From: Glutamicibacter mishrai
GTDB lineage: Bacteria > Actinomycetota > Actinomycetes > Actinomycetales > Micrococcaceae
NCBI RefSeq assembly: GCF_012221945.1
Contig: NZ_CP032549.1
Location: 2,790,001-2,854,000 of the forward strand
DNA: 64,000 nucleotides
Reading direction: 5' to 3'
The notes under the pieces are model-generated. The model worked only from the letters and a program-made list of their open reading frames with translations. It was not told where the DNA came from and made no database searches. This document shows, in pieces, positions 1 through 64,000 of the stretch (position 1 is the stretch's first letter; each line of letters opens with the position of its first letter). Made by a program: the position numbers and the translations under genes.

Positions 1-583
1 GGTGGCCGGTCGCGACTTCGCGTTCGATGGCACCATCGAAGCCGTCAACGTCCTTGAAGGCGATCCAGCTCCGGACGGTTCGGGCCCCCTTCGTACCGAA
101 CGCGGCATCGAAATGGGACACATCTTCCAGCTCGGCCGCAAGTACGCGGAAGCCCTGGATCTGCGGGTGCTTGACCAGAATGGCAAGCTGCAGGTTGTCA
201 CCATGGGCTCCTACGGCATCGGAGTCACCCGAGCTGTCGCTGCCCTGGCAGAGGCCTACCACGATGAAAATGGCCTGGTTTGGCCAAAGCAGATTGCCCC
301 AGCCGACGTCCACATTGTCGTCACCGGCAAGGGCGCCGAGATGCTTGAGGCTGCTGAGAAGCTGGCTGCCGAGCTCGAAGCTGCCGGGCAGGAAGTCATC
401 CTCGACGACCGTCCGAAGCTTTCGGCTGGCGTGAAGTTCTCCGACGCTGAATTGATCGGCATTCCGACGATTGTTGTCGTGGGCCGTGGCCTGGCTGATG
501 GAGTTGTTGAAGTGAAGGACCGTGCTACCGGTGAACGTCGCGATGTGAAGGTCGACGATGTGGTTGCCGAGTTGACCGCCTGA
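1..583 (+). CDS. proS: Prolyl-tRNA synthetase, C-terminal part (partial)
   Basis: Charges tRNA-Pro with proline in the cytoplasm. Only about the last 193 residues are in the window; the reading frame is open at base 1, so the true start lies upstream and the GTG at base 2 is not a start. The visible part holds the end of the class II catalytic core (motif 3-like [16 protein letters not shown], with the motif arginine) followed by the anticodon-binding domain (from about [14 protein letters not shown] to the end). It is the first gene of the housekeeping cluster and is followed closely by a TauE-type exporter gene on the same strand. Identity is firm from motif 3 plus the HGTP anticodon domain. 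Confidence 0.93.
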
Positions 584-618
584 GAACTTCAAAAATAATT
601 AAATAGGGGAGTAGCGCG

Positions 619-1431
619 GTGCAAGAGATTCTGGAATTCCTGTCCGTCAACGGCGAACCCGTTTCCTTCTGGCCCTTGGCCTTGCTTTTGCTGGCAGCCC
701 TGGGTGCAGGATGGATCGACGCGGTTGTTGGAGGCGGGGGACTGATTCAATTGCCCGCGCTGCTTCTTTTTCCGGGAATCACCCCGGTGCAAGCGCTGGC
801 TACCAACAAGCTGGGGTCGATCTTCGGCACCACGACCAGTGCGATCACGTATTACCGGCGGACCAGCCCGGATTTGAAAACCGCGATTCCGATGGCGCTG
901 ACGGCCTTGATTGGCGCCTTCGGCGGAGCCGCTTTGGCGACGGTGCTTCCCTCGGAAGCAATCAAGCCGATCATCATCGCTGCACTGATCGCGGTCCTGC
1001 TCTTCACTATTTTCAAGCCAAAGGCAGGCGAGCTCTCTCGTCTGCGCTACACCGGCCACCAGCATTACTTGCGGGCCATCATGATCGGCCTGGTTATCGG
1101 CGGTTATGACGGCATGGTCGGTCCCGGCACTGGATCGTTCCTGATCATCGCCATGGTGACGGTACTCGGGTACAACTTCTTGCAGTCCTCGGCGAAAGCC
1201 AAGATCGTCAATCTCTGCACGAATCTCGGTGCCTTGCTGCTGTTCGTCCCGACCGGCCATGTATTGGTCGGCTTGGGCTTGGCCATGGGCGTGATGAACA
1301 TGATCGGCGGCTATCTCGGAGCGCGCATGGCGATCTCCAAGGGCAGCGCTTTTATCCGCATCGTCTTCGTCGTTGTTGTCAGCGCGCTGATCATCAAGCT
1401 TGGCTCAGACATGATTTTTGCCGGCGAGTAG
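619..1431 (+). CDS. TauE/SafE family membrane exporter (probable sulfite or organosulfonate exporter)
   Basis: A 270-residue integral membrane protein with about eight hydrophobic segments, the usual length for the TauE/SafE (DUF81) family. The family repeat is visible: GWIDAVVGGGGLIQLPALL near residue 33, and GGYDGMVGPGTGSF near residue 160 in the second half. Members export sulfite, sulfoacetate or related anions; substrate here is unknown. The GTG start at 619 follows an AGGGGAG ribosome site at 605-612. It lies 35 bases after proS and may be co-transcribed. A molybdoenzyme of sulfite-oxidase type and a sulfonate importer lie elsewhere in this window, so a sulfur role is plausible, but that is inference. 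Confidence 0.85.
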   Translation: MQEILEFLSVNGEPVSFWPLALLLLAALGAGWIDAVVGGGGLIQLPALLLFPGITPVQALATNKLGSIFGTTTSAITYYRRTSPDLKTAIPMALTALIGAFGGAALATVLPSEAIKPIIIAALIAVLLFTIFKPKAGELSRLRYTGHQHYLRAIMIGLVIGGYDGMVGPGTGSFLIIAMVTVLGYNFLQSSAKAKIVNLCTNLGALLLFVPTGHVLVGLGLAMGVMNMIGGYLGARMAISKGSAFIRIVFVVVVSALIIKLGSDMIFAGE

Positions 1432-1448
1432 ACCGGCAGGATGTGCAG

Positions 1449-1895
1449 CTAGACGGTACGTGCGCTGGAAGCTTCCACCGTGGTGTAGCCAGTGTGATGC
1501 TTGACCTGCTGAGGTGCGATAGCGTGCACTACCGAGCTGGCAGGCATCTGATCAATGCGGAAGGTCAAGAAACTTCCACGAGATGCCGTGCGGTACAGCT
1601 CGCCGATGCTGGTGTCCTGTGGCAGCGGTTCAACAACCTGAAGAGCAGTGCACCCGATGGATACGTACATGAACCACAGATCGCCGTTGGCTGGGTCGGT
1701 GGTGGCTACCAGGACGGGTGGCTGATGCGCGGCGACCAGAGACATCACGTCACTGAGCTGTTCGTCTGGTTGCGCGATGACAATAGGCATGCCCTGCGCC
1801 CATCCGTGGGAGCTGAGCTGCGCGCGGCCCTGCCTTGAGCTGATGATTTCGCTGACTAATTCCGCTATTTTGGATCGTACAAATCGACCTGGCAT
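1449..1895 (-). CDS. Hypothetical protein, 148 aa
   Basis: Not recognised. The frame is open back to 2129, but the ATG at 1895 has a clear AGGAG at suitable distance (AGGAG, then 8 bases, then ATG), so this start is chosen. The product is soluble, with no signal peptide or membrane segment. The middle part (PIVIAQPDEQLSDVMSLVAA, then WFMYVSIGCTALQVVE) looks like alternating beta strands and helices of a small globular domain. It converges with the TauE-type gene (17 bases between stops). Length or start could be wrong if translation begins at the upstream ATG near 2024. Confidence 0.55.
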   Translation of the reverse strand: MPGRFVRSKIAELVSEIISSRQGRAQLSSHGWAQGMPIVIAQPDEQLSDVMSLVAAHQPPVLVATTDPANGDLWFMYVSIGCTALQVVEPLPQDTSIGELYRTASRGSFLTFRIDQMPASSVVHAIAPQQVKHHTGYTTVEASSARTV

Positions 1896-2360
1896 TATCC
1901 ATTCTCCTGTGTACGCAGTTGTAACGAGTGTCTGGATCCCCATGTAAGCGCCCCAGATGCGGACTATTTCTCCCCGGTTAATGCGGGGGTCAAATCGCGA
2001 ACCTTCGGCTCTTCTTTTCACCATAGCCGTTAATTCGATGAATTGCGAGAGCGTGATTGTCAGGAGCAAATTCCCATTATTCCGACATTCAGTATGAATC
2101 TGTATTGCCCGAGAATATTTGATATGCAATAAAGTTCGATGTATGCGAAGAAAACAATAATTGACTTGCTGTTATGGAATGAAAACGGGTCAAATGGAGG
2201 GTGAGTGGCGACCTGATATCAGGCCGTGAATCCAGTTGTGATCAGCATTGGAATTCATCTGAAGCAATCATTGATCATTGAAGCAAAAAATACCGTTGTG
2301 ATTATTTTGTAATACAGTCGCCACGGGTAAGCGGGCATGAAATCCTGTTCAAACGCAGGA
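1896..2360. other. AT-rich intergenic region, 465 bp
   Basis: Lies between the 148-aa gene (its 5' side) and the end of the membrane-anchored protein gene. It is clearly more AT-rich than its neighbours, especially 2090-2330. It probably holds the promoter of the minus-strand gene starting at 1895. A small inverted repeat (ATCCTG at 2343-2348 with CAGGAT at 2357-2362) sits at the stop codon of the gene ending at 2361 and may be part of a terminator. No convincing gene seen. Confidence 0.4.
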
Positions 2361-3428
2361 TCAGTTCACGCCTGTACCTGTTTCCAGGATGCGGTGGTCC
2401 GGACTTCCAGTCGATTCATCGCGCAGAGCGTTAAACGCCACATTGGCGATGGTGGTTCTGGCGTTGCCATCTGAGTTTCCGGCTGCAAGAACGAGGGCTT
2501 CATCGAAGTCAGTGCGCGCATCAGCCGCAACCTTGTCGAGGTTATCCAACCCCTTGTCCGGCAGGGCGTAGGCTGGCTGGCGCAGATCGGAGCATTGGGT
2601 ATCGATCACCGAACGCAACGTCTGAAGCTGCTTCCCCAACGCGGTGCGCTGGTCTTCAATCCCGTCCACCTGAGCTGTCGCACCACGAGCCGCCTGCAAT
2701 TGAAGGGCAAAATCCAAAGCGTATCCGCGGTCCAAGGCGCGTGCCACAGTTACCGATTCAAGGTCCTTGGCTTCTCCCACCGGGGTGGAAGGATTGAGAA
2801 GATCGTCAGAAGGCAGGCAACTGACCGGCTGGGAATTCTCATCCTGGGTTGTTTCGCTCAGCGGCTTGGCAAGTTCCGGGACGTTTTTCTCATCCAATGA
2901 TTCCGAAGCATCGAGAGCATCAAGATTCACTTGGAACGCTATTTCGGAGAGCAACTGGTTGCGTTCTAAAGTCGGCTCTTCCAATGCGGGCATCGAAGCG
3001 GAGAAATTCGCGACGTCCTGCAACAAGGTTGCCGCTAGTTCAGGGGTGTAGTTTGAAGGAACCTGCGGTGGGGAGTCTTCCTCAAATTGCAGCTCTCCGA
3101 GCAAGGCTGCGCCTTGGGAAAGCGATGCCCCCAGGTTCGCCAGTGCTTCGGACTCGACGCCGCCAGTCAGCTCGGCTAATTTGTTGGCTCGCGCCGCCAG
3201 GTCGGCAAGTTCAGCTCCTTGGACCCACAGGGTGCGTTCGTCGTCTGATGCGTCCTTGACTTGTTCCGGCAGGCCATGATCCACCAGCGCGCCATGAAAA
3301 ACGGTGCTGCCAATTCCCCACGTCACTGCAACGGCAACCACGCCTGCCAGGGCAGGGGCAATCCAGCCCGGTGCTCGGCGTGAAGGAGTCTTCTTGCGGC
3401 TGGGAAATCGGGGAGAATTTTCAGTCAT
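2361..3428 (-). CDS. Membrane-anchored protein next to rimP (DUF4439/ferritin-like candidate)
   Basis: About 355 residues from ATG 3428: a short basic N-terminus (SRKKTPSRRAPGW), one hydrophobic segment (IAPALAGVVAVAVTWGIGS, about residues 22-40), then an extracytoplasmic, acidic, helix-rich domain. In related actinobacteria a ferritin-like DUF4439 protein is encoded just before rimP; position and a helical C-terminal part (ALDRGYALDFALQLQAARG onward) fit, but the similarity is not certain by eye. It is divergent from rimP, with 174 bases between. No strong ribosome site precedes the start, so an alternative ATG at 3458 is possible. Confidence 0.55.
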   Translation of the reverse strand: MTENSPRFPSRKKTPSRRAPGWIAPALAGVVAVAVTWGIGSTVFHGALVDHGLPEQVKDASDDERTLWVQGAELADLAARANKLAELTGGVESEALANLGASLSQGAALLGELQFEEDSPPQVPSNYTPELAATLLQDVANFSASMPALEEPTLERNQLLSEIAFQVNLDALDASESLDEKNVPELAKPLSETTQDENSQPVSCLPSDDLLNPSTPVGEAKDLESVTVARALDRGYALDFALQLQAARGATAQVDGIEDQRTALGKQLQTLRSVIDTQCSDLRQPAYALPDKGLDNLDKVAADARTDFDEALVLAAGNSDGNARTTIANVAFNALRDESTGSPDHRILETGTGVN

Positions 3429-3602
3429 AGCGATTCGATCATGCCATGATTGACCCATGTTTTCGGGCAATGGCCGTGTTGCGCGACACCATGGGGAGAA
3501 AAAGTGCGTGAGTTCCTTCACCTGAGACGGTTTGGCAGTTCTCAACGAGCGAAACGCACTATAGGCTTAAAGGACAACATCGAATAGCGTGGGAGGATAT
3601 CC

Positions 3603-4169
3603 ATGACCGGAATGCCGGCCGATACCGAACAGGAAGCGCAGCGACTGACTGCATTGCTTTCCAAGGAAGTAGAATCCCACGGGCTTCTCTTAGAAGAAGT
3701 GACTTTGCGCCCCTCCGGCAAGCAGATGATCGTCCAGATCATCGTCGACAAAGCCGACGGCCACGATTCGGTGACTCTTGATGAACTCGGTGAAGTTACC
3801 ACCACCATCTCAAATGCCTTGGACAAGGATGCCGCTTACGCATCGGCGGACCCATATGAGCTCGAAGTGAGCTCCCCAGGTCTTTCCCGCCCGCTGACCG
3901 CACAGCGCCACTGGGTGCGAGCCTTGAACCGCATGGTCAAGATCTCCCTCGGCGACGGAACCAAGCTGCGCGGACGCCTGCTTGAAGTCAACGACGATGA
4001 TGTCCTGGTTGCCGAGCACCGCGAGCCGGCCAAAAAAGGCATGAAAACCAAGGTCCTTGACCCTGCCCTGCACACTTTTGAAAATATCCGTAAAGCTGTT
4101 GTCGATCCAGAACTGAACTTCGATGACGCACTATTAGACACCGTTGATTCTGAAGATTTGGAGGGCTAG
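3603..4169 (+). CDS. rimP: Ribosome maturation factor RimP
   Basis: Needed for 30S subunit assembly. 188 residues with the two RimP domains: the N-terminal alpha/beta domain (ALLSKEVESHGLLLEEVTLR to SDPYELEVSSPGLSRPL, with the family hallmark EVSSPGLSRPL near residues 90-100) and a C-terminal SH3-like barrel (KISLGDGTKLRGRLLEVNDDDVLVAEH). A GGAGG at 3592-3596 precedes ATG 3603. nusA starts two bases after the stop, the standard rimP-nusA-ylxR-infB arrangement. Confidence 0.97.
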   Translation: MTGMPADTEQEAQRLTALLSKEVESHGLLLEEVTLRPSGKQMIVQIIVDKADGHDSVTLDELGEVTTTISNALDKDAAYASADPYELEVSSPGLSRPLTAQRHWVRALNRMVKISLGDGTKLRGRLLEVNDDDVLVAEHREPAKKGMKTKVLDPALHTFENIRKAVVDPELNFDDALLDTVDSEDLEG

Positions 4170-4171
4170 GC

Positions 4172-5155
4172 GTGGATATCGATCTCAACGCTCTGCGTAT
4201 TCTGGAAAAAGACCGCGACATCCCCATGGATGTTTTGATCCCGACCATCGAGTCGGCACTGCTGCTGGCTTACAACAAGACCGAAGGCGCCATGCCAGGG
4301 GCTCGTGCTCACATTGAGCGCAGCACCGGCCACGTAGCCATCTTGGTTGAGGATCGTGACAACGCTGGCGTGCTGCTCGGCGAATTCGACGACACCCCGC
4401 ACGGTTTTGGCCGCATTGCCGCCTCGACCGCACGCCAGGTCATCATGCAGCGCTTGCGCGAAGCCGAAGACGCACAGGTCGTCGGCGAATACTCCGCACG
4501 TGTTGGCACCCTGATTTCCGGTGTCATCCAGCAGGGCTACTCCGCGCATATGGTGCAGGTGAAGATCGGCGATCTTGAAGCGCTGCTGCCTCCTGTCGAG
4601 CAGTCCCCAGGCGAGAAGTACATCCACGGCAACCGCCTGCGCGCCTTTGTGGTTTCCGCAGAGCGCGGCAACAAGGGTCCGGCAGTGACCCTGTCGCGTT
4701 CGCACCCGGGCATGGTTCGCCTGCTCTTCGAGATGGAAGTTCCGGAAATCGCAGACGGCACCGTTGTGGTCGAAGCGCTGGCTCGCGAAGCCGGCCACCG
4801 CACCAAGATCGCCGTGCGCGCCACCAAGCCTGGAGTGAACGCCAAGGGCGCCTGCATCGGCGAAATGGGCACCCGCGTGCGCGCCGTGATGAACGAACTG
4901 AACGACGAGAAGATCGACATCGTCGACTACAACGAGGATCCAGCGAAGTTCATCGCCGCGGCCTTGTCGCCATCCAAGGTGGTCTCGGTCGAGATCCTGG
5001 ATGAAGCAGAACGCCGTGCCCGCGTGGTGGTTCCTGACTCCCAGCTGTCGCTGGCTATCGGTAAGGAAGGGCAGAACGCCCGCCTGGCCGCCAAGCTGAC
5101 CGGCTGGCGCATTGACATCTTGGCTGCATCCGGTGGCAAGGAGCCACAGCTCTAA
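4172..5155 (+). CDS. nusA: Transcription termination/antitermination factor NusA
   Basis: Binds RNA polymerase and nascent RNA, affecting pausing, termination and antitermination. 327 residues, GTG start at 4172 two bases after rimP. Order: N-terminal RNAP-binding domain (1 to about 105), S1 domain (about 108-180, [24 protein letters not shown]), KH1 and KH2 (about 200-320, with [20 protein letters not shown] in KH2). It lacks the C-terminal acidic repeats of E. coli NusA, normal for actinobacteria. Translational coupling with rimP is likely from the spacing. Confidence 0.97.
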
Positions 5156-5257
5156 ACCCGTTGCACCAAGAAAAGCTAGGTTGACGCCAGGTAGCCATGG
5201 CGCTGTGTGAGCCAGAACTCATGCGCGCTATGGCTGCTAAACGCGCTAGACTAGTAG

Positions 5258-5617
5258 ATGGCTCGTATAACTAGGGAAGGTGGCGACGGCGCTCGCATGA
5301 AGCTGCATCAGCAACGAACGTGCATTGGCTGTCGAACTGTCACCGGTAAAAACGAGTTACTCCGCTGGGTCCTCAAAGACGGCGCACCACTGCGTGTGGT
5401 GAGCCTGGATCTGAAGGGTTCCGCCTCAGGGCGGGGAACCTGGACCCACGGAACAGAAAAGTGTGTGCGGCAAGCTGTGCAGCGCAAGGCGTTCGCGCGG
5501 ACCTTCCGGTCTGCTGTGGACGATTCGCAGGTAGTGCAGGAATTTACCGCATACGAAGATCAGCTGGCAGCACGCCAGCAATCTGGCAAACATGATGAAA
5601 GCGGGTCAGAAATCTGA
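5258..5617 (+). CDS. ylxR: YlxR family RNA-binding protein (DUF448)
   Basis: Small basic protein of the nusA-infB operon, a predicted RNA or nucleoid binder. The family signature is clear: QQRTCIGCRTVTGKNELLRWV near residues 16-36, then RGTWTHGTEKCVRQAVQRKAF. Two starts are possible. ATG 5258 has no ribosome site but has a TAnnnT -10-like element (TAGACT, 5247-5252) placed so that the message could be leaderless; ATG 5297 begins closer to the conserved core. The longer form is given (119 aa). A 176-base gap then leads to infB. Confidence 0.88.
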   Translation: MARITREGGDGARMKLHQQRTCIGCRTVTGKNELLRWVLKDGAPLRVVSLDLKGSASGRGTWTHGTEKCVRQAVQRKAFARTFRSAVDDSQVVQEFTAYEDQLAARQQSGKHDESGSEI

Positions 5618-5793
5618 TGGCAACCCGATGAGTCGGCAATGTTGAGCGCACAACGATGAATTATCAGTTCTGCGTGATCCACCGTGCGACGGAAGAATTT
5701 CACGAATTACACAGCTGATTTGCCAGACCTCCTGTATTAAAGATTTTTCTTTGGACCCGGGGTTTGAGCAGATCACATCACTACAGGAGAGAT

Positions 5794-8730
5794 GTGGCTA
5801 AACCCCGCGTTCACGAGCTCGCGAAAGAGCTCGGAATCACTTCAAAAGAAGCACTAACCAAATTGCAGGACATGGGCGAATTCGTTCGCTCGGCATCCTC
5901 GACCGTTGAGCCTCCAGTAGCGCGCAAGCTGCGCGATGCCTTCCCAGGTTCGAACAATTCAGCTGCTGCCAAGCCAGCAGCCGCAAAGCCAGCAACCCCG
6001 GGCGCACCAAAGCCGGCTTCCAAGCCAGCTTCGACCCCGGGCGCAAGCTCCGCAGCAAAGCCAGGCTCCAAGCCTGCCGCTAAGCCAGCCGCCGCCGCTC
6101 CGGCACCGGCTGCTCCAGCGGCCCCTGCAACGCCAGCTCCAAAGGCAACCCCAGGTGCTCCGTTGCCAGGTGCTGCACCAAAGCCAGGCAGCAAGCCAGG
6201 CCCGAAGCCAGGGGCACCACGCCCAGGCAACAACCCGTTCTCCTCCCAGCAGGGCATGCGTTCGACTGACTCCGGCGAACGACGTGGCCAGAACCGCGAC
6301 GGCAACCGTGCACCACGTCCGGGCGCTCCACGCCCAGGTGGTCCACGTCCAGGGAACAGCCCGTTCTCGTCCCAGCAGGGAATGCGCGGCGAAGGCGGCC
6401 AGGGTGGCCCACGTCCATCACGCGATGGCCAGCGCGGCCCACGTCCAGGCGGCCAGGGCGGCCAGGGCGGTCCACGTCCACCACGCGACGGCCAGGGCGG
6501 TCCACGCCCAGCACGCGACGGCCAGCGTAGCCCACGCCCAGCAGGCCAGGGCGGTCCACGTCCTGCCGGCCAGGGTGGCCCACGCCCAGCTGGCGCAGGC
6601 GCCGGCGGTCCACGTCCAGGCGCAGGTGCAGGAACCACTGCAACCCCACGCATGATGCCTAACCGCACCGATCGTCCAGCCCCAGCAGGCGGCGGACGTC
6701 CAGGTGCCGGTGGCGGCGGACGCGGTCGCCCAGGCGGCGGCAACGGTGGCGGTACCGGTGGCGGCTTCCGCCCAGGTGCACCACGTGGCCGCGGTGGCGT
6801 TGGCGGTGCTTTCGGCAAGGGAGGCGCCGGTCGCGGCAAGCAGCGCAAGTCCAAGCGCGCAAAGCGCCAGGAATTGGAGCAGATGAGCGTTCCGTCATTG
6901 GGTGGCGTGAATGTTCCACGCGGCACCGGTGACACCGAGATCCGTCTGCGCCGTGGTGCTTCGATCACCGACTTCGCTGACAAGATCGGCGCAAACCCGG
7001 CCGCACTGGTCACCGTGCTGTTCCACCTCGGCGAAATGGCTACGGCCACCCAGTCGCTGGATGAGGCAACCTTCGAAGTACTCGGCGAAGAGCTGGGCTA
7101 CAAGGTCCTGGTTGTCTCCCCAGAGGACGAGGACAAGGAACTGCTCGAAGGCTTCGGCCTCGACCTGGACGCTGAGCTCGAAGCTGAAGGCGAAGACGTG
7201 CTTGAAGAGCGCGCCCCAGTCATCACCATCATGGGCCACGTTGACCACGGTAAGACCCGTCTGCTTGATGCCATCCGCAAGTCCAACGTCATTGAGGGCG
7301 AACACGGCGGCATCACCCAGCACATCGGTGCATACCAGATCAACCACCAGCATGAAGGCCGCGATCGCGCGATGACCTTCATCGATACCCCGGGCCACGA
7401 GGCGTTCACCGCCATGCGTGCTCGTGGTGCCGAGGTCACCGACGTCGCCGTTCTGGTTGTCGCTGCGGATGATGGCGTCATGCCACAGACCGTGGAAGCA
7501 CTGAACCACGCACAGGCTGCCGGCGTGCCGATCATCGTCGCAGTGAACAAGATCGATAAGGAAGGCGCCAACCCGGACAAGGTCATGGGGCAGCTCACCG
7601 AATACGGTCTGGTTCCTGAAGAATACGGTGGCGACACCATGTTCGTGAAGGTTTCGGCACTGCAGAAGCAGGGTATCGACGAGCTGCTCGACGCCGTCCT
7701 GCTGACTTCCGATGTCCTGGAACTGAAGGCCAACCCGGACAAGTCCGCTCGTGGTGTAGCCATTGAAGCGAACCTGGATAAGGGCCGCGGTTCGGTTGTC
7801 ACCGTCCTGGTCCAGTCTGGTACCTTGTGCGTCGGCGACACCATGGTTGTGGGCACCGCCCACGGCCGCGTGCGTGCAATGTTCAACGAAAACGGCGAGA
7901 ACCTCGACGTGGCACTGCCATCGCGTCCGGTCCAGGTCTTGGGCATGTCCTCGGTGCCTCGCGCCGGCGACGGCTTCCTGATCACCGAAGACGAGCGCAC
8001 TGCTCGCCAGATCGCTGACAAGCGCGAAACCGCAGAGCGCAACGCCCTGCTGGCCAAGCGTCGCAAGCGCATCACGCTGGAAGACTTCGATAAGGCTGTT
8101 GCAGACGGCAAGATCGATACCTTGAACCTGATCCTGAAGGGTGACGCTTCGGGTGCTGTTGAAGCACTGGAAGACTCGCTGATGAAGATCGAGGTTGGCG
8201 ACGACGTTCAGCTGCGCGTGATCCACCGCGGTGTTGGTGCTATCACCCAGAACGACGTCAACCTGGCTACCGTGGACAATGCCATCATCATTGGCTTCAA
8301 TGTCCGCCCAGCCGAGCGCGTGTCTGAACTGGCTGACAAAGAAGGCGTGGATATGCGCTTCTACTCGGTCATCTACTCCGCTATCGACGACATCGAAGCA
8401 GCGCTCAAGGGCATGCTCAAGCCGGAATACGAAGAAGTGGCCCTCGGTACCGCCGAGATCCGCATGGTCTTCCGTTCCTCGAAGTTCGGCAACATTGCCG
8501 GTTCGATCATCCGCTCGGGCACCATCAAGCGTAATTCCAAGGCACGCCTGGTACGCGATGGCAACGTGGTGGGCGACAACCTGTCGATCGACTCGCTGCG
8601 CCGCGAAAAGGACGACGTCACCGAGGTCCGCGAAGGCTTCGAATGCGGTATCGGCCTGGGGTCGTTCAACGACATTAAGGAAGGCGACATCATCGAGACC
8701 TTCGAGATGCGCGAAAAGCCACGCGACTAA
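5794..8730 (+). CDS. infB: Translation initiation factor IF-2
   Basis: GTPase that places initiator fMet-tRNA on the ribosome. 978 residues from GTG 5794, which follows AGGAG at 5785-5789; the open frame extends to a TTG at 5764, but actinobacterial IF-2 begins with the Ala-Lys...[10 protein letters not shown] sequence encoded at 5797. IF2_N domain at about 1-50; a Pro/Ala then Gly/Arg/Pro-rich low-complexity region at about 55-365 with repeated GPRP blocks; a second IF2_N at about 385-440; G domain with GHVDHGKT (481), DTPGHEAF (531) and NKID (585); then the domain II, III and IV elements. The long disordered N-terminus is typical of high-GC actinobacteria. Confidence 0.97.
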
Positions 8731-8766
8731 TTGCTCACCAGCAATTAGCAGTGTGACTCACTGATT

Positions 8767-8806
8767 CGTGGGCGTTTGACCGATAAGCTTTGGTCAAGCG
8801 CCCACG
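8767..8806 (+). terminator. Hairpin between infB and rbfA
   Basis: Left arm CGTGGGCGTTTGACC (8767-8781) and right arm GGTCAAGCGCCCACG (8792-8806) form a 15-bp stem with one G-T pair and a 10-base loop, followed by a short AGTTTT run. It looks like an intrinsic terminator or a processing or attenuation site inside the infB-rbfA transcription unit. rbfA begins 25 bases later, so rbfA is either partly uncoupled from infB or has its own promoter. Confidence 0.65.
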
Positions 8807-8831
8807 AGTTTTGAACCATTAGGAGAAAACC

Positions 8832-9266
8832 ATGGCTGATTCAGCCCGCGCCGCACGCCTAGCCAAGCGCGTGCAGGTCCTCATGGCCCAGTCGCTGCGC
8901 AACGTCATCAAGGATGAGCGCATCGACAACGTCACCGTGACCGACGCCCGCGTCACCAACGACCTGCAGCACGCCACCGTGTACTACACCGTCTTTGGCG
9001 ATGACCAGATGAAGAAGGACATCGCCGAAATGCTAGAAAAGCGCGGCGGTGCGCTGCGCAAGGAATTGGGCCGCAACCTGACCATCCGCCTGACCCCGAC
9101 GCTGGCCTTCGTAGCCGACGAGATCCCTGAAGGTGCCTCGCACCTTGAGGAATTGCTGGCCAAGGCCCGCGAGAAGGACGCCGAGGTTGCAGCTCTGCGC
9201 GAAGGCAAGGACTTCGCTGGAGACCAGGACCCGTACAAGAAGGACGAGGACGCTGAAGAAGCCTAG
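8832..9266 (+). CDS. rbfA: Ribosome-binding factor A
   Basis: Cold-shock and 16S rRNA maturation factor acting on the 30S subunit. 144 residues with the type II KH-like fold of RbfA: ARAARLAKRVQVLMAQSLRN at the start, then VTVTDARVTNDLQHATVYYTVFGD and LRKELGRNLTIRLTPTLAFVADE. The acidic tail (from KDFAGDQDPYKKDEDAEEA) is common in actinobacterial forms. AGGAG lies 6 bases before ATG 8832. Follows infB as usual; truB, often the next gene, is displaced about 4.8 kb downstream by the sigK-type cluster. Confidence 0.96.
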   Translation: MADSARAARLAKRVQVLMAQSLRNVIKDERIDNVTVTDARVTNDLQHATVYYTVFGDDQMKKDIAEMLEKRGGALRKELGRNLTIRLTPTLAFVADEIPEGASHLEELLAKAREKDAEVAALREGKDFAGDQDPYKKDEDAEEA

Positions 9267-9294
9267 GGGCTTCTGAGCTTCACTCTGCCTGGAG

Positions 9295-9337
9295 CAACGC
9301 CCCGGATGGCACGCATTGCGTGCTAGCCGGGGCGTTG
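9295..9337 (+). terminator. Hairpin after rbfA
   Basis: Outer arms CAACGCCCCGG (9295-9305) and CCGGGGCGTTG (9327-9337) pair perfectly, and inner arms GCACGC (9309-9314) and GCGTGC (9318-9323) extend the stem. There is no T run after it. Probable transcription end of the rimP-rbfA unit. Confidence 0.6.
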
Positions 9338-9454
9338 TGCGTTGGCCTCGATTACCCTCACAGCGAAGCGCGAATCCCTGCCGAAGGCTGGTCGCCGGGC
9401 AGATGGTGGGATAGCGTGATCAGAAACCGACGGATCCGACCAAAGGTGCAGCAC

Positions 9455-9901
9455 ATGCCAGAATTCACCACAACACTGAGCGCAACCGGCGGAAACAACG
9501 TGGGGATCGTGGTTCCCGATGGCATCGTGCTCGGATTCGGCCGCGGCAAACGTGTCCCGGTCATCGTGTGCATTGACGGGGACTACACCTACCGGAACAC
9601 CATTTCATCTATGCACGGGCAGTTCCTCATTTCCTTCAACTCCGAAACACGCGCAGCTACGGGCAAGGGCGCGGGAGATGAAATCAGCGTGAAACTCGAA
9701 CTCGACGAAGAGCCGCGCACCGTGGAAATTCCCCAACCGCTGGCCGTGCTGCTTTCAGCTGAACCCGAGCTCCTGGAAGCCTGGAACCAGCTTTCCTACA
9801 GCAAGCAGCGAGGCCACGTAGATCCGATCGTGGCAGCCCGCGGCGAGGACACCAGGGCGCGCCGGGTCGAAAAAGTCATCAAGACGCTTCGCGGCAAATA
9901 G
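9455..9901 (+). CDS. YdeI/OmpD-associated family protein with DUF1905 domain
   Basis: 148 residues from ATG 9455; the open frame goes back to 9320 but the family begins near this Met. The first half is a DUF1905 beta-barrel-like domain (FTTTLSATGGNNVGIVVPD, then GKRVPVIVCIDG) and the second half is the YdeI/OmpD-associated C-terminal helical motif (LEAWNQLSYSKQRGHVDPIVAARGEDTRARRVEKVIKTL). The family is linked by name to bacteriocin protection and iron or stress responses, but the role is not known. It converges on the molybdoenzyme gene with 15 bases between. Confidence 0.8.
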   Translation: MPEFTTTLSATGGNNVGIVVPDGIVLGFGRGKRVPVIVCIDGDYTYRNTISSMHGQFLISFNSETRAATGKGAGDEISVKLELDEEPRTVEIPQPLAVLLSAEPELLEAWNQLSYSKQRGHVDPIVAARGEDTRARRVEKVIKTLRGK

Positions 9902-9916
9902 GCTGCAGGTCGACGC

Positions 9917-11476
9917 CTACTGCACCGTGAACTGCAGGCGCTGCCAGCCGCTGGCGCCATTGGGCACTGGGTTAGCTTTCTCGCGGGTCTGCAGCAGGCC
10001 CTGCGCATCGTAGGCGCGCACCGTGGCCGAATGTGCGCCGGGGGCAGCATCCTTCCATGCGAAGCGCCACTGCCGCCACGTATCCAAGGAGGCCTCGGCG
10101 GCAAGTTCGGCGTCTTCCCACGGTCCATCATCGATCTGCACCTGCACGCGGGAAATCCCGCGGGTCTGCGCCCACGCGGTTCCGCCCAACACAACCTCCC
10201 CGGCGGGAACCTTAGCGAACGGGCGAGGGGTATCGATCCGGGACGACATCTTGATGGGGCCTCGTTCGGACCAACCGCGAGTGGTCCAATAGGCAGCCTT
10301 GTCTTGGAACCGGGTGACTTCCAAATCGATCACCCATTTGGTTGCAGACACATAGCCGTACAGGCCCGGAACCACCATGCGAACCGGGAACCCATGCTCG
10401 AATGGCAGTGGCTCATCGTTCATGCCGATCGCCAGCAAGGCCATCCGGTCATCGCTCAGCACTTCCAGCGGGGTGGAAGCGCTGAAACCGTCATGGGAAG
10501 TGGAGAGCACCATATCGGCGCCGGCCTGCGGAATCGCGCGCTCCAGCAGGTGGCGCAGCGGGTAGCCAAGCCACTTGGCATTGCCTACCAGATCGCCGCC
10601 CACCGGATTCGATACGCAGGTCAGCGTCAGATGTGTTTCCACGAGCTCCTGGTCCAGCAGCTCGTCGAAGGTCATGGTGAATTCGTTTTCCACCATGCCG
10701 TGAACGCGCAAGGACCACTGCGCCGGGTCAACTTGCGGCACCGACAGCGCGGTGTCGATGCGGTAGAAATTCCGGTTCGGGGTGATGAATTGCGGCATGT
10801 TCGGGTCGTCAATCTGAACCCCCGCGGGCAGGGCCTTGGCCTTGGTCCGGGGCCTCGGCAATCGTAAGGCCTTGCGGGCAGCATCGGCCATGTTGCGCGA
10901 TGCGGCGAGCGATGTGGACACTCCGGTAGCTATGGCTGCGGCTGCCAGGGTCAAGGCCGAGCTGAGCAAGAAGGTTCTGCGGCTTGGACCGGATGCATCA
11001 GCATCCTGGCTCGGCCGTGGGGTCGTGGCTGCAATCAGTCGGCTGAGCCACTGAAGAATCCCGATGCCGGCCACCGCGCCGAGCACTGTAGGGGTAATAT
11101 CGAGCAGGCTGGTGGAGGCGCGAGCGGCCACGGCGCTGGACATCACCACAGCCAAGGCAATGATGGCGGTGCAGGCAAGGGCGAAGCTCCGCTTTGCCAG
11201 CAGGCCGATCAACGCGGAGAGGACCGTCGCGACGACGGCGATGGAAATGAACAGCGCCAGCTTGTCATTGGTGCCGAAGGTCGCGATGGCGAAGTCCTTG
11301 AGCCACGGGGGAGTCAAATCGATGATGGCCGAGCCCAAGGCGAAAAACGGTGACGAGGCGCTATTAAAAAATGCCGAAGCGAACTGGGCCACGGCGAACA
11401 TGGCTGCTGCCGAACAGAATCCAGCCACCGCGTAGAATACGAGAACTCTGTCTTTGCGTTTCGTTGAAATGTCCAC
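9917..11476 (-). CDS. Membrane-anchored molybdopterin-dependent oxidoreductase (sulfite oxidase family)
   Basis: About 519 residues. The N-terminal 150 residues carry four or so membrane segments (VLVFYAVAGFCSAAAMFAVA, then LALFISIAVVATVLSALIGL and others). A twin-Arg-like SRRTFLLSSALTLAAAA precedes a further hydrophobic helix. The catalytic domain follows (about 240-410) with the Mo-coordinating Cys in ETHLTLTCVSNPVGG, and then a C-terminal Mo-co dimerisation Ig-like domain (GTAWAQTRGISRVQVQIDDG). GTG 11476 is preferred because GAGGTG lies 6-7 bases before it; GTG 11482 is the longer option. It sits downstream of the sigK-rskA pair on the same strand. Substrate is not shown. Confidence 0.88.
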   Translation of the reverse strand: MDISTKRKDRVLVFYAVAGFCSAAAMFAVAQFASAFFNSASSPFFALGSAIIDLTPPWLKDFAIATFGTNDKLALFISIAVVATVLSALIGLLAKRSFALACTAIIALAVVMSSAVAARASTSLLDITPTVLGAVAGIGILQWLSRLIAATTPRPSQDADASGPSRRTFLLSSALTLAAAAIATGVSTSLAASRNMADAARKALRLPRPRTKAKALPAGVQIDDPNMPQFITPNRNFYRIDTALSVPQVDPAQWSLRVHGMVENEFTMTFDELLDQELVETHLTLTCVSNPVGGDLVGNAKWLGYPLRHLLERAIPQAGADMVLSTSHDGFSASTPLEVLSDDRMALLAIGMNDEPLPFEHGFPVRMVVPGLYGYVSATKWVIDLEVTRFQDKAAYWTTRGWSERGPIKMSSRIDTPRPFAKVPAGEVVLGGTAWAQTRGISRVQVQIDDGPWEDAELAAEASLDTWRQWRFAWKDAAPGAHSATVRAYDAQGLLQTREKANPVPNGASGWQRLQFTVQ

Positions 11477-11506
11477 TGCCACTCACCTCATGCGTTGCGA
11501 TCCATG

Positions 11507-11529
11507 TTCCCCTGCCGATCGCAGGGGAA
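11507..11529. terminator. Hairpin between rskA-type gene and molybdoenzyme gene
   Basis: TTCCCCTGC (11507-11515) pairs perfectly with GCAGGGGAA (11521-11529) around a 5-base loop. There is no strong T run on the minus strand. Possibly an attenuator that lowers read-through from sigK-rskA into the molybdoenzyme gene. Confidence 0.45.
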
Positions 11530-11599
11530 CAACCACTCACCATGTATTCGGAACATCCTTCGATGCGGATTGGAATCGGCTATGAGAGTTTTTGCGGCT

Positions 11600-12424
11600 T
11601 CACAGCGACTGGACCATGATGGGATCTGTTGTCGGGGCAGGGGATCCAGCAGCTGGCTCCACAGTGATCCCGAAATGCGTGATGTCCTTCATCGGATCTG
11701 AAACCATGATCATGCCATCGGCATCGGGGCCGGTGAGCATGCCCGCAGAAACTGCACCATCAGCCGAAATCAGCCATAGTTCATAGCCCTTGTCGCTGGA
11801 CAAAGCCGGCATGCCAGAGGTGGAAACAGCCATCAAGCCCTCATCGGCCGAATAGGAAAGAGTGATACGGGCTCCGTCCTCCAAGGTCTGCGTTTTTGAC
11901 TTCGCATCAGGGGCGCTCAGAATCCGCGTGAGCTCTTCTTCATGCGAGGCCATGGCGGCCATCTTGTTCTCCAACTCGCGCTGTTCGGAAGTTTGGTTGA
12001 TCGCCAATCCTCCCAAGGCGACTGCTGCCAGTAGCAGCACACCGGCGGCCAGGGCAAAGAAGCGCTGCGTACCGCGCCCTGTTCCTGCCTGCTGGACCGG
12101 AGGTTCTGAAGCGGAACCAGGTTCCCGCGGGGCCTCGGTGGCTGGAGCGGCTGCAGGGGAGTTGTCCAGGGTGGGCTCCTGGTCCTCAACGGGAGGCAGC
12201 TGCTCGGTGGTGCGGATGGCGGACATGATGTTGGCCTTCAACCGTGGCGGAGGCGCGACCGGTTGTGCCGCCAAGCCAAGCAGCCCGGCAGTTTCCTGCA
12301 GTGCGTCGAGTTCCTGGCGAGCCTGGTCGGAATTCGGAGACTGGTTGAGCAGCTGCTCGCGCTCTTTGTCTCCCAGGGCATCCGCGGCGAAGCTGTCGGT
12401 TCGCTCGTTCTTATGCTTGTCCAT
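11600..12424 (-). CDS. rskA: Anti-sigma-K factor (RskA family)
   Basis: 274 residues. Cytoplasmic N-terminal sigma-binding region (about 1-75, FAADALGDKEREQLLNQSPN and RPRLK-like basic helix), acidic Pro/Glu-rich linker, one membrane helix (FFALAAGVLLLAAVALGGLAI, about residues 130-150) and an extracytoplasmic RskA domain (ITLSYSADEGLMAVSTSGMP, then GYELWLISADG and PDADGMIMVSDPM). No HxxxCxxC zinc motif is seen, as in other RskA proteins. Its ATG overlaps the stop of the sigma gene by one base (TAATG), so the two are translationally coupled. Release would be by regulated proteolysis, known for the family. Confidence 0.9.
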   Translation of the reverse strand: MDKHKNERTDSFAADALGDKEREQLLNQSPNSDQARQELDALQETAGLLGLAAQPVAPPPRLKANIMSAIRTTEQLPPVEDQEPTLDNSPAAAPATEAPREPGSASEPPVQQAGTGRGTQRFFALAAGVLLLAAVALGGLAINQTSEQRELENKMAAMASHEEELTRILSAPDAKSKTQTLEDGARITLSYSADEGLMAVSTSGMPALSSDKGYELWLISADGAVSAGMLTGPDADGMIMVSDPMKDITHFGITVEPAAGSPAPTTDPIMVQSL

Positions 12425-13005
12425 TACGCCACTCCCATCAGGTCTCGAAGTTTGCTCATTCCATCGCGTATTCGCGTTTTGGCGGTTCCCACCGGTATTT
12501 TCAGCATCTCGGCGACTTCCAGATGGGTGTATCCGCCAAAGTAGGCCAGGTGTATGGCCTCTCGCTGTGGCGCGCTGAGCCGTTGCAGTGCCTGGGAGAC
12601 GCGCACGGTTTCATCGTGCAAGATGGCGTTCTCTTCCACATCATCGTAGCTGTCTTGGAAGTCCTTGATTCCAACGCGCAAATCCCGTGCTTGGCTTGCT
12701 TGGCTCGAACGCACACGGTCCACGGCCCGGCGGTGGGCAATGGTCAGCAGCCAGGAGGCTGCGGTGCCGCGGGCCGGATCAAAGCGCCGGGCCTGCTGCC
12801 ACGCTTCGACGAAAACTTCTTGGGTGACTTCTTCACTCTGCGCCCTGTCGCGAAGCACCCGCAGCACGAGTCCGAAGACTCGGGAAGCCATGGCATCGTA
12901 GAGCGATTCGAAGGCAGCTTCTTGTCCCAGCGCGACCTGTTGCATCAGGGCGTCCGGCGTTTGAACGGAATCGTCTTCCATGGAGTCGAGTCTATTTGAA
13001 CTCAT
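12424..13005 (-). CDS. sigK: ECF sigma factor, SigK-like
   Basis: 193 residues from ATG 13005, which has AGGA just upstream; the open frame continues to 13134. Region 2 (about residues 25-95: AFESLYDAMASRVFGLVLRV, AQSEEVTQEVFVEAWQQA, RGTAASWLLTIAHRRAVDRV) binds the -10 element; region 4 (about 130-190: LSAPQREAIHLAYFGGYTHL, then IPVGTAKTRIRDGMSKLRDL) binds the -35. The gene pair with rskA and the nearby fasciclin gene copy the layout of the mycobacterial sigK regulon. The fasciclin gene has a matching promoter-like sequence upstream. Confidence 0.9.
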   Translation of the reverse strand: MSSNRLDSMEDDSVQTPDALMQQVALGQEAAFESLYDAMASRVFGLVLRVLRDRAQSEEVTQEVFVEAWQQARRFDPARGTAASWLLTIAHRRAVDRVRSSQASQARDLRVGIKDFQDSYDDVEENAILHDETVRVSQALQRLSAPQREAIHLAYFGGYTHLEVAEMLKIPVGTAKTRIRDGMSKLRDLMGVA

Positions 13006-13106
13006 GAATCCTAGAGTCTCACGCATCTGTGTCTGTTTCGCTGTCTGCTGTTCCGTGGCGCTTTGCGAAAGTTGCCGATGAGGGAGCAACGGCCCGTTGC
13101 ACCAGC

Positions 13107-13145
13107 GAAGGTGATGCCTGGATCTGGACTCCATGCATCACCTTC
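13107..13145. terminator. Hairpin between fasciclin gene and sigK
   Basis: GAAGGTGATGC (13107-13117) and GCATCACCTTC (13135-13145) are perfect inverted repeats with a 17-base loop, 30 bases after the fasciclin stop on the minus strand. Likely separates the highly expressed lipoprotein transcript from sigK. Confidence 0.5.
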
Positions 13146-13174
13146 AGGCCACCGGACTTGCGATTGCGCCGTTG

Positions 13175-13837
13175 CTACTTTTTGGCTGGTGGCATCAGGA
13201 CGGTGTCCACCAGGTACACGGTCGCGTTGGCCGTCTGCACGCCACCGCAGATGACCGAAGCGCCATTGACTTCGAGGTCGTCTCCGCTGCCGGTGACTTC
13301 CACATCCTCGCCCTGGACGGTTGCATGGGTTCCGGGCAGATCATCCGGTGCGATCTGGCCGGGGATCACATGGTAGGTCAGGATGCTGGTCAGGGTGTCC
13401 GCGTCCTTGGCCACGGCGGCCAGGTCATCCTTGGGGATGGCGGCGAACGCATCGTCGACTGGGGCGAAGACGGTGAACTCGTCGCCGTTGAGGGTGTCGA
13501 CGAGGTCGACGTCTGCATTCAGCTTTCCGGAAACTGCGGAAGTCAGCGTGGTCAACAGCGGATTGTTCGAAGCTGCGACGGCCACTGGATCCTTGGCCAT
13601 TCCGGCTACCGAACCGTCACCGGTTGGCACTGCTTCTGCATAGGCCGCGCAACCGCTGCCCACCAGATTGCTTGCCGGATCCATTGCCGATTCGCTGGCC
13701 ATGGACGAGCTGCTCTCCGTGGCGGAGGCCGTGGGCGATTCCATGGTTTCCGAACCGGTCGAGCAGGCGCTCAGTCCCATGGCGGCGACTGCGATGAGCC
13801 CGAATGCTCCAGCGACTTTGCTGTATGTGCGATTCAT
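13175..13837 (-). CDS. Fasciclin-domain lipoprotein (MPT70/MPT83-like)
   Basis: 220 residues. Lipoprotein signal peptide (KVAGAFGLIAVAAMGLSAC; lipobox LSAC with Cys at about residue 25), a Ser/Glu-rich linker, then one FAS1 domain (about 80-218: NPLLTTLTSAVSGKLNADVD, EFTVFAPVDDAFAAI, ILTYHVIPGQIAPDDL, and the C-terminal NATVYLVDTVLMPP). AAGGAG lies 6 bases before ATG 13837. FAS1 lipoproteins MPT70/MPT83 are the main SigK targets in mycobacteria; the same pairing here, with the promoter match upstream, suggests it is the main output of SigK. Function in the cell envelope, probably adhesion or stress, is unproven. Confidence 0.93.
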   Translation of the reverse strand: MNRTYSKVAGAFGLIAVAAMGLSACSTGSETMESPTASATESSSSMASESAMDPASNLVGSGCAAYAEAVPTGDGSVAGMAKDPVAVAASNNPLLTTLTSAVSGKLNADVDLVDTLNGDEFTVFAPVDDAFAAIPKDDLAAVAKDADTLTSILTYHVIPGQIAPDDLPGTHATVQGEDVEVTGSGDDLEVNGASVICGGVQTANATVYLVDTVLMPPAKK

Positions 13838-13912
13838 GATTTTCTCCTTGATTCGCCGCGACTGATGTCGTCGGTGTTTTTCCTGTCTGTGCGGACCAGG
13901 TTGTCAATGAGC

Positions 13913-13940
13913 ATTCGGGGCAGGATGCCCAACGGATTGG
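13913..13940 (-). promoter_or_regulatory. Candidate SigK promoter of the fasciclin gene
   Basis: On the minus strand CCAATCC (complement of 13934-13940) is followed 15 bases later by CCGAAT (complement of 13913-13918). Mycobacterial SigK promoters have CCATCC and CCGAAT elements at about this distance. The -10 element would give a leader of roughly 70 bases before ATG 13837. The extra A in the -35 element is a deviation. Confidence 0.5.
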
Positions 13941-14095
13941 AATCTCTTGAAAAATTTATTCTGCGGCCAATTCGCGGAGCCCGGAAGGACTCATCTGCAA
14001 TCCGTGGCAGGAACAATCTGGGCTGCGACGTGGCATCGGCCACGGTTGAACTGCCAGACGGGTGAATTTTCTGCCTAAGCCATATACTGGAAGGC

Positions 14096-15019
14096 GTGAG
14101 TAAAGCCGGGCAGAACACTGAAGAGCAGGCCTCGGGCCTGGTACTAGTCGACAAAGATCAGGGAATGACCTCCCACGACGTGGTCGGGCGCATCCGCAGG
14201 CTGGCAGGCACCCGAAAAGTGGGGCACGCCGGCACTCTTGACCCGATGGCCACCGGCGTCTTGGTGGTCGGGGTCAACAAGGCCACCCGTCTGCTCACCT
14301 ACATCGTTGGCCATGACAAGACCTACACGGCAACGATCCGTCTCGGGCAGAACACTGTCACCGACGATGCCGAAGGCGAGATCATCTCGCAGCGCATCGC
14401 CGCAGCCGTCACCGATGAAGACATCGAGCGCGAAGTCGCCAAGCTTCGCGGGGACATCGAACAGGTGCCAAGCCAAGTCTCGGCGATCAAGGTTGATGGC
14501 AAGCGCTCCTACGCTCGCGTCCGCGCCGGGGAACAGGTAGAACTCAAGTCCCGCCCGGTCACCATTTCTCGCTTTGATATCCACGAGATCCGCCGCGAAA
14601 ACGGTGGCAAGATCCTCGACGTTGATGTCACCGTCTCCTGCTCTTCCGGAACATACATCCGTGCCCTGGCACGTGACCTCGGCGAAGCACTGGACGTAGG
14701 GGGACACCTCACCGCGCTGCGCCGCACCGAGGTTGGCCCCTACAAGATCGAGCTGACCCGGACGCTGGAACAGCTGGCCGATGAATTCGCCATGCTGCCG
14801 ATTGAAAAAGCCGCTGCCGCTTTGTTCCCAAACCGAACCGTCAGCGTTGATGAAGCCATTGAGCTTTCGTTCGGCCGAACCATTCGCGCTTCCCACCTGA
14901 GCATGGACATCGAGCCAGGGCAGACCGTCGCGGCGTTCGCGCCCAACGGGGTGCTGGTGGCGTTGTTGGAGGACAAAGGCGACAAAGCTCGCACTGCCCT
15001 CGTATTCACTGCGAAGTAA
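14096..15019 (+). CDS. truB: tRNA pseudouridine(55) synthase TruB
   Basis: Makes pseudouridine 55 in the T-loop of tRNAs. 307 residues from GTG 14096, after GGAAGG. Catalytic motif GHAGTLDPMATGVL near residues 43-56 with the nucleophilic Asp; the other family blocks (YVGHDKTYTATIRLGQNT-like region, VPSQVSAIKVDGKRSYARVR, CSSGTYIRALARDLG) follow in order, then an actinobacterial C-terminal extension. It is divergent from the fasciclin gene and starts a run of plus-strand genes through rpsO. Confidence 0.96.
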   Translation: MSKAGQNTEEQASGLVLVDKDQGMTSHDVVGRIRRLAGTRKVGHAGTLDPMATGVLVVGVNKATRLLTYIVGHDKTYTATIRLGQNTVTDDAEGEIISQRIAAAVTDEDIEREVAKLRGDIEQVPSQVSAIKVDGKRSYARVRAGEQVELKSRPVTISRFDIHEIRRENGGKILDVDVTVSCSSGTYIRALARDLGEALDVGGHLTALRRTEVGPYKIELTRTLEQLADEFAMLPIEKAAAALFPNRTVSVDEAIELSFGRTIRASHLSMDIEPGQTVAAFAPNGVLVALLEDKGDKARTALVFTAK

Positions 15020-15037
15020 TCCCGAAAGGACGAGCCG

Positions 15038-15400
15038 TTGTTTGCCTTGAACGGATTTTTTATCGCCGGTGCTGTGATTTGTGCAGTGGCATTGCTGGTG
15101 GCCATCGTGGCGACGGTTATTCGCAAGCACCCCGATGACTGGTCTTTGATCGGTGCCGCCGCTACCGAAGCTTTCCTGGTGGTCTACGGTATCGCCGCGG
15201 CCATCCGGCAGGCATCCGGAAATGCGGTGCAGGGTGATCCGTGGGAATTCTGGGGATACCTCATTACCGCGTTGGTGATGCCGCCGGTAGCGTTCTTCTG
15301 GGCGATCAGCGAAAAGAGCCGCTGGTCTAATGCGGTACTCGGCGCTTCGGCATTGGTCACTTTCATCATGCTGTTCCGCATGGAACAGATCTGGCACTAG
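15038..15400 (+). CDS. Small membrane protein, about four helices
   Basis: 120 residues from TTG 15038, preceded by AAAGGA at 15024-15029. Hydrophobic stretches at about 4-27, 40-58, 70-90 and 98-112 suggest four helices. Function unknown. Found between truB and ribF in the same direction as a second small membrane protein, with which it is probably co-transcribed (11 bases apart) and may act as a pair. Confidence 0.8.
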   Translation: MFALNGFFIAGAVICAVALLVAIVATVIRKHPDDWSLIGAAATEAFLVVYGIAAAIRQASGNAVQGDPWEFWGYLITALVMPPVAFFWAISEKSRWSNAVLGASALVTFIMLFRMEQIWH

Positions 15401-15411
15401 GAGTCATAGCC

Positions 15412-15879
15412 ATGGGCGACAAGCCACGCAACTCACGCATCCTTCAGGCAGCTGAAGCACGCTCCGCCGACAAATCACCCAAGCCGAGCCGGTCCACCGG
15501 ACTCGGCCGGGTCATCATCGCTGTGTATGGCATCTTGGCGTTGGCCGCAACGGTCCGCGGCGTGTACCAGATCCTGAGTAAGTTCGATGAAGCTCCGGTG
15601 GCATACACGCTGTCATTGATCTCCGGCTTGATCTACCTTCTGGCAACCTTCTCGCTCTCCTCGGCCAAGCCGAAGGCGTGGCTGCTGTCCTTGTGGGCGG
15701 TCAGCATCGAGCTGGTAGGTGTGATCGTCGTGGGCATCCTTTCGCTCACCCACCCGGAAATCTTTGCCCACCCATCGGTATGGAGCGGTTTCGGCCAGGG
15801 GTACGGATATATTCCATTGGTTCTGCCGATTGTCGGATTGTGGTGGCTGTACCGTAACCGCAGTGAGCGTCACGCCTAA
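15412..15879 (+). CDS. Small membrane protein with basic cytoplasmic N-terminus
   Basis: 155 residues. A charged N-terminal tail of about 35 residues is followed by four hydrophobic segments (IIAVYGILALAATVRGVYQI; LISGLIYLLATFSLS; LLSLWAVSIELVGVIVVGI; and GYIPLVLPIVGLWWLY). Ends in a short basic tail. Not recognised beyond this. It follows the preceding membrane protein by 11 bases and ends 62 bases before ribF. Confidence 0.8.
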   Translation: MGDKPRNSRILQAAEARSADKSPKPSRSTGLGRVIIAVYGILALAATVRGVYQILSKFDEAPVAYTLSLISGLIYLLATFSLSSAKPKAWLLSLWAVSIELVGVIVVGILSLTHPEIFAHPSVWSGFGQGYGYIPLVLPIVGLWWLYRNRSERHA

Positions 15880-15941
15880 AGACGTGTAAGAATTGCCTCG
15901 GTGGGATTTCTGCCCACCACAAGAATTTCTAAAGGAGCACA

Positions 15942-16895
15942 GTGCACTATTGGAAGGGCTTGGACGCCGTCCCCGCGGATATGGCTCCCACTGTCGTGAC
16001 CATTGGCAACTTTGACGGTGTGCATTTGGGACACTGCGAGGTCCTGGATGCCGCGGTCACGCAAGCAAAAGCGCGCTCTGCTCAATCCGTGGTCATCACC
16101 TTTGACCCGCACCCGGCCTTGGTGCATCGCCCGGACAATGCCCCAGAATTGATCATGGGCATCGCCGACCGGATTGATACCTTGGCCAGCGTCGGCTTGG
16201 ACGCAACATTGATGATCCATTACACGCTGGATTTCGCTGACCAAAGCGCCGAAGAATTTGTTCGTTCCATCATCGTCGAGAAGCTTCATGCGGTGGCCGT
16301 CGTCGTGGGCCATGACGTGCGCTTCGGTCGGAACAATTCCGGGGACTTCAGCTTCATGCAAGAACTGGGCAAGAAGTACAACTTTGACGTGATTGGCGTC
16401 GAAGACGTGGGGGACAAGCGCCGTTTGTCATCCACCTGGGTTCGCGAAGAACTGGCCGCGGGCAATGTTGAAGCTGCGGCCGCGATCCTTGGCCGGCCTC
16501 ATCGCATGCGTGGAGAAGTGGTCCATGGCCACGCCCGCGGACGTGAATTGGGTTTCCCTACGGCCAATCTGGATCCTGAAGCCACCGGCATCATTCCTGC
16601 CGACGGAGTCTACGCCGGATGGGTTATCGATGAGGCCGAGGTCCGCTGGCCAGCAGCCATTTCAGTGGGGTCAAACCCGACCTTCGACGGTGTTTCACGA
16701 GTCGTCGAGGCCCACGTGATCGATCGCCCAGAAGAAGGCGTAGAAGACTTTGACCTCTATGGCCAGCAGATCGTGGTGGAGTTCATCGCACACCTACGCC
16801 CCATGGTTGCCTACCGCGGCATCGAAGCACTGATTGAGCAGATGACCGAAGACGTAGATCAAGCCCGAACCGTTTTGGCCTCAGAACGCCACTAG
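15942..16895 (+). CDS. ribF: Bifunctional riboflavin kinase / FAD synthetase
   Basis: Converts riboflavin to FMN and then FAD. 317 residues from GTG 15942, with AAAGGAG ten bases before. N-terminal FAD synthetase (nucleotidyltransferase) domain with TIGNFDGVHLGH near residue 20 and VVVGHDVRFGRNNSGDF near 125; C-terminal flavokinase domain with RMRGEVVHGHARGRELGFPT near 185 (Thr-Asn motif continuing PTAN) and DLYGQQIVVEF near 265. Often placed between truB and rpsO in actinobacteria, as here. Confidence 0.97.
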   Translation: MHYWKGLDAVPADMAPTVVTIGNFDGVHLGHCEVLDAAVTQAKARSAQSVVITFDPHPALVHRPDNAPELIMGIADRIDTLASVGLDATLMIHYTLDFADQSAEEFVRSIIVEKLHAVAVVVGHDVRFGRNNSGDFSFMQELGKKYNFDVIGVEDVGDKRRLSSTWVREELAAGNVEAAAAILGRPHRMRGEVVHGHARGRELGFPTANLDPEATGIIPADGVYAGWVIDEAEVRWPAAISVGSNPTFDGVSRVVEAHVIDRPEEGVEDFDLYGQQIVVEFIAHLRPMVAYRGIEALIEQMTEDVDQARTVLASERH

Positions 16896-16900
16896 AATTC

Positions 16901-17686
16901 ATGGCTGATATCCCTTCCCTGCCGCAACGAGCCTTCGTGGTCAGCGCGCAACGACGTGATGAATTGGCTTCTGCGTTCCAGTCGGGCGCCGAAAGCTATG
17001 ACAAGATTCGTCCGTCCTATCCTGACGCAGCTTTGGACTTCACCCTGCAAAACCATCCAGTCAGGGCAGTGGATATCGGTTGCGGCTCGGGGATCTTCAC
17101 CGAGCAACTTGTGGGGCACGGCCTGGACGTTACCGCTGTTGACCCGTCCGAAGACATGCTTTCGGTTCTAGCCAAGCGCCTGCCTGAAGTAGCAACGCTC
17201 TGTGCTTCCGGTGAGGCAACTGGTCTGGCCGAGAACAGTTTTGATTTGGTGACCTACGCACAGGCCTGGCACTGGGTTGATCATCCCAAGGCAAGCGCAG
17301 AAGCCGCCAGGTTATTGCGTGACCATGGATGGCTGACGCTGCTGTGGAACCAATTGGACGTCTCGATTCCCTGGGTTCACCGGCTGGCTCGCATCATGCA
17401 CGCGGGCGACGTGCATCGCCCAGAGCTGGAACCGCCGCTAGGGCCGGAGTTCAAGAAGCCAGAACACGGTATTTGGCACTGGTCCATGCCGCTGGACTTC
17501 GACGAAATCGTTGAACTGACCAAATCCCGCAGCTATTACCGCAAGGCAACGGCAACGACGCAAGCCAAGGTCGAAGCGAATCTCCAGTGGTATTGGACCG
17601 AGCACCTTGGACACGAGCCATCGGAGAAGGTGCAGGTGCCGTATCTCACCCATGCTTGGAGGTCCCGCCGGCGTACCCGACGGTGA
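16901..17686 (+). CDS. Class I SAM-dependent methyltransferase
   Basis: 261 residues, five bases after ribF. Motif I AVDIGCGSGIFTEQLVGHGL near residues 46-65 binds S-adenosylmethionine; VTAVDPSEDMLSVLA (motif II/acidic loop), then GEATGLAENSFDLVTYAQAWHW (motif IV and post region). This is the UbiE/COQ5-like or methyltransferase-11 type; substrate unknown. The C-terminus is very basic (RSRRRTRR). The short spacing suggests co-transcription with ribF. Confidence 0.88.
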   Translation: MADIPSLPQRAFVVSAQRRDELASAFQSGAESYDKIRPSYPDAALDFTLQNHPVRAVDIGCGSGIFTEQLVGHGLDVTAVDPSEDMLSVLAKRLPEVATLCASGEATGLAENSFDLVTYAQAWHWVDHPKASAEAARLLRDHGWLTLLWNQLDVSIPWVHRLARIMHAGDVHRPELEPPLGPEFKKPEHGIWHWSMPLDFDEIVELTKSRSYYRKATATTQAKVEANLQWYWTEHLGHEPSEKVQVPYLTHAWRSRRRTRR

Positions 17687-17793
17687 TATGATTGACGATG
17701 GTTCTCGCTGCAGTCCGCGGTTGCGAGTATCCACCGCAAATGCTTCGGCGTTTGCACTGACTTATGAACGCGGTCCAACTCTAGGAGTTTGTT

Positions 17794-18063
17794 ATGGCAT
17801 TGGATGCCACTATCAAGAACGAAATCATCAAGGCTTACGCTACCCACGAGGGTGACACCGGTTCGCCTGAGGTTCAGATTGCCGTCATGTCCCGTCGTAT
17901 TTCGGACCTGACCGAGCACCTGAAGATGCACAAGCATGACCACCACACCCGCCGTGGCCTGATGGCTCTGGTTGGTCGTCGTCGTCGTATGCTCGGCTAC
18001 CTGAAGAACACCGACATCGAGCGTTACCGTTCGCTGATCGAGCGTCTGGGCCTGCGTAAGTAG
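17794..18063 (+). CDS. rpsO: 30S ribosomal protein S15
   Basis: 89 residues, full length. Typical S15 sequence: [40 protein letters not shown] and [18 protein letters not shown] lies 6 bases before ATG 17794. The 107-base upstream gap may hold its own promoter and a small CTCGC/GCGAG hairpin (about 17704-17727). A strong terminator follows. In most bacteria pnp is the next gene; here it lies 44 kb away. Confidence 0.98.
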
Positions 18064-18080
18064 TCTCTCGCGCTGGTGCG

Positions 18081-18119
18081 AAAATCCCCGTCTTCCTTAG
18101 GGAAGGCGGGGATTTTTTT
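18081..18119 (+). terminator. Intrinsic terminator of rpsO
   Basis: AAAATCCCCGTCTTCC (18081-18096) pairs with GGAAGGCGGGGATTTT (18101-18116) with one G-T pair and a 4-base loop, followed by a T run. A textbook rho-independent terminator 17 bases after the rpsO stop; marks the left edge of the accessory block. Confidence 0.9.
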
Positions 18120-18472
18120 ATGCCCGAAAACGTCATGATGGCATCTTCCACTAAATTCCTTGCGGCACGAGTCCACACCCAGATGTCCTCATGCGACTGA
18201 TCATTGGAAATTTAGGACCTGAAGCTACCGCTAAGTCGCGACCAATTGCGACTCATTGGCCTCAAGACTAGGGCGTGTGCCTCTCGCATGTCCTCACGTT
18301 GCCTCTGGCTACATCAGGTGTAGTGCCAGGGGACTTCAAACGACATCTAATAGCGACTTTGACTTCGCATTTCACTGAATTTCAGCAGGTTTCAGAAGCC
18401 TTTTCTGACCTTTTCTGAAAGTGCTTTTATGGCTAGCAAGAGCCCGCACTTGTCAGGAATGGAGCACCGAAG
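18120..18472. promoter_or_regulatory. Intergenic region before the sulfonate operon with TTTCAG/TTTTCTGA repeats
   Basis: 353 bases with no gene seen. Its last 110 bases are AT-rich and hold clustered related hexamers: CTGAATTTCAG (18375-18385, a near palindrome), TTTCAG again at 18390-18395, and the direct repeat TTTTCTGA at 18401-18408 and 18411-18418 with a 10-base period. This spacing on one helix face fits binding of a regulator to the promoter of the ABC importer operon. The regulator is not identified. Confidence 0.45.
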
Positions 18473-19507
18473 ATGTTCAAGACCCCGCTATCGCCCAGAC
18501 GGCGCCGCACCATGGCAACACTGTTGCTAGCACCAGCACTGCTGATGGCCTCCTGCACGTCCTCCGCTCACGGCACCGACCTGAGAAATCCTGACGGTAC
18601 TGTCAACGTCAGATATGAAGGTGCAGCCAACACCGTAACGCTCATAGAGCTGGCTTCCGCTCTCGGCTACCTTGACGGCATCAAGCTGGAATGGGTTGGC
18701 AACAACTCCAGCGGGCCGTTATCCATTCAAAATACGGCAACCGGTGAAACCGATATTGGCGGTGCTTTTTCTGGTGCTGTTGTAAAGCTCCAAGAAGCCG
18801 GAGCCCCGGTGACTGCTGTCGTCTCCTACTACGGTTCCAATGACGATTACTTTGTCGGTTTTTATGCTTCCAAAGACAGTGGCATTAAAGAAGCTCGGGA
18901 TCTTATCGGAAAGACCGTCGCGGTCAATACGCTCGGTGCCCACTCAGAAGCGGTGATCCGCACCCACCTGAAAGCACAAGGGCTGAGCGACGACGAGATC
19001 GGCCAAGTCCAGCTTGTCGTATTGCCGCCGACGGACACTGAACAAGCTGTCCGGACCCATCAGGTCGACGTCGGGGCACTTTCCGGAGCTGCCCAAGTAC
19101 ATGCAGTGAAACAGGGGGATTTGAGAGAAGTCTTCAGGGACACGGAAGTGTTCAACAACTTCAATGCTGGCGAATACGTCCTGCGCGACGACTTCATCAA
19201 CGAATATCCCGAAGCAGCGCATTCCCTGGCCACGGGCACAGCCAAGGCCGCGAACTGGGCCGCTTCACATTCACGCGATGAAGTTCTCAAGAAGCTGACG
19301 GACATAGTCGAGTCCAGGGGCCGTGGCGAAGATGTCGAAGCCCTACAGTACTTCAACGGCTATGGAGTAGGGAAGAACGCTCCGATTTCTGATGAGGACT
19401 TCAGCCGTTGGATCCCGTGGCTGAATGAATCCGGAATTGTTGACGGAGAGATAACACCCAGTGAGTACTACACCAATGAATTCAACGATCTCGCAAACGA
19501 AGGATAG
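18473..19507 (+). CDS. ABC importer substrate-binding lipoprotein (aliphatic sulfonate/nitrate/taurine type)
   Basis: 344 residues. Lipoprotein signal (TMATLLLAPALLMASC, Cys at about residue 28), then the NMT1/SsuA-type periplasmic-binding fold (VNVRYEGAANTVTLIELASA, GETDIGGAFSGAVVKLQEAG, GKTVAVNTLGAHSEAVIRTH, TEQAVRTHQVDVGALSGAA). First gene of an apparent four-gene operon with ATPase, permease and an FMN monooxygenase, the composition of sulfonate-use operons. Sulfonate is the best guess; other organosulfur or heteroaromatic sulfur compounds are possible. Confidence 0.9.
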   Translation: MFKTPLSPRRRRTMATLLLAPALLMASCTSSAHGTDLRNPDGTVNVRYEGAANTVTLIELASALGYLDGIKLEWVGNNSSGPLSIQNTATGETDIGGAFSGAVVKLQEAGAPVTAVVSYYGSNDDYFVGFYASKDSGIKEARDLIGKTVAVNTLGAHSEAVIRTHLKAQGLSDDEIGQVQLVVLPPTDTEQAVRTHQVDVGALSGAAQVHAVKQGDLREVFRDTEVFNNFNAGEYVLRDDFINEYPEAAHSLATGTAKAANWAASHSRDEVLKKLTDIVESRGRGEDVEALQYFNGYGVGKNAPISDEDFSRWIPWLNESGIVDGEITPSEYYTNEFNDLANEG

Positions 19508-19516
19508 CCACTGATC

Positions 19517-20362
19517 ATGTCCACTATCGAAATCAAGAACCTGAGCAAAACGTTCCAGCGCACCGGCGCCAGCGAACAGTCCGCAGTCACAGCCCTTGAA
19601 TCCCTTGACCTGTGGATCCAGGACGGCGAGTTCTTCACCCTCGTCGGGCCAAGCGGATGCGGCAAATCCACGCTGCTGGACATACTCGCCGGCTTGAGCT
19701 CTCCGAGCCGGGGCGAAGTCCTCGTTGATGGGGCACCCATTTCAGGACCAAGCCTCGAACGCTCGGTGGTCTTCCAGCAGTATGCACTCTTCCCATGGCT
19801 CACGGCGGCAGCCAATGTCCAAGTGGGTCTCGAAAGCCAGGCCCGGCATGGACAGGGACTGAACAAAGCTGAACGCCGCGTGAGGGCCCATGAATATCTG
19901 AGCCTGGTCGGACTAGAAGGCGTAGAGGCTAAATACCCGCATGAACTGTCCGGTGGAATGCGGCAACGCGTGGCGATCGCACGTGCCCTTGCCCACGAAC
20001 CAAAGGTCCTGCTGATGGATGAGCCCTTCGCAGCCCTCGACGCACAAACCCGCGAGCAACTCCAAGATCTCCTCTTGGATATCTGGAAACGTACCAAGAC
20101 CACCATCGTATTCATCACCCACGGTATTGAAGAAGCCGTCTATTTGGGGCAGAAAGTCGCCGTCATGTCGTCCAAGCCCGGAAAGATCAAGGAGATTGTG
20201 GACATTGACCTTGAAGATCGACTGTCGGTAGATGACATTCGTTCCACGCGTCGGTTCGGTGAATATCGGCACCACATTTGGACGCTCTTGCATAACAGCA
20301 ATCAGCAAGAGACGGACACGCCAACCGGAAAAACATTGGTTACTTCAGGAGCTCCAGCATGA
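19517..20362 (+). CDS. ABC importer ATP-binding protein (SsuB/TauB type)
   Basis: 281 residues. Walker A GPSGCGKST near residue 50, Q-loop FQQYALFPWLT, signature LSGGMRQRVAIARAL near 150, Walker B VLLMDEPFAALDAQTREQLQ, and switch His FITHGIEEAVYL. Powers import with the neighbouring permease. The last four bases overlap the permease start (ATGA), so they are translationally coupled. Confidence 0.95.
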   Translation: MSTIEIKNLSKTFQRTGASEQSAVTALESLDLWIQDGEFFTLVGPSGCGKSTLLDILAGLSSPSRGEVLVDGAPISGPSLERSVVFQQYALFPWLTAAANVQVGLESQARHGQGLNKAERRVRAHEYLSLVGLEGVEAKYPHELSGGMRQRVAIARALAHEPKVLLMDEPFAALDAQTREQLQDLLLDIWKRTKTTIVFITHGIEEAVYLGQKVAVMSSKPGKIKEIVDIDLEDRLSVDDIRSTRRFGEYRHHIWTLLHNSNQQETDTPTGKTLVTSGAPA

Positions 20363-21201
20363 GCACATTGGTATTACAAGATCAGCCAGCCAGCATTGAC
20401 GTTGTTTCTGCACAACGCAAACCTTCAACCGGCCGAGCGATAAAGGCCCTGCGAAAAACACTGTATCGATCTGGCGCAATTATCGGTTTCCTGCTGGTGT
20501 GGGAGCTTGTCCCGCAGTTTGTGCTGGAGCCTGCATCAAAAGTCTTTCTCCCGCCCCTGCACGAGGTACTGCAGCAATTGTGGAAAATGATCATCAGCGG
20601 TGACCTTGCCACGCACATTGCCGCCAGCCTTTCACGCTCAGCGATCGGTTTTATCCTGGCGGTGGCCATCGGTGTTCCCGTGGGGCTGGTGGTCGCCTGG
20701 TTTTCGAAGGTCGGCGACTTCCTGAACCCGCTACTCGAAGTTTTCCGCAACACCGCTGCCTTGGCATTGCTACCGGTATTCACGTTGCTCTTGGGCATCG
20801 GCGAATTGTCCAAGGTTTCCATCGTGCTCTACGCGGCATTCTTCCCGGTACTGCTCAACACCATCCTTGGCGCACGCAGCGTTGACCCGCTACTGATCCG
20901 GGCCGGCAGAACGTTGGGGCTAAACAGTTTCGAGATTTTCTCAAAAGTAGTCCTGCCGGCCTCGGTGCCCATCATTTTTACTGGGATTCGCATGGCAGGA
21001 ACGTCAGCGGTATTGGTTCTCATCGCCGCTGAAATGATCGGTGCGAAGGCTGGTCTGGGATACCTGATTACCAATTCGCAAGCCAGTTTCCTCATCCCGA
21101 AAATGTATGCGGCAATTCTGACGGTCGCCATTCTGGGCTTTGCCGTCAACGCCGCCCTCGTAGCGCTGGAACGCCACTTCTCACGCTGGGCTCGCGCCTA
21201 G
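20359..21201 (+). CDS. ABC importer permease (SsuC/TauC type)
   Basis: 280 residues with about six membrane helices. The EAA-type loop that contacts the ATPase is visible (AGRTLGLNSFEIFSKVVLPASV, within about residues 180-205). BPD transport fold of the NitT/TauT family. Starts within the ATPase gene by a 4-base overlap and ends 29 bases before the monooxygenase. Confidence 0.94.
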   Translation: MSTLVLQDQPASIDVVSAQRKPSTGRAIKALRKTLYRSGAIIGFLLVWELVPQFVLEPASKVFLPPLHEVLQQLWKMIISGDLATHIAASLSRSAIGFILAVAIGVPVGLVVAWFSKVGDFLNPLLEVFRNTAALALLPVFTLLLGIGELSKVSIVLYAAFFPVLLNTILGARSVDPLLIRAGRTLGLNSFEIFSKVVLPASVPIIFTGIRMAGTSAVLVLIAAEMIGAKAGLGYLITNSQASFLIPKMYAAILTVAILGFAVNAALVALERHFSRWARA

Positions 21202-21230
21202 ATTCATGTATCACTGAAAGGACCTGCACC

Positions 21231-22559
21231 ATGACACGTACATTGACCCTCAACGCTTTCCTCATGACCACCGGACACCATGAATCATCGTGGCGCTTGC
21301 CAGAGAGCGACCCTCATGCCGGAACGGACATTGGCCACTACATTCGCTTGGCGCAATTGGCCGAAAAGGCTAAACTCGATGCGATCTTCTTCGCTGATGG
21401 ACCATTGCTCCAAGGACCAGTCGCCCAGCGGCCTGCGGGGATTCTCGACCCGGTATCGGTACTGACGGCCATTGCACCGCTGACGGAAAACATTGGACTG
21501 ATTGCTACCGCTTCAACCAGCTATAACGATCCTTATAATCTGGCGCGACGTTTCGCGAGCCTTGATCTGATCAGCAATGGACGTGCTGGTTGGAATGTCG
21601 TCACCACTGCAGGTGATGCCGCCGCTCGAAACTTCTCTCAATCCGGACAGTTCGATAGTTCTCAACGATATCTTCGGGCGGACGAGTTCTTGACGGTAGC
21701 GAAAAAACTAAGGGACTCGTGGGACCCTGAAGCAATCGTCGCTGACAAGGACAGCGGCACATGGGCGGATCCTGGCAAGATCCATCCTGCGAACCACGTT
21801 GGAGAACATTTCCAAGTCGCAGGTGCGTTGAATGTTCCGCGCTCGCCGCAAGGCCATCCAGTGATTATCCAAGCTGGTGCTTCGGCTGCAGGCAAGGACT
21901 TTGCCGGGCGATGGGCTGAAGCCATATTCACGGCTCACCAATCCTTTGAATCGGCCAAAGCCTTTTATCAAGAAATCAAACACAAGGCTGTAGCCAACGG
22001 CAGGGCCGAGCAGTCCGTGAAGGTGCTACCGGGAATTGTTCCCATTCTCGGCTCCACGGAAGCCGAGGCACTTGAATTGGCGGACCGCTTGGATGAACTG
22101 ATTCTGCCGGAGTATGCCAAGAACACGCTGGCCCAGCAATTGCATGTCGACCCGCAGATCCTAGACCTGGATCGGGATTTACCAGCGGGATTGGAAAGCG
22201 TAGTCTCCAAGGAGAAATCCACGTCTCGAAGGGACCTCATCCTAGAGCTGGGTTATCAGCGGAAACTGACGGTACGTCAGATCATTCGCGAGCTGGGACC
22301 AGGACGAGGGCATCAGACGTTCACCGGCACACCTGAACAACTTGCCGACCGAATTGAGTATTGGTTCAATGCAGGAGCAGTCGACGGGTTTAACATCATG
22401 GCTCCGGTGCTTCCATCGGGTCTCGAGACTTTCACTGAGCAGGTGGTCCCGATCTTGCAACAGCGCCAGCTCTTCCGCACCGAATATGAGCACAGCACGC
22501 TGCGCGGAAACTATGGCTTGCCTATTCCAAGAGTTGAACGGACATCATTGAGCGTCTAG
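21231..22559 (+). CDS. LLM-class FMN-dependent monooxygenase (NtaA/SnaA/DszA subgroup)
   Basis: 442 residues, the size of NtaA/DszA-type monooxygenases rather than the roughly 380-residue SsuD. Luciferase-like TIM barrel with AQLAEKAKLDAIFFADGPLL near residue 40, ATASTSYNDPYNLARRFASL near 100, and SNGRAGWNVVTTAGDAAARN near 125, a subgroup hallmark. It would oxidise the imported organosulfur compound with FMNH2 from a reductase not present here. AAAGGA precedes ATG 21231. Last gene of the ABC operon; a hairpin follows. Confidence 0.92.
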   Translation: MTRTLTLNAFLMTTGHHESSWRLPESDPHAGTDIGHYIRLAQLAEKAKLDAIFFADGPLLQGPVAQRPAGILDPVSVLTAIAPLTENIGLIATASTSYNDPYNLARRFASLDLISNGRAGWNVVTTAGDAAARNFSQSGQFDSSQRYLRADEFLTVAKKLRDSWDPEAIVADKDSGTWADPGKIHPANHVGEHFQVAGALNVPRSPQGHPVIIQAGASAAGKDFAGRWAEAIFTAHQSFESAKAFYQEIKHKAVANGRAEQSVKVLPGIVPILGSTEAEALELADRLDELILPEYAKNTLAQQLHVDPQILDLDRDLPAGLESVVSKEKSTSRRDLILELGYQRKLTVRQIIRELGPGRGHQTFTGTPEQLADRIEYWFNAGAVDGFNIMAPVLPSGLETFTEQVVPILQQRQLFRTEYEHSTLRGNYGLPIPRVERTSLSV

Positions 22560-22571
22560 GGACGGCGAGAT

Positions 22572-22615
22572 ATCCCGTGAAGGCGAAGGCATGTAAGTCT
22601 GGCTCTTCACGGGAT
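22572..22615 (+). terminator. Terminator-like hairpin after the monooxygenase
   Basis: ATCCCGTGAAG (22572-22582) and CTTCACGGGAT (22605-22615) are perfect inverted repeats separated by 22 bases, 12 bases after the stop codon. There is no long T run. Probably ends the sulfonate operon. Confidence 0.55.
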
Positions 22616-22658
22616 TTCACGAGCCCAATTTGTCGGATCAGCAGATTACGCTGTGCCC

Positions 22659-23153
22659 ATGAATGATGTATCCCAAGCAGCAGGCAAGCTTGATCTTCAA
22701 GACTTGCGCGAATGGTACGACGCCGCGGAATTGAACCTTCTTTTGGAAGCCCAAGCTCCTGACGAAACCATGTACTGGAAAGTTACGGCCACCGAAGAGT
22801 GGGAGGAATTGGAGTCAGCGGCTCAAATCGCCGATATCCTCCACCTGGTTAGCCAAGAGGGAGACACCTTCAACTTCGAAGGCGAAGAACCAATCAACAA
22901 ATACGCCCAGGGCCTGCGCCTGGCTGACGGAAATTTCATGCTGGAGCTAGCCATCGTTGATTCACACGCATACAACATGCGCATTGCCTACGGTCCGAAA
23001 GCTGACAGCGCATCCAGCTCTCCGGATGATGACGTTGAACCCTACGGGCCTGAATCGCTCACCGTGGCCCAGGTCCATGAAGTCCTCACCGGTTGGGTGC
23101 TTGGACGCGGCCTTCCCGATGGCTACGGCGGTAGCATCCACATGTATCGATAA
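22659..23153 (+). CDS. Hypothetical acidic protein
   Basis: 164 residues from ATG 22659 (GTG 22653 is an in-frame alternative). Not recognised. No signal peptide or membrane helix; strongly acidic, with EEWEELESAAQIADILHLV as a likely helix, a beta-rich middle (YAQGLRLADGNFMLELAIVD) and a C-terminal LTVAQVHEVLTGWVLGRGLP. It resembles small cytosolic immunity-like or hypothetical actinobacterial proteins in composition only. It sits alone between two hairpins, so it is probably its own transcription unit. Confidence 0.6.
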   Translation: MNDVSQAAGKLDLQDLREWYDAAELNLLLEAQAPDETMYWKVTATEEWEELESAAQIADILHLVSQEGDTFNFEGEEPINKYAQGLRLADGNFMLELAIVDSHAYNMRIAYGPKADSASSSPDDDVEPYGPESLTVAQVHEVLTGWVLGRGLPDGYGGSIHMYR

Positions 23154-23172
23154 ATACAGACGAAAATAGACT

Positions 23173-23201
23173 AGCGGGCGGCCCCGATGGGGACGCCCGC
23201 T
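23173..23201. terminator. Hairpin between convergent genes
   Basis: AGCGGGCG (23173-23180) pairs with CGCCCGCT (23194-23201), and inner CCCC with GGGG, around a GAT loop. It lies between the hypothetical gene and the methyltransferase gene, whose ends face each other, and could serve both. Confidence 0.6.
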
Positions 23202-23227
23202 TGCTGCAGGGAAAATTGCGCCTAGCG

Positions 23228-24463
23228 CTATAGGACCGTCGAGGACTTTTCGAACAATCGGTTAGTGGCGATTCGGGCTCCTTCGCCCAGCGCCTCCAGC
23301 TTCGCCGCCGCGATTTGCGGATGCACGCGGCCGCCAAGACCGCAATCAGTGGAGGCGATGACATTTTCACGGCCCACCAGATTCGCGAATCGTTCAATGC
23401 GGTCGGCAACCAGATCCGGATGCTCAACCACGTTCGTAGCATGCGAGACGACGCCAGGGATCAGGATCTTGCCCTCCGGCAAGGCGCGGTTTTCCCAGAT
23501 GCGCCATTCGTGCTCGTGGCGCACGTTGCCTGCCTCGAAGGAGATCATGCCTGCATTAATCTGCAGTACCGAATCCAGGATGTCGGCGAAGGCGATGTCC
23601 GTGGTGTGCGGTCCATGCCAAGATCCCCAGCATACGTGCAGGCGGATCTTGTCGGCGGGCAGATCCCGCAAGGCGTAATTGGTCGCTTCGACGCGCAGCT
23701 GGATGAATTTGAGATAGTCCTCGAGGCTAGGCTCGGGATTGACCTGGTCCCAGGACTCGGCCAATGACGGATCATCGATTTGCAATGTCAGCCCGGCATC
23801 GAGGATTGCCTTGTACTCTTCACGCATGGCATCGGCTGCTGCGTAGAGATATTCTTCATCGCCCGCGTAGAAATCGTTGGCCAGACGGGCACAGGAAGCT
23901 GGAGACAACGCGGCGAGGAAGCCTTGATCAGTTCCTGTTTGTTCCAGAGCCGAAGTCAAGTTCTCAATATCAGAAGCCACGAGGTCATGTCCGGTGTAGG
24001 TCAATGGCGCGACGACTTTGGGCTGCGTCGTTGACTTGCGATTCGTCAAGATTCCGGACGCCGGATCAGCATAGGCCTCGGCAAAGCGCTGGCGGTCGCG
24101 GCGGTCCGGGAACGAGGTCAGAACGATATTCCCGGGGGATGAGCGGCGAACTTCCGCTTCAGCCCAGCGGTCCACGGTCGTTGCTTCCAAGCCGCCAAGG
24201 CGTGCGAAAGAATAGTTCCACCAGGCCCCGTAGTCCACGGACGAGGACATCGTATGGCCGTATTCGCCATCATTGGGAATATCAATCCCGGCATTGCGCT
24301 GGCGCTGGACGACATCCACCACGGCGGTCGAGAGCAATTCGGTAAAACCGGCAACATCCTCAGGATTGTTCTCCTTGGCCGCGTTGGCTGCCAAGAGCTC
24401 CGGGGTGCGCGGCAGGGAGCCGGCGTGGGTGGTAAGGATATGATCCGGGGTCTGTGAAGACAT
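23228..24463 (-). CDS. Cobalamin-independent methionine synthase (MetE) C-terminal-like protein
   Basis: 411 residues from ATG 24463, which is preceded by AAAGGTGG. It matches only the catalytic C-terminal barrel of MetE: THAGSLPRTPELLAAN at the start, GIDIPNDGEYGH, LHVCWGSWHGPH (Cys and His near the expected zinc site) and DCGLGGRVHPQIAAAKLEAL near the end with the final Cys ligand. Stand-alone proteins of this kind transfer methyl groups to thiols from donors that are often not known. Opposite in direction to the sulfonate operon, a sulfur-theme neighbour. Confidence 0.88.
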   Translation of the reverse strand: MSSQTPDHILTTHAGSLPRTPELLAANAAKENNPEDVAGFTELLSTAVVDVVQRQRNAGIDIPNDGEYGHTMSSSVDYGAWWNYSFARLGGLEATTVDRWAEAEVRRSSPGNIVLTSFPDRRDRQRFAEAYADPASGILTNRKSTTQPKVVAPLTYTGHDLVASDIENLTSALEQTGTDQGFLAALSPASCARLANDFYAGDEEYLYAAADAMREEYKAILDAGLTLQIDDPSLAESWDQVNPEPSLEDYLKFIQLRVEATNYALRDLPADKIRLHVCWGSWHGPHTTDIAFADILDSVLQINAGMISFEAGNVRHEHEWRIWENRALPEGKILIPGVVSHATNVVEHPDLVADRIERFANLVGRENVIASTDCGLGGRVHPQIAAAKLEALGEGARIATNRLFEKSSTVL

Positions 24464-24766
24464 GGCAAAGCCACCTTTCCATCGGTCCTGGCGGTAGCAC
24501 CGTATCCGCAAAAAGCTAGAGCTTCGTCAGTTGGATCGGTTGCTGCGGCGTCACAGAGCCAGGTCTCTCGGCCACTCGGGATGGGTACATATCAATCACT
24601 ATCAGCCCTTTGGGATCGGCTGCGAATTGCTGGACCTTCGTTGCGCCAAGGACAAGCTGGAGACCGTCATATTCGAACACAGTGGGCCGAAAAAAGCTTG
24701 AACCCGTGCGATGGCACGAGTTCAAGCTCAATCTTTACGTAATTTTTGCGCGGGTTACGCCGATTT
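24464..24766. other. Intergenic region, 303 bp, with terminator and a doubtful short frame
   Basis: Contains the strong terminator of the PfpI gene (24690-24728) and then the presumed promoter of the MetE-like gene. An open minus-strand frame ends at 24516 and could encode about 55 residues from a GTG at 24680. Its sequence reads like protein (LQLVLGATKVQQFAADPKGL, then IVIDMYPSRV), but there is no ribosome site or recognised relative. It may be a remnant. Confidence 0.3.
24690..24728 (-). terminator. Intrinsic terminator of the PfpI-family gene
   Basis: AGCTTGAACCCGTGC (24695-24709) and GCACGAGTTCAAGCT (24714-24728) form a 15-bp stem with one mismatch and a 4-base loop. On the minus strand it is followed by a run of six T. 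It lies about 40 bases after the gene ending at 24767. Confidence 0.85.
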
Positions 24767-25492
24767 CTAGTCCGCTTCTGCTTCGGCAGCGGATTCTTCG
24801 GCTGCCTTTTCCTGGTGGATTACTTCTGCGAGAAGTTTCTCCATCTCCTTTGCGACGCCTGCGGCTGAAGCGGGGTTCTGGCCGGTGACCAGACGTTCGG
24901 AGACTTGAACGTTCTCTTCAAAATTATCCGCAGCGATATGGTTGGCGCCTTGCTCGACCAGTTTGTCGGCCAAGAAGAACGGGATGATCTGATCCTTGCC
25001 AACGGCTATTTCCTCGTCGTTGGTGAAGGCCGCGACATCCTTGCCGCTGAGCAGCTTGATGCCGTGGTGCAGTTCCACATCGAGTAGCCCCGCCGGGCCA
25101 TGGCACACGGCGCCGACGACTCCGCCCTTGTTATAGATATCCCCGATGAGCTTTTGCAGGCCTTCATTGTCGGGGAAGTCCCACATGGTGCCGTGGCCGC
25201 CTACCAGGTAGATCGCGTCGTATTGCTCCGGGTCAATGACTTCCACCCTGGCCGTGTTGTACAGGCCAGCCCGGGTAGTTTCGTCTTCGGTGAATTGCAC
25301 CTGGATCGGATCGTCAGTATCGACAGTGTCCCGGGGAGGCTGTCCGCCCTTGATCGAGGCGAAGTCGACGAAATGCCCTGAATCTCGGAAGACCTTCCAA
25401 GGATGAGCTGCTTCCGCGACGTTATATCCGGTGGGGTCTCCGCCCGCACCGAGTTCGGAAACGCTGGTTAGGACCATGAGGATTTTCTTCAC
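24767..25492 (-). CDS. DJ-1/PfpI family protein (type 1 glutamine amidotransferase-like, Hsp31-like)
   Basis: 241 residues from GTG 25492, which follows AAGGAG by 6 bases. Catalytic nucleophile elbow VVGAVCHGPAGLLD with Cys near residue 127; the preceding AIYLVGGHGTMWDFPDN is typical of Hsp31-like glyoxalase III/chaperone members, and the acidic Glu is in KVFRDSGHFVDFASIKGG region. A Glu/Ala-rich tail (KAAEESAAEAEAD) is added. Probable role: detoxification of methylglyoxal or protein repair under stress. Single gene with its own terminator. Confidence 0.92.
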   Translation of the reverse strand: MKKILMVLTSVSELGAGGDPTGYNVAEAAHPWKVFRDSGHFVDFASIKGGQPPRDTVDTDDPIQVQFTEDETTRAGLYNTARVEVIDPEQYDAIYLVGGHGTMWDFPDNEGLQKLIGDIYNKGGVVGAVCHGPAGLLDVELHHGIKLLSGKDVAAFTNDEEIAVGKDQIIPFFLADKLVEQGANHIAADNFEENVQVSERLVTGQNPASAAGVAKEMEKLLAEVIHQEKAAEESAAEAEAD

Positions 25493-25574
25493 GGGGTACT
25501 CCTTTCGCATTTGTCCTCCCAGCCTTGTACAAAGTGGGCAAGGCTTCAACCGAACCTAGCCGGTTTCCAGAGTT

Positions 25575-26765
25575 CTATGCGATTGTTCCCTGTTTGGATG
25601 GGGAATCGGGTAAGCGAAGCATCAGGATTCCCAGCAAAGTAATAGCCAAGATCACTGCGGCAAGGGCCCATAAGCCCGCCGAGACGCTGGCTGTGGCAGC
25701 GACGGCACCCACGAGGATCGGGCCGCCGGCGTCCCCGAGTTCGCGCCCGAGTTCTGCCGATCCCATGGTGCGCCCAATGCGTTCATCGGGAGTCGTCGAA
25801 GCTAGATGAGCGAAGCCCAGCGGTGTAGAGATCCCGACGCCGGTCCCCAGAAGCAGCGAGCTCAGCAGCAACGTGGCAAAGCTCTGCCAGATCGCAACCG
25901 AGACCAGTCCCGCGATGATCAGCAGGAGCCCGAGAGCCATGCCTGTGGCAAAACTGATCCAGGCCTGATCGTTGACCCGGCCAATCCAGGGCTGCACGAG
26001 GGCCGAACAGATCGCCAACATCGACACCACGCCCATGCTTTGCATCTCGTTGAGACCCAGCTTCGAGCCGATCAGCGGCAGGAAGCCAACGGCTGCGCCC
26101 AACGCGCCGGTGGAGGCAGCCAGAACCATGGTCGGCACCAGGAAACCCGGCTGCACCGTTTGGCGGGCAAGATCTGCCAGCGTGTAACGCTGCTTGGGGA
26201 GAATGGGCAGGACGGGCATTTTGAGCCACACCCAGATCGCCGCGGCCAACGAGATCACTGCCATGAAGGCAAAGAGCGCGGGGAGGCCCGAGAAGAAGAT
26301 CAATCCCGCGCCGATCAGCGGGCCCAAGACGTAGCCGAGGGTTTTCCACGCACCGTATCGGCCGAAGTACTGGCCAGTGCTAGGCCCAGAGAGCCGAGCC
26401 ACAGCTGCGGAAGCCGCCGGAGAAAATGCCGAGGCCGCAGCGCCCTGGCCAAGCCGGACTAGGCCAAGCGCAAGCGCTGAATTCGCGAAGATGCCCATGG
26501 CTGACATGATCGTGAATACAACGAGGCCGCCAAGAATCACCGGTTTTGCGCCGATGCGGTCGCTGAGGGTTCCAAATACCGGTTTCAAAATGACTTCGGC
26601 AACATCGTAGACGGCGAGCAAAATGCCCAGCGTGAGCAGGCTGGAACCTAGTGCCTCGAATTCGGATCCGAGGCCTGCAGCAATGCTGTGTGCTCCAAAA
26701 GCGGTAGTGAAGCCGGCGGCAAAGAGCGGCGCTATGTGGCGGGTGCTTGTTGTATCTCGGGTCAT
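25575..26765 (-). CDS. MFS transporter (drug/metabolite exporter type)
   Basis: About 396 residues from ATG 26765, with twelve predicted membrane helices. The MFS loop 2-3 motif is visible as GTLSDRIGAKPVILGG near residue 70, and RLGQGAAASAFSPAASAAVA marks helix 4. It resembles the DHA1 family of small-molecule exporters; substrate unknown. Divergent from the class V aminotransferase gene (209 bases between), so the two may share a promoter region and perhaps a metabolite. Confidence 0.88.
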   Translation of the reverse strand: MTRDTTSTRHIAPLFAAGFTTAFGAHSIAAGLGSEFEALGSSLLTLGILLAVYDVAEVILKPVFGTLSDRIGAKPVILGGLVVFTIMSAMGIFANSALALGLVRLGQGAAASAFSPAASAAVARLSGPSTGQYFGRYGAWKTLGYVLGPLIGAGLIFFSGLPALFAFMAVISLAAAIWVWLKMPVLPILPKQRYTLADLARQTVQPGFLVPTMVLAASTGALGAAVGFLPLIGSKLGLNEMQSMGVVSMLAICSALVQPWIGRVNDQAWISFATGMALGLLLIIAGLVSVAIWQSFATLLLSSLLLGTGVGISTPLGFAHLASTTPDERIGRTMGSAELGRELGDAGGPILVGAVAATASVSAGLWALAAVILAITLLGILMLRLPDSPSKQGTIA

Positions 26766-26974
26766 GACATCATTTCGTTGTTGATGGCAGTGGAGTATTA
26801 CGGGGTATCGCCGACTGCCCGCGAACTCGCTGTCCGTGCAGAGATCCAAGGCTGACGCATCTTTGAAAATAGCATCTTGGAGTTTCCACTCGAAGTATTA
26901 CCGAGCGAAGGGCGGGCCAACGGTTAGGCTGAAGTTGATTTGAACTTCCGAGATGAGCAGGAATGCGAGACATC

Positions 26975-28072
26975 ATGAGCAATACAGTTCTTCAGCGTCA
27001 CCTCTTTGGACCTGGTCCATGCAACCCCTATCCGGAAGCGACGGCCGCATTGGGACTGCCGCTGCTGGGTCATCTGGACCCGGAATTCATCGCCCGCATG
27101 GATCGTGTGGCCGATGGCCTGCGCACGCTGTGGGGGACCGAGAACCTGCGGACCCTGCCACTGAGCGCCACGGGTTCGGCCGGCATGGAAGCGGCGTTTG
27201 TCAACACCATCAATCCTGGCGACGTTGCGGTCATCGCCGTTAATGGCCTCTTCGGCGAGCGCATGTGCGAAGTCGCGTCACGTGTGGGTGCCGAGGTTGT
27301 CCGGGTTGACCACGAATACGGCACACCGGTGGACGCGCAGCGTGTGGCAGATGCCCATCCCAACCCTGCGGTGATTGCTGCCGTGCACGCGGAAACGAGC
27401 ACCGGGGTTCTCTCGGATATCGCCGCTTTGGGAGCGATCAAGGGAGAGGCTCTGCTGATCACCGATGCAGTGACGTCCATTGGCGGAATGCCGGTGCTGG
27501 CGGATCAGTGGGGAATCGACGTGGGGTATGCCGGTACGCAGAAGTGCATTGGTGTCGCCCCGGGGCTGGCGCCGTTCACGATTTCCGACCGTGCCTTTGA
27601 GCGCCGAGTGCTCAAGCCCCAATCCTGGTATCTGGATCTTGGCTTGCTCGGCGGATATGCCACCGGGTCCTCCGGTGGCGGTCGAACCTATCACCACACT
27701 GCTCCGGTTGCGATGGTGGCCTCGTTGGAAGCAGGCATTGACCGCATCCTGTCCGAGGGGCTTGACGCGGTAACCGCGCGTCATCAGGAAGCCGGCGGCT
27801 TGTTGCAAGAGGGGTTGCAGGATATGGGCCTGGAGCTCTTTGCCCAGGCGGGGTACCGCTTGCCTCAGCTGACTACGGTGAAGGTACCCGAGGGTGTTGA
27901 TTCGGCCAAGGTGCGCGGCTACCTGTTGGACCGCTTCAACATTGAGATCGGCGGGGGAGTCGGGCAGTACGCCAATACCGTGTGGCGTATCGGGCTGATG
28001 GGTCCGAATGCGAATCCTGGTTCTGTGGCATTGCTTCTTTCGGCATTAAAAGAGGCGATAACCAAGTCCTAA
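26975..28072 (+). CDS. PLP-dependent class V aminotransferase (alanine-glyoxylate aminotransferase-like)
   Basis: 365 residues from ATG 26975 (ATG 26963 is in frame, but its AGGA is too close). Fold type I: FGPGPCNPYPEATAA at the start, ATGSAGMEAAFVNTINPGD, VHAETSTGVLSDIAAL, LLITDAVTSIGGMPVLADQW with the PLP-binding Asp, and the Schiff-base Lys in YAGTQKCIGVAPGLAP near residue 195. Similar enzymes act on serine, alanine, glyoxylate or purine-derived ureidoglycine; the exact donor is open. Confidence 0.9.
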   Translation: MSNTVLQRHLFGPGPCNPYPEATAALGLPLLGHLDPEFIARMDRVADGLRTLWGTENLRTLPLSATGSAGMEAAFVNTINPGDVAVIAVNGLFGERMCEVASRVGAEVVRVDHEYGTPVDAQRVADAHPNPAVIAAVHAETSTGVLSDIAALGAIKGEALLITDAVTSIGGMPVLADQWGIDVGYAGTQKCIGVAPGLAPFTISDRAFERRVLKPQSWYLDLGLLGGYATGSSGGGRTYHHTAPVAMVASLEAGIDRILSEGLDAVTARHQEAGGLLQEGLQDMGLELFAQAGYRLPQLTTVKVPEGVDSAKVRGYLLDRFNIEIGGGVGQYANTVWRIGLMGPNANPGSVALLLSALKEAITKS

Positions 28073-28201
28073 ACCGACGGTTAGATCTCTTGAATGATCT
28101 CACCGAGTAGGCAATATTATCTAGATCTACTTTCGTCTTGTCTATGAGTCCGATAGTGTCGACTACGTCATTCGTTTCTTCAGCAGAAAGCAGGCAGCAG
28201 G

Positions 28202-28639
28202 ATGAAAGCCCTTTTCGATTTTGATTTCCGGAAGTTCGTCACCCCATCGATCATCAAGATTGTCTACATCTTGATCATGATCTTCCTTGTTCTCGGCTAC
28301 ATTGCGATGGTGATCGCAGCGTTCTCCGAAGACGCCTTGTTCGGCTTGTTGATGCTGATCATCATCGGCCCGTTGTTTGTCCTGATCTACCTGGTCTTGG
28401 CACGTGCCGGGCTTGAGTCGCTGATCGCTTCGATCCGTACCGCGGAGAATACTGCCGAGCTGATTCGTCTTGCTGGTGGCCGTCCTCCATTCGAAGTCGG
28501 GGATGCACCGTACCCAGGTGATCCGTCAGCGCCTCAGGGTTACACCAACCCGACCACGCAGTACCCGACTCAGCGTGGTCCACAGACCGGTCCTGCCGAT
28601 GGCGGAACCACTCCGCCAACCAATCCTTACCAGAAGTAG
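28202..28639 (+). CDS. DUF4282 membrane protein
   Basis: 145 residues. Two membrane helices (IIKIVYILIMIFLVLGYIAM near residues 18-38 and LFGLLMLIIIGPLFVLIYLV near 48-68) preceded by FDFDFRKFVTPSIIK, a family hallmark, and followed by the cytoplasmic RAGLESLIASIRTAENTAEL helix. A Pro/Thr/Gln-rich tail (about 95-145) is disordered. Role not known. A strong hairpin follows the stop. Confidence 0.88.
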   Translation: MKALFDFDFRKFVTPSIIKIVYILIMIFLVLGYIAMVIAAFSEDALFGLLMLIIIGPLFVLIYLVLARAGLESLIASIRTAENTAELIRLAGGRPPFEVGDAPYPGDPSAPQGYTNPTTQYPTQRGPQTGPADGGTTPPTNPYQK

Positions 28640-28646
28640 ATAACGA

Positions 28647-28686
28647 GGCGAGCGGGCCAGCACCACTTGGTGCTGGCCCGCTCGCC
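28647..28686. terminator. Perfect 19-bp hairpin terminator
   Basis: Arms 28647-28665 (GGCGAGCGGGCCAGCACCA) and 28668-28686 pair completely around a 2-base CT loop. It lies between the convergent DUF4282 and universal stress protein genes, so it could stop both. Weak T run. Confidence 0.8.
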
Positions 28687-28711
28687 GTTAATGCCTTGCT
28701 TGTTTTGTGTC

Positions 28712-29113
28712 CTACCAGTCGTTGCTGGCTTTCAGCGATAGCACCGGGCATCCTGCCTGGAGCAGGATGCGCTGTGCGACCGAACCCATGAGGAATTTGC
28801 CCATGGCGCTGCGCTTGCGAAGCCCGATCACAATCAACTGTGCCCGTTGGGCCTCAGCCACCTGCAGAATCTGATCTGCGGCATCAACGCCCTGGGACTG
28901 GCGTTCGATCCAGAAGTCCAGCCCGGTTTCGGCCAGTCGGGATTCCAACTCGTGGTACTGCTTGGCATCGATGAGCCGGTCATCGACCAGCTGGTCGCCC
29001 TTGGAGGAATTGACCACCACCAGTTTGGCGTCGCGGCGCTGTGCTTCCTCGATGGCCCGGGCCAGTGCGGTTTCGCCTTCGGGAGAAGGGATGTATCCGA
29101 CAACTATGCTCAT
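28712..29113 (-). CDS. Universal stress protein (UspA family)
   Basis: 133 residues, single Usp domain. [21 protein letters not shown] at the start and the ATP-binding type motif LIVIGLRKRSAMGKFLMGSV, then AQRILLQAGCPVL at the end (GxxxxG-x(9)-G(S/T) pattern is only partly kept: G..GKFLMGS). It overlaps the tctA gene by four bases (ATGA), so it is the last gene of the tctCBA operon. This links a stress-type nucleotide-binding protein to tricarboxylate uptake. Confidence 0.92.
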   Translation of the reverse strand: MSIVVGYIPSPEGETALARAIEEAQRRDAKLVVVNSSKGDQLVDDRLIDAKQYHELESRLAETGLDFWIERQSQGVDAADQILQVAEAQRAQLIVIGLRKRSAMGKFLMGSVAQRILLQAGCPVLSLKASNDW

Positions 29114-30705
29114 GATTCGTCCTTTCCGTTCTGGCTTTGCCCATCGCCGGTGACTGAGGCCTTGTGCTTAGGCTCGTGGTGCTCTTCGCCAAAAATCTGC
29201 TCGGCGACAACATCGTGCTTTCCGCGGGAGCGGCGGATGACCGAGACCAGCAGCGGCAACAGCAGCAGGATCGCAATGATGATGTAGATCGCGACCGCCA
29301 GCGGTTCGCTCCAGATTCCGGTGACCGAGCCTGAAGAGAGCTGGAAGGTCTTGCGCAGCTGCTCTTCGGCCATGGGGCCGATGATGACTCCGAGGATCAG
29401 CGGAAGAACCGGCAAGCCGAAGCGGCGCAGCGCGAAGCCGAGCAAACCGATCAGCAGCAGGATCCACAGGTCGGCGACCTGCATGTTCACCGAAAACGCG
29501 CCCAGGGTGGCGAAGAACAGGATTCCGGCGTAGAGGTAGGGGCGCGGGATCTTCAGCAGCTTGGCCCACAGTGGAGCCAGCGGCAGGTTGATCAGCAACA
29601 GCAGCGTATTGCCGATGAACAGGCTGGCGATCAGTGCCCAGACCAAATCCGGTTCATTCTCGAAGAGGAACGGACCTGGCTGGATGCCCTTCATGGTCAA
29701 GAAGGCCAGCATCACCGCGGCGGTTGCATTGGTCGGCAGGCCCAGGGCCAGCATCGGGGTCAGCGTACCGGCTGCCGAAGCGTTGTTCGCGGCCTCAGGG
29801 CCGGCAACGCCTTCGATGGCGCCGTGCCCGAATTCCTCGGGGTGCTTCGAGAGCTTCTTCTCCGTCACGTAGGACAGGAAGGTCGGTACCTCGGCGCCGC
29901 CGGCAGGCAGGGCACCGAAGGGGAAGCCGAAGGCGGTTCCGCGAAGCCATGGCTTCCAGGAACGCTTCCAGTCTTCCATGCCCATCCAGGGCGTGCCAAC
30001 CGGGATGGTGCGCATGGGGGTGCGTCGCAGGTGTGCGGCAATCCACAGGGCCTCGCCGATAGCGAAGACCGCCACAGCGACCACCACAATGTCGATGCCG
30101 TCGACTAATGGTGCAAAGCCGAAGGTGAGGCGCTGCTGGCCGGAGACCGGGTCCATGCCCACCAGACCGATGGCCAGACCTAGGCCCAATGCGGCGAAAC
30201 CGCGGACCTTCGAGGATCCGAGCACCGCAGTGACGGTGACCAAGGACAGCACCATGATGGCGAAGTAGCTCGGAGCGCCAAGGCTCACAGCGAACTTGAC
30301 GACAATCGGCGTGACCGTGACCAGCAGGGCCGTGCCGATGGTCCCGGCAACAAATGAGCCGATGGCGGCGGTGGCCAATGCCTGCGAAGCACGGCCGGCC
30401 TTGGCCATCTTGTGGCCTTCGATGGCGGTGATGACAGTCGCCGATTCACCGGGGGTATTGAGCAGGATGGACGTGGTTGACCCGCCGTACATGCCGCCGT
30501 AGTAGATGCCCGCGAACATGATCAGCGCGCTGGAGGTTTCCATGCCGAAAGTCAGCGGCAGCAACAGCGCCACGGCCATCGCCGGACCGATGCCAGGCAA
30601 TACGCCGACCGCGGTTCCGAGGATCACGCCTGCAAGGGCGAAGAGTAGATTGATGGGGGTCAGCGCCGAAGCGAAGCCATCCATCAAGAGGCTGAGCGTA
30701 TCCAA
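29110..30705 (-). CDS. tctA: Tripartite tricarboxylate transporter, large permease TctA
   Basis: 531 residues and about twelve membrane helices. Family motifs are clear: [23 protein letters not shown] sequence near residue 30, [20 protein letters not shown] near 70, and a second VLPGG-like element ([20 protein letters not shown], near 250) with [16 protein letters not shown]. Moves citrate or related acids with ion coupling. TTG start 30705 immediately follows the tctB stop (TAATTG), with a G-rich ribosome site in tctB. Followed by overlapping uspA. Confidence 0.95.
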
Positions 30706-31209
30706 TTACAGCACCCCCGAAAGAATTCCGGCCGGCAGTTTAATGCCGAGCCCCAGATAGAAGCCGTAGAAAGTACCCAACGCCAGGACCACCGAGATCA
30801 GCAACGTCAGAACCCAGCGGCGGGATCCCAAGCTGATCGCGGTGCCGAAGAACAGGATTGTTCCCGAGATGACCCAGCCGGCCCAATTGATCAGCAAGAG
30901 GTTCAAGACGAAGAAGCCAAGCAGCGGGATCAGGACCTTCCAATCCGATGGCTGGCTCAGGTCCACGTCTTCGCCTTCTTCGCCTTCGGCAAGGTTGCCT
31001 CGAAGGACGGTGATGCCCAGTGCGATGGAGGAAAGGATCAAGATCCCGGAGACGATGTAGGGGACCGCTTTGGGCCCGATGGCATCGGCCTGGGAGTACG
31101 TCGACTGCAATTGCGACGCGTCAACAAACACAATGATTCCGACGAGAAGAAGAAACGCGGCGAACAGCAGTTCGACGCGTTTCTTCTTAGCGGTATTTAC
31201 TTCGCTCAC
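30706..31209 (-). CDS. tctB: Tripartite tricarboxylate transporter, small permease TctB
   Basis: 167 residues with four membrane helices (ELLFAAFLLLVGIIVFVDAS, then VPYIVSGILILSSIALGITV and two C-terminal pairs), the usual TctB size and layout. GTG 31209 overlaps the tctC stop by four bases (GTGA). An acidic cytoplasmic loop (EGEEGEDVDLSQ) lies in the middle. Confidence 0.92.
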   Translation of the reverse strand: MSEVNTAKKKRVELLFAAFLLLVGIIVFVDASQLQSTYSQADAIGPKAVPYIVSGILILSSIALGITVLRGNLAEGEEGEDVDLSQPSDWKVLIPLLGFFVLNLLLINWAGWVISGTILFFGTAISLGSRRWVLTLLISVVLALGTFYGFYLGLGIKLPAGILSGVL

Positions 31210-32219
31210 GCCAGACCCAGGGTCTTCAGAACGCTGGCTACGCGCTCATCCTGTTCGGTGAGGAATGCCGAGAAATCATCGCCGGTCATGAACGCGTCGG
31301 TCCAGCCGTTGGTCTCCAGCGCTTCCTTCCACTGCTCGGATTCGTGCATCTTGGTGATCAGTTCAACCCACTTGGCCTTGTCTTCTTCGGAGATCCCAGG
31401 AGGGGCCACCAGGCCGCGCCAGTTCGAGAAGACCAGATCGATATTCGATTCCTTCAGGGTCGGGGCATCGACGCCTTCAAGACGCTCTTCGCCACTGGTG
31501 GCGAGCACCCGAACGGAGCCCTTTTCGATCTGCTGCATGTATTCACCGGCACCCGAGGCAGCGAATCCGACCTTGTTGCCCAAAATGGCAGGAAGCAGAT
31601 CACCGCCGCCATCGAAGGAAACGAAGTTCACGTCCTTAGGATCGATGCCCACAGCCTGGGCCAGCTGCATTGGCAGCAGGTGGTCCGGGCCGCCTGGCGA
31701 GGAGCCACCGCCGACGGAGATCTTGCTTGGGTCCTTCTTCCAAGCCACGACCAGGTCATCGATGGTCTTGTACGGGGAATCCTTGGACACCATGATGGCG
31801 CCTGGCTCTTCGATGAGCTTGGCAATCGGGGTGGTGTCAGTCAGCTTGGCGTCGGTGTCATTGGTGTAGCTGGCGCCGACAACACCAAGACCCATGAGCA
31901 TGGATAGATCGCCGTTGCCCTTTTCATTGATCATGCGAGCCAGTCCCACGGTTCCACCGGCGCCTGCCAGGTTGAAGACCTCGGGGTTGGTAGCCAAACC
32001 GGCCTCATCCATGACCTTGGCGCCGACGCGTGCGGTGGTGTCATAGCCGCCACCGGGCGTATTCGGGACCATGATGCGCAGATTTGCCAGTGGGGCATTT
32101 GATTCCGGGGCGTCACTGCTGGAGGTTTCCGAAGTGACACCGCAACCGGTTGCGCCCAGGGCAAGTGCGGCGGTGGCCGCGAGAGCCGTCAGCGCGCGGA
32201 TGGATTTGAAGTTTTTCAT
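31206..32219 (-). CDS. tctC: Tripartite tricarboxylate transporter, substrate-binding lipoprotein TctC
   Basis: 337 residues from ATG 32219, with GAGG upstream. Lipoprotein signal (IRALTALAATAALALGATGC, Cys at about residue 25), then the Bug/TctC fold: LRIMVPNTPGGGYDTTARVG near residue 50, with the binding-pocket PGGGYD motif, and SVGGGSSPGGPDHLLPMQLA. First gene of tctCBA-uspA; divergent from the two-component genes with 203 bases between, where the response regulator probably binds. Likely ligands: citrate or other carboxylates. Confidence 0.94.
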   Translation of the reverse strand: MKNFKSIRALTALAATAALALGATGCGVTSETSSSDAPESNAPLANLRIMVPNTPGGGYDTTARVGAKVMDEAGLATNPEVFNLAGAGGTVGLARMINEKGNGDLSMLMGLGVVGASYTNDTDAKLTDTTPIAKLIEEPGAIMVSKDSPYKTIDDLVVAWKKDPSKISVGGGSSPGGPDHLLPMQLAQAVGIDPKDVNFVSFDGGGDLLPAILGNKVGFAASGAGEYMQQIEKGSVRVLATSGEERLEGVDAPTLKESNIDLVFSNWRGLVAPPGISEEDKAKWVELITKMHESEQWKEALETNGWTDAFMTGDDFSAFLTEQDERVASVLKTLGLA

Positions 32220-32422
32220 TGATTTCAGCCTCGTTGCTTTCATCTGAGTTGCGAGTAGTTCCACCCTAAGCGTGGTTGTGAAGTGGGTCACTCTTGCGTA
32301 CTCAAAGAAAATACTGTTCATTGTGTAACCAAAATCTGTGATCTGAATCATTCAAAAGTTCGGTAAAGTTGCCCAGTGGCCCAATGAGGGGAATCCAGGA
32401 TCTAACGACAGGGAGTAGATGA
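32220..32422. promoter_or_regulatory. Divergent promoter region between tctC and the sensor kinase
   Basis: About 200 bases, AT-rich at 32280-32370, between two divergent units. By analogy with CitAB and DctBR systems, the response regulator encoded at 34041 would bind here. No clear palindrome was found. Confidence 0.5.
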
Positions 32423-34030
32423 GTGGGAATCAAAGCTTCACGGCTGAACACCTTTTTCGCTCACCGAATGTCGTTGGCAGGCCAGTACCTGATCCTTCAA
32501 TTGTTGATTATCGGCGTGGTCCTAGCCGGGGTGGTCGCAGTGTCCCTGACACAATCCACCAACAACTTTGAAAAGGTCGAAGGCCGGCGCAGCCTATCTG
32601 CCGCCGAGTCGCTAGCGGCCAATCCGCTGCTGAGGGAACTGATCCCCAATGCGGCCCCGGAGATGGGATCGGCGCTGCCCGCAATGGCTGAGACAACCCG
32701 CAGCACCTCCGGCTTGCAGTTCGTCGTGCTCGCAGATCGGGATGGAACCGTCATCACCTCGACGTTCCCCGATGATGTCGGCACTTCGATCCTTCATCCC
32801 GAATCCCAGGTGGAGGAGGGGCGCGGATGGGCCGGGGACATCACACGCAACGGCGAGCACGTGCTGATCGCCCAGGTGCCGGTGCTCGATGATGCAGGCA
32901 AGATGGTCGGCATCGTCAGTGCAGGACAAAGCTACCCCAGCACCCAAGAGCTCATCCAAGAAATTGCTCCCAGCGCGCTGATCACCCTCGTCATCGCCGT
33001 GGTACTCGGAACCACCGGATCGGTGCTGCTTTCCCGCAGGGTCAAACACCAAACCCGGGGCATGGAACCGCGGGAAATCGCCGAACTCTTCGAGCACCGC
33101 GAAGCGCTGCTGCACGGAGTGAAGGAAGGCATTATTTCCGTCTCGCCCGATAGCCGGATCATGCTGGCCAATGACATCGCCATCGAGCTGCTCCAGTTGC
33201 CATTGGACTGCGTGGGCCAAACCCTGACCGACTTGGATGTGGCGCCACAGGTAACCCGTGCGTTGACAACCCAGCAGCAACAACCCGATAGGCAGTTCCT
33301 GATTGGTGAGCGTGTTGTAGTTTTCAACCGCATGCCGGTCAAAACCGCCCGGAAAGACCTTGGCTCTGTCACGACCTTCCGTGATCGTACCGAGCTGACC
33401 CTGCTGGAACAGGAGCTTGGCGATAGCAAGGCAACCGCGGACATGCTGCGTGCGCAGACCCATGAATTCGCCAATCACCTGCACGCGATTTCCGGGCTGA
33501 TCCAGCTCCAGGAATACGAGGAAGTCATCCGGTTCATCGACGGAGTCAGCTTCAGCCGCAGCAAGGTTTTCGAAGACGTCTCATCGCACATTGCCGAGCC
33601 GACCATCGCGGCCCTGTTGATAGCCAAGGCCAGCGTTGCCACTGAACGCGGCATCCAGCTCGAAGTTTCCAAAGACTCACGATTGGGCCGGGGAGATGAA
33701 CAGACAGCAAGGGACCTGACCACGGTCATCGGGAATCTCATCGACAATGCCATGGATGCGATTGCCGACGTTGATGCGCCACAAATTGTCATCTCGATCC
33801 AGGACCTCGATGACCAAATCACAGTGATTGTCCGAGACAATGGAGCCGGGATCGCGGACGAGGCCATGAAAGAAATTTTCACCCAGGGATTCTCGACCAA
33901 GGATACAACTGTCTCCGGCGGCCGAGGGTTCGGCCTTGCGTTGAGCCGATTGGTCTGCCGGCGCCGCAATGGGGACATCACAGTGGCCAACGACCACGGC
34001 GCGCAATTTACCGCCACACTCAGAAAGTAG
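32423..34030 (+). CDS. Sensor histidine kinase, CitA/DcuS-like
   Basis: 535 residues from GTG 32423 (AGGGAG upstream). Membrane helix 1 at about 20-42, extracytoplasmic PDC/Cache sensor (about 45-180, with VVLADRDGTVITSTFPDDVG and VEEGRGWAGDITRNGEHVL), helix 2 at about 188-207, PAS domain (about 220-310), phosphorylated His near 347 in THEFANHLHAISGLIQL, N-box NLIDNAMDAI near 438, and GRGFGLALSRLV. This order is that of citrate or C4-dicarboxylate sensors, agreeing with the divergent tctCBA. The response regulator starts 11 bases later. Confidence 0.94.
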   Translation: MGIKASRLNTFFAHRMSLAGQYLILQLLIIGVVLAGVVAVSLTQSTNNFEKVEGRRSLSAAESLAANPLLRELIPNAAPEMGSALPAMAETTRSTSGLQFVVLADRDGTVITSTFPDDVGTSILHPESQVEEGRGWAGDITRNGEHVLIAQVPVLDDAGKMVGIVSAGQSYPSTQELIQEIAPSALITLVIAVVLGTTGSVLLSRRVKHQTRGMEPREIAELFEHREALLHGVKEGIISVSPDSRIMLANDIAIELLQLPLDCVGQTLTDLDVAPQVTRALTTQQQQPDRQFLIGERVVVFNRMPVKTARKDLGSVTTFRDRTELTLLEQELGDSKATADMLRAQTHEFANHLHAISGLIQLQEYEEVIRFIDGVSFSRSKVFEDVSSHIAEPTIAALLIAKASVATERGIQLEVSKDSRLGRGDEQTARDLTTVIGNLIDNAMDAIADVDAPQIVISIQDLDDQITVIVRDNGAGIADEAMKEIFTQGFSTKDTTVSGGRGFGLALSRLVCRRRNGDITVANDHGAQFTATLRK

Positions 34031-34040
34031 GACGAAACTC

Positions 34041-34715
34041 GTGATCAAAGTGTTGGTGATCGATGACGACTTCATGGTTGCAAAGGTGCACGCCGGATTC
34101 GTCAACAAGGAGCCGGGCTTCACGGTGGTCGGAATCGCCCACACCGCCAGTGACGCCATCAAGGCCGCCACCGAACTAGCCCCGGATCTCGTGCTGCTTG
34201 ATATCCACCTTCCCGATATGAACGGGCTGGATCTTCTGCAACGGCTGCGCGAGGTCCAACCGGAACTAGACGTCATCGTTATCAGTGCGGCTCGCGAAAT
34301 GGATACTGTACGCAAGGCTTTGCGCGGTGGAATCGTGCATTACCTCATGAAGCCGTTCTCCTGGGATGACTTGCGAGAGAGATTGAAGCACTATGCCAAG
34401 ACCTACCAGCCGCTGCATGTGGCCGCAGACCAGGAATTGGAGCAAGCCGACGTGAACCGCCTCTTCGGCCTTGGCGGGCAAAATCGCAGGCCTCTGCCCA
34501 AGGGCTGTAGCGCGGAAACGATGACCCTGGTGGAGAACATCGTGAAAGAAGCCGCGGAGCCGATTTCCGCAACGGAGACCGCCGAAAAGCTGGGCACCTC
34601 GCGTGTGAGCGCTCGCCGGTATCTGGAGTACCTGGCGGAAGAAAACCTGGCTCAGGTGAATCTTCGTTATGGGGGAGTAGGGCGTCCTGAACGGCGCTAC
34701 TCCTGGAACACCTAG
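34041..34715 (+). CDS. Response regulator, CitB/DcuR-like
   Basis: 224 residues from GTG 34041, after AGGA. Receiver domain: acidic pair VIDDDFMVAKVHAGFVN, phosphorylated Asp54 (LVLLDIHLPDMNGLDL), Lys104 (HYLMKPFSWDDL). C-terminal winged helix-turn-helix (about 165-215: AEPISATETAEKLGTSRVSA, then RRYLEYLAEENLAQVNL), typical of the CitB subclass. Expected to switch on tctCBA when its carboxylate is sensed. Confidence 0.94.
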   Translation: MIKVLVIDDDFMVAKVHAGFVNKEPGFTVVGIAHTASDAIKAATELAPDLVLLDIHLPDMNGLDLLQRLREVQPELDVIVISAAREMDTVRKALRGGIVHYLMKPFSWDDLRERLKHYAKTYQPLHVAADQELEQADVNRLFGLGGQNRRPLPKGCSAETMTLVENIVKEAAEPISATETAEKLGTSRVSARRYLEYLAEENLAQVNLRYGGVGRPERRYSWNT

Positions 34716-34864
34716 TTCCCGGAAGAACTGGACCTGAGCAGGTTCCGGCGCCAGCGAGGAATCCTGGTATCCACGTTTCCGGGGATCTTCGGCTCGCTTG
34801 GCGGTACGCGCTACCGGGCGGGAACGGCGGAATGCCGACCATGCTTGAACTGCAAGCTGCAATA

Positions 34865-34944
34865 CCTGACAAATCAGGGCCATCTCATCAATCAACAATT
34901 GATGAGATGGCCCCTTGTCCGGATACGTTCAATGATTTGTCAGG
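34865..34944. terminator. Nested inverted repeats between response regulator and Nramp-like gene
   Basis: Inner stem: GGGCCATCTCATCAAT (34877-34892) with ATTGATGAGATGGCCC (34898-34913), 16 perfect pairs and a 5-base loop. Outer stem: CCTGACAAATCA (34865-34876) with TGATTTGTCAGG (34933-34944), 12 perfect pairs; the right arm includes the stop codon region of the Nramp-like gene. The two stems are separated by a 19-base bulge. Probably a shared terminator for convergent genes. Confidence 0.75.
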
Positions 34945-36235
34945 AGGCAAGGACGCCAATCAGGCGAATCGACGAGGCGAAGATTGCCACCAGGCCAATG
35001 ATTCCAAATGCGTTGTGCCACCACTTATTGCGTAAATCTCCCATCACCGTTTTGTTATTCGCCATGAGGACCAGCAGAACACCCAACAGCGGCGCGATGA
35101 GGACAGTGAGCGACTGGGCGATGACAATCAGCCCAACGGGGGAGGACTGGAAAACGAGCGTCGTGATCAGTCCAAAAGCCAGGATGATTCCGGTGACGAT
35201 TCGGGAAGTCACCGATCCGCCGCGTGAACCACGTCCCAGGGCATCCGACATCATGGTTCCGCCGGCAGTTGCGTTGGCGATCATTGATGAAAACGCTGCT
35301 CCGGAAAGCCCCAGTGCGAAGAGGACCGTGCCAACTGGGCCGGCTAGAGGTTCAAAAATCGCTGCGAGTGCGTTGATTGTGACGGCCTCGGAGCCGGTCG
35401 CGCCGAGAACGGCAGCAGATACCATGATCACCAAAGCCGTCATGATTCCGGGAGCCACGATGCCGGGAATCGTATCAACCAGCGTGATGTCTCGATAGTC
35501 GGCACGGGTGCGAGCGTTTTCCTTAATGCCGTACGAATTGTAGAAGGCGGCATTTATGGAGAAGTTGGTGCCCACCAGCGCGATAACAAGAATCTCGCTT
35601 CCCTCCGGAAGCGAGGGAACCAGACCCTGCGCCGAGAGGTACCAGTCTGGCTTGGCAATGACCACGCTGGCGATAAAGGCTATGGCCATCATGGCAACGA
35701 TCAGGAGCAGGACTTTTTCGATGATTCTGTAGACGTTTCGAAAAGCGAGAATGATGCCGACGCCTACCGTGCAGGCCACGGTCCAAAGGATGGGGGAACC
35801 GCCGAAGACCATGGATAGGCCAAGGCCGGAGCCCACAGCATTTCCTACGGAAAACATCAAAGTGATTCCGAAAACGCCAAATCCAGCTGCGATTCCCGTG
35901 CCTTTGCCAAGGTGTTCCTTGATGACGGTGATCAATGATTTGGGAGTAGCCAAGCCCAATCGAACGCTCATGTCGGTGAAGGCGATCATCAGGATCGTTG
36001 ACACGGCGATCACCCATAGCAGGCTGTATCCGTACTGGCTTCCGGACTGTACTGCTGTCGTGAGATTTCCTGGTCCGAACTGCCATGCCCCGACGACGAA
36101 GGCGGGACCCATAAGAGCTAGATAGCCTAGGAAGGTGCGTCGTTTACCAGGCGCCGAGTGTTTGTTGCCCATGGAAGGTGGTTCCTGACTTCTGTAATTA
36201 GACGAGGCTACGACGACGTTGTTCGGCTCGCTCAT
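34940..36235 (-). CDS. Nramp-like transporter lacking canonical metal ligands
   Basis: 431 residues, eleven or so membrane helices of the Nramp/LeuT fold. In metal-carrying Nramps helix 1 has Asp-Pro-Gly-Asn and helix 6 has Met-Pro-His. Here helix 1 reads QFGPGNLTTAV (Gly in place of Asp) and helix 6 reads GTNFSINAAFYNSYGIKENA (no Met-Pro-His). So manganese or iron transport is unlikely. Non-canonical relatives are reported with other substrates. It lies beside a DapA-family lyase and a LacI regulator, pointing to an organic acid or sugar-acid substrate; this is inference. Confidence 0.85.
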   Translation of the reverse strand: MSEPNNVVVASSNYRSQEPPSMGNKHSAPGKRRTFLGYLALMGPAFVVGAWQFGPGNLTTAVQSGSQYGYSLLWVIAVSTILMIAFTDMSVRLGLATPKSLITVIKEHLGKGTGIAAGFGVFGITLMFSVGNAVGSGLGLSMVFGGSPILWTVACTVGVGIILAFRNVYRIIEKVLLLIVAMMAIAFIASVVIAKPDWYLSAQGLVPSLPEGSEILVIALVGTNFSINAAFYNSYGIKENARTRADYRDITLVDTIPGIVAPGIMTALVIMVSAAVLGATGSEAVTINALAAIFEPLAGPVGTVLFALGLSGAAFSSMIANATAGGTMMSDALGRGSRGGSVTSRIVTGIILAFGLITTLVFQSSPVGLIVIAQSLTVLIAPLLGVLLVLMANNKTVMGDLRNKWWHNAFGIIGLVAIFASSIRLIGVLAS

Positions 36236-36303
36236 TACGAGTCCTCCTTATGCTACAAACTCATTGTTGTTACAGTTCATGTGAAATTTTTTGAGTGAAC
36301 AAT

Positions 36304-36329
36304 GGGGTGGCACGGCTATGTGCCACCCC
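36304..36329 (-). terminator. Hairpin between DapA-family gene and Nramp-like gene
   Basis: GGGGTGGCA (36304-36312) and TGCCACCCC (36321-36329) pair perfectly around an 8-base loop, 14 bases after the stop of the DapA-family gene on the minus strand. May attenuate transcription into the Nramp-like gene; no long T run. Confidence 0.55.
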
Positions 36330-36342
36330 ACCAAAGCTGTCG

Positions 36343-37278
36343 CTAGACAGAAACGGCAACTTTTCCTAGCTCGGCGGATTGCAGGGCTGCCGCGATTTCC
36401 TTGTCTGCCCCTGCTGGCAGTGGAAGCAATGGCGGGCGGACCGTGGCGTGCTCGAGGATGCCGCGAGCAACCAAGCCTTCCTTCAACGCAACGGTGCCTT
36501 CCATGTGCGAGCCGCGGTGGTAGACATTCTTCGTCACCGGCAGGATCCGGTCGTGGATGGCCCGTGCAGCGGCGTAGTCTTTGGCCTTGCCAGCGGCGAT
36601 CAATTCAACCAGTGGCTCTGGGGCCAGTCCGCCGTATCCAACCAGGGCGCCATCGACATCGAACATCGTGTGCAGCAGATATTCGTCGTGGCAGGTGAGG
36701 ATCTGAAGGTCCGGGTAGGTCTTTCGAAGCACGGGAATCTCGGTGTCCCAGCGCTTCATATTGCGTACGCCGTTCTTGGTGGCGAAGACGCCTTCCTGGC
36801 CTGCGATTTCCAGCTGGGTGTCAAGGTCGTACGTGGCCTTGGTAGCGTCCGGGTACTGGAACAGGATCAGTGGAAGTCCGCTGGTTTCGTAGATTTCCTT
36901 GTAGCGCGTCTGGGGTGCGCCCTGCTGGTACCCGAAACGAAGCCAGCCGTGCGAAGGGTAAACCAGGCCGGCTGAAGCACCGGCTTCGACAGCACGTTGT
37001 GCTTCCAAGGCGGCCACGGTGTTGCCTTCGCCGGTGATGCCGGCGATGATCGGAATCTCGCCGTTCACAGCATTTTTGAATTCACGAATGACAAGAGCTT
37101 GCTCGTCTTGGGTCAGGAAGGTTCCTTCGCCGGCGTGGCCGAGGACAACTAGGCCCTTGACCCCATCGACGCTGGCTAGCCAGGAGCCCAAACGGTGAAT
37201 GCTGTCGACATCTACGCTTCCGTCTCGGTTGAACGGGGTGACGGGTGCTGGAACGAGTCCGCGGAGATCGATGGTCAT
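36343..37278 (-). CDS. Dihydrodipicolinate synthase family (DapA-like) lyase/aldolase
   Basis: 311 residues from ATG 37278, with GGAGG 8 bases before. TIM-barrel aldolase: LRGLVPAPVTPFNRDGSVDV at the start, GLVVLGHAGEGTFLTQDE (substrate loop, where DapA has Gly-Thr-Thr-Gly-Glu), catalytic Tyr in LILFQYPDATKATYDL, and Schiff-base Lys in GVFATKNGVRNMKRW near residue 168. The altered loop argues against DapA proper; such paralogues act on keto-deoxy sugar acids or sialic acid-type substrates. A LacI operator-like repeat lies in the upstream region it shares with the regulator gene. Confidence 0.88.
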   Translation of the reverse strand: MTIDLRGLVPAPVTPFNRDGSVDVDSIHRLGSWLASVDGVKGLVVLGHAGEGTFLTQDEQALVIREFKNAVNGEIPIIAGITGEGNTVAALEAQRAVEAGASAGLVYPSHGWLRFGYQQGAPQTRYKEIYETSGLPLILFQYPDATKATYDLDTQLEIAGQEGVFATKNGVRNMKRWDTEIPVLRKTYPDLQILTCHDEYLLHTMFDVDGALVGYGGLAPEPLVELIAAGKAKDYAAARAIHDRILPVTKNVYHRGSHMEGTVALKEGLVARGILEHATVRPPLLPLPAGADKEIAAALQSAELGKVAVSV

Positions 37279-37315
37279 GAGAGCTACCTCCATGTAGTTC
37301 GGAAAACCCGCTAGG

Positions 37316-37343
37316 ATGAAAACGATTGCGGGAACGTTTTCAT
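37316..37343. promoter_or_regulatory. LacI-type operator candidate
   Basis: ATGAAAACG (37316-37324) and CGTTTTCAT (37335-37343) are perfect inverted repeats with a 10-base spacer, in the divergent region between the DapA-like gene and the LacI gene. The half-sites match the usual GAAAACG/CGTTTTC core of LacI-family operators, but the spacer is longer than usual, so it could be two sites or a dimer across one turn. Confidence 0.6.
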
Positions 37344-37436
37344 TCTGAACTGTGTTGCGCGTCACTGTCAAGAGGTGATTTTTGATTGATCGCAATTAGA
37401 GTGTCTACTAGGAAAGTAGCGAGGAGGAGATTTCAT

Positions 37437-38453
37437 ATGGAGCCCACGGTCCCCAACGTCCCAGTGACCCTGAAAGACGTAGCGGTCGCTAGTGGAGTCA
37501 GCCTCTCAACGGCCAGCCGAGCTCTCGATGAACGTGGCACGCCTTCCCAGTCGGCGACTGCCGAGCGGGTGCGTAAAGTGGCAGAAGAACTCGGCTACCG
37601 CCGCAATGCCTTCGCCTCCAATTTGCGCAGAGGACAAACCAGGACCTTGGGCGTATTGGTTCCTCGACTCAGCGACACCGTGATGGCGCTGATGTTCGAG
37701 GAAATCGAACGTGCTGCCTCCTCGCGCGGATACTTTGCCATCGTCGCCACCAGCGGAGACGACCCCAATGATGAGCGCAAGGCCGCCGAGACCCTGCTCG
37801 ACCGAAGTGTCGACGGGCTGATCCTCGCCACCTCGCGAATTGACGATGACCTGCCCAAATACCTCCGTGAAGCCTCTGTATCGCACGCTCTGGTTTTGCG
37901 TACCGACGGCGTCAGTCCATCGGCTCTGGGCGATGATGAGGTTGGCGGGTACCTGGCGGTGCGACATCTGCTGGACCTGGGCCATGAGGACATCGCAGTG
38001 GTAACGGGACCGGCATTTACTTCAACCGGCACAGCCCGCTTGGCTGGCGCCCGGCGAGCGCTGTCGGAAGCCGGCGTTACCGTGAACGAGCAATGGATGC
38101 TCTCAGCCGGCTACGGAATCCGCAGCGGATTTGATGCAGGCCAAGAGCTGCTCAAGAAAAAATCAAGCCCAAAACCAACCGCGATTTTTGCCGCCAACGA
38201 TAATCTGGCAATGGGCGTCATGGCTGCTGCCAAGGAACATGATCTGGTGATTGGCGACAATCTGTCGCTCGTGGGATACAACGACATTCCGCAATCGGCG
38301 TTGCTTCCAACTCCGTTGACATCTGTCCGCGTTCCGCTGGAACAGATCGCCAGCAAAGCCATTGATCTGATCGTCGATCCGTCCAACGGGCAAGAAGTCC
38401 GCAAATTCATGCCGACGCTGATCCCTCGTGCCTCCAGCGGGAAACCGCAGTAG
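37437..38453 (+). CDS. LacI family transcriptional regulator
   Basis: 338 residues from ATG 37437, with GAGGAGG upstream. Helix-turn-helix at the N-terminus (VTLKDVAVASGVSLSTASRA), hinge and sugar-binding type domain (GYRRNAFASNLRRGQTRTLG; then FAANDNLAMGVMAAAKEH near residue 255 and LVGYNDIPQSALLPTPLTSV). Predicted repressor or activator of the divergent DapA-like and Nramp-like genes, and perhaps itself; the operator candidate lies 94 bases upstream of its start. Confidence 0.93.
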   Translation: MEPTVPNVPVTLKDVAVASGVSLSTASRALDERGTPSQSATAERVRKVAEELGYRRNAFASNLRRGQTRTLGVLVPRLSDTVMALMFEEIERAASSRGYFAIVATSGDDPNDERKAAETLLDRSVDGLILATSRIDDDLPKYLREASVSHALVLRTDGVSPSALGDDEVGGYLAVRHLLDLGHEDIAVVTGPAFTSTGTARLAGARRALSEAGVTVNEQWMLSAGYGIRSGFDAGQELLKKKSSPKPTAIFAANDNLAMGVMAAAKEHDLVIGDNLSLVGYNDIPQSALLPTPLTSVRVPLEQIASKAIDLIVDPSNGQEVRKFMPTLIPRASSGKPQ

Positions 38454-38524
38454 ACCCCGCCGGTTGAGGGGCAATCGCAAACAGCCTGAAAATTCAGGCG
38501 CTGAATCTTCGAGCGGTCGAGGCT

Positions 38525-39388
38525 CTACACGAACTCCGCCGAGACGCTGTTCCGGTGCTCGCTGGCCGCGTAGGTGCCCAGGATCTTGATCTCCCAGGTG
38601 AAGAATTCCAATTCTTCCAGCGCCAGGCGTACCGGCAGATCTTCGGGGTGTCCCTCGACGTCAATCATGAACGTTGTCGCAGCGAAGGAAGAGCCCACCA
38701 TGTAGCTCTCCAAGCGCGTAATGTTCACGCCATTGGTCGCAAATCCGCCGAGCGCCTTATACAGGGCACTAGGAACGTTGCGTACCTTGAAAACCAGGGT
38801 GGTGACGGCGGCTTCGGGAAGCTCGGATCGGGTTGGCAAGTCCTGCTTGCGCGCAAGTACGACGAAGCGCGTGGTGTTGGTCGGATCGTCTTCCACACCC
38901 GAGGCCAAAACAACCAGGCCATAGAGCTCTGCGGCCAAGGGTGGCGCCAGCGAAAGCTTCGTCGGGTCATTCCAGTCCCTGACCTCACGCGCAGATCCCG
39001 CAGTGTCACCGGCAATCACCGGCGTCAGCTGGTGCTCGCGAATGATTTTGCGGCACTGGCCCAATGCATGAATGTGGCTGTGCACTTCGGTGGCTTCTTC
39101 AACAGAACTGCCCGGCAGTCCTAAGAGGTCGAAGCGAATCCGAAGATAATGCTCACCCACAATTTGCAAGTCTGACTCAGGCAAGAGGACGTGGATGTCG
39201 GCGACACGGCCAGCCAGGGAATTCTCGATGGGAATCATGGCCAGATCAGCTTCGCCGTTTTCCACCATGGCGAACGCATCCTCGAAGCTGGCGCAAGGAA
39301 CGGCCTGCATATCGGGGAATTGCTGGGTGCAGGCCATATTCGAATTGGAGCCGGCTTCACCTTGGTAAGAAATCTTGTTGCCCATCAT
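38525..39388 (-). CDS. pheA: Prephenate dehydratase
   Basis: Makes phenylpyruvate from prephenate for phenylalanine. 287 or 288 residues from the paired ATGs at 39388/39385. N-terminal PDT domain: ISYQGEAGSNSNMACTQQFP, DLAMIPIENSLAGRVADIHV, and the catalytic Thr motif in TTRFVVLARKQ near residue 180. C-terminal ACT regulatory domain (about 195-280: VTTLVFKVRNVPSALYKALG and the ESYMVGSSFAATTFMIDVEG type motif), binding phenylalanine. Isolated from other aro genes here. No mutase domain, normal for actinobacteria. Confidence 0.95.
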   Translation of the reverse strand: MMGNKISYQGEAGSNSNMACTQQFPDMQAVPCASFEDAFAMVENGEADLAMIPIENSLAGRVADIHVLLPESDLQIVGEHYLRIRFDLLGLPGSSVEEATEVHSHIHALGQCRKIIREHQLTPVIAGDTAGSAREVRDWNDPTKLSLAPPLAAELYGLVVLASGVEDDPTNTTRFVVLARKQDLPTRSELPEAAVTTLVFKVRNVPSALYKALGGFATNGVNITRLESYMVGSSFAATTFMIDVEGHPEDLPVRLALEELEFFTWEIKILGTYAASEHRNSVSAEFV

Positions 39389-39440
39389 TTCAAGGTACCG
39401 CCGATTGCCCCGCAACGCGTTGTTGGTGCCATTTCATGAC

Positions 39441-39483
39441 AAAACCGCGACGCCCTGGAAAGAAAACAGGGCATCGCGGTTTT
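39441..39483 (-). terminator. Intrinsic terminator of the ole operon
   Basis: AAAACCGCGA-C-GCCCTG (39441-39457) pairs with CAGGGC-A-TCGCGGTTTT (39467-39483), one internal mismatch, with A and T runs on both sides. It lies 18 bases after the oleD stop on the minus strand and would also work on the plus strand. Confidence 0.85.
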
Positions 39484-39500
39484 GAGCAGTTCGCCAGAAG

Positions 39501-40517
39501 CTAGGCTGGATTCGCCGAGTAGTGCGCGGAGAGCTTTGACAGTCCTTCATCGATACTCACTGCAGGTTTCCAATCCAGGACCTCGTGGGTTTCGCGCTGA
39601 TCAAACCAGTGCGCGGTGGATAGCTGCTCCGCCAGGAAGCGGGTCATCGGCGGCTCGTCATGGACCAGACCCCGTGAACCGGCAGCGAGCCAGAGCTTTT
39701 CGATGACTGATCCGGCCCCGCGCGCAAGCCAGCCGGGCACGTTGAGTTTCGGCACCGGTGCACCGCCGGCTTGGCAGATTCCGGCAATCAGCTCGCCCAC
39801 CGGACGCGGTTCGCCGTTGGTCACTACGAGGGCGCGCCCGTGCGCGTGATCCATGCGCTCCAAGCCTCGGACAATCGCGGCAGCCGCATTGTCGATATAG
39901 GTGGTGTCGATCAACGCAGCACCCTGATCAAGCAGCGGGAGCCGACCGGCCTTGGCGCGTTGGACGACGCGTTCCACCAGCTGGGTATCCCCAGGTCCCC
40001 AGACAACATGCGGACGAATGGCGGTGACGCGGAAGGCAGCGGAATCCGCGGCCAAGGCATCGAGTTCGGCTGCCGCCTTGGACCGCGCGTAATGGCCATG
40101 GGCCAGCTGCGGGTTGGCGGTGCCGGCGGCAGCCCCGGCCAAGGAATCGCCGAAATGCGCTACCGAAGGGGAAGACACAAAAACGAAGTCCTTGATGCCG
40201 GCATCTTGCGCTGCTTTGAGCAGGTTGCCGGTCCCGGTGATGTTGGTGTCGACAAACTCCTGCCAGTGCCCGGTGAAGGACACCTTTGCGGCAAGGTGGA
40301 TCACCGCATCCATGGAATCCACGGCTTGGGCTACTGCATGCAGATCCGTCAGCGAGCCTTGTACTTCATCGCCGGAGCCGGCCGAGGCACGCCGTTGGAA
40401 GGTGCGCACGTGGTGGCCTTTGTCGCGAAGCAGCTGGGCTACCGCGCCGCCGAGCATGCCGCTGGCACCGGTGACCAGAACCCGACGAGCCGTCAACGAG
40501 GTATCGGGAGTGCTCAT
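39501..40517 (-). CDS. oleD: OleD-like NAD(P)-dependent 2-alkyl-3-ketoalkanoate reductase
   Basis: 338 residues from ATG 40517. Extended short-chain dehydrogenase (3-beta-HSD type): Rossmann motif RVLVTGASGMLGGAVAQLL, VIHLAAKVSFTGHWQEFVDT, active-site YARSKAAAE with Tyr and Lys near residue 155, and RPHVVWGPGDTQLVERVV. Reduces the beta-keto acid made by OleA to a beta-hydroxy acid in olefin synthesis. Its ATG overlaps the oleBC stop (ATGA). Assignment depends strongly on the oleA-oleBC neighbours. Confidence 0.88.
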   Translation of the reverse strand: MSTPDTSLTARRVLVTGASGMLGGAVAQLLRDKGHHVRTFQRRASAGSGDEVQGSLTDLHAVAQAVDSMDAVIHLAAKVSFTGHWQEFVDTNITGTGNLLKAAQDAGIKDFVFVSSPSVAHFGDSLAGAAAGTANPQLAHGHYARSKAAAELDALAADSAAFRVTAIRPHVVWGPGDTQLVERVVQRAKAGRLPLLDQGAALIDTTYIDNAAAAIVRGLERMDHAHGRALVVTNGEPRPVGELIAGICQAGGAPVPKLNVPGWLARGAGSVIEKLWLAAGSRGLVHDEPPMTRFLAEQLSTAHWFDQRETHEVLDWKPAVSIDEGLSKLSAHYSANPA

Positions 40518-43102
40518 GGGGTGCGGATCCTTCCACCGGCAAGTGTTGCACCAGCCCATTGGGCCAACGCCGCCCGGTCAATCTTCGAGTTGTGGCGGAT
40601 GTCGGTCGGCAGGACCGGCAGCACTAGAACGGCCGCGACATCGGTTCCGGTGGCAGCCACCGCTGCCCTGACCTTGCTGGCAAGCTCGCTCGATGCCGGG
40701 CCCGGTTTGCGTGCAGCGGGCACGGTTTCCATCACGACCACGGCAGCCTGGGTTCCTGCCGGCCCAACACCTACCAGTGCTGCGCGGCCGGCGCCAGGCA
40801 CCGACTGCACCGCGTGTTCTGCGGCCACCGGGGTGATCGCGCCATTGGCGGTGCTCAGCACATGTCCCAAGCGGCCCTCAACCCAGAGCCGCCCAGCATC
40901 ATCAAGGTGTCCGACATCGCCGGTGCGATGCCAGCCAGCGATGGAGCTGCTGGCTTGTTCGGTGATCCACAACCGGTCGTAGCGGTCCTTGACGTGCGGG
41001 GCGCGAACCAGGATTTCTCCCGTCACACCGGGAACGTATTCCGGCTGGTCACCGGCTACACCCAGCTCGTCGATCGGGGCGATGGCTACCGTGGCACCGG
41101 CTACCGCAGTGCCGACGCATACGCCGTTGCCTTCACCAGCTGCCTGGATTCCCGGCAGGTCGATGTCGGTGACGGGCAATGCCTCGGTCATTCCATAAGG
41201 GGTATGCACCTTGGCATTGGGCACCAGTTCCTGCACCTTGGCCAAGAGGGATTCCGGGATCGGCGCGCCGGCCGAAAGCATCAGCTCAACCCCGGAGAGG
41301 GTCTTGCGCTGAGCGGTATTCAGCTCTGCCTTGGTATCCAGGACATTGGCCAGCGCGGCGGGGGAGGCGAAGACCGTGGTGGCATTCACTGCAACGGCGG
41401 CATCGGCCAGAGCGCTGGCAGTGAGCGTGCGAGGCGCGGTGACGTCCATATCCGGGGTGACCGAGGTGGCGCCCAAAGCTGGGCCAAGCAAAGCGAAGGG
41501 GGCGAACCCGGCCACCAGGGCAGAGCCAGCCTTCAAGTTGTAGGTCTCGCGCAGGGTATCGCGCATGGCGGCCAGCTGCCGGTGGGTGTACACAACACCC
41601 TTGGCTGGTCCGGTGGAGCCGGAAGTGAACAGCACCGCCGCATCCGCATCCGGGTCGGCAGCGACAAAATCCGGAGCCTGGGCCGATGCCTTGCTGCCTG
41701 CTTCCATCAGCTCATCCAGGGTATGCGCCACGCCCAGCGCCTTGCGCTTGGCCGCGGATGGATTGCCGACGGCGATCTTGGTCCCTGGCCAGCCCAGCAA
41801 CCGCGCACCGGTCAGCGCGCGGTCAATGCCAATCAGGAAACTCGGTCCGGCGCCCTTGATGGCACGGCCCAGGCCCTTGGTGCCCAGCCCGGCATCGGCG
41901 ACCACGATGACCGCGCCCAAGCGCAGGCACGCATAAATCAGGGAAGTCAGCTCGATGCCCGGCGGAACCAAGAGGTTCACTCGATCGCCGGACTTCACAC
42001 CGATCTGCTGCAGGCCAGCGGCAAGCGCGTTGACGCGTCCGCCCAGCTCGGCCCACGACAAGGAACGCGGCGGATGGATATCGACCACGGCGGTGCTTTG
42101 ATCGTCCTGGCGCGAATCCAATTCGGCGAGCATCGGGCGATAGCCGCCTTCGCCTTGCGCGCGTGATGCCGCGTGCAAATCTGAGCGGTCGTTGAGCCAG
42201 CTGAAAATCGGCGTTGCGATATCACGGTCTTCGCCCACCAGATGGCTGGCACCTTCAAAACGGTGCACCTGCGCCTGTGGCAGACGGCCGATCAGATCGC
42301 GCAGGTAGCGATCGGAGAAAACCGGATCCTTGGGGCCCCACAGCATCAGCGCCGGGACTTCCAGGGAGCGGACCGCTTCGGAAATTTCGTCCAGGGCTGG
42401 CCGGCTGGGGTGTTCGGGGGCAAAAGGGATGTCGGCAACGAAGTTGGCCACGCCATCGCGTTTCTCCGCGCTGGTGTATGGCGCCATGAACGCTGTGCGC
42501 ACCTGTGGCGCCAGCGCAGGCTGGGCCAGTGAATGGGTGACCTGGAGGAAAGCACGGGTGGTTTTGGTGCCCCAGCCATGCACTGCCGGGTGGGAGGCCA
42601 ATTTCAGGGCCGAAGGCAGTTCGAAGCCAGCAGGATGGATGGCGGTATTGGTCAGAACGACATTTTCCAGCCGCTCCTGGTGGGCCACGGCCCAGCCCAG
42701 GGAAATGATCCCGCCCCAGTCGTGGCCGACCGTGGTGATATTATCGCCCAGGTCCAGGGCGTCAATCAGATCGCCTAGGTCGTTGACCCGGTCTGCCAGG
42801 CGGCGGAAGGTGCCGGTGCGATCGGAGAATCCCATGTCCAGCTGGTCGACAGCGACCACGCGCCACGCCAGCTGATTCTCGGAGACGTGGTTCAGCAGGC
42901 TGCGCCAGAGGTAGGACCAGGTCGGGTTGCCATGGACGCAGACGAGCGTGCCCACCGGGGTGATGCCGCGCTGTGCCAGCTCTTCCTGGTTATCCAGCAC
43001 ATGCCAGTTATGGGTTGTTCCGGGATTGTCAACTGCTGAGGTTGATGGAACGCTGAGATGCTTTGAGTAGATTTCCTTGACGCCGGGGAAAATCTCAGTC
43101 AC
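40514..43102 (-). CDS. oleBC: Fused OleB-OleC: alpha/beta hydrolase plus AMP-dependent beta-lactone synthetase
   Basis: 862 residues from GTG 43102; the frame stays open to 43351, but GTG overlaps the oleA stop (GTGA). Residues about 1-320 are an alpha/beta hydrolase of haloalkane dehalogenase type (LVCVHGNPTWSYLWRSLLNH; nucleophile Asp in TTVGHDWGGIISLGWAVA). Residues about 335-862 are an ANL adenylate-forming enzyme (VLFTSGSTGPAKGVVYTHRQ; HTPYGMTEALPV; GWHRTGDVGHLDDAGRLWVE). OleC makes a cis-beta-lactone from the beta-hydroxy acid and OleB decarboxylates it to the alkene. The fusion is known from actinobacteria such as Micrococcus. Confidence 0.93.
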   Translation of the reverse strand: MTEIFPGVKEIYSKHLSVPSTSAVDNPGTTHNWHVLDNQEELAQRGITPVGTLVCVHGNPTWSYLWRSLLNHVSENQLAWRVVAVDQLDMGFSDRTGTFRRLADRVNDLGDLIDALDLGDNITTVGHDWGGIISLGWAVAHQERLENVVLTNTAIHPAGFELPSALKLASHPAVHGWGTKTTRAFLQVTHSLAQPALAPQVRTAFMAPYTSAEKRDGVANFVADIPFAPEHPSRPALDEISEAVRSLEVPALMLWGPKDPVFSDRYLRDLIGRLPQAQVHRFEGASHLVGEDRDIATPIFSWLNDRSDLHAASRAQGEGGYRPMLAELDSRQDDQSTAVVDIHPPRSLSWAELGGRVNALAAGLQQIGVKSGDRVNLLVPPGIELTSLIYACLRLGAVIVVADAGLGTKGLGRAIKGAGPSFLIGIDRALTGARLLGWPGTKIAVGNPSAAKRKALGVAHTLDELMEAGSKASAQAPDFVAADPDADAAVLFTSGSTGPAKGVVYTHRQLAAMRDTLRETYNLKAGSALVAGFAPFALLGPALGATSVTPDMDVTAPRTLTASALADAAVAVNATTVFASPAALANVLDTKAELNTAQRKTLSGVELMLSAGAPIPESLLAKVQELVPNAKVHTPYGMTEALPVTDIDLPGIQAAGEGNGVCVGTAVAGATVAIAPIDELGVAGDQPEYVPGVTGEILVRAPHVKDRYDRLWITEQASSSIAGWHRTGDVGHLDDAGRLWVEGRLGHVLSTANGAITPVAAEHAVQSVPGAGRAALVGVGPAGTQAAVVVMETVPAARKPGPASSELASKVRAAVAATGTDVAAVLVLPVLPTDIRHNSKIDRAALAQWAGATLAGGRIRTP

Positions 43103-44124
43103 CAGACAATCTCCATCATCGCGGTGTTCAATCCGGAGCCCACGCCCATGCATAGCACGCGGTCGCCGGGCTTGAGCGACTCGGCTTCTTGCGAGAGGGT
43201 CATCGGCAACGAGGCCGGACCGACATTGCCCCACTTGGAGAAGGTGATCGGCACACGGTCCTTGATCAGCCCAACGGCCTTGATGATGGCGTTGGTGTAG
43301 GACTTGGAGACCTGGTGGGTGACATAGCGGTCCATGGACTTCCAGTTCCACCCGGTGCGGTGCGCTTCATCCCACGCGTTGACTACCAGATCCAGGCCGT
43401 TGTCCAGCAGGCCCTTGGTGTCGGTGTACATGCCGTCGGGTCCGCCAACACACAGTTCGTGGTGCTCGGTGCCTGCACGGGAGACGCCGCCAAGGATGCG
43501 ATGGGCTTCCGGATGGGCATCGGCTGGGCCGATGACAGCGGCGGCGGCACCGGAGCCGAGAGTCAGGGTAGCGAATTCGCGCATGTAGTCATCGCGGGTC
43601 GAGGTTTCGGCGTTCAGGCGCTCGAAGGTGGTCTCCTGGGTTGCCTTGGCGTCTTCGCCGGCAACGATCAGCGCATACTTGATCTGACCGGAGTCGATCA
43701 TGTTCGCTGCCAGGCTCATGCCGTTCACGAAGCCGAGGCATGCGTTGGCCACGTCGAAGTTCATCGCGGAGGACGGGAGTCCCAAGCCGTTGTGGACCTT
43801 GGAAGCAACCGATGGCTCAAGATTGCGACGGGTCACCGAGGTGTTAATGAGCAGGCCGATTTCGCTGGCGTCAACACCAGCCTGGGCCAAAGCCTTTTTG
43901 CCGGCAAGGATGGCTGCATCGTCGAATTCGACGCCGTCAGACCACCAGCGGCGTTCCTTAACACCGGAAACACGCTCGAGGAGTTTTTTGGATAGTCGCA
44001 GTCGCTTCAAACTTGGAGCCAGCCGCTCATCGAATTCTGATGAACTCACCACCTCGGGCGCGAGGACGCTGTTCACTGATAAAAGCGCAACGTTGTAGTG
44101 TTTAAAGGTGGCATTGCCGTTCAA
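43099..44124 (-). CDS. oleA: OleA: thiolase-fold head-to-head fatty acyl condensing enzyme
   Basis: 341 residues from TTG 44124 (GAAGG upstream). KAS III-like thiolase fold; nucleophilic Cys in FDVANACLGFVNGMSLAANM near residue 135; LINTSVTRRNLEPSVASKVH contains the Glu expected for OleA, which separates it from FabH; His and Asn near the C-terminus (YVTHQVSKSYTNAIIK; TFSKWGNVGPASLPMTL). Condenses two fatty acyl-CoAs to a beta-keto acid. First gene of oleA-oleBC-oleD; all three overlap by four bases. Confidence 0.92.
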   Translation of the reverse strand: MNGNATFKHYNVALLSVNSVLAPEVVSSSEFDERLAPSLKRLRLSKKLLERVSGVKERRWWSDGVEFDDAAILAGKKALAQAGVDASEIGLLINTSVTRRNLEPSVASKVHNGLGLPSSAMNFDVANACLGFVNGMSLAANMIDSGQIKYALIVAGEDAKATQETTFERLNAETSTRDDYMREFATLTLGSGAAAAVIGPADAHPEAHRILGGVSRAGTEHHELCVGGPDGMYTDTKGLLDNGLDLVVNAWDEAHRTGWNWKSMDRYVTHQVSKSYTNAIIKAVGLIKDRVPITFSKWGNVGPASLPMTLSQEAESLKPGDRVLCMGVGSGLNTAMMEIVW

Positions 44125-44692
44125 AGTGTTGCCTTCGTTTCTGCTGGACTATCTGTGTGGTGCATACTGCGATGAAACGTCTTCACCGATGGACGCTGAT
44201 AGCATCTTCGGAAAGTTTGCTCTTCTACATTATTCCTTGACCCGCTGTGAGAAGAACTTGAGCGGGCGATTTCAGCCGAGGGCACGAAACGGAATTAACG
44301 CAGACTAAGTCGATCCTACAGAGTAGACCTTTGAGATTCATGGAAAGATGCGCATCTCACCTCCGGAAATTAGCCGGAATTTCGCGAAGCTACATCTATT
44401 AGGAACAATGCCTTCGAAAAAAGATGTAATTGCGGACCGGTGAAAATCCAGACCATTTTCCAATGGCACCCGTGAGACCAGCGTTAGACCGCGAGATGCC
44501 GCCTTGAAGAACGTTGAAGTCAAGCCCTTAGGTTGCAACGTATTTAAGGCATCCGGCAGGGGTGCGACGATGCCGACGCGCGTGACGGCCGCGCTTTCGA
44601 AGGTCGTTCTTTCATTGTGGATAGCTGGGGATCACGGGGTGGCAACCGTCAACAAATTCTTTTCTTGAAATAGCCACAGTAGGATTTCAGCC
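44125..44692. other. Intergenic region, 568 bp
   Basis: Lies between the divergent oleA and PhzF genes and must carry the promoters of both. Two short open frames (44108-44308 plus, 44338-44538 minus) have no ribosome site and no recognised protein features, so no gene is called. The region is more AT-rich than its neighbours between 44300 and 44440. Confidence 0.4.
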
Positions 44693-45535
44693 ATGACCTA
44701 TCGTTTTAGCCAGGTGGATGTTTTCTCTGCGGACCCGTGCTTGGGAAATCCCGTGGCAGTCGTGCTTGATGCCGAGGGTCTTGACGATGAGAGCTTGCGT
44801 CGTTTCTCCGTTTGGACGAATCTATCCGAGTGCACCTTCGTGCTTCCGCCCACCGATCCGGGTGCTGACTATCGTGTGCGGATCTTCAGCATGAATCTTG
44901 AACTGCCCTTCGCGGGGCACCCTACCTTGGGCACTGCTCGTGCCTGGCTAGAAGCAGGAGGAGTGCCCGCAACCGCGGGAACGATCATTCAAGAATGCGC
45001 AGCGGGCTTGGTGCCCATCCGAATCGATGGCGAGTTGCTGTCCTTCTCATCCCCGCCGCGCCAGCGCTCCGGTCCTGTCGACCCACACCTGGTCGACGAA
45101 ATCTTGGACGTTCTCGGCGCGGATCCGGCCCACGTTCTCGATACCGAGTGGCTGGATAATGGGCCAGGCTGGGTTGGCGTGCTGATGGATAGCTCGCAGC
45201 ACGTGCTGGAATTACGACCGGACGCTTCCCGGCATCCCGGACGCTGGGATATCGGGGTTATTGGCGCGTATCCGCATGGCGCGGCGAAAGCCTTTGAGGT
45301 GCGCGGTTTCTTCACCGAAGGAGCAGAACCCCTGCGGGAAGATCCGGTAACCGGAAGTCTTAACGCGGCGGCTGCTGAATGGCTGATTTCCACCGGACGG
45401 GCGACGGCACCTTACCTCGCCGGGCAGGGCAGCGCCATGGGGCGCAACGGCGAAATATTTATCAGTGAGAAGGATGACCGGCTGTGGGTTGGCGGCCGAG
45501 CCGAAGTCATCTTAACTGGCTTCGCAAATCTATAG
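44693..45535 (+). CDS. PhzF family isomerase/epimerase
   Basis: 280 residues, full length for the family. Two-lobed diaminopimelate-epimerase-like fold: RFSQVDVFSADPCLGNPVAV near residue 4, the catalytic Glu in NLSECTFVLPPTDPGADYRV near 44, FSMNLELPFAGHPTLGTARA (G-H-P-T motif) near 65, and DPVTGSLNAAAAEWLISTGR near 215. Substrate unknown in most members. AGGA precedes ATG 44693. Not evidently linked to its neighbours. Confidence 0.93.
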   Translation: MTYRFSQVDVFSADPCLGNPVAVVLDAEGLDDESLRRFSVWTNLSECTFVLPPTDPGADYRVRIFSMNLELPFAGHPTLGTARAWLEAGGVPATAGTIIQECAAGLVPIRIDGELLSFSSPPRQRSGPVDPHLVDEILDVLGADPAHVLDTEWLDNGPGWVGVLMDSSQHVLELRPDASRHPGRWDIGVIGAYPHGAAKAFEVRGFFTEGAEPLREDPVTGSLNAAAAEWLISTGRATAPYLAGQGSAMGRNGEIFISEKDDRLWVGGRAEVILTGFANL

Positions 45536-45601
45536 ATGCCCGTAGGTCTTACCCGTTTGCCGCCGGTTTAACCTGCAGTAGAGAATGTGAAAAAATAAAG
45601 T

Positions 45602-46636
45602 ATGGACAAAAAGCTCGGAAAGTCTGCCCGGGTAGGCATCCGAGATGTTGCCGCCGCTGCAGGGGTTTCTCCCACCACGGTTTCGCATGCGCTCAGCGGC
45701 GCGCGCGCCATTAATGCGGAAACACGTGTACGAGTGTTGGACGTGGCTCAAAAGCTCGGCTATTCCCCGGACCTGCGCGCGCGGGGCCTGAGGAGTTCCC
45801 GGACATTCACCGTGGGCTTGCTCAGCGACACCATTGCGGTGACGCCCTATGCCGGGCTGATTATCAGTGGCGCGCAGGACGCTGCTGCCGAGCATCAGAG
45901 CGTGGTGCTTGCCTTGGACTCCACCGGAGACCCGCAGCGTGAATTATTAGGTATTCGCACCTTGGTGGATCATCGGGTTGATGGGTTGGTCTATGCGAGG
46001 ATGTCTCATCAGTCGGTGACGGTACCCAAAGAGCTGGACGGTATTCCTGTGGTGCTTGCCAACGCTTCAAGCGCCGAACTGGAGTATTCCTCGGTGGTTC
46101 CCGATGAGCAGCAGATCGGCGTTGATGCCACCGTGCATTTGCTCGGCTACGGCCATCTGAAGATCGGCTTTGCCACGGTGACCGATGATGTTCCAGCCGC
46201 GGCAGGTCGCGAGCGCGGCTATCGAACAGCGTTGGAAGCGGCCGGGATTCCTGTCAAGGAAGAGTGGATTTCGGCGAAAAGCGGTGATGCCCAGGGCGGG
46301 CGGGCCGCCGGGCGGGAGATTCTTGGCCGGAAAGATCGACCCACCGCGATTTTCTGTTTCAACGATGAAATGGCGATGGGTGTTTACCAGGCAGCCAATG
46401 ATCTCGGACTGTCCATTCCCGATGACCTATCGGTCATCGGCGTGGACGATTTGCAGCTGATCACACAAGCACTGGTCCCGAACCTGACGACTATCGCGCT
46501 GCCCCACTATCAGATGGGGCATTGGGCTGTTTCCCAGTTGTTTGCCCAGGCAACGGCAAAGTCGGATGTTCGAACAGCAGAGCTGCTGCGTTGCCAATTG
46601 GTGCAGCGCGATTCGGTCAGCGCGCCGAAGCGCTAG
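45602..46636 (+). CDS. LacI family regulator of the levan/fructan genes (predicted)
   Basis: 344 residues. Helix-turn-helix at about 15-35 (IRDVAAAAGVSPTTVSHALS), hinge near 60, and ligand domain with RVDGLVYARMSHQSV-type core, IFCFNDEMAMGVYQAANDLG near 255 and VIGVDDLQLITQALVPNLTT. Its stop is three bases from the end of the converging GH32 gene. Two LacI palindromes between the GH32 and GH68 genes make it the obvious regulator of both, responding to sucrose or a fructose derivative; this is inferred from position. Confidence 0.93.
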   Translation: MDKKLGKSARVGIRDVAAAAGVSPTTVSHALSGARAINAETRVRVLDVAQKLGYSPDLRARGLRSSRTFTVGLLSDTIAVTPYAGLIISGAQDAAAEHQSVVLALDSTGDPQRELLGIRTLVDHRVDGLVYARMSHQSVTVPKELDGIPVVLANASSAELEYSSVVPDEQQIGVDATVHLLGYGHLKIGFATVTDDVPAAAGRERGYRTALEAAGIPVKEEWISAKSGDAQGGRAAGREILGRKDRPTAIFCFNDEMAMGVYQAANDLGLSIPDDLSVIGVDDLQLITQALVPNLTTIALPHYQMGHWAVSQLFAQATAKSDVRTAELLRCQLVQRDSVSAPKR

Positions 46637-46639
46637 TAA

Positions 46640-48271
46640 TCACTGCCGTTGGGTTTCAGCGACTGCCAACGGCGTCGTGGATGATTCGCGCATATCGGTA
46701 GTACCACCAAAAGACTTAAGCGATAGTTCGTGACCGCCGGGGGAGAGGAAAGCCGTTGAGCTCAGTGTCGCCTGGCCATCTTCGGCAAAAATCTCAATCG
46801 AGGTGGTATCCACCAAGATGTCCAAGGAGAGCTGTCCGTTGTCCACTGGAAGCTTCTCGCTGCGAATCTCTCGGTAGGATTCAGGCATATTGCCGGCGGC
46901 TTTGTCGTTGTCTCGGTTCAAGAACAGTGTTTGGTCATTGAAGTTATAGCCAACAGTGACGGTGGCACCTTGAGCGTCCTTGAGCTGAACCTGGGTTTCT
47001 TCGGCCGGTGCACTTTGATCCTGGGACAGATCAACGTGGAGCCGATAGGCATCGGATTCGGCCTTGCCCAGTGAAGCCTCGTGATCCTTTGCCACAGCTC
47101 CGGGTTCGGCCACTACGGCTTCGCCTTCGAGTTCGTCCAGCGCATCAATGGGTTCTGAGAACAGCTGGGGATGTCCATCAACGTCACGCAACGAAAGCTG
47201 GCGCACCGTGGACATGGTTCCACCGGACCAGTCGCCGAGTGGCAAATCGCCTGCGTAGGCCCAGTTGTTCATCCAGCCCAGCGCATAACGATGCTTCGTA
47301 GGATCTTGCGCCTTGGGGTCATCCCATGTGACTGCAGCATAGAAGTCTGATCCTGCATCCAGCCAGCGTGGATCCTTTTCATCGGCGGTGAAACTCTTGC
47401 CGTCGAAGGAACCGCTCCAGTAGGTGTAGCCGGTGGTACGGCCCGAGCTTGCGCCGTTGGCGCTGATGCCCAGCACCCACGTGGTGCGTTCCGGATCGCC
47501 GTCCACTGTCATCTGGAAGAAGTCAGGGCATTCAACAACGCCCAGATCGGTGGTCTCAAAGCCTGATTGGTAGTCCCAGGATTTCAGGTCCTTGGAAGTG
47601 TAGAAACCGACCTTGTTTCCCTCGGCCAGCAGCATCAGCCATTGATTGCGTTCTTTGTCCCACACGACCTTCGGATCTCGCCAAGCCTCGACGCCGGGGT
47701 TATCCATGACTGGATTGCCGTCGTACGAGGTGAAGGAGTATCCGCCATCGGTTGAGTAGAACAGGGACTGGCGCTGTACGCCGTCAACCTGCTGAGTGAC
47801 CAAGGAGATGACCGCATTCTTGCCAAAGCCAGCGGTGTTTTCGGTGTCGACTACCGCACTGCCGGTCCAGATATCACCGAGCCCGTTTTTGTACTTCTCG
47901 ATGGCTACGCCTTCGTCTTTCCAGTGAACGAGGTCAGTGGATGTCGTGTGGTACCACTCGGTGCCGTTGCCGTCCGGGTAGTCAGCGTTGTAGAGGTAGT
48001 AGAAGTGCCATAGCCCGTCGAGGAAAAACGGGCGCTGCGGGTCGTTCATCCAATTTTGCCCTGGCGTCAGATGCGTGGCAGGGCGATATTCAGACCAGGC
48101 CTCAGGGCGCTGGAATTTTGTGTCTTCCTGATTGGGCTGGTCGCCGTCAGGGGACGGAGTTTCTGGCGAAGAACTGAGGGACTGCCATGACACCACGGTT
48201 CCGAGCACCAAGATGCAGAGTACTGCGATCGCTAAAAGCTTCTTGGATTTCTTTGGCTGTGGTTCTGTCAT
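46640..48271 (-). CDS. GH32 exo-fructanase / levanase (membrane-anchored or secreted)
   Basis: 543 residues from ATG 48271. One hydrophobic helix at about 11-32 (LLAIAVLCILVLGTVVSW) with no clear cleavage site, so likely a membrane anchor. Five-bladed GH32 domain: nucleophile Asp77 in GQNWMNDPQRPFFLDG, RDP in EAWRDPKVVWDKE near 205, and acid/base Glu in GVVECPDFFQMTV near 255. C-terminal beta-sandwich (about 400-540, ending in LSSTAFLSPGGHELSL). Hydrolyses levan, inulin or sucrose outside the cell. Divergent from the levansucrase gene. Confidence 0.93.
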   Translation of the reverse strand: MTEPQPKKSKKLLAIAVLCILVLGTVVSWQSLSSSPETPSPDGDQPNQEDTKFQRPEAWSEYRPATHLTPGQNWMNDPQRPFFLDGLWHFYYLYNADYPDGNGTEWYHTTSTDLVHWKDEGVAIEKYKNGLGDIWTGSAVVDTENTAGFGKNAVISLVTQQVDGVQRQSLFYSTDGGYSFTSYDGNPVMDNPGVEAWRDPKVVWDKERNQWLMLLAEGNKVGFYTSKDLKSWDYQSGFETTDLGVVECPDFFQMTVDGDPERTTWVLGISANGASSGRTTGYTYWSGSFDGKSFTADEKDPRWLDAGSDFYAAVTWDDPKAQDPTKHRYALGWMNNWAYAGDLPLGDWSGGTMSTVRQLSLRDVDGHPQLFSEPIDALDELEGEAVVAEPGAVAKDHEASLGKAESDAYRLHVDLSQDQSAPAEETQVQLKDAQGATVTVGYNFNDQTLFLNRDNDKAAGNMPESYREIRSEKLPVDNGQLSLDILVDTTSIEIFAEDGQATLSSTAFLSPGGHELSLKSFGGTTDMRESSTTPLAVAETQRQ

Positions 48272-48396
48272 CGGTCTTTCCAATAGTTGGGTTCGAAACG
48301 CCAGACTAAGAGGACGGCGCGGCTGCGACGTCGCAAAGATTTTGGGGGAGAGATCGTGCATCACTACGAGTGACCGATATCCACGCTAGCGAACAT

Positions 48397-48477
48397 CCAA
48401 AACGTTTTGCAAACAATGTGATGGAGCTTTCGTTAAGAATCCTAAAAAATGTGATCCTGCTTCCAAAACGTTTTGGA
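48397..48477. promoter_or_regulatory. Twin LacI-family operators between GH32 and levansucrase genes
   Basis: Operator 1: CCAAAACGTTTTGC (48397-48410), palindromic but for the end pair. Operator 2: TCCAAAACGTTTTGGA (48462-48477), a perfect 16-base palindrome. Centres are 66 bases apart, about six helical turns, so a looped tetramer or two dimers on the same face could shut both divergent promoters. The sequence is the CcpA/LacI-like AAACGTTT core. Confidence 0.85.
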
Positions 48478-48581
48478 TAGATTGACACAAGCTATGCGAA
48501 TCCTTAGATTCGACTGTGGAGAGAACGTGTATCACGGTCAGAGCGATTGTCCGATTCCATATCGAACAAAGGCAAACAATC

Positions 48582-50162
48582 GTGAACAAACAACGTACGA
48601 AGCGTGGCATCCTTACTGCCGCACTGAGCATCGGGGCACTTGGTGCTACCTTGATCTCGGGGCCAGCTGTAGCTGCCACCGACGCAGCACCTGGCTTCCC
48701 ACAGCCAACCGAGCACACTCAGAAGGCTTACAGCCCAACCGACAATTTCACCTCGCGTTGGACTCGTGCTGATGCAAAGCAGCTCAAGGCCATGTCTGAT
48801 CCAGATGCCGGTTCGCGTGAAAATTCCATGCCTACGGAATACACCATGCCGACCGTTTCTCAGGATTTCCCTGACATGTCCAACGAAAAGGTTTGGGTCT
48901 GGGATACCTGGCCACTGATCGACGAAAACGCTAACCAGTACAGCGTCAACGGTCAGGAAATCATCTTCTCGTTGGTTGCCGACCGCAAGTTGGGCTTCGA
49001 TGAGCGTCACCAGTACGCACGCATCGGCTACTTCTACCGCCCAGCAGGAATCCCTGCTGACGAACGTCCCGAAGATGGCGGCTGGACCTACGGCGGACAG
49101 GTCTTCGACGAAGGCGTGACCGGGAAGATCTTTGAAGATCAGTCTTTCACCCACCAGACCCAGTGGTCGGGCTCCGCACGCGTAAGCAAGAACGGTGAAA
49201 TTAAGCTCTTCTTCACCGACGTTGCTTTCTACCGCGACAAGGACGGCCAGGACGTCAAGCCTTATGACTCACGCATCGCATTGAGCGTTGGTCACGTCCA
49301 CTCGAACAAAAAGGGCGTGAAGCTGACCGGCTTCAACAAGGTCAAGGAATTGCTGCAGGCAGACGGTAAGAACTACCAGAATGCTGCGCAGAACTCCTAC
49401 TACAACTTCCGTGACCCATTCACCTTTGTAGACCCAGCGCACCCAGGCGAGACCTACATGGTCTTTGAAGGCAACTCGGCCATGGATCGCGACGATGCCA
49501 AGTGCACCGCTGAAGATCTTGGTTACCGCGAAGGCGAAACCAACGGTGAAACCGTTGAGCAAGTCAACAACTCCGGTGCAACCTACCAGATCGGTAACGT
49601 TGGACTGGCTCGTGCCAAGAACAAGGCACTGACTGAATGGGAATTCCTGCCACCAATCTTGTCGGCTAACTGCGTTACCGACCAGACTGAGCGTCCGCAG
49701 ATCTACATGCAGGATGGCAAGTACTACCTGTTCACCATTAGCCACCGTTCGACTTTTGCCACCGGCATTGACGGTCCAGAAGGCGTCTACGGATTTGTTG
49801 GTAACGGCATCCGCAGTGACTACCAGCCACTGAACCGTGGATCGGGTCTGGCACTTGGCAGCCCAACGAACCTGAACTTCGCAGCAGGTACCCCATTCGC
49901 ACCTGACTACAACCAGCACCCAGGTCAGTTCCAGGCATACTCGCACTACGTCATGCCTGGCGGTCTGGTTCAGTCCTTCATCGATACCATCGGAACCAAG
50001 GACAACTTCGTCCGCGGTGGAACGCTTGGCCCAACCGTCAAGCTGAACATCAAGGGTGACTCGGCAACCGTCGACTACAACTACGGCGATAACGGTCTTG
50101 GCGGATGGGCAGATATCCCAGCCAACCGCGAGCTGAAGAACAGCAAGGCAGTAGCCAAGTAA
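48582..50162 (+). CDS. GH68 levansucrase, secreted
   Basis: 526 residues from GTG 48582. Signal peptide with Ala-X-Ala cleavage (GILTAALSIGALGATLISG, then PAVAA near residue 38). Catalytic triad of GH68 is complete: nucleophile Asp108 (VWVWDTWPLIDE), stabiliser Asp278 (YYNFRDPFTFVDP) and acid/base Glu370 (TDQTERPQIYM). Transfers fructose from sucrose to build levan and releases glucose. Highest-quality codon pattern of the region suggests strong expression. Under the two LacI operators with the GH32 gene. Confidence 0.95.
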   Translation: MNKQRTKRGILTAALSIGALGATLISGPAVAATDAAPGFPQPTEHTQKAYSPTDNFTSRWTRADAKQLKAMSDPDAGSRENSMPTEYTMPTVSQDFPDMSNEKVWVWDTWPLIDENANQYSVNGQEIIFSLVADRKLGFDERHQYARIGYFYRPAGIPADERPEDGGWTYGGQVFDEGVTGKIFEDQSFTHQTQWSGSARVSKNGEIKLFFTDVAFYRDKDGQDVKPYDSRIALSVGHVHSNKKGVKLTGFNKVKELLQADGKNYQNAAQNSYYNFRDPFTFVDPAHPGETYMVFEGNSAMDRDDAKCTAEDLGYREGETNGETVEQVNNSGATYQIGNVGLARAKNKALTEWEFLPPILSANCVTDQTERPQIYMQDGKYYLFTISHRSTFATGIDGPEGVYGFVGNGIRSDYQPLNRGSGLALGSPTNLNFAAGTPFAPDYNQHPGQFQAYSHYVMPGGLVQSFIDTIGTKDNFVRGGTLGPTVKLNIKGDSATVDYNYGDNGLGGWADIPANRELKNSKAVAK

Positions 50163-50298
50163 TTTGGTTTTCTAAGTTCGCCATGAGCAGTCAGGTGCCA
50201 AGTCCTGGCGGCAATGACGAATGACAGCAGCGGCCGCTTCCTCAACTACATGTTGGGGTGGCGGCCGTCGCTGTACTATTCCGTTGTCGCGTTTAATA

Positions 50299-50339
50299 CG
50301 AGCGGGGCTTCGATACTTTTTGTATCGAAGCCCCGCTCG
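50299..50339. terminator. Perfect 18-bp bidirectional terminator
   Basis: CGAGCGGGGCTTCGATAC (50299-50316) pairs perfectly with GTATCGAAGCCCCGCTCG (50322-50339) around TTTTT. Lies between the convergent levansucrase and wall-protein genes. A weaker GC-rich inverted repeat (CAGCGGCCGC near 50227 with GCGGCCGTCGCTG near 50262) lies just before it. Confidence 0.8.
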
Positions 50340-50368
50340 TGTACGCGTTCTATTGGTCTTGTGGACTC

Positions 50369-52738
50369 TTAGCCGTGCCTGCCTCGGCGGCGAAGCGCTA
50401 CCGTGATGGCGCCGAGCACGATCAGTCCCAGTGCAACACCACCGGCGAGCATCAGCCCTGAACTCGCGCCGGTGTCGGCAAGCTTGTCATCGTTGCGCTT
50501 GTCTTCCTCGTCGGAATCCTGCTCCTGATCGGTTGAAGGCGACGTGGTTGCACTAGTTTCTGGTGGAGTGCTTTCATCCGTTGGATCGTCGGTTGGGTCA
50601 TCCGTTGGATCGTTAGAAGGCTGTTCAGTTGGTTCCGCGGTTGAATCGTCTGTCGGCTGCGCCGAGGGCTCTTCAGGTGCGGCAAACAGGCCGAACCAGG
50701 TAGACACAGTTCCGGAATCATCTGCTAATTGTGCCAATGGCTTGGTGATTGCTTCATCCGCGGATGACTCTTCCTTCGCAGCTCCCTTGAGGTAGTAGAT
50801 ACCCGAGGTCAATTTCTCAACACGTGCGTCATTAATCACCAAGCGGTTTCCTGTAACGGCAAAGTCGACGGCCCTGAGTGTGGCAGTCTGCCCCTCGGCG
50901 GCCTGATATTCCAGGTCGAAGCTGAAGCTCTCTTCAGAGACCTCAGGGAAATCTTCGGGAATGTCAAAGCTGAGTTCAGAGTGGCCGGCTTCTGCCAGTC
51001 GGACTCCCAATCGGCTGTCGATGATGTCCGATTGCAACGACAAGACATTGGCACCGGACAGAAGTGCGGAAATTACACGTCCGTCTGATCCTTTGACCGA
51101 TACCAACAACTGGTTGTGGTCCGAGATGCTGTCGGTGAAGGCCTCGTCAGCGGTGATCGTTAGCTTGCCGTTCTCAACTGTTCCCTCGATCGTCTGAGGT
51201 TTCGCGCCAGGGGAAGTGCGGTAAGTGACTGCGACGTCGCCGTCTTCTACACCTGACTTTGTAGTAAAGACGTAGGTTCCGTCTTCGACGGATGAAGATT
51301 CGCTGTCGAATGCCAAATACTCTTCGCCCGGGGCTACTTGCTCACCAGATTCGGGTTCCTCAGCCTCAGGAACGTCCGTTGGTTCCTCGGTTGGTTCCGC
51401 GGTCGGTTCTTCGGTTGGCTCGGAGGTTGGTTCAGTAGTTTCGGTTGGTTCCGCGGTCGGTTCGTTCGTGGGTTCCGCGGTCGGTTCTTCGGTTGGCTCG
51501 GAGGTTGGTTCAGTAGTTTCGGTTGGTTCCGCGGTCGGTTCGTTCGTGGGTTCCGCGGTCGGTTCGTCCGTGGGTTCCGAAGTTGGCTCAGACGTTGGTT
51601 CCTCGGTTGGTTCGGAGGTCGGCTCCGAAGTTGGTTCGGTAGTTTCGGTTGGTTCCGCGGTCGGTTCTTCCGTGGGTTCCGTGGTCGGTTCGTCCGTGGG
51701 TTCCGAAGTTGGCTCAGACGTTGGTTCCTCGGTTGGTTCGGAGGTCGGCTCCGAAGTTGGTTCGGTAGTTTCGGTTGGTTCCGCGGTCGGTTCTTCCGTG
51801 GGTTCCGAAGTAGGTTCTTCGGTCGGTTCCGAAGTTGGCTCCTCAGTTGGAGTTGGAGTTGGAGTTGGAGTAGGTTCTGGTGCCTCACCATAGAGGCCCA
51901 TATACACTGTGGCCGATTCACTCTCGCCTGGCCCGACGAAGTAAACCTGGTAGCTGTCCCCTGCAGTTAACTGCGAAATTACCTCATCTGAGACAGTTAA
52001 TTTCCCGTTCGAGATGGAGATCTCTGACAACTCTAGGTCGACGAACCCGCCTTCGGGAGCGTCAGGCGAGTCGCTGTAGTAGAAAATGGATACTTTTGCT
52101 GATTCGAGCCAGGAAACTCCTGCAGGCAAATCGAACGTCCATTGGCTTGATCCGACAGGAAGAAGTGGGGTGCCGGAACGTTTCTCTACTTCACTGGTTT
52201 CCAGTGTGACGGCGCTCGACGACGCATAATAGGTGCCACCCCAATGCGTCAGGTCTGGGCCGACTTCCTCACCGGTTGAGACACTAAAAGAAATCTGTCT
52301 GCTGTCCTTCGTCCAACTTGAGTATGCGTCAGCGTGGTCACGCGGCCCGTTGTAAACGACTTTGCCATCCTCATAGCGGGCTTCTAATGTGCTCCCCGTA
52401 TTTGGAACGGTAGAAGAGCTGAGCCAAACTTTTTCGCCATTGTCAGCGACACCGTAGGTATCGTTCAGCACGACGATGCCATTTGGTGGGTCGCTCAACT
52501 CGTAATTGACAGTAAATGCTTCCTCTCCCTTTGGCGCAACGTTGAGCGCCTTGTCTTCATAGATCGGAGGAGCGTCGGCTGCCGGTTTAGCGAGGCTAAG
52601 CGGGGCATGCACAGGAGTTTCATTGGGGAGGCCCATTGCGAAGCTGCTGGTCACCCCACCCAAGGCAAGTGAGCCTGCGGCAATAACGGCAAGTGGAAGG
52701 CGTGCGGTTCGCGCATGCTTTTTTCGGGTCTGGTTCAC
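50369..52738 (-). CDS. Cell-wall anchored surface protein with Pro-Thr-Glu repeats and LAxTG signal
   Basis: 789 residues from GTG 52738 (AGAGG upstream). Signal peptide (RLPLAVIAAGSLALGGVTSS, then FAMG), an N-terminal region of beta-rich character (about 50-290), a long repeat region of EPT-S/A/D-E-P-T units (about 292-460), a second beta-rich region (about 465-680), a further PT-rich stretch, and a C-terminal sorting signal: LADTG, hydrophobic helix (LMLAGGVALGLIVLGAITVA), then RRRGRHG. LAxTG is the motif of class E sortases in high-GC actinobacteria. Role probably adhesion or wall structure; the two globular parts are similar in style to each other. Confidence 0.88.
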   Translation of the reverse strand: MNQTRKKHARTARLPLAVIAAGSLALGGVTSSFAMGLPNETPVHAPLSLAKPAADAPPIYEDKALNVAPKGEEAFTVNYELSDPPNGIVVLNDTYGVADNGEKVWLSSSTVPNTGSTLEARYEDGKVVYNGPRDHADAYSSWTKDSRQISFSVSTGEEVGPDLTHWGGTYYASSSAVTLETSEVEKRSGTPLLPVGSSQWTFDLPAGVSWLESAKVSIFYYSDSPDAPEGGFVDLELSEISISNGKLTVSDEVISQLTAGDSYQVYFVGPGESESATVYMGLYGEAPEPTPTPTPTPTEEPTSEPTEEPTSEPTEEPTAEPTETTEPTSEPTSEPTEEPTSEPTSEPTDEPTTEPTEEPTAEPTETTEPTSEPTSEPTEEPTSEPTSEPTDEPTAEPTNEPTAEPTETTEPTSEPTEEPTAEPTNEPTAEPTETTEPTSEPTEEPTAEPTEEPTDVPEAEEPESGEQVAPGEEYLAFDSESSSVEDGTYVFTTKSGVEDGDVAVTYRTSPGAKPQTIEGTVENGKLTITADEAFTDSISDHNQLLVSVKGSDGRVISALLSGANVLSLQSDIIDSRLGVRLAEAGHSELSFDIPEDFPEVSEESFSFDLEYQAAEGQTATLRAVDFAVTGNRLVINDARVEKLTSGIYYLKGAAKEESSADEAITKPLAQLADDSGTVSTWFGLFAAPEEPSAQPTDDSTAEPTEQPSNDPTDDPTDDPTDESTPPETSATTSPSTDQEQDSDEEDKRNDDKLADTGASSGLMLAGGVALGLIVLGAITVALRRRGRHG
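51368..51885. repeat. Coding repeat tract of the LAxTG protein
   Basis: Basic 18-base units (GGTTCCGCGGTCGGTTCN type on the plus strand) encode Glu-Pro-Thr-rich hexapeptides on the minus strand. On top of this there are two higher-order tandem duplications of nearly identical DNA: a 78-base period (copies beginning near 51411 and 51489) and a 126-base period (copies near 51571 and 51697). The near identity implies recent expansion. This explains the long open frames on the opposite strand. Confidence 0.85.
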
Positions 52739-53094
52739 GGTAAACCTCTAGCTTCAGGAAAGATGCGGATGATCATCGCTCCGCCTGATTGCGCGTAGGC
52801 GAAACTTTGCCCAGTAGATCACAATTTGATAAACAGTTCAACCACCAAATTGATATGAGAACATCTTCAGCACGTGTTTCGTCAGGCCAGTCGCGATATT
52901 GCGTCCCAGGTTTCCCGTGACTTTATTTTCGGTCTTGGATACGTTCGGGAGCGAACGGAATGAATTTCTGGCCAATATCGGAAAGCCATCAGGTGTAGCA
53001 GGATGTCTTGGTGAAAATTAGCGGGCAAAAATGCGCCGGCGCTCGCCCATGCTTGATGGGGGAACGCCGGTGATTTTCAGGCACTGAATGGCGA
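52739..53094. other. Intergenic region, 356 bp
   Basis: Holds the promoter of the LAxTG protein gene (AT-rich at 52800-52870) and, at its right end, the terminator of the SDR gene. No gene was found. Confidence 0.4.
53036..53070 (-). terminator. Terminator of the SDR gene
   Basis: CCGGCGCTCGCCCAT (53036-53050) pairs with ATGGGGGAACGCCGG (53056-53070) with two mismatches and a 5-base loop. On the minus strand it is followed by CGCATTTTTG. It lies 25 bases after the SDR stop codon. Confidence 0.75.
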
Positions 53095-53868
53095 TTAGTG
53101 CATGTGGCTGCCGCCGTTGATATCAAGCGTGACACCGGTCAGGTAGGAGGCCGTCTCGCTGGATAGGAACGTGATGACCGAGGAGACCTCTTCGGTGGTT
53201 GCGGTGCGGCCAATGGGGATGTCGCGAGCGATGGCGGCTTCGGTCTCAGGCGTTGAGCCCACGCGAATGTTCGTGTCGACAGCACCTGGCGTGACCGCGT
53301 TGACGGTGACGCCACAGTCCCCGAGCTCGCGGGCCAGGGCCTTGGTGAATCCGAGGACCGCGGCCTTGGCTGCCGAGTAAGGGACCTTGCCGAAAACACC
53401 TCCGCCGCGCTGCGCGGATACTGAAGACATGTTGACGATTCGTCCCCATCCGTTGGCGATCATCTCTGGAAGGAACGCTTTGGTGACGAGATAGGTTCCG
53501 GTTGCGTTGACTGCGAAAATCTTGTCCCACAACTCACGCGTGGTTTCCAGGAAGGGGACTGGTGAGGTGATGCCTGCGATGTTGGCAAGCGCACCGACAG
53601 CTGGAAGTTTGCCGGCTGCCACTTCAGCTTGAACTGCTTCCTGAGCGGCGGTAACCGAGTTTTCGTCGGCGACGTCAACGCTGTACCCGAAAGCGGGAAC
53701 TTCATGCGCCGCGCCAATTTCTTGAGCTACTTCAGAAGCCTTGGCGCCATCGAGGTCGAGGATGACTACGGCCCAGCCTTCTTTGGCAAAGCGGTTGGCA
53801 GTAGCCATGCCGATGCCTTGTGGGGATGCTGCGCCGGTGATAACTGCGGTGCGGGAAACGTTGCCCAT
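53095..53868 (-). CDS. Short-chain dehydrogenase/reductase (SDR)
   Basis: 257 residues. Rossmann motif AVITGAASPQGIGMATANRF near residue 8, ALANIAGITSPVPF (N-A-G type), catalytic Ser and Tyr-X-X-X-Lys in VNMSSVSAQRGG and PYSAAKAAVLGFTKALAREL near 150, and a tail LTGVTLDINGGSHMH. Classical SDR, NAD(P)-dependent; substrate unknown, probably a polyol or sugar derivative handled by the split transketolase next door. AAGGAG precedes ATG 53868. Divergent from the MHS transporter with the operator cluster between. Confidence 0.92.
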   Translation of the reverse strand: MGNVSRTAVITGAASPQGIGMATANRFAKEGWAVVILDLDGAKASEVAQEIGAAHEVPAFGYSVDVADENSVTAAQEAVQAEVAAGKLPAVGALANIAGITSPVPFLETTRELWDKIFAVNATGTYLVTKAFLPEMIANGWGRIVNMSSVSAQRGGGVFGKVPYSAAKAAVLGFTKALARELGDCGVTVNAVTPGAVDTNIRVGSTPETEAAIARDIPIGRTATTEEVSSVITFLSSETASYLTGVTLDINGGSHMH

Positions 53869-53953
53869 GATTGGACTCCTTTGTCATCTGGACGGCAAGC
53901 GTTTCAGTGCGACGCCGTCGTCTCGTCTTGTGATGGAAGACACTTTATCCATG

Positions 53954-54056
53954 TTGACTGTTAACAGTCAACTGTTAAAAATAAGTTTGTGTTAACTGTT
54001 GACAATGGCAAGTGGCGTAGAACACACTGGTGGACGTATCCTGTTGACTGTTGACA
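53954..54056. promoter_or_regulatory. Cluster of three GntR (FadR-type) operator candidates
   Basis: O1 TTGACTGTTAACAGTCAA (53954-53971) is a perfect 18-base palindrome. O2 GTTAACTGTTGACA (53991-54004) and O3 TGTTGACTGTTGACA (54042-54056) share its halves (GTTGAC/GTTAAC with CTGTT). They fill the divergent region between the SDR and the MHS transporter. A related sequence precedes the GntR gene itself. The match across two promoters of one gene group supports common control. Confidence 0.75.
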
Positions 54057-54099
54057 ATGACCGTCCAATGAAGGGCTGTCATCCTGAAAGGTTAGTGAC

Positions 54100-55440
54100 A
54101 TGACGAACCAAGGACTTGCGATGCGTGGACATGTCCACGGCACCAAGGATGCCAAACGCGTCGCTATCGGTTCCAGCGTTGGAGCCGTCATTGAGACTTA
54201 TGATTTCATCGGCTTCGGCACCGCCGCAGCGCTGTATTTCGGCACTGCCTTCTTCCCGAGCGACAATGCTGTCACCGGAACGCTGGCCGCATTCGCAACA
54301 CTCGGTGTTGGCTTCGCCGCTCGTCCATTGGGCGGCATCCTCGGCGGCCACTTGGGCGACAAAGTCGGCCGAAAGCCGGTACTAGTTGCATCGCTGGTGC
54401 TGATGGGTCTATCCACCTTTGCCATCGGCTTGCTGCCGACATTCTCCCAAGTAGGTATTCTGGCACCGACGCTCCTGGTGCTCATTCGCATCATCCAGGG
54501 TTTGGCTTTCGGCGCTGAGTGGGGTGGAGCGATCCTCATGAGCTACGAACACGCGCCATGGAAGAAGAAGGGCAAGTACACCGGCATCGTCCAGGCAGGT
54601 TTCCCGGTCGGATTGCTGTTGGCCAATATAGTCTTCCTCTACAGCGTGAATCTCGACGGCGACTGGGCTTGGCGCGTACCATTCCTGGCTAGCTTGCTGC
54701 TGGTATTCATTGGCTTGCTGATTCGCTCCAAGGTGCCGGAATCTCCGGTATTCGAGGAAGTGAAGAGCTCCGGTGAAATCTCGCGTTCGCCAATTATCGA
54801 GGTGATCCGCGATGACTGGCGCAACATCTTGCGTGGCATCGGACTGCGTGTGGCGGAAACCGCCGGCTATGCAGTGTCCATTACCTACATGATTTCCTAC
54901 CTGCACGAAAGCGGGTTGGCTGATAAGACCCAGACCCTCGTTGCGCTATGCATTGCGGCAGCGATCGGCATCTTCGCCACGATGTTCTGGGGTTCGCTCA
55001 CCGACAAGATCGGCCGCCGCCCGCTGTACCTGATCTCCACCGGATTCGCAGTGCTCTTCGGAATTCCAATGTTCCTGTTGGTCAACACAGGACTGTTCTT
55101 CCTGGTTATCGCCACGGTCGTCATTTCCTACGCAGTCTGCCAGAACTCACTGGCCGGAGTTCAGGGTGCTTGGTTCCCGGAACTGTTCCAAGCCAAGACC
55201 CGCTCGTCAGGCGCTTCGCTGGCCTACCAGATTTCGGCCATGGTCTCCGGATTCACTCCGTTCATCACCACCTTGCTGTTCGTAGCCTTCGGCTGGGTCG
55301 GCCCAGCACTGCTCTTCAGCCTGTACGGCGCCATTGGCCTCTGGGCAGCGCTGGTCACCCGTGAAACCTGGGGCAAGAACGAACGTCGCTTGGCCGACGA
55401 GGCCGAACAAGCCACCCCCGCACACAAAATCGAAGCCTAA
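54100..55440 (+). CDS. MFS transporter, metabolite:H+ symporter (MHS) type
   Basis: 446 residues, twelve membrane helices. MHS features: AIGSSVGAVIETYDFIGFGT near residue 24, GGHLGDKVGRKPVLVASLVL (loop 2-3 motif) near 87, and GLAFGAEWGGAILMSYEHAP near 130. These importers take up alpha-ketoglutarate, shikimate, citrate, betaine or other polar metabolites. AAAGG precedes ATG 54100. First gene of a probable MHS-transketolase operon; the substrate is probably the carbon source of the module. Confidence 0.92.
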   Translation: MTNQGLAMRGHVHGTKDAKRVAIGSSVGAVIETYDFIGFGTAAALYFGTAFFPSDNAVTGTLAAFATLGVGFAARPLGGILGGHLGDKVGRKPVLVASLVLMGLSTFAIGLLPTFSQVGILAPTLLVLIRIIQGLAFGAEWGGAILMSYEHAPWKKKGKYTGIVQAGFPVGLLLANIVFLYSVNLDGDWAWRVPFLASLLLVFIGLLIRSKVPESPVFEEVKSSGEISRSPIIEVIRDDWRNILRGIGLRVAETAGYAVSITYMISYLHESGLADKTQTLVALCIAAAIGIFATMFWGSLTDKIGRRPLYLISTGFAVLFGIPMFLLVNTGLFFLVIATVVISYAVCQNSLAGVQGAWFPELFQAKTRSSGASLAYQISAMVSGFTPFITTLLFVAFGWVGPALLFSLYGAIGLWAALVTRETWGKNERRLADEAEQATPAHKIEA

Positions 55441-55469
55441 CCGGCCCCACAATCATTGAAGGATCAGAC

Positions 55470-56357
55470 ATGAACGCATCATCTGTTGCCACTGCTAATC
55501 CAACAGCGGTGAGCACCGAGCGCCGCCAGAAGGTGGAGGAATTCGCCTACCGAGCACGACACCATGCACTGAATATGGGCGAGGTCCAGGGCCAGGGCTA
55601 TGTTGGCCAGGCACTGGGTTCCGCCGACATGTTCGCCGCTGTATATGCCGACCAGCTGAACTACCGCGCAGAAGATCCGGACTGGGACCAGCGCGATCGT
55701 TTCCTGCTATCGACTGGCCACTACGCCATCGGCCACTACGCCGCATTGGCCCAGGCCGGGATCGTGCCGATCGAAGAGCTTGAGACCTATGGCTCGGATG
55801 ACTCCCGTCTTCCAATGTCCGGCATGTCCACCTACACTCCGGGAATGGAGATTTCCGGCGGTTCACTGGGGCACGGCCTGCCGATCGCCATCGGCACCGC
55901 GTTGGGACTGCGACACCAGGGGTCTTCGGCCCGCGTCATCAACTTCATGTCGGACGGCGAACTGGACGAAGGATCAACCTGGGAAGCGGTGATGGGCGCC
56001 CACCACCATGGCTTGGGGAACCTGACCGTCCTCGTGGACATCAACGCGCTGCAGGCTGATGGAAAAACCGACACCGTCTTGCGCACTGAACCGGTTGCCG
56101 ACAAGTGGGCAGCCAGCGGATGGTTCGTACAGCGCGTCGACGGCAATGATGCCGGCGCGTTGCTGGCCGCGTTCGACGCGGTGGCAGCTGAAGCAAAGAA
56201 CGAAGCCCGCCCATCGGTAATCCTCTGCGATACCCGTATCGGGCGCGGGGTGCCGCTATTGGAACAGCGCGAAAAAGCGCACTTCATGCGGATTGAAGAA
56301 AACGAATGGCAGATCTGCCGTGAACAACTCACTGCGGGCTACGAAGGAGATAAGTAA
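55470..56357 (+). CDS. Transketolase, N-terminal (TPP-binding) subunit
   Basis: 295 residues, corresponding to the first third of a full transketolase. Contains ARHHALNMGEVQGQGYVGQA, RDRFLLSTGHYAIGHYAALA (His-rich loop), SGGSLGHGLPIAIGTALGLR, and the diphosphate-Mg site with SDGELDEGSTWEAVMGAHHH, ending in VDINALQADG (canonical Gly-Asp-Gly is Ser-Asp-Gly). Ends with a one-base overlap (TAATG) with its partner. Split transketolases of this kind serve special catabolic paths such as apulose-type or sulfosugar routes, not the pentose cycle itself. Confidence 0.93.
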   Translation: MNASSVATANPTAVSTERRQKVEEFAYRARHHALNMGEVQGQGYVGQALGSADMFAAVYADQLNYRAEDPDWDQRDRFLLSTGHYAIGHYAALAQAGIVPIEELETYGSDDSRLPMSGMSTYTPGMEISGGSLGHGLPIAIGTALGLRHQGSSARVINFMSDGELDEGSTWEAVMGAHHHGLGNLTVLVDINALQADGKTDTVLRTEPVADKWAASGWFVQRVDGNDAGALLAAFDAVAAEAKNEARPSVILCDTRIGRGVPLLEQREKAHFMRIEENEWQICREQLTAGYEGDK

Positions 56358-57349
56358 TGACCAGCACCCCGGCAAAGACCCGACTCAAGACCTCGGCCAT
56401 GATCGCCTCCTTCGCAGATCCGGGCCAGAAGACGGCCCCGGCTCCATTTGGCCATGCACTGGTCAGGGCCGCGGAGGAAAACCCAGCCATCGTCGGCCTG
56501 ACGGCGGACCTCGGCAAGTACACGGATATGCACATCTTCGCCAAGGCCTACCCGGAACGCTTCTTCCAGATGGGCATGGCGGAGCAGCTGCTGATCGGCG
56601 CGGCAACCGGCATGGCGCAGACCGGCCTGGTGCCCTTCGCATCGACCTACTCGGTTTTCGCTGCTCGCCGCGCCTACGACTTCCTGTGCCTGGATGCCGC
56701 CGAGCCGAACTTGAACGTCAACATCGTCGGCGGCCTGCCGGGCTTGACCACCGGGTACGGCCCAAGCCACCAGGCAACCGAAGACATGGCCATCTTCCGT
56801 GGCATGCCCAACCTGACCATTGTTGATCCGTGCGACTCGGTGGACATCGAACAGGCAGTGCCACAGCTGGCGGCCAGCGAGGGCCCGACCTACCTGCGCT
56901 TGCTGCGTGGCAATGTTCCCACGGTGCTTGATGAATATGATTACACCTTTGAACTGGGCAAGGCGAAGGTGCTGCGCCCAGGCAATGACGTCGTCATGAT
57001 TTCCAGCGGTCTGATGACCATGCGTGCCTTGAGCGCAGCCAAGGAACTGGAAAAGCACAACGTTGATGTCTCGGTAGTTCACACCCCAACCATCAAGCCA
57101 TTTGATTCGGAAACGGTGCTGCGTGAAATCAACACCGATCGTCTGGCACTGACGCTGGAAAACCACACGGTGGTCGGCGGACTCTTTGAAACAGTGGCTT
57201 CTGCCATGGTTCAGGCCGGAATCGGCAAGCAGGTTCTGCCCGTTGGCCTTCCAGACGAGTTCCTGCATGCCGGCGCGCTGCCAACCTTGCATGATCGTTA
57301 CGGGTTGTCGGTGGACCGCATTGTTCAGAAGGTGCTCGCTGCACTGTAG
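56357..57349 (+). CDS. Transketolase, C-terminal subunit
   Basis: 330 residues, carrying the pyrimidine-binding and C-terminal domains of transketolase: VGLTADLGKYTDMHIFAKAY, FFQMGMAEQLLIGAATGMAQ (with the catalytic Glu in M-A-E-Q), YGPSHQATEDMAIFRGMPNL, and LTLENHTVVGGLFETVASAM near 260. Forms the active enzyme with the upstream subunit. Followed by a hairpin and then the GntR gene. Confidence 0.93.
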   Translation: MTSTPAKTRLKTSAMIASFADPGQKTAPAPFGHALVRAAEENPAIVGLTADLGKYTDMHIFAKAYPERFFQMGMAEQLLIGAATGMAQTGLVPFASTYSVFAARRAYDFLCLDAAEPNLNVNIVGGLPGLTTGYGPSHQATEDMAIFRGMPNLTIVDPCDSVDIEQAVPQLAASEGPTYLRLLRGNVPTVLDEYDYTFELGKAKVLRPGNDVVMISSGLMTMRALSAAKELEKHNVDVSVVHTPTIKPFDSETVLREINTDRLALTLENHTVVGGLFETVASAMVQAGIGKQVLPVGLPDEFLHAGALPTLHDRYGLSVDRIVQKVLAAL

Positions 57350-57355
57350 TAAATT

Positions 57356-57384
57356 CCGGGAACCGTGTGATCCGCGGTTCCCGG
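57356..57384 (+). terminator. Hairpin after the transketolase genes
   Basis: CCGGGAACCG (57356-57365) pairs perfectly with CGGTTCCCGG (57375-57384) around 9 bases, 7 bases after the stop. There is no T run. It may separate the transport and transketolase message from that of the regulator. Confidence 0.55.
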
Positions 57385-57407
57385 CGACTACTATAGAACC
57401 AAACGTG

Positions 57408-57425
57408 CAACTGTCGACTGTTGAC
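57408..57425. promoter_or_regulatory. GntR operator candidate, autoregulatory
   Basis: CAACTGTCGACTGTTGAC shares the GACTGTTGAC half with O3 and half of O1 in the SDR/MHS promoter region. It lies 22 bases before the GntR start codon, so the regulator probably controls itself. Confidence 0.6.
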
Positions 57426-57446
57426 TCATAGAAGAGGGTGGATTCC

Positions 57447-58112
57447 ATGGCCGCAGAACCAATGGCCTTGTTGGGGCTTGAAAAAACGAGCCTGAGAGAA
57501 CAAACCCTCACTGCCCTGCGTCAGGCCATCACCACCGGACAGCTCGAACCAGGAAAGCATCTGGTGGAAACCGAGCTGTCCGAAATGCTCAATATCAGCC
57601 GCGGCACGTTGCGCGAAGCATTGCGCCAGCTCCAGCAGGAAGGCCTGGTTGCACCCGGCGCGCGCGGTCGGCTCTCGGTGCGCAGCTTGGACGTGAAAGA
57701 GATCAGGGACATCTTTGCGGTGCGCGCCGCGCTGGAGACACTGGCTGCGCAGACGCTATGCCGACTTGATGACCGAAGCGAAGCCGTCGCCCAGCTGCGT
57801 TCGGCTCTGAAAGTCATGGATAACGAAGTCAAGCAAAGCCTCGAACGTGGTATCGAAGCGGATCTCGACTTCCACCGGGTGCTTTGCCGGCTCACGGGCA
57901 ACGAGTCGTTGCTCCACGCATGGGAACAGCTTGAAGGAAGCATTCGCATGTCCATCATGTGGGCCGGCAAAGAGCGCGGAATCAAGAATATGAATGTCTC
58001 GCGCCACAAAGAAATCGTTGACGCTATCGACTCGGCTGATGTCGGGTTGGCTGCTGCCGTGATCAGTGCGCACATGGACACCGCTGCAGAAGTTCTCGTC
58101 TCGTCGACGTAG
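57447..58112 (+). CDS. GntR family regulator, FadR subfamily
   Basis: 221 residues from ATG 57447, with GAGGG 8 bases before; GTG 57438 is in frame but lacks spacing. Winged helix at the N-terminus (SLREQTLTALRQAITTGQLE; LSEMLNISRGTLREALRQLQ), then an all-helical FCD ligand domain (about 85-215: VRAALETLAAQTLCRLDDRS; DLDFHRVLCRLTGNESLLHA; MSRHKEIVDAI-type metal-binding His). Probably represses the SDR, MHS and transketolase genes until the substrate or its product is present. Confidence 0.93.
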   Translation: MAAEPMALLGLEKTSLREQTLTALRQAITTGQLEPGKHLVETELSEMLNISRGTLREALRQLQQEGLVAPGARGRLSVRSLDVKEIRDIFAVRAALETLAAQTLCRLDDRSEAVAQLRSALKVMDNEVKQSLERGIEADLDFHRVLCRLTGNESLLHAWEQLEGSIRMSIMWAGKERGIKNMNVSRHKEIVDAIDSADVGLAAAVISAHMDTAAEVLVSST

Positions 58113-58159
58113 CTGAGGATTCCGGGCCAACAGGACGACCGCACGGGAATGAAGACAAG

Positions 58160-58210
58160 GCAACGCGCGTGTACCAATGAGTGTCATTGGTACACGCGCG
58201 TTGCGTCTTT
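58160..58210 (+). terminator. Perfect 21-bp terminator of the GntR gene
   Basis: Arms 58160-58180 (GCAACGCGCGTGTACCAATG + A) and 58184-58204 pair perfectly around a GTG loop, followed by GTCTTTTT. The longest stem in the window and the right edge of the transketolase module. Confidence 0.9.
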
Positions 58211-58232
58211 TTAAAAGACCACCAACGGTTTT

Positions 58233-58535
58233 CTAGGACCTTCGTTCTTCAAGTTTGTGCGGGGGCTGAACGATAACTTCATGGCGAACGCCACGGCCGG
58301 GCAGGCCCTGAAGATCGATGACCAAGAACCAGGGGCCTGAACGCGGTACCTTGACCCGGTAGGGTGCTCGGCGGGCGACGCCGCCGTGAGAATCGTATTT
58401 TTCACCGTCTTCGAATGACGCAAAATTCTCCGGATCCATCAGCCTGACATTGGCTGGTCCGCTAAGCGTTACTACCAACACGCTGCCTCGCTCAAGGTGG
58501 TCCCAGGAGTATTCCGCAAAATTAGGATCAGTCAC
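58233..58535 (-). CDS. DUF1883-like small protein
   Basis: About 100 residues from GTG 58535 (ATG 58565 is an in-frame alternative without ribosome site). It matches the DUF1883 pattern: LERGSVLVVTLSGPANVRLM, DPENFASFEDGEKYDSHGGV, then ARRAPYRVKVPRSGPWFLVI-DLQGLPGRGVRHEVIV, a small beta-sandwich. In other bacteria the domain is found alone or joined to TIR domains in possible defence or NAD-linked proteins; here it stands alone. Function unknown. Confidence 0.7.
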   Translation of the reverse strand: MTDPNFAEYSWDHLERGSVLVVTLSGPANVRLMDPENFASFEDGEKYDSHGGVARRAPYRVKVPRSGPWFLVIDLQGLPGRGVRHEVIVQPPHKLEERRS

Positions 58536-58634
58536 GAGGAAACTTTCTGATGAACGGGAAAACATTAAAGGCGAACGGCGTCCGATCCACCAACCTATCA
58601 GTTGATGAATCGGACGCCGTCAGAACCTAAGTGC

Positions 58635-59681
58635 TTAGGCCATGGTTGCGGTGTCAATCACGAAGCGGTAGCGGACATCCGACTTCAGGACGCGCTCGTA
58701 AGCCTCGTTGATCTGGTCTGCAGAAATGACTTCAATTTCTGCACCGATGCCGTGCTCGCCACAGAAGTCCAGCATTTCCTGGGTCTCCTTGATGCCACCA
58801 ATGTTGGAACCAGCGAAGGAGCGGCGTCCGCCGATCAGGGCGAAAGCGTTAACTGGAAGTGGCTCGGCTGGTGCACCAACGTTGACCAAGGTGCCGTCAA
58901 CGCGAAGAAGCTGCAGGAACGCACTGATGTTGATCGATGCACTGACGGTGTTGATGATCAGGTCGAACGTCTTGTGCAGATCCTTGAAGGTAGCCTCGTC
59001 GCTGGTGGCGCGGTAGTCGCTGGCACCAAGCTTCAGACCGTCTTCCTTCTTCTTCAGCGACTGCGACAAGACAGTTACCTCGGCACCCATGGCACTGGCA
59101 ATCTTGACCGCCATGTGGCCCAGACCGCCAAGACCGATGACTGCGACCTTCTTTCCCGGGCCTGCATTCCAGTGGTGCAGTGGGGAGTAGGTGGTAATGC
59201 CTGCGCACAGTAGGGGAGCGGCAACATCAAGTTCGATGCTGTCGGGAATGCTCAGCACGAACTTCTCGGTGACGACGACATTGGTGGTGTATCCACCCTG
59301 GGTGACGGTTCCGTCGCGATCAATAGCGCCATAGGTACCCACCATGCCTTCAACACAGAACTGTTCGAGGTCATCGAGGCAGTATTCGCACTTGCCACAA
59401 GAATTAACCATGCAGCCGACGCCGACTCGGTCGCCGACCTTGTGCTTGGTGACTTCGGAGCCAACTTCTGCCACGATGCCGGCAATTTCGTGACCTGGAG
59501 CCAGCGGGTAAGACTGTGGGCCCCAATCGCCACGAACCGTGTGGATGTCTGAGTGGCAGATGCCAGCGTACTTGATGTCGATCCGGACATCGTGTGGTCC
59601 GACTTCGCGTCGTTCGATCTGGATGGGAGCCAGCGGCTCGGTTGCTGACGGGGCTGCGTATGCGTTGGCCATAGTAGTCAT
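58635..59681 (-). CDS. Zinc-dependent NAD(P) alcohol dehydrogenase (YahK/CAD type)
   Basis: 348 residues. Catalytic zinc site: Cys and His in [20 protein letters not shown] and [20 protein letters not shown]; structural zinc Cys cluster in [19 protein letters not shown] near residue 105. Rossmann [20 protein letters not shown] near 180. Resembles the broad aldehyde reductases YahK/YjgB and cinnamyl alcohol dehydrogenases. AAGGAA precedes ATG 59681. Separate unit from its neighbours. Confidence 0.95.
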
Positions 59682-59927
59682 AGGAGTGTTCTTCCTTTGT
59701 TTATCTGTTTACGTGTTTCCGTCAGCCGGTGTCGGCTCGCGGAGGTATTCAGTTACTTGCGAATCCAGATTTTCGCGCATTGTCGCTATCGCTTCGTGTG
59801 AGAAATGATGCTTAGTAGGAAAGTTGTGACTTGTTCCCTCTAAGGACAACTTCAATCGATCCGTAAATAATCCCGACTGGACGAGATTTTTTATCCCTAT
59901 TTGCGAGGGGCTTGAATAGAAGGCGGA

Positions 59928-61172
59928 CTATACGCGGAGTGCTGATTCTTGGCGGACGGAACGCTTCGCAAGAACTGAGAGTGTGATCACTGGGATGAGT
60001 GTCAGAGCTGCAACGCATGCTCCGAGTAAAACTGGGCCAGTTGTGCCCAGCGGGGTTTCCAAGGACTTGCCGCCTGCCCACGAAGCAACCACCGTGCCTG
60101 CATTGAATCCGGCGACAGTTAATGATGAGGCCAACGTTGGAGCTTTATTGCCGTAGTTGATAGCCAGAGAAGCGAGGATCGGGTTGGCACCGAGGCCAAA
60201 GTATCCGAGCAAGGCAATCAAAGCGATCATTGGCAGTTTCACCTCTGAGAGCAGACAAATTGCCAGCAAGATCAGGGTTGAGGTGGCCGGGGCAATGACA
60301 GTGAGCAAATGTGGATGTGCATCGCCGAGTCTTCCGCCAACTAGGGAACCAATCAAGGAACCGATACCAAAGCCGATCAGTACTAGAGGTATAACCGTCT
60401 CACTGAACCCTGTCCCGTCGATGAGTAACGGAGAAATATAGGAGTAGGTCGCCAAAACACCACCGGTGGTAGTGGCGCAAGCGGCAAGGGTGAGACATAA
60501 CCGCGTTGAGCGAAGCCCAGCAAGTTCACCGCGTATCGATACATTGGAGTGCTGCGACAAATTATTCGGAACATGGCGAGCAATGAGCAAAGCAGAGATC
60601 ACCGCGAGCACTGCAAGGCTCCAGAACGATCCCCGCCATCCAAAGTATTGGGAGGCGAAGGCTCCTAACGGCACACCTAAGACTGTGGCAAGCATGCCTC
60701 CTGCATTAATAATTCCCAGCGCACGTGATGCCATGCCGGCTCCCGCGCTCTTGGCAGCTACGACCCCGGCAATGGCCCAAAAGGCACCGGTTGCTAATGC
60801 TGTGACGAATCGAGCAATCATTAATAAGGTGAAGTCGGAGCCCAGAGCAACCACCACGTGGCCGACGGCAAAGACGGCCAATGCCAAGATCAATGTCATT
60901 CGTTGAGGTAGGCGCAGCGTCAGCAGGGCCATGAGTGGCGCCCCGATCACCATCCCTGTTGCGAAAACGGTGATCAGCAGGCCGGCTTTCGCGACACTAA
61001 TGTCAAGTTCGGCAGCCAGTTGGGTCAGGATGCCGGCCACGATGAACTCAGTGGTGAGCATCGTGAAAGTGCCTACTGCAAGCACATAAACAACTAAAGG
61101 GATAGGGCTAATGCCACTACGCGTTGTTGCGGTGAGAGGCCCCGCTTTCACGCGTGGTTCGTCAACGTTCAT
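59928..61172 (-). CDS. MFS transporter (DHA1, AraJ/CmlR-like)
   Basis: About 414 residues from ATG 61172, with twelve membrane helices. VLAVGTFTMLTTEFIVAGIL in helix 1 is typical of AraJ, YdhP and chloramphenicol-efflux type exporters; LLITVFATGMVIGAPLMALL and RFVTALATGAFWAIAGVVAA (helix 4) follow. Probable drug or arabinose-like exporter; substrate not known. No strong ribosome site; the frame extends to 61205. Confidence 0.88.
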   Translation of the reverse strand: MNVDEPRVKAGPLTATTRSGISPIPLVVYVLAVGTFTMLTTEFIVAGILTQLAAELDISVAKAGLLITVFATGMVIGAPLMALLTLRLPQRMTLILALAVFAVGHVVVALGSDFTLLMIARFVTALATGAFWAIAGVVAAKSAGAGMASRALGIINAGGMLATVLGVPLGAFASQYFGWRGSFWSLAVLAVISALLIARHVPNNLSQHSNVSIRGELAGLRSTRLCLTLAACATTTGGVLATYSYISPLLIDGTGFSETVIPLVLIGFGIGSLIGSLVGGRLGDAHPHLLTVIAPATSTLILLAICLLSEVKLPMIALIALLGYFGLGANPILASLAINYGNKAPTLASSLTVAGFNAGTVVASWAGGKSLETPLGTTGPVLLGACVAALTLIPVITLSVLAKRSVRQESALRV

Positions 61173-61533
61173 TAACGTCCGTTCTATTAAGTAGGAATCC
61201 TTCAATATCTATTAGACCCGGAGAATCAAGGCGGAGGAAGAGTATGTCCATACCGCTACTGGCTGTACCTCTTTAAAACGTCATTTTAGGATTCCACCTG
61301 GATCCTGAACCGGGCTGGCTGACCGACGGTATTCCGTGGGCAAGACGCAGGATTTTGAAAACTTCGCGCAATATCGACAGCCGGCGTCGCCGATCTATAA
61401 GGGCCAGGACGGCGATTTTTGGGATTTTCCGCAACGTAATTTGAAGGGACAAATATTGAATGACGAGCCGAGTACTTGAAAGGGTTGTTCGAGCCCTTGG
61501 GGTAAAAAATCGCATTCGTCAACGGAGGTTCAG
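61173..61533. other. Intergenic region, 361 bp
   Basis: Between the MFS gene and the small secreted protein gene. Slightly AT-rich around 61400-61520. It must contain the promoter of the MFS gene and that of the secreted protein. No gene recognised. Confidence 0.4.
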
Positions 61534-61929
61534 TTGAACATCAAGAGGAAACTAGCAAGCACACTGATGGCCATGGCGCTTATTGCTGGCGGCACAGTCA
61601 TCGCGCCAGCCGCGCAGGCCGGAGAACACATCAGCTCCACCCGCAATGGCGCAACCGGAGTCACCTACAAGTTTAATCACTGGACCAATAAGTTCTGTAT
61701 CAAGCAGAACATCGGCAAGAAGTATCAGGGGATCGCTACTTTCTACGGCTCCCACGACACCTCTTATCTACAAACAAATGGCTATCGTAAATGGAGCTGC
61801 CTGAACTTGGTCAAGGGCACAAGCTCTGGGATTTGGAACGGGGACACCATTCGTTTCTGCCTGAAGAGCCGAATTGTGGGCGGTTTGAACACGCATCCTC
61901 CTGTCTCCTGCGGATACGTCAAGATCTAA
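61534..61929 (+). CDS. Small secreted protein with four cysteines
   Basis: 131 residues from TTG 61534, with GGAGG 5 bases before. Signal peptide (RKLASTLMAMALIAGGTVIA, then PAAQAG cleavage site near 30). The mature part of about 100 residues has four Cys (NKFCIKQN, KWSCLNL, IRFCLKS, VSCGY), probably two disulfides, and is basic and aromatic-rich (YKFNHWTNK). Not recognised; such proteins include secreted inhibitors or antimicrobial peptides, but no family match is claimed. It stands alone between an exporter and pnp. Confidence 0.7.
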   Translation: MNIKRKLASTLMAMALIAGGTVIAPAAQAGEHISSTRNGATGVTYKFNHWTNKFCIKQNIGKKYQGIATFYGSHDTSYLQTNGYRKWSCLNLVKGTSSGIWNGDTIRFCLKSRIVGGLNTHPPVSCGYVKI

Positions 61930-62251
61930 CGGACTGTAGGAAGAAGCGGCCCGTCCATAGTGCAGATCCCGGGAATTCACCTAAAGGTGGCAGGTCGGGA
62001 TCTGCACCTTTGGGTAATTCCCGGTAGGCTAGTACTTGGGTCTGCATATTCTATGTGGGCCCCGAATGAAAATAACTCCCAGGGCTGACTGACCGTTGGT
62101 CCCGACCGCCAGTTTCGCGGTCCTCGGTAGTGACTTTCGCTAGGGCCATTCCCGGTTCCAGCGCGGGTCTCGATCGAAGACCAGATCTGGGTAGGGCAAC
62201 GCGGTTCGCTCATCCACCAAGCTGGGAGCGATCGAAAGGAGCACCCCCTTA
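61930..62251 (+). promoter_or_regulatory. Structured intergenic/leader region before pnp, 322 bp
   Basis: Contains two overlapping possible stems: GTGCAGATCCCG (61960-61971) with CGGGATCTGCAC (61996-62007), and CCGGGAATT (61969-61977) with AATTCCCGG (62016-62024). The two cannot form fully together because they share 61969-61971. A small GACCGC/GCGGTC hairpin lies near 62101-62119. The first could be the terminator of the secreted protein gene; the alternative pairing could also matter for a pnp transcript. No gene seen. Confidence 0.5.
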
Positions 62252-64000
62252 ATGGAGGGTCCAGAAATCCAATTCGCCGAAGCGCAGATCGACAACGGTC
62301 GCTACGGCACCCGCACCATCCGCTTCGAAACCGGCCGCCTTGCCAAGCAGGCTGCTGGCTCGGCTATGGTCTACATCGATGATGAGACCGCACTGCTCTC
62401 GGCAACCACCGCAGGCAAGCACCCACGCGAAGGCTTCGACTTCTTCCCACTGACCGTGGACGTTGAAGAGCGCATGTACGCTGCTGGCCGCATCCCAGGC
62501 AGCTTCTTCCGCCGCGAAGGCCGCCCATCGACCGAAGCCATCCTAGCTTGCCGTCTGATGGACCGCCCACTGCGCCCGGCCTTCGTCAAGGGCCTGCGCA
62601 ACGAGGTCCAGGTTGTTGTCACCGTTCTGTCCATCGAGCCAGATGAGCTGTACGACGTTGTAGCAATCAACGCTTCCTCGATGTCCACCCAGCTTTCGGG
62701 CCTGCCATTCTCCGGCCCAATCGGTGGCGTTCGTGTTGCACTGGTTGACGATGGAAACGGCGCACAGTGGGTTGCTTTCCCACGCCACTCCGAGCTGAAG
62801 AACGCTGTCTTCAACATGGTTGTTGCCGGCCGTATCGCTGGCGACGACGTTGCCATCATGATGGTGGAAGCTGAAGCTACCGACAACGCTTGGGAACTGA
62901 TCAAGGACCGCGGCGCTGTTGCTCCAACCGAAGAGGTTGTTGCAGAAGGCCTTGAGGCTGCCAAGCCATTCATCAAGGTCCTGTGCGAGGCCCAGGCTGA
63001 CCTGGCTGCTCGCGCTGCCAAGGAAACCGTTGAATTCCCAGTCTTCCGCGATTACGAAGAAGACGCCTTCGCTGCTGTCGAGGCTGCCGCTTCGACCCGC
63101 CTGGCTGAGATCTACACCATCGCTGACAAGCAGGAGCGCGACAACGCTGCCAGCGCCTACAAGGACGAAGTCCTGGCATCGCTGGCCGGCGAAGGCAACA
63201 CCTTCGAAGGCCGCGAGGGTGAAATCTCCAAGGCCTTCGGCGCTGTCACCAAGCACATCGTTCGCCAGCGCATCTTGACCGATCAGATCCGTATCGACGG
63301 ACGTGGATTGGCTGACATCCGTCAGCTCTCCGCTGAAGTTGAGGTTCTGCCTCGCGTTCACGGTTCGGCAATCTTCGAGCGTGGCGAAACCCAGATCATG
63401 GGCGTGACCACCTTGAACATGCTGAAGATGGAGCAGCAGATCGACTCGCTGTCCCCAGTGAAGTCCAAGCGCTACATGCACAACTACAACTTCCCTCCAT
63501 ACTCGACCGGTGAAACCGGCCGTGTTGGTTCGCCTAAGCGCCGCGAAATCGGCCACGGCGCACTGGCTGAGCGCGCACTGGTTCCAGTGCTGCCAAGCCG
63601 CGAGGAATTCCCATACGCAATCCGCCAGGTCTCCGAGGCACTGGGCTCCAACGGCTCGACCTCCATGGGCTCGGTTTGCGCTTCGACCCTGTCGCTGCTG
63701 AACGCTGGTGTGCCACTGAAGGCACCAGTAGCCGGTATCGCCATGGGTCTGGTTTCGGACACCGTCAACGGCGAAACCCGTTACGCTGCCCTGACCGATA
63801 TCCTCGGTGCTGAAGATGCCATGGGCGACATGGACTTCAAGGTTGCCGGTACTTCCGAGTTCGTCACCGCAATCCAGCTCGACACCAAGCTGGACGGTAT
63901 TCCAGCTTCGGTTCTGGCTGCTGCGCTGACCCAGGCCCGCGAGGCCCGCCTGCACATCCTGAACGTCCTGAACCAGGCGATCGACACCCCGGATGAGCTG
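62252..64000 (+). CDS. pnp: Polynucleotide phosphorylase (partial, 3' end beyond window)
   Basis: 3'-5' phosphorolytic exoribonuclease and guanosine pentaphosphate synthetase in actinobacteria. Frame open from ATG 62252 (AAAGGAG 10 bases before) to the window end: 583 codons. First RNase PH domain ([51 protein letters not shown]), an alpha-helical linker (about 240-320) and second RNase PH domain with [55 protein letters not shown] and [20 protein letters not shown]. The KH and S1 RNA-binding domains are outside the window. Confidence 0.97.

Follow-up and report, generated by a model that had tools for sequence, protein, structure and literature searches.

The window, i.e., the whole stretch of DNA that was analysed, spans 64,000 nucleotides of the soil-type bacterium Glutamicibacter mishrai and contains, at positions 53095-58112, a module of five open reading frames (ORFs), all of them confirmed at these coordinates. 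An SDR oxidoreductase is found on the minus strand (53095..53868; 257 aa; adh_short_C2, 8e-57), and this enzyme would oxidise the imported hydroxy acid that is proposed below as substrate. On the plus strand an MHS-family (metabolite:H+ symporter) transporter (54100..55440; 446 aa) precedes what can be described as a ‘split’ transketolase. That is, there is an N-terminal, ThDP-binding subunit (55470..56357, plus strand; 295 aa; Transketolase_N, 4.3e-40) and also a C-terminal subunit, made up of pyrimidine and C domains (56357..57349, plus strand; 330 aa; Transket_pyr, 8.2e-33, and Transketolase_C, 1.8e-25, as based on Pfam/NCBIfam), with the two ORFs overlapping by one base, at 56357. A GntR/FCD (FadR-type) regulator, with GntR as well as FCD domains, then follows (57438..58112, plus strand; 224 aa). 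ORFs were called using simple rules, with overlapping ORFs dropped, in some listings, by length and third-position GC; each of the five gene classes is backed by both Pfam and NCBIfam. A preliminary description had claimed an SDR, an MHS transporter and a split transketolase under GntR control, together forming one regulated unit of uptake, oxidation and cleavage. All of these genes are indeed present, ORFs and domain matches agreeing, and their forming a single such unit is supported as well.

The motif GTYRACTGTTRAC, which was composed from repeats in the window itself, has 5 matches over the whole genome (3,570,647 bases), with 4 copies found in the SDR-transporter intergenic gap and 1 ahead of gntR. 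Genome-wide, that is, the motif is confined to the module's two promoter regions, and a reversed control pattern has 0 matches over the same 3,570,647 bases. The first operator-like site (53953..53972) is an inverted repeat in which two motif copies, one per strand, overlap, and single plus-strand matches are then seen at 53991..54003, at 54043..54055 and, before gntR, at 57413..57425. The GntR protein would act on both promoters via this common operator.

The combination of SDR, split transketolase and transporter is recurrent in Actinobacteria and Proteobacteria. Actinobacterial counts given here refer to the best 80, by transketolase similarity, of 551 confirmed relatives, all 80 being actinobacterial by title and the sample being biased toward the window sequence. 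An MHS transporter (identity of at least 60%) is found in 74 of these best 80 loci and an SDR (identity of at least 48%) in 71. Proteobacterial loci possess an SDR in 25 of 26 cases and a transporter in all 26 (TRAP in 20, MFS in 6), and 27 of 189 plasmid records (E<=1e-60), hand-picked for diversity, were examined as well. The window SDR is 75.9% identical to the module SDR of Arthrobacter MN05-02 and 41-47% identical to the SDRs of the proteobacterial modules compared. With its core set recurring elsewhere, and given the operator-like motif, the grouping of these genes is beyond chance adjacency. Widespread across bacteria, the module is also apparently unstudied: No publication on the gene set was found among the matches listed, from a literature mostly without subscription journals, and the earlier claim that the module is undescribed is consistent with that searchable literature.

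Transketolases are taught as sugar-phosphate enzymes. Among human residues H37, H110, R318, S345, H416, D424 and R474, which serve as sugar-phosphate and donor contacts, only R474 is retained throughout the best 80 loci. The N subunit has Tyr44 and Ser117 in place of H37 and H110, the C subunit has Tyr55, Leu127 and Tyr134 in place of S345, H416 and D424, with Arg184 corresponding to the retained R474, and the R318 position is Arg in just 2 of those 80. These six module residues are found in all 80 loci (best 80) and also in 18 aligned members of A1 and A2. Present too in 80 of the best 80 are the ThDP-binding and catalytic residues (human H77, E366, H258, D155), with the catalytic Glu76, His84 and His271 retained in module transketolases. 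As most sugar-phosphate contacts have been lost, the direct use of a non-phosphorylated substrate becomes more likely, strengthening the preliminary description's suggestion that the transketolase may act directly upon the oxidised sugar. The pocket, judging from the residues themselves, seems to be narrowed by Tyr and Leu. The pair is not the genome's housekeeping transketolase, for which there is a separate strong match, a 767-aa frame at 176683. A sugar-phosphate acceptor, as an acid route may call upon, is hard to square with the lost contacts.

Placed against the apulose transketolase by phylogeny, as the preliminary description had envisaged, the module pair falls outside of the AptAB clade, AptAB being the only special transketolase compared. 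In this 62-taxon tree, which includes one AptAB pair and 27 hand-picked of the best 80 actinobacterial loci, the module clade is separated from E. coli AptAB plus five other pairs with support of 100 and a branch of 0.85. AptA and AptB of E. coli SE15 (ECSF_RS02710/RS02715) likewise form a transketolase of two subunits, encoded in a cluster devoted to sugar catabolism, and AptB has, in common with the module family, both a lost Asp424 and a Tyr-Gly-Pro-X-His motif. AptA, however, retains the equivalents of H37 and H110, where the module has Tyr and Ser, and the E. coli apiose cluster differs in its FGGY kinase, ABC transporter and sugar-binding regulator; no kinase, and thus no FGGY apulose kinase, was found among the nine window genes scanned. 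A straightforward assignment of the module to the apulose pathway is rejected on the grounds of clade, absent kinase and active site.

What might be imagined instead is the apulose pathway with its kinase step moved to the end. Apiitol, apiose or some other neutral branched sugar would be converted to apulose by the SDR, or by a TIM-barrel protein serving as isomerase, and unphosphorylated apulose would then be cleaved, yielding dihydroxyacetone, upon which a DAK-type kinase would act, with two carbons passing to glyceraldehyde 3-phosphate. The features shared with AptB are consistent with this, as is the recurrence beside the transketolase pair of TIM-barrel and DAK genes, from different subfamilies. 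So too are the sugar ABC transporters that adjoin some rhizobial modules, which would suit a sugar and to that extent speak against an acid route. The E. coli apiose cluster furthermore has two putative oxidoreductases, annotated as SDRs, which the authors (PMC13001218) hypothesise to be isomerase substitutes. Such a route nevertheless is unlikely, as the main transporters are of acid types, the H37 and H110 equivalents that are intact in AptA are Tyr and Ser in the module, dihydroxyacetone would be stranded in a window genome that is without a DAK match, and the substitution of L-threonate-dehydrogenase-like (LtnD-like) enzymes for the SDR would go unexplained.

These LtnD-like enzymes are found without an SDR of at least 48% identity in 7 of the best 80 actinobacterial loci, with 1 of the 80 having both and 2 having neither. 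The K. aerogenes locus has an LtnD-like enzyme and no SDR, neither dehydrogenase is found in L093 (at a contig edge) or L102, and L140 has both genes. L-threonate dehydrogenase is the top NCBIfam model for all 12 of the LtnD-like proteins scanned, though all 12 fall under the family cut-off (188.8-310.8 vs 350), and the window SDR has generic FabG models as its nearest; both of these observations weigh against an acid route. The host genome possesses four other beta-hydroxyacid dehydrogenases, all outside of the window, which match the L-threonate dehydrogenase model over nearly its full length at 115.4-177.2 bits (cut-off 350). Known LtnD and DenD enzymes (PMC10580937, PMC12540250) convert tetronates to 2-oxo-tetronate, thus acting at C2 rather than C3, which likewise counts against an acid route as that scheme needs oxidation at C3. 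An LtnD-like gene lies alongside an SDR in 6 of the 26 proteobacterial loci, in L142 the LtnD-like gene is accompanied by no SDR closer than 36%, L148 has an SDR, and in L131, a locus scored as LtnD-only, the C subunit is directly followed by an SDR-family gene of 37%. Those 6 loci, together with L140 and the 37% SDR of L131, suggest that the LtnD-like enzyme may carry out another step. Swaps between dehydrogenases amount to 7 Fitch changes over 48 clear-cut leaves, 8 of them LtnD-type (shuffles 5-8, mean 7.5), a count which leaves out L102, L142, L148, L112 and four proteobacterial leaves and which labels L140 as SDR. With unchecked and both-enzyme leaves labelled SDR, 55 leaves yield 7 changes as well (shuffles 5-9, mean 8.5). 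As the tree takes in all eight LtnD-type loci among its 27 hand-picked, swaps are over-represented.

In a further alternative, an imported keto sugar acid (for instance, 5-ketogluconate or a 4-ketopentonate) would be cut first by the transketolase, giving tartrate or tartronate semialdehyde, with the SDR or LtnD-like enzyme then reducing this product. LtnD-like proteins do also score, less highly, against tartronate-semialdehyde reductase models, a D-2-hydroxyacid dehydrogenase is included in the Azospirillum operon, and a Gluconobacter mutant transketolase is reported to yield tartaric semialdehyde with 5-KGA remaining (PMC12016104). The relatives of the TRAP proteins (below), by contrast, would suggest a C4-sized rather than C5-C6 acid, and a pocket seemingly narrowed by Tyr and Leu points in the same direction, making this improbable in our view.

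The classes of transporter that fill the module's transporter slot, i.e., MHS, MFS, TRAP and GntP, are acid types, with no usual-slot transporter identified in L102 or L130. The window's own MHS transporter matches the TIGR00883 metabolite/H+ symporter model at 340.6 bits (cut-off 443.45) and a shikimate transporter model at 302.5 bits, also under cut-off, and for slot MFS proteins the nearest model is that for D-galactonate, again under cut-off. PDB 4oan is the entry matched by the L046/L055 type of TRAP binding protein (E 2e-121 and 1e-123), and for L055 it is the sole PDB chain at E<=1e-60, whereas proteins of the L042 type have 4p47, 7bbr, 4pdd, 4pdh and 4p9k/4pak as nearest; the TRAP-type protein of L083 has a predicted structure of very low confidence (pLDDT 32.2). 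Entry 4oan is reported to be modelled with 2-acetolactate. The His that in ordinary transketolases touches the C1 hydroxyl of the donor is Ser in 80 of the best 80 loci. This Ser along with 4oan, the nearest solved protein to one TRAP type, might be read as indicating an acyl rather than a ketol transferase, with an acetolactate-like oxidised acid giving rise to pyruvate plus a ThDP-bound acetyl unit. That reading is very unlikely, however, as the module contains no known acetyl acceptor and DAK and RpiB would be unexplained. TRAP proteins have been found to bind 2-acetolactate and pantoate/D-erythronate, according to a review (PMC5812351).

The window module is a minimal form, with others adding a TIM-barrel protein, a DAK-type kinase and RpiB. 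The claim that kinase, isomerase and aldolase are missing thus holds for the window module but not for many of its relatives. DAK and RpiB adjoin the module in 33 of the best 80 actinobacterial loci, and the Aestuarium module has TPI, a near-DerI RpiB (233.3 of 240 bits) and DAK. In family scans TIM-barrel proteins have at most weak matches (to IolE or epimerases), and a predicted structure reaches pLDDT 96.2. These genes have no close counterparts elsewhere in the window genome, where there is no PF02733 match (the control was positive in 3 of 14 genomes) and none to the DAK of L060, only a 30% match to RpiB, and for the TIM-barrel protein weak matches at most, one at 36% over 81 residues and one at 28% over 134. 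The DAK-RpiB pair would suit a C4 ketose or dihydroxyacetone; it is superfluous in the acid scheme as written and counts against an acid route. The set of DAK, RpiB and TPI resembles the erythrulose phosphate steps of tetritol use. It is upon the 33 of 80 loci and the Aestuarium set that the polyol view of the preliminary description can draw. Here the SDR would turn a polyol, either a tetritol or a hexitol, into a ketose for direct use by the transketolase. We consider this decidedly unlikely, since the transporter is of an acid type wherever the usual slot is filled, LtnD-like enzymes substitute for the SDR, and the window genome is without either a DAK match or more than that 30% RpiB. Acid-type transporters, LtnD-like enzymes in place of SDRs, and TRAP proteins resembling acid binders favour instead a short hydroxy acid, leaving the earlier proposal of a polyol or plain ketose less supported and looking less likely.

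Our main reading, to which we assign a probability of roughly 0.4, is that we are dealing with a widespread route, here in its minimal form, for a short, tetronate-like 2,3-dihydroxy acid, possibly with a C2 branch. The MHS symporter would take up this acid, whose C3 hydroxyl would then be oxidised by the SDR (an LtnD-like enzyme taking this role in other lineages), yielding a 2-hydroxy-3-oxo acid. The ThDP of the two-subunit transketolase would attack this acid, still unphosphorylated, at its C3 ketone, breaking the C2-C3 bond, a step whose basis at the sequence level is an altered active site combined with intact ThDP machinery. Cleavage would release a 2-oxo acid, i.e., glyoxylate if the substrate is unbranched or pyruvate or hydroxypyruvate if it is branched, with the two-carbon unit passing to an acceptor, which may be either a small aldehyde or a sugar phosphate (glyceraldehyde 3-phosphate, for example). 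The TIM-barrel enzyme, DAK-type kinase and RpiB/TPI of fuller modules probably channel a side product, a tetrulose or dihydroxyacetone, toward central metabolism, whereas the window strain, without a DAK match, must feed housekeeping enzymes.

It is possible, if rather doubtful, that these transketolases represent an unrecognised branch without sugar-phosphate recognition, one cleaving unphosphorylated 2-hydroxy-3-oxo acids to yield a two-carbon unit along with a 2-oxo acid. Were this so, then that cleavage would resemble a reverse acetolactate synthase, and there would be a kinase-free route for C4 sugar acids in at least two bacterial phyla. A clade with a remodelled phosphate site, almost always accompanied by a dehydrogenase and an acid-type transporter, would constitute a new route for plant- or soil-derived hydroxy acids, and the module transketolase could be a biocatalyst for unphosphorylated substrates.

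Among known systems, tetritol pathways (D-threitol, erythritol) resemble the module in their DAK-type kinase and RpiB, as found by the module in 33 of the best 80 loci, but differ in relying on that kinase and an erythrulose-phosphate isomerase, for which the window genome offers no DAK match and an RpiB match of just 30%; those pathways are not known to require a special transketolase. OtnI, which has a TIM-barrel fold, is resembled by the TIM-barrel protein of some module loci. The DUF1537 tetronate pathways (LtnD/DenD, OtnI, OtnK, OtnC) also combine a transporter with a choice of dehydrogenase (PMC10580937, PMC12540250). They use OtnK and OtnC, however, where the window module has its transketolase pair, with neither OtnK kinase nor OtnC aldolase/decarboxylase present among the nine window genes scanned and the genome's single PF07005 match lying outside of the window, ~1.3 Mb away. 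SqwGH of the sulfoquinovose pathway is reportedly a split transketolase that acts on an unphosphorylated ketose with an acid group. With canonical transketolases (human TKT and the Carboxydothermus split TK, 6yaj/6yak), lastly, the module pair has in common the ThDP fold and the catalytic residues, while most of the sugar-phosphate and donor-contact residues of human TKT are replaced.

Five genes make up the module, at the coordinates and in the families that the preliminary description had given them, as ORF positions and family model scans bear out. An SDR gene (53095-53868, minus strand) points leftward, and the genes for an MHS transporter (54100-55440), transketolase N and C subunits (55470-56357 and 56357-57349, with stop and start overlapping by one base) and a GntR regulator (57438-58112) all point rightward, on the plus strand. 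The split transketolase pair is an ‘extra’ one, that is, because the same genome has a separate, strong transketolase match, a 767-aa frame at 176683. We propose that a tetronate-like acid would be imported, oxidised to a 2-hydroxy-3-oxo acid, and then cleaved, unphosphorylated, by this pair, a scheme which would tie together the transporter, dehydrogenase and active-site facts.

Relative to human transketolase, as aligned, the changes are H37 to Tyr, H110 to Ser, K244 to a hydrophobic residue, S345 to Tyr, H416 to Leu and D424 to Tyr, along with one deleted residue. The equivalent of R318 is gone in most members, i.e., Arg is found in 2 of 80 actinobacterial loci (the best 80 of 551 relatives by transketolase similarity), and H77, E366, H258, D155 and R474 are retained. 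The functional roles of these human residues are general knowledge, and our reading is of an enzyme that would no longer bind sugar phosphate in the usual way. Tyr44, Ser117, Tyr55, Leu127, Tyr134 and Arg184 are invariant in all of these best 80 of 551 loci, with Arg184 possibly, as judged from sequence, serving as a carboxylate holder. The equivalents of H37 and H110 are kept in E. coli AptA as well as in a second Micrococcaceae group (loci L143-L146 of other genomes), whose split transketolases, at 38-41% to the window's N subunit, also retain R318. A third split transketolase (locus L147, 8605-10985, minus strand), closest to the module clade on the tree, carries Tyr for H37, Ile for H110 and Gln for S345, active-site changes of its own, in a neighbourhood unlike the module's.

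Transporters, TRAP binding proteins and dehydrogenases point to an acid as a likelier substrate than a polyol or ketose. The transporter slot is filled by four types, MHS, MFS, TRAP and GntP, with the MFS type nearest a D-galactonate model (249.8-345.9 of 395 bits). Azospirillum/Bradyrhizobium-type TRAP binding proteins match PDB 4oan far above any other chain, and the Comamonadaceae module's protein has 4p47, 7bbr, 4pdd, 4pdh and 4p9k/4pak as its nearest entries. We take 4oan to be modelled with 2-acetolactate, and 4pdd, 4pdh, 4p9k and 4pak presumably to be erythronate or pantoate complexes; an acetyl-transfer route is kept here as a rival. A review passage has ligands such as 2-acetolactate and pantoate/D-erythronate found in a TRAP survey, without assigning them to entries (PMC5812351). 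Some rhizobial loci also carry a lactonase-like amidohydrolase, which fits an acid, and a sugar ABC transporter, which fits a sugar.

In seven of the best 80 of 551 actinobacterial loci an SDR of at least 48% identity is absent and an LtnD-like enzyme, a beta-hydroxyacid dehydrogenase, is found instead, encoded directly upstream of the transporter and with L-threonate dehydrogenase as best model (188.8-207 of 350 bits). In one of these loci, L131, the C subunit is followed by an SDR-family gene at 37% identity. The transketolase tree shows the two dehydrogenases alternating, with 7 changes across 48 clear-cut leaves, a count which leaves out mixed or unclear leaves and comes from hand-picked loci that over-represent the LtnD type. 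Under the tetronate-like-acid scheme the dehydrogenase would oxidise the acid at C3, an assumed position and among the scheme's weakest links. Characterised LtnD and DenD act at C2 (PMC10580937, PMC12540250). A route proceeding keto-acid-first stays as a further rival.

Two more of the weakest links in the acid scheme are the acceptor and what the TIM-DAK-RpiB genes do. By set thresholds, the best 80 of 551 actinobacterial loci include MHS in 74, SDR in 71, LtnD-like in 8, TIM-barrel in 53, DAK in 33 and RpiB in 35, the most frequent order among them being RpiB-DAK-SDR-TIM leftward and MHS-TKN-TKC-GntR rightward. The window and two further genomes of its genus (loci L149 and L150) have the minimal form. 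In 26 proteobacterial loci there are SDR in 25, TRAP in 20, MFS in 6, LtnD-like in 7 (6 of these with SDR as well), TIM-barrel in 8 and DAK in 4, with Aestuarium alone having TPI and an RpiB which, at 233.3 of 240 bits, comes close to the model for D-erythrulose-4-phosphate isomerase. The TIM-barrel proteins compared form three groups that share 23-28% identity wherever BLAST gave an alignment between them, and the fused DAKs form two, at 36-39%; given such low identities, each function was apparently acquired repeatedly. A kinase-last apulose route and a polyol route are kept as rivals here.

A motif composed from the window's repeats, GTYRACTGTTRAC, matches four times in the SDR-transporter gap and once ahead of gntR, with no further match in the whole 3.57-Mb genome and none there to the reversed pattern used as control. 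It is a putative operator, to which the window's GntR would bind. When relaxed to GTYRACNGTTRAC, the pattern occurs once or more in 62 of the best 80 of 551 actinobacterial loci, but in none of the seven among them with an LtnD-like enzyme replacing the SDR.

N-subunit matches at E<=1e-40 occur in 47 of 197 genomes of the organism's own family (taken as Micrococcaceae, judging by its named relatives), the best match having at least 54% identity in 42 and only 38-43% in five; 3 of 12 genomes of its genus are among the matches listed. The best 80 of 551 loci of the named-genome scan come from Arthrobacter, Paenarthrobacter, Mycolicibacterium, Rhodococcus, Saccharopolyspora, Streptomyces and other actinobacteria. 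Plasmid records give 189 matches at E<=1e-60, mostly in Pantoea, Rhizobium and other Proteobacteria, of which 27, hand-picked for diversity, were examined (26 proteobacterial, one Arthrobacter).

Elsewhere in the window, a GH68 levansucrase gene (48516-50162, plus strand; Pfam 8.3e-142) adjoins a divergent ORF that by eye is GH32 levanase/invertase-like (46640-48364, minus), perhaps a levan-making and levan-using pair. A long PT/E-P-T repeat protein (50369-52738, minus; PF04886), with what by eye is a LADTG-like C-terminal sorting signal, is probably a wall-anchored surface protein. Past the module are a zinc alcohol dehydrogenase (58635-59681, minus), nearest the aldehyde reductase Ahr model (306.9 of 470 bits) and resembled, by eye, by an ORF downstream in the near-identical genome of L149, and an MFS efflux-type protein (59928-61205, minus), nearest the Cmx/CmrA chloramphenicol model at 335.3 of 400 bits, i.e., below cut-off.

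Among the matches listed there is no published description of this gene set, though one may exist, as most subscription journals lie outside the coverage. The genome's single PF07005 match, outside both module and window, lies in a 767-aa ORF (L159, a stretch elsewhere in the genome, 9410-11713; G000:C1 about 1527400-1529700), PF07005 being the DUF1537 kinase family. Its neighbours, by eye, include a DeoR-like regulator and ABC transporter genes, and nothing LtnD-like lies beside it in that stretch. Tetronate pathways employ OtnK and OtnC, whereas the module has neither, and the E. coli apiose cluster includes an apiose kinase, which the module also lacks. By phylogeny the transketolase pair does not group with the single AptAB pair compared, a separation with support of 100. 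We file the module among transketolase-based catabolic modules, as a variant.
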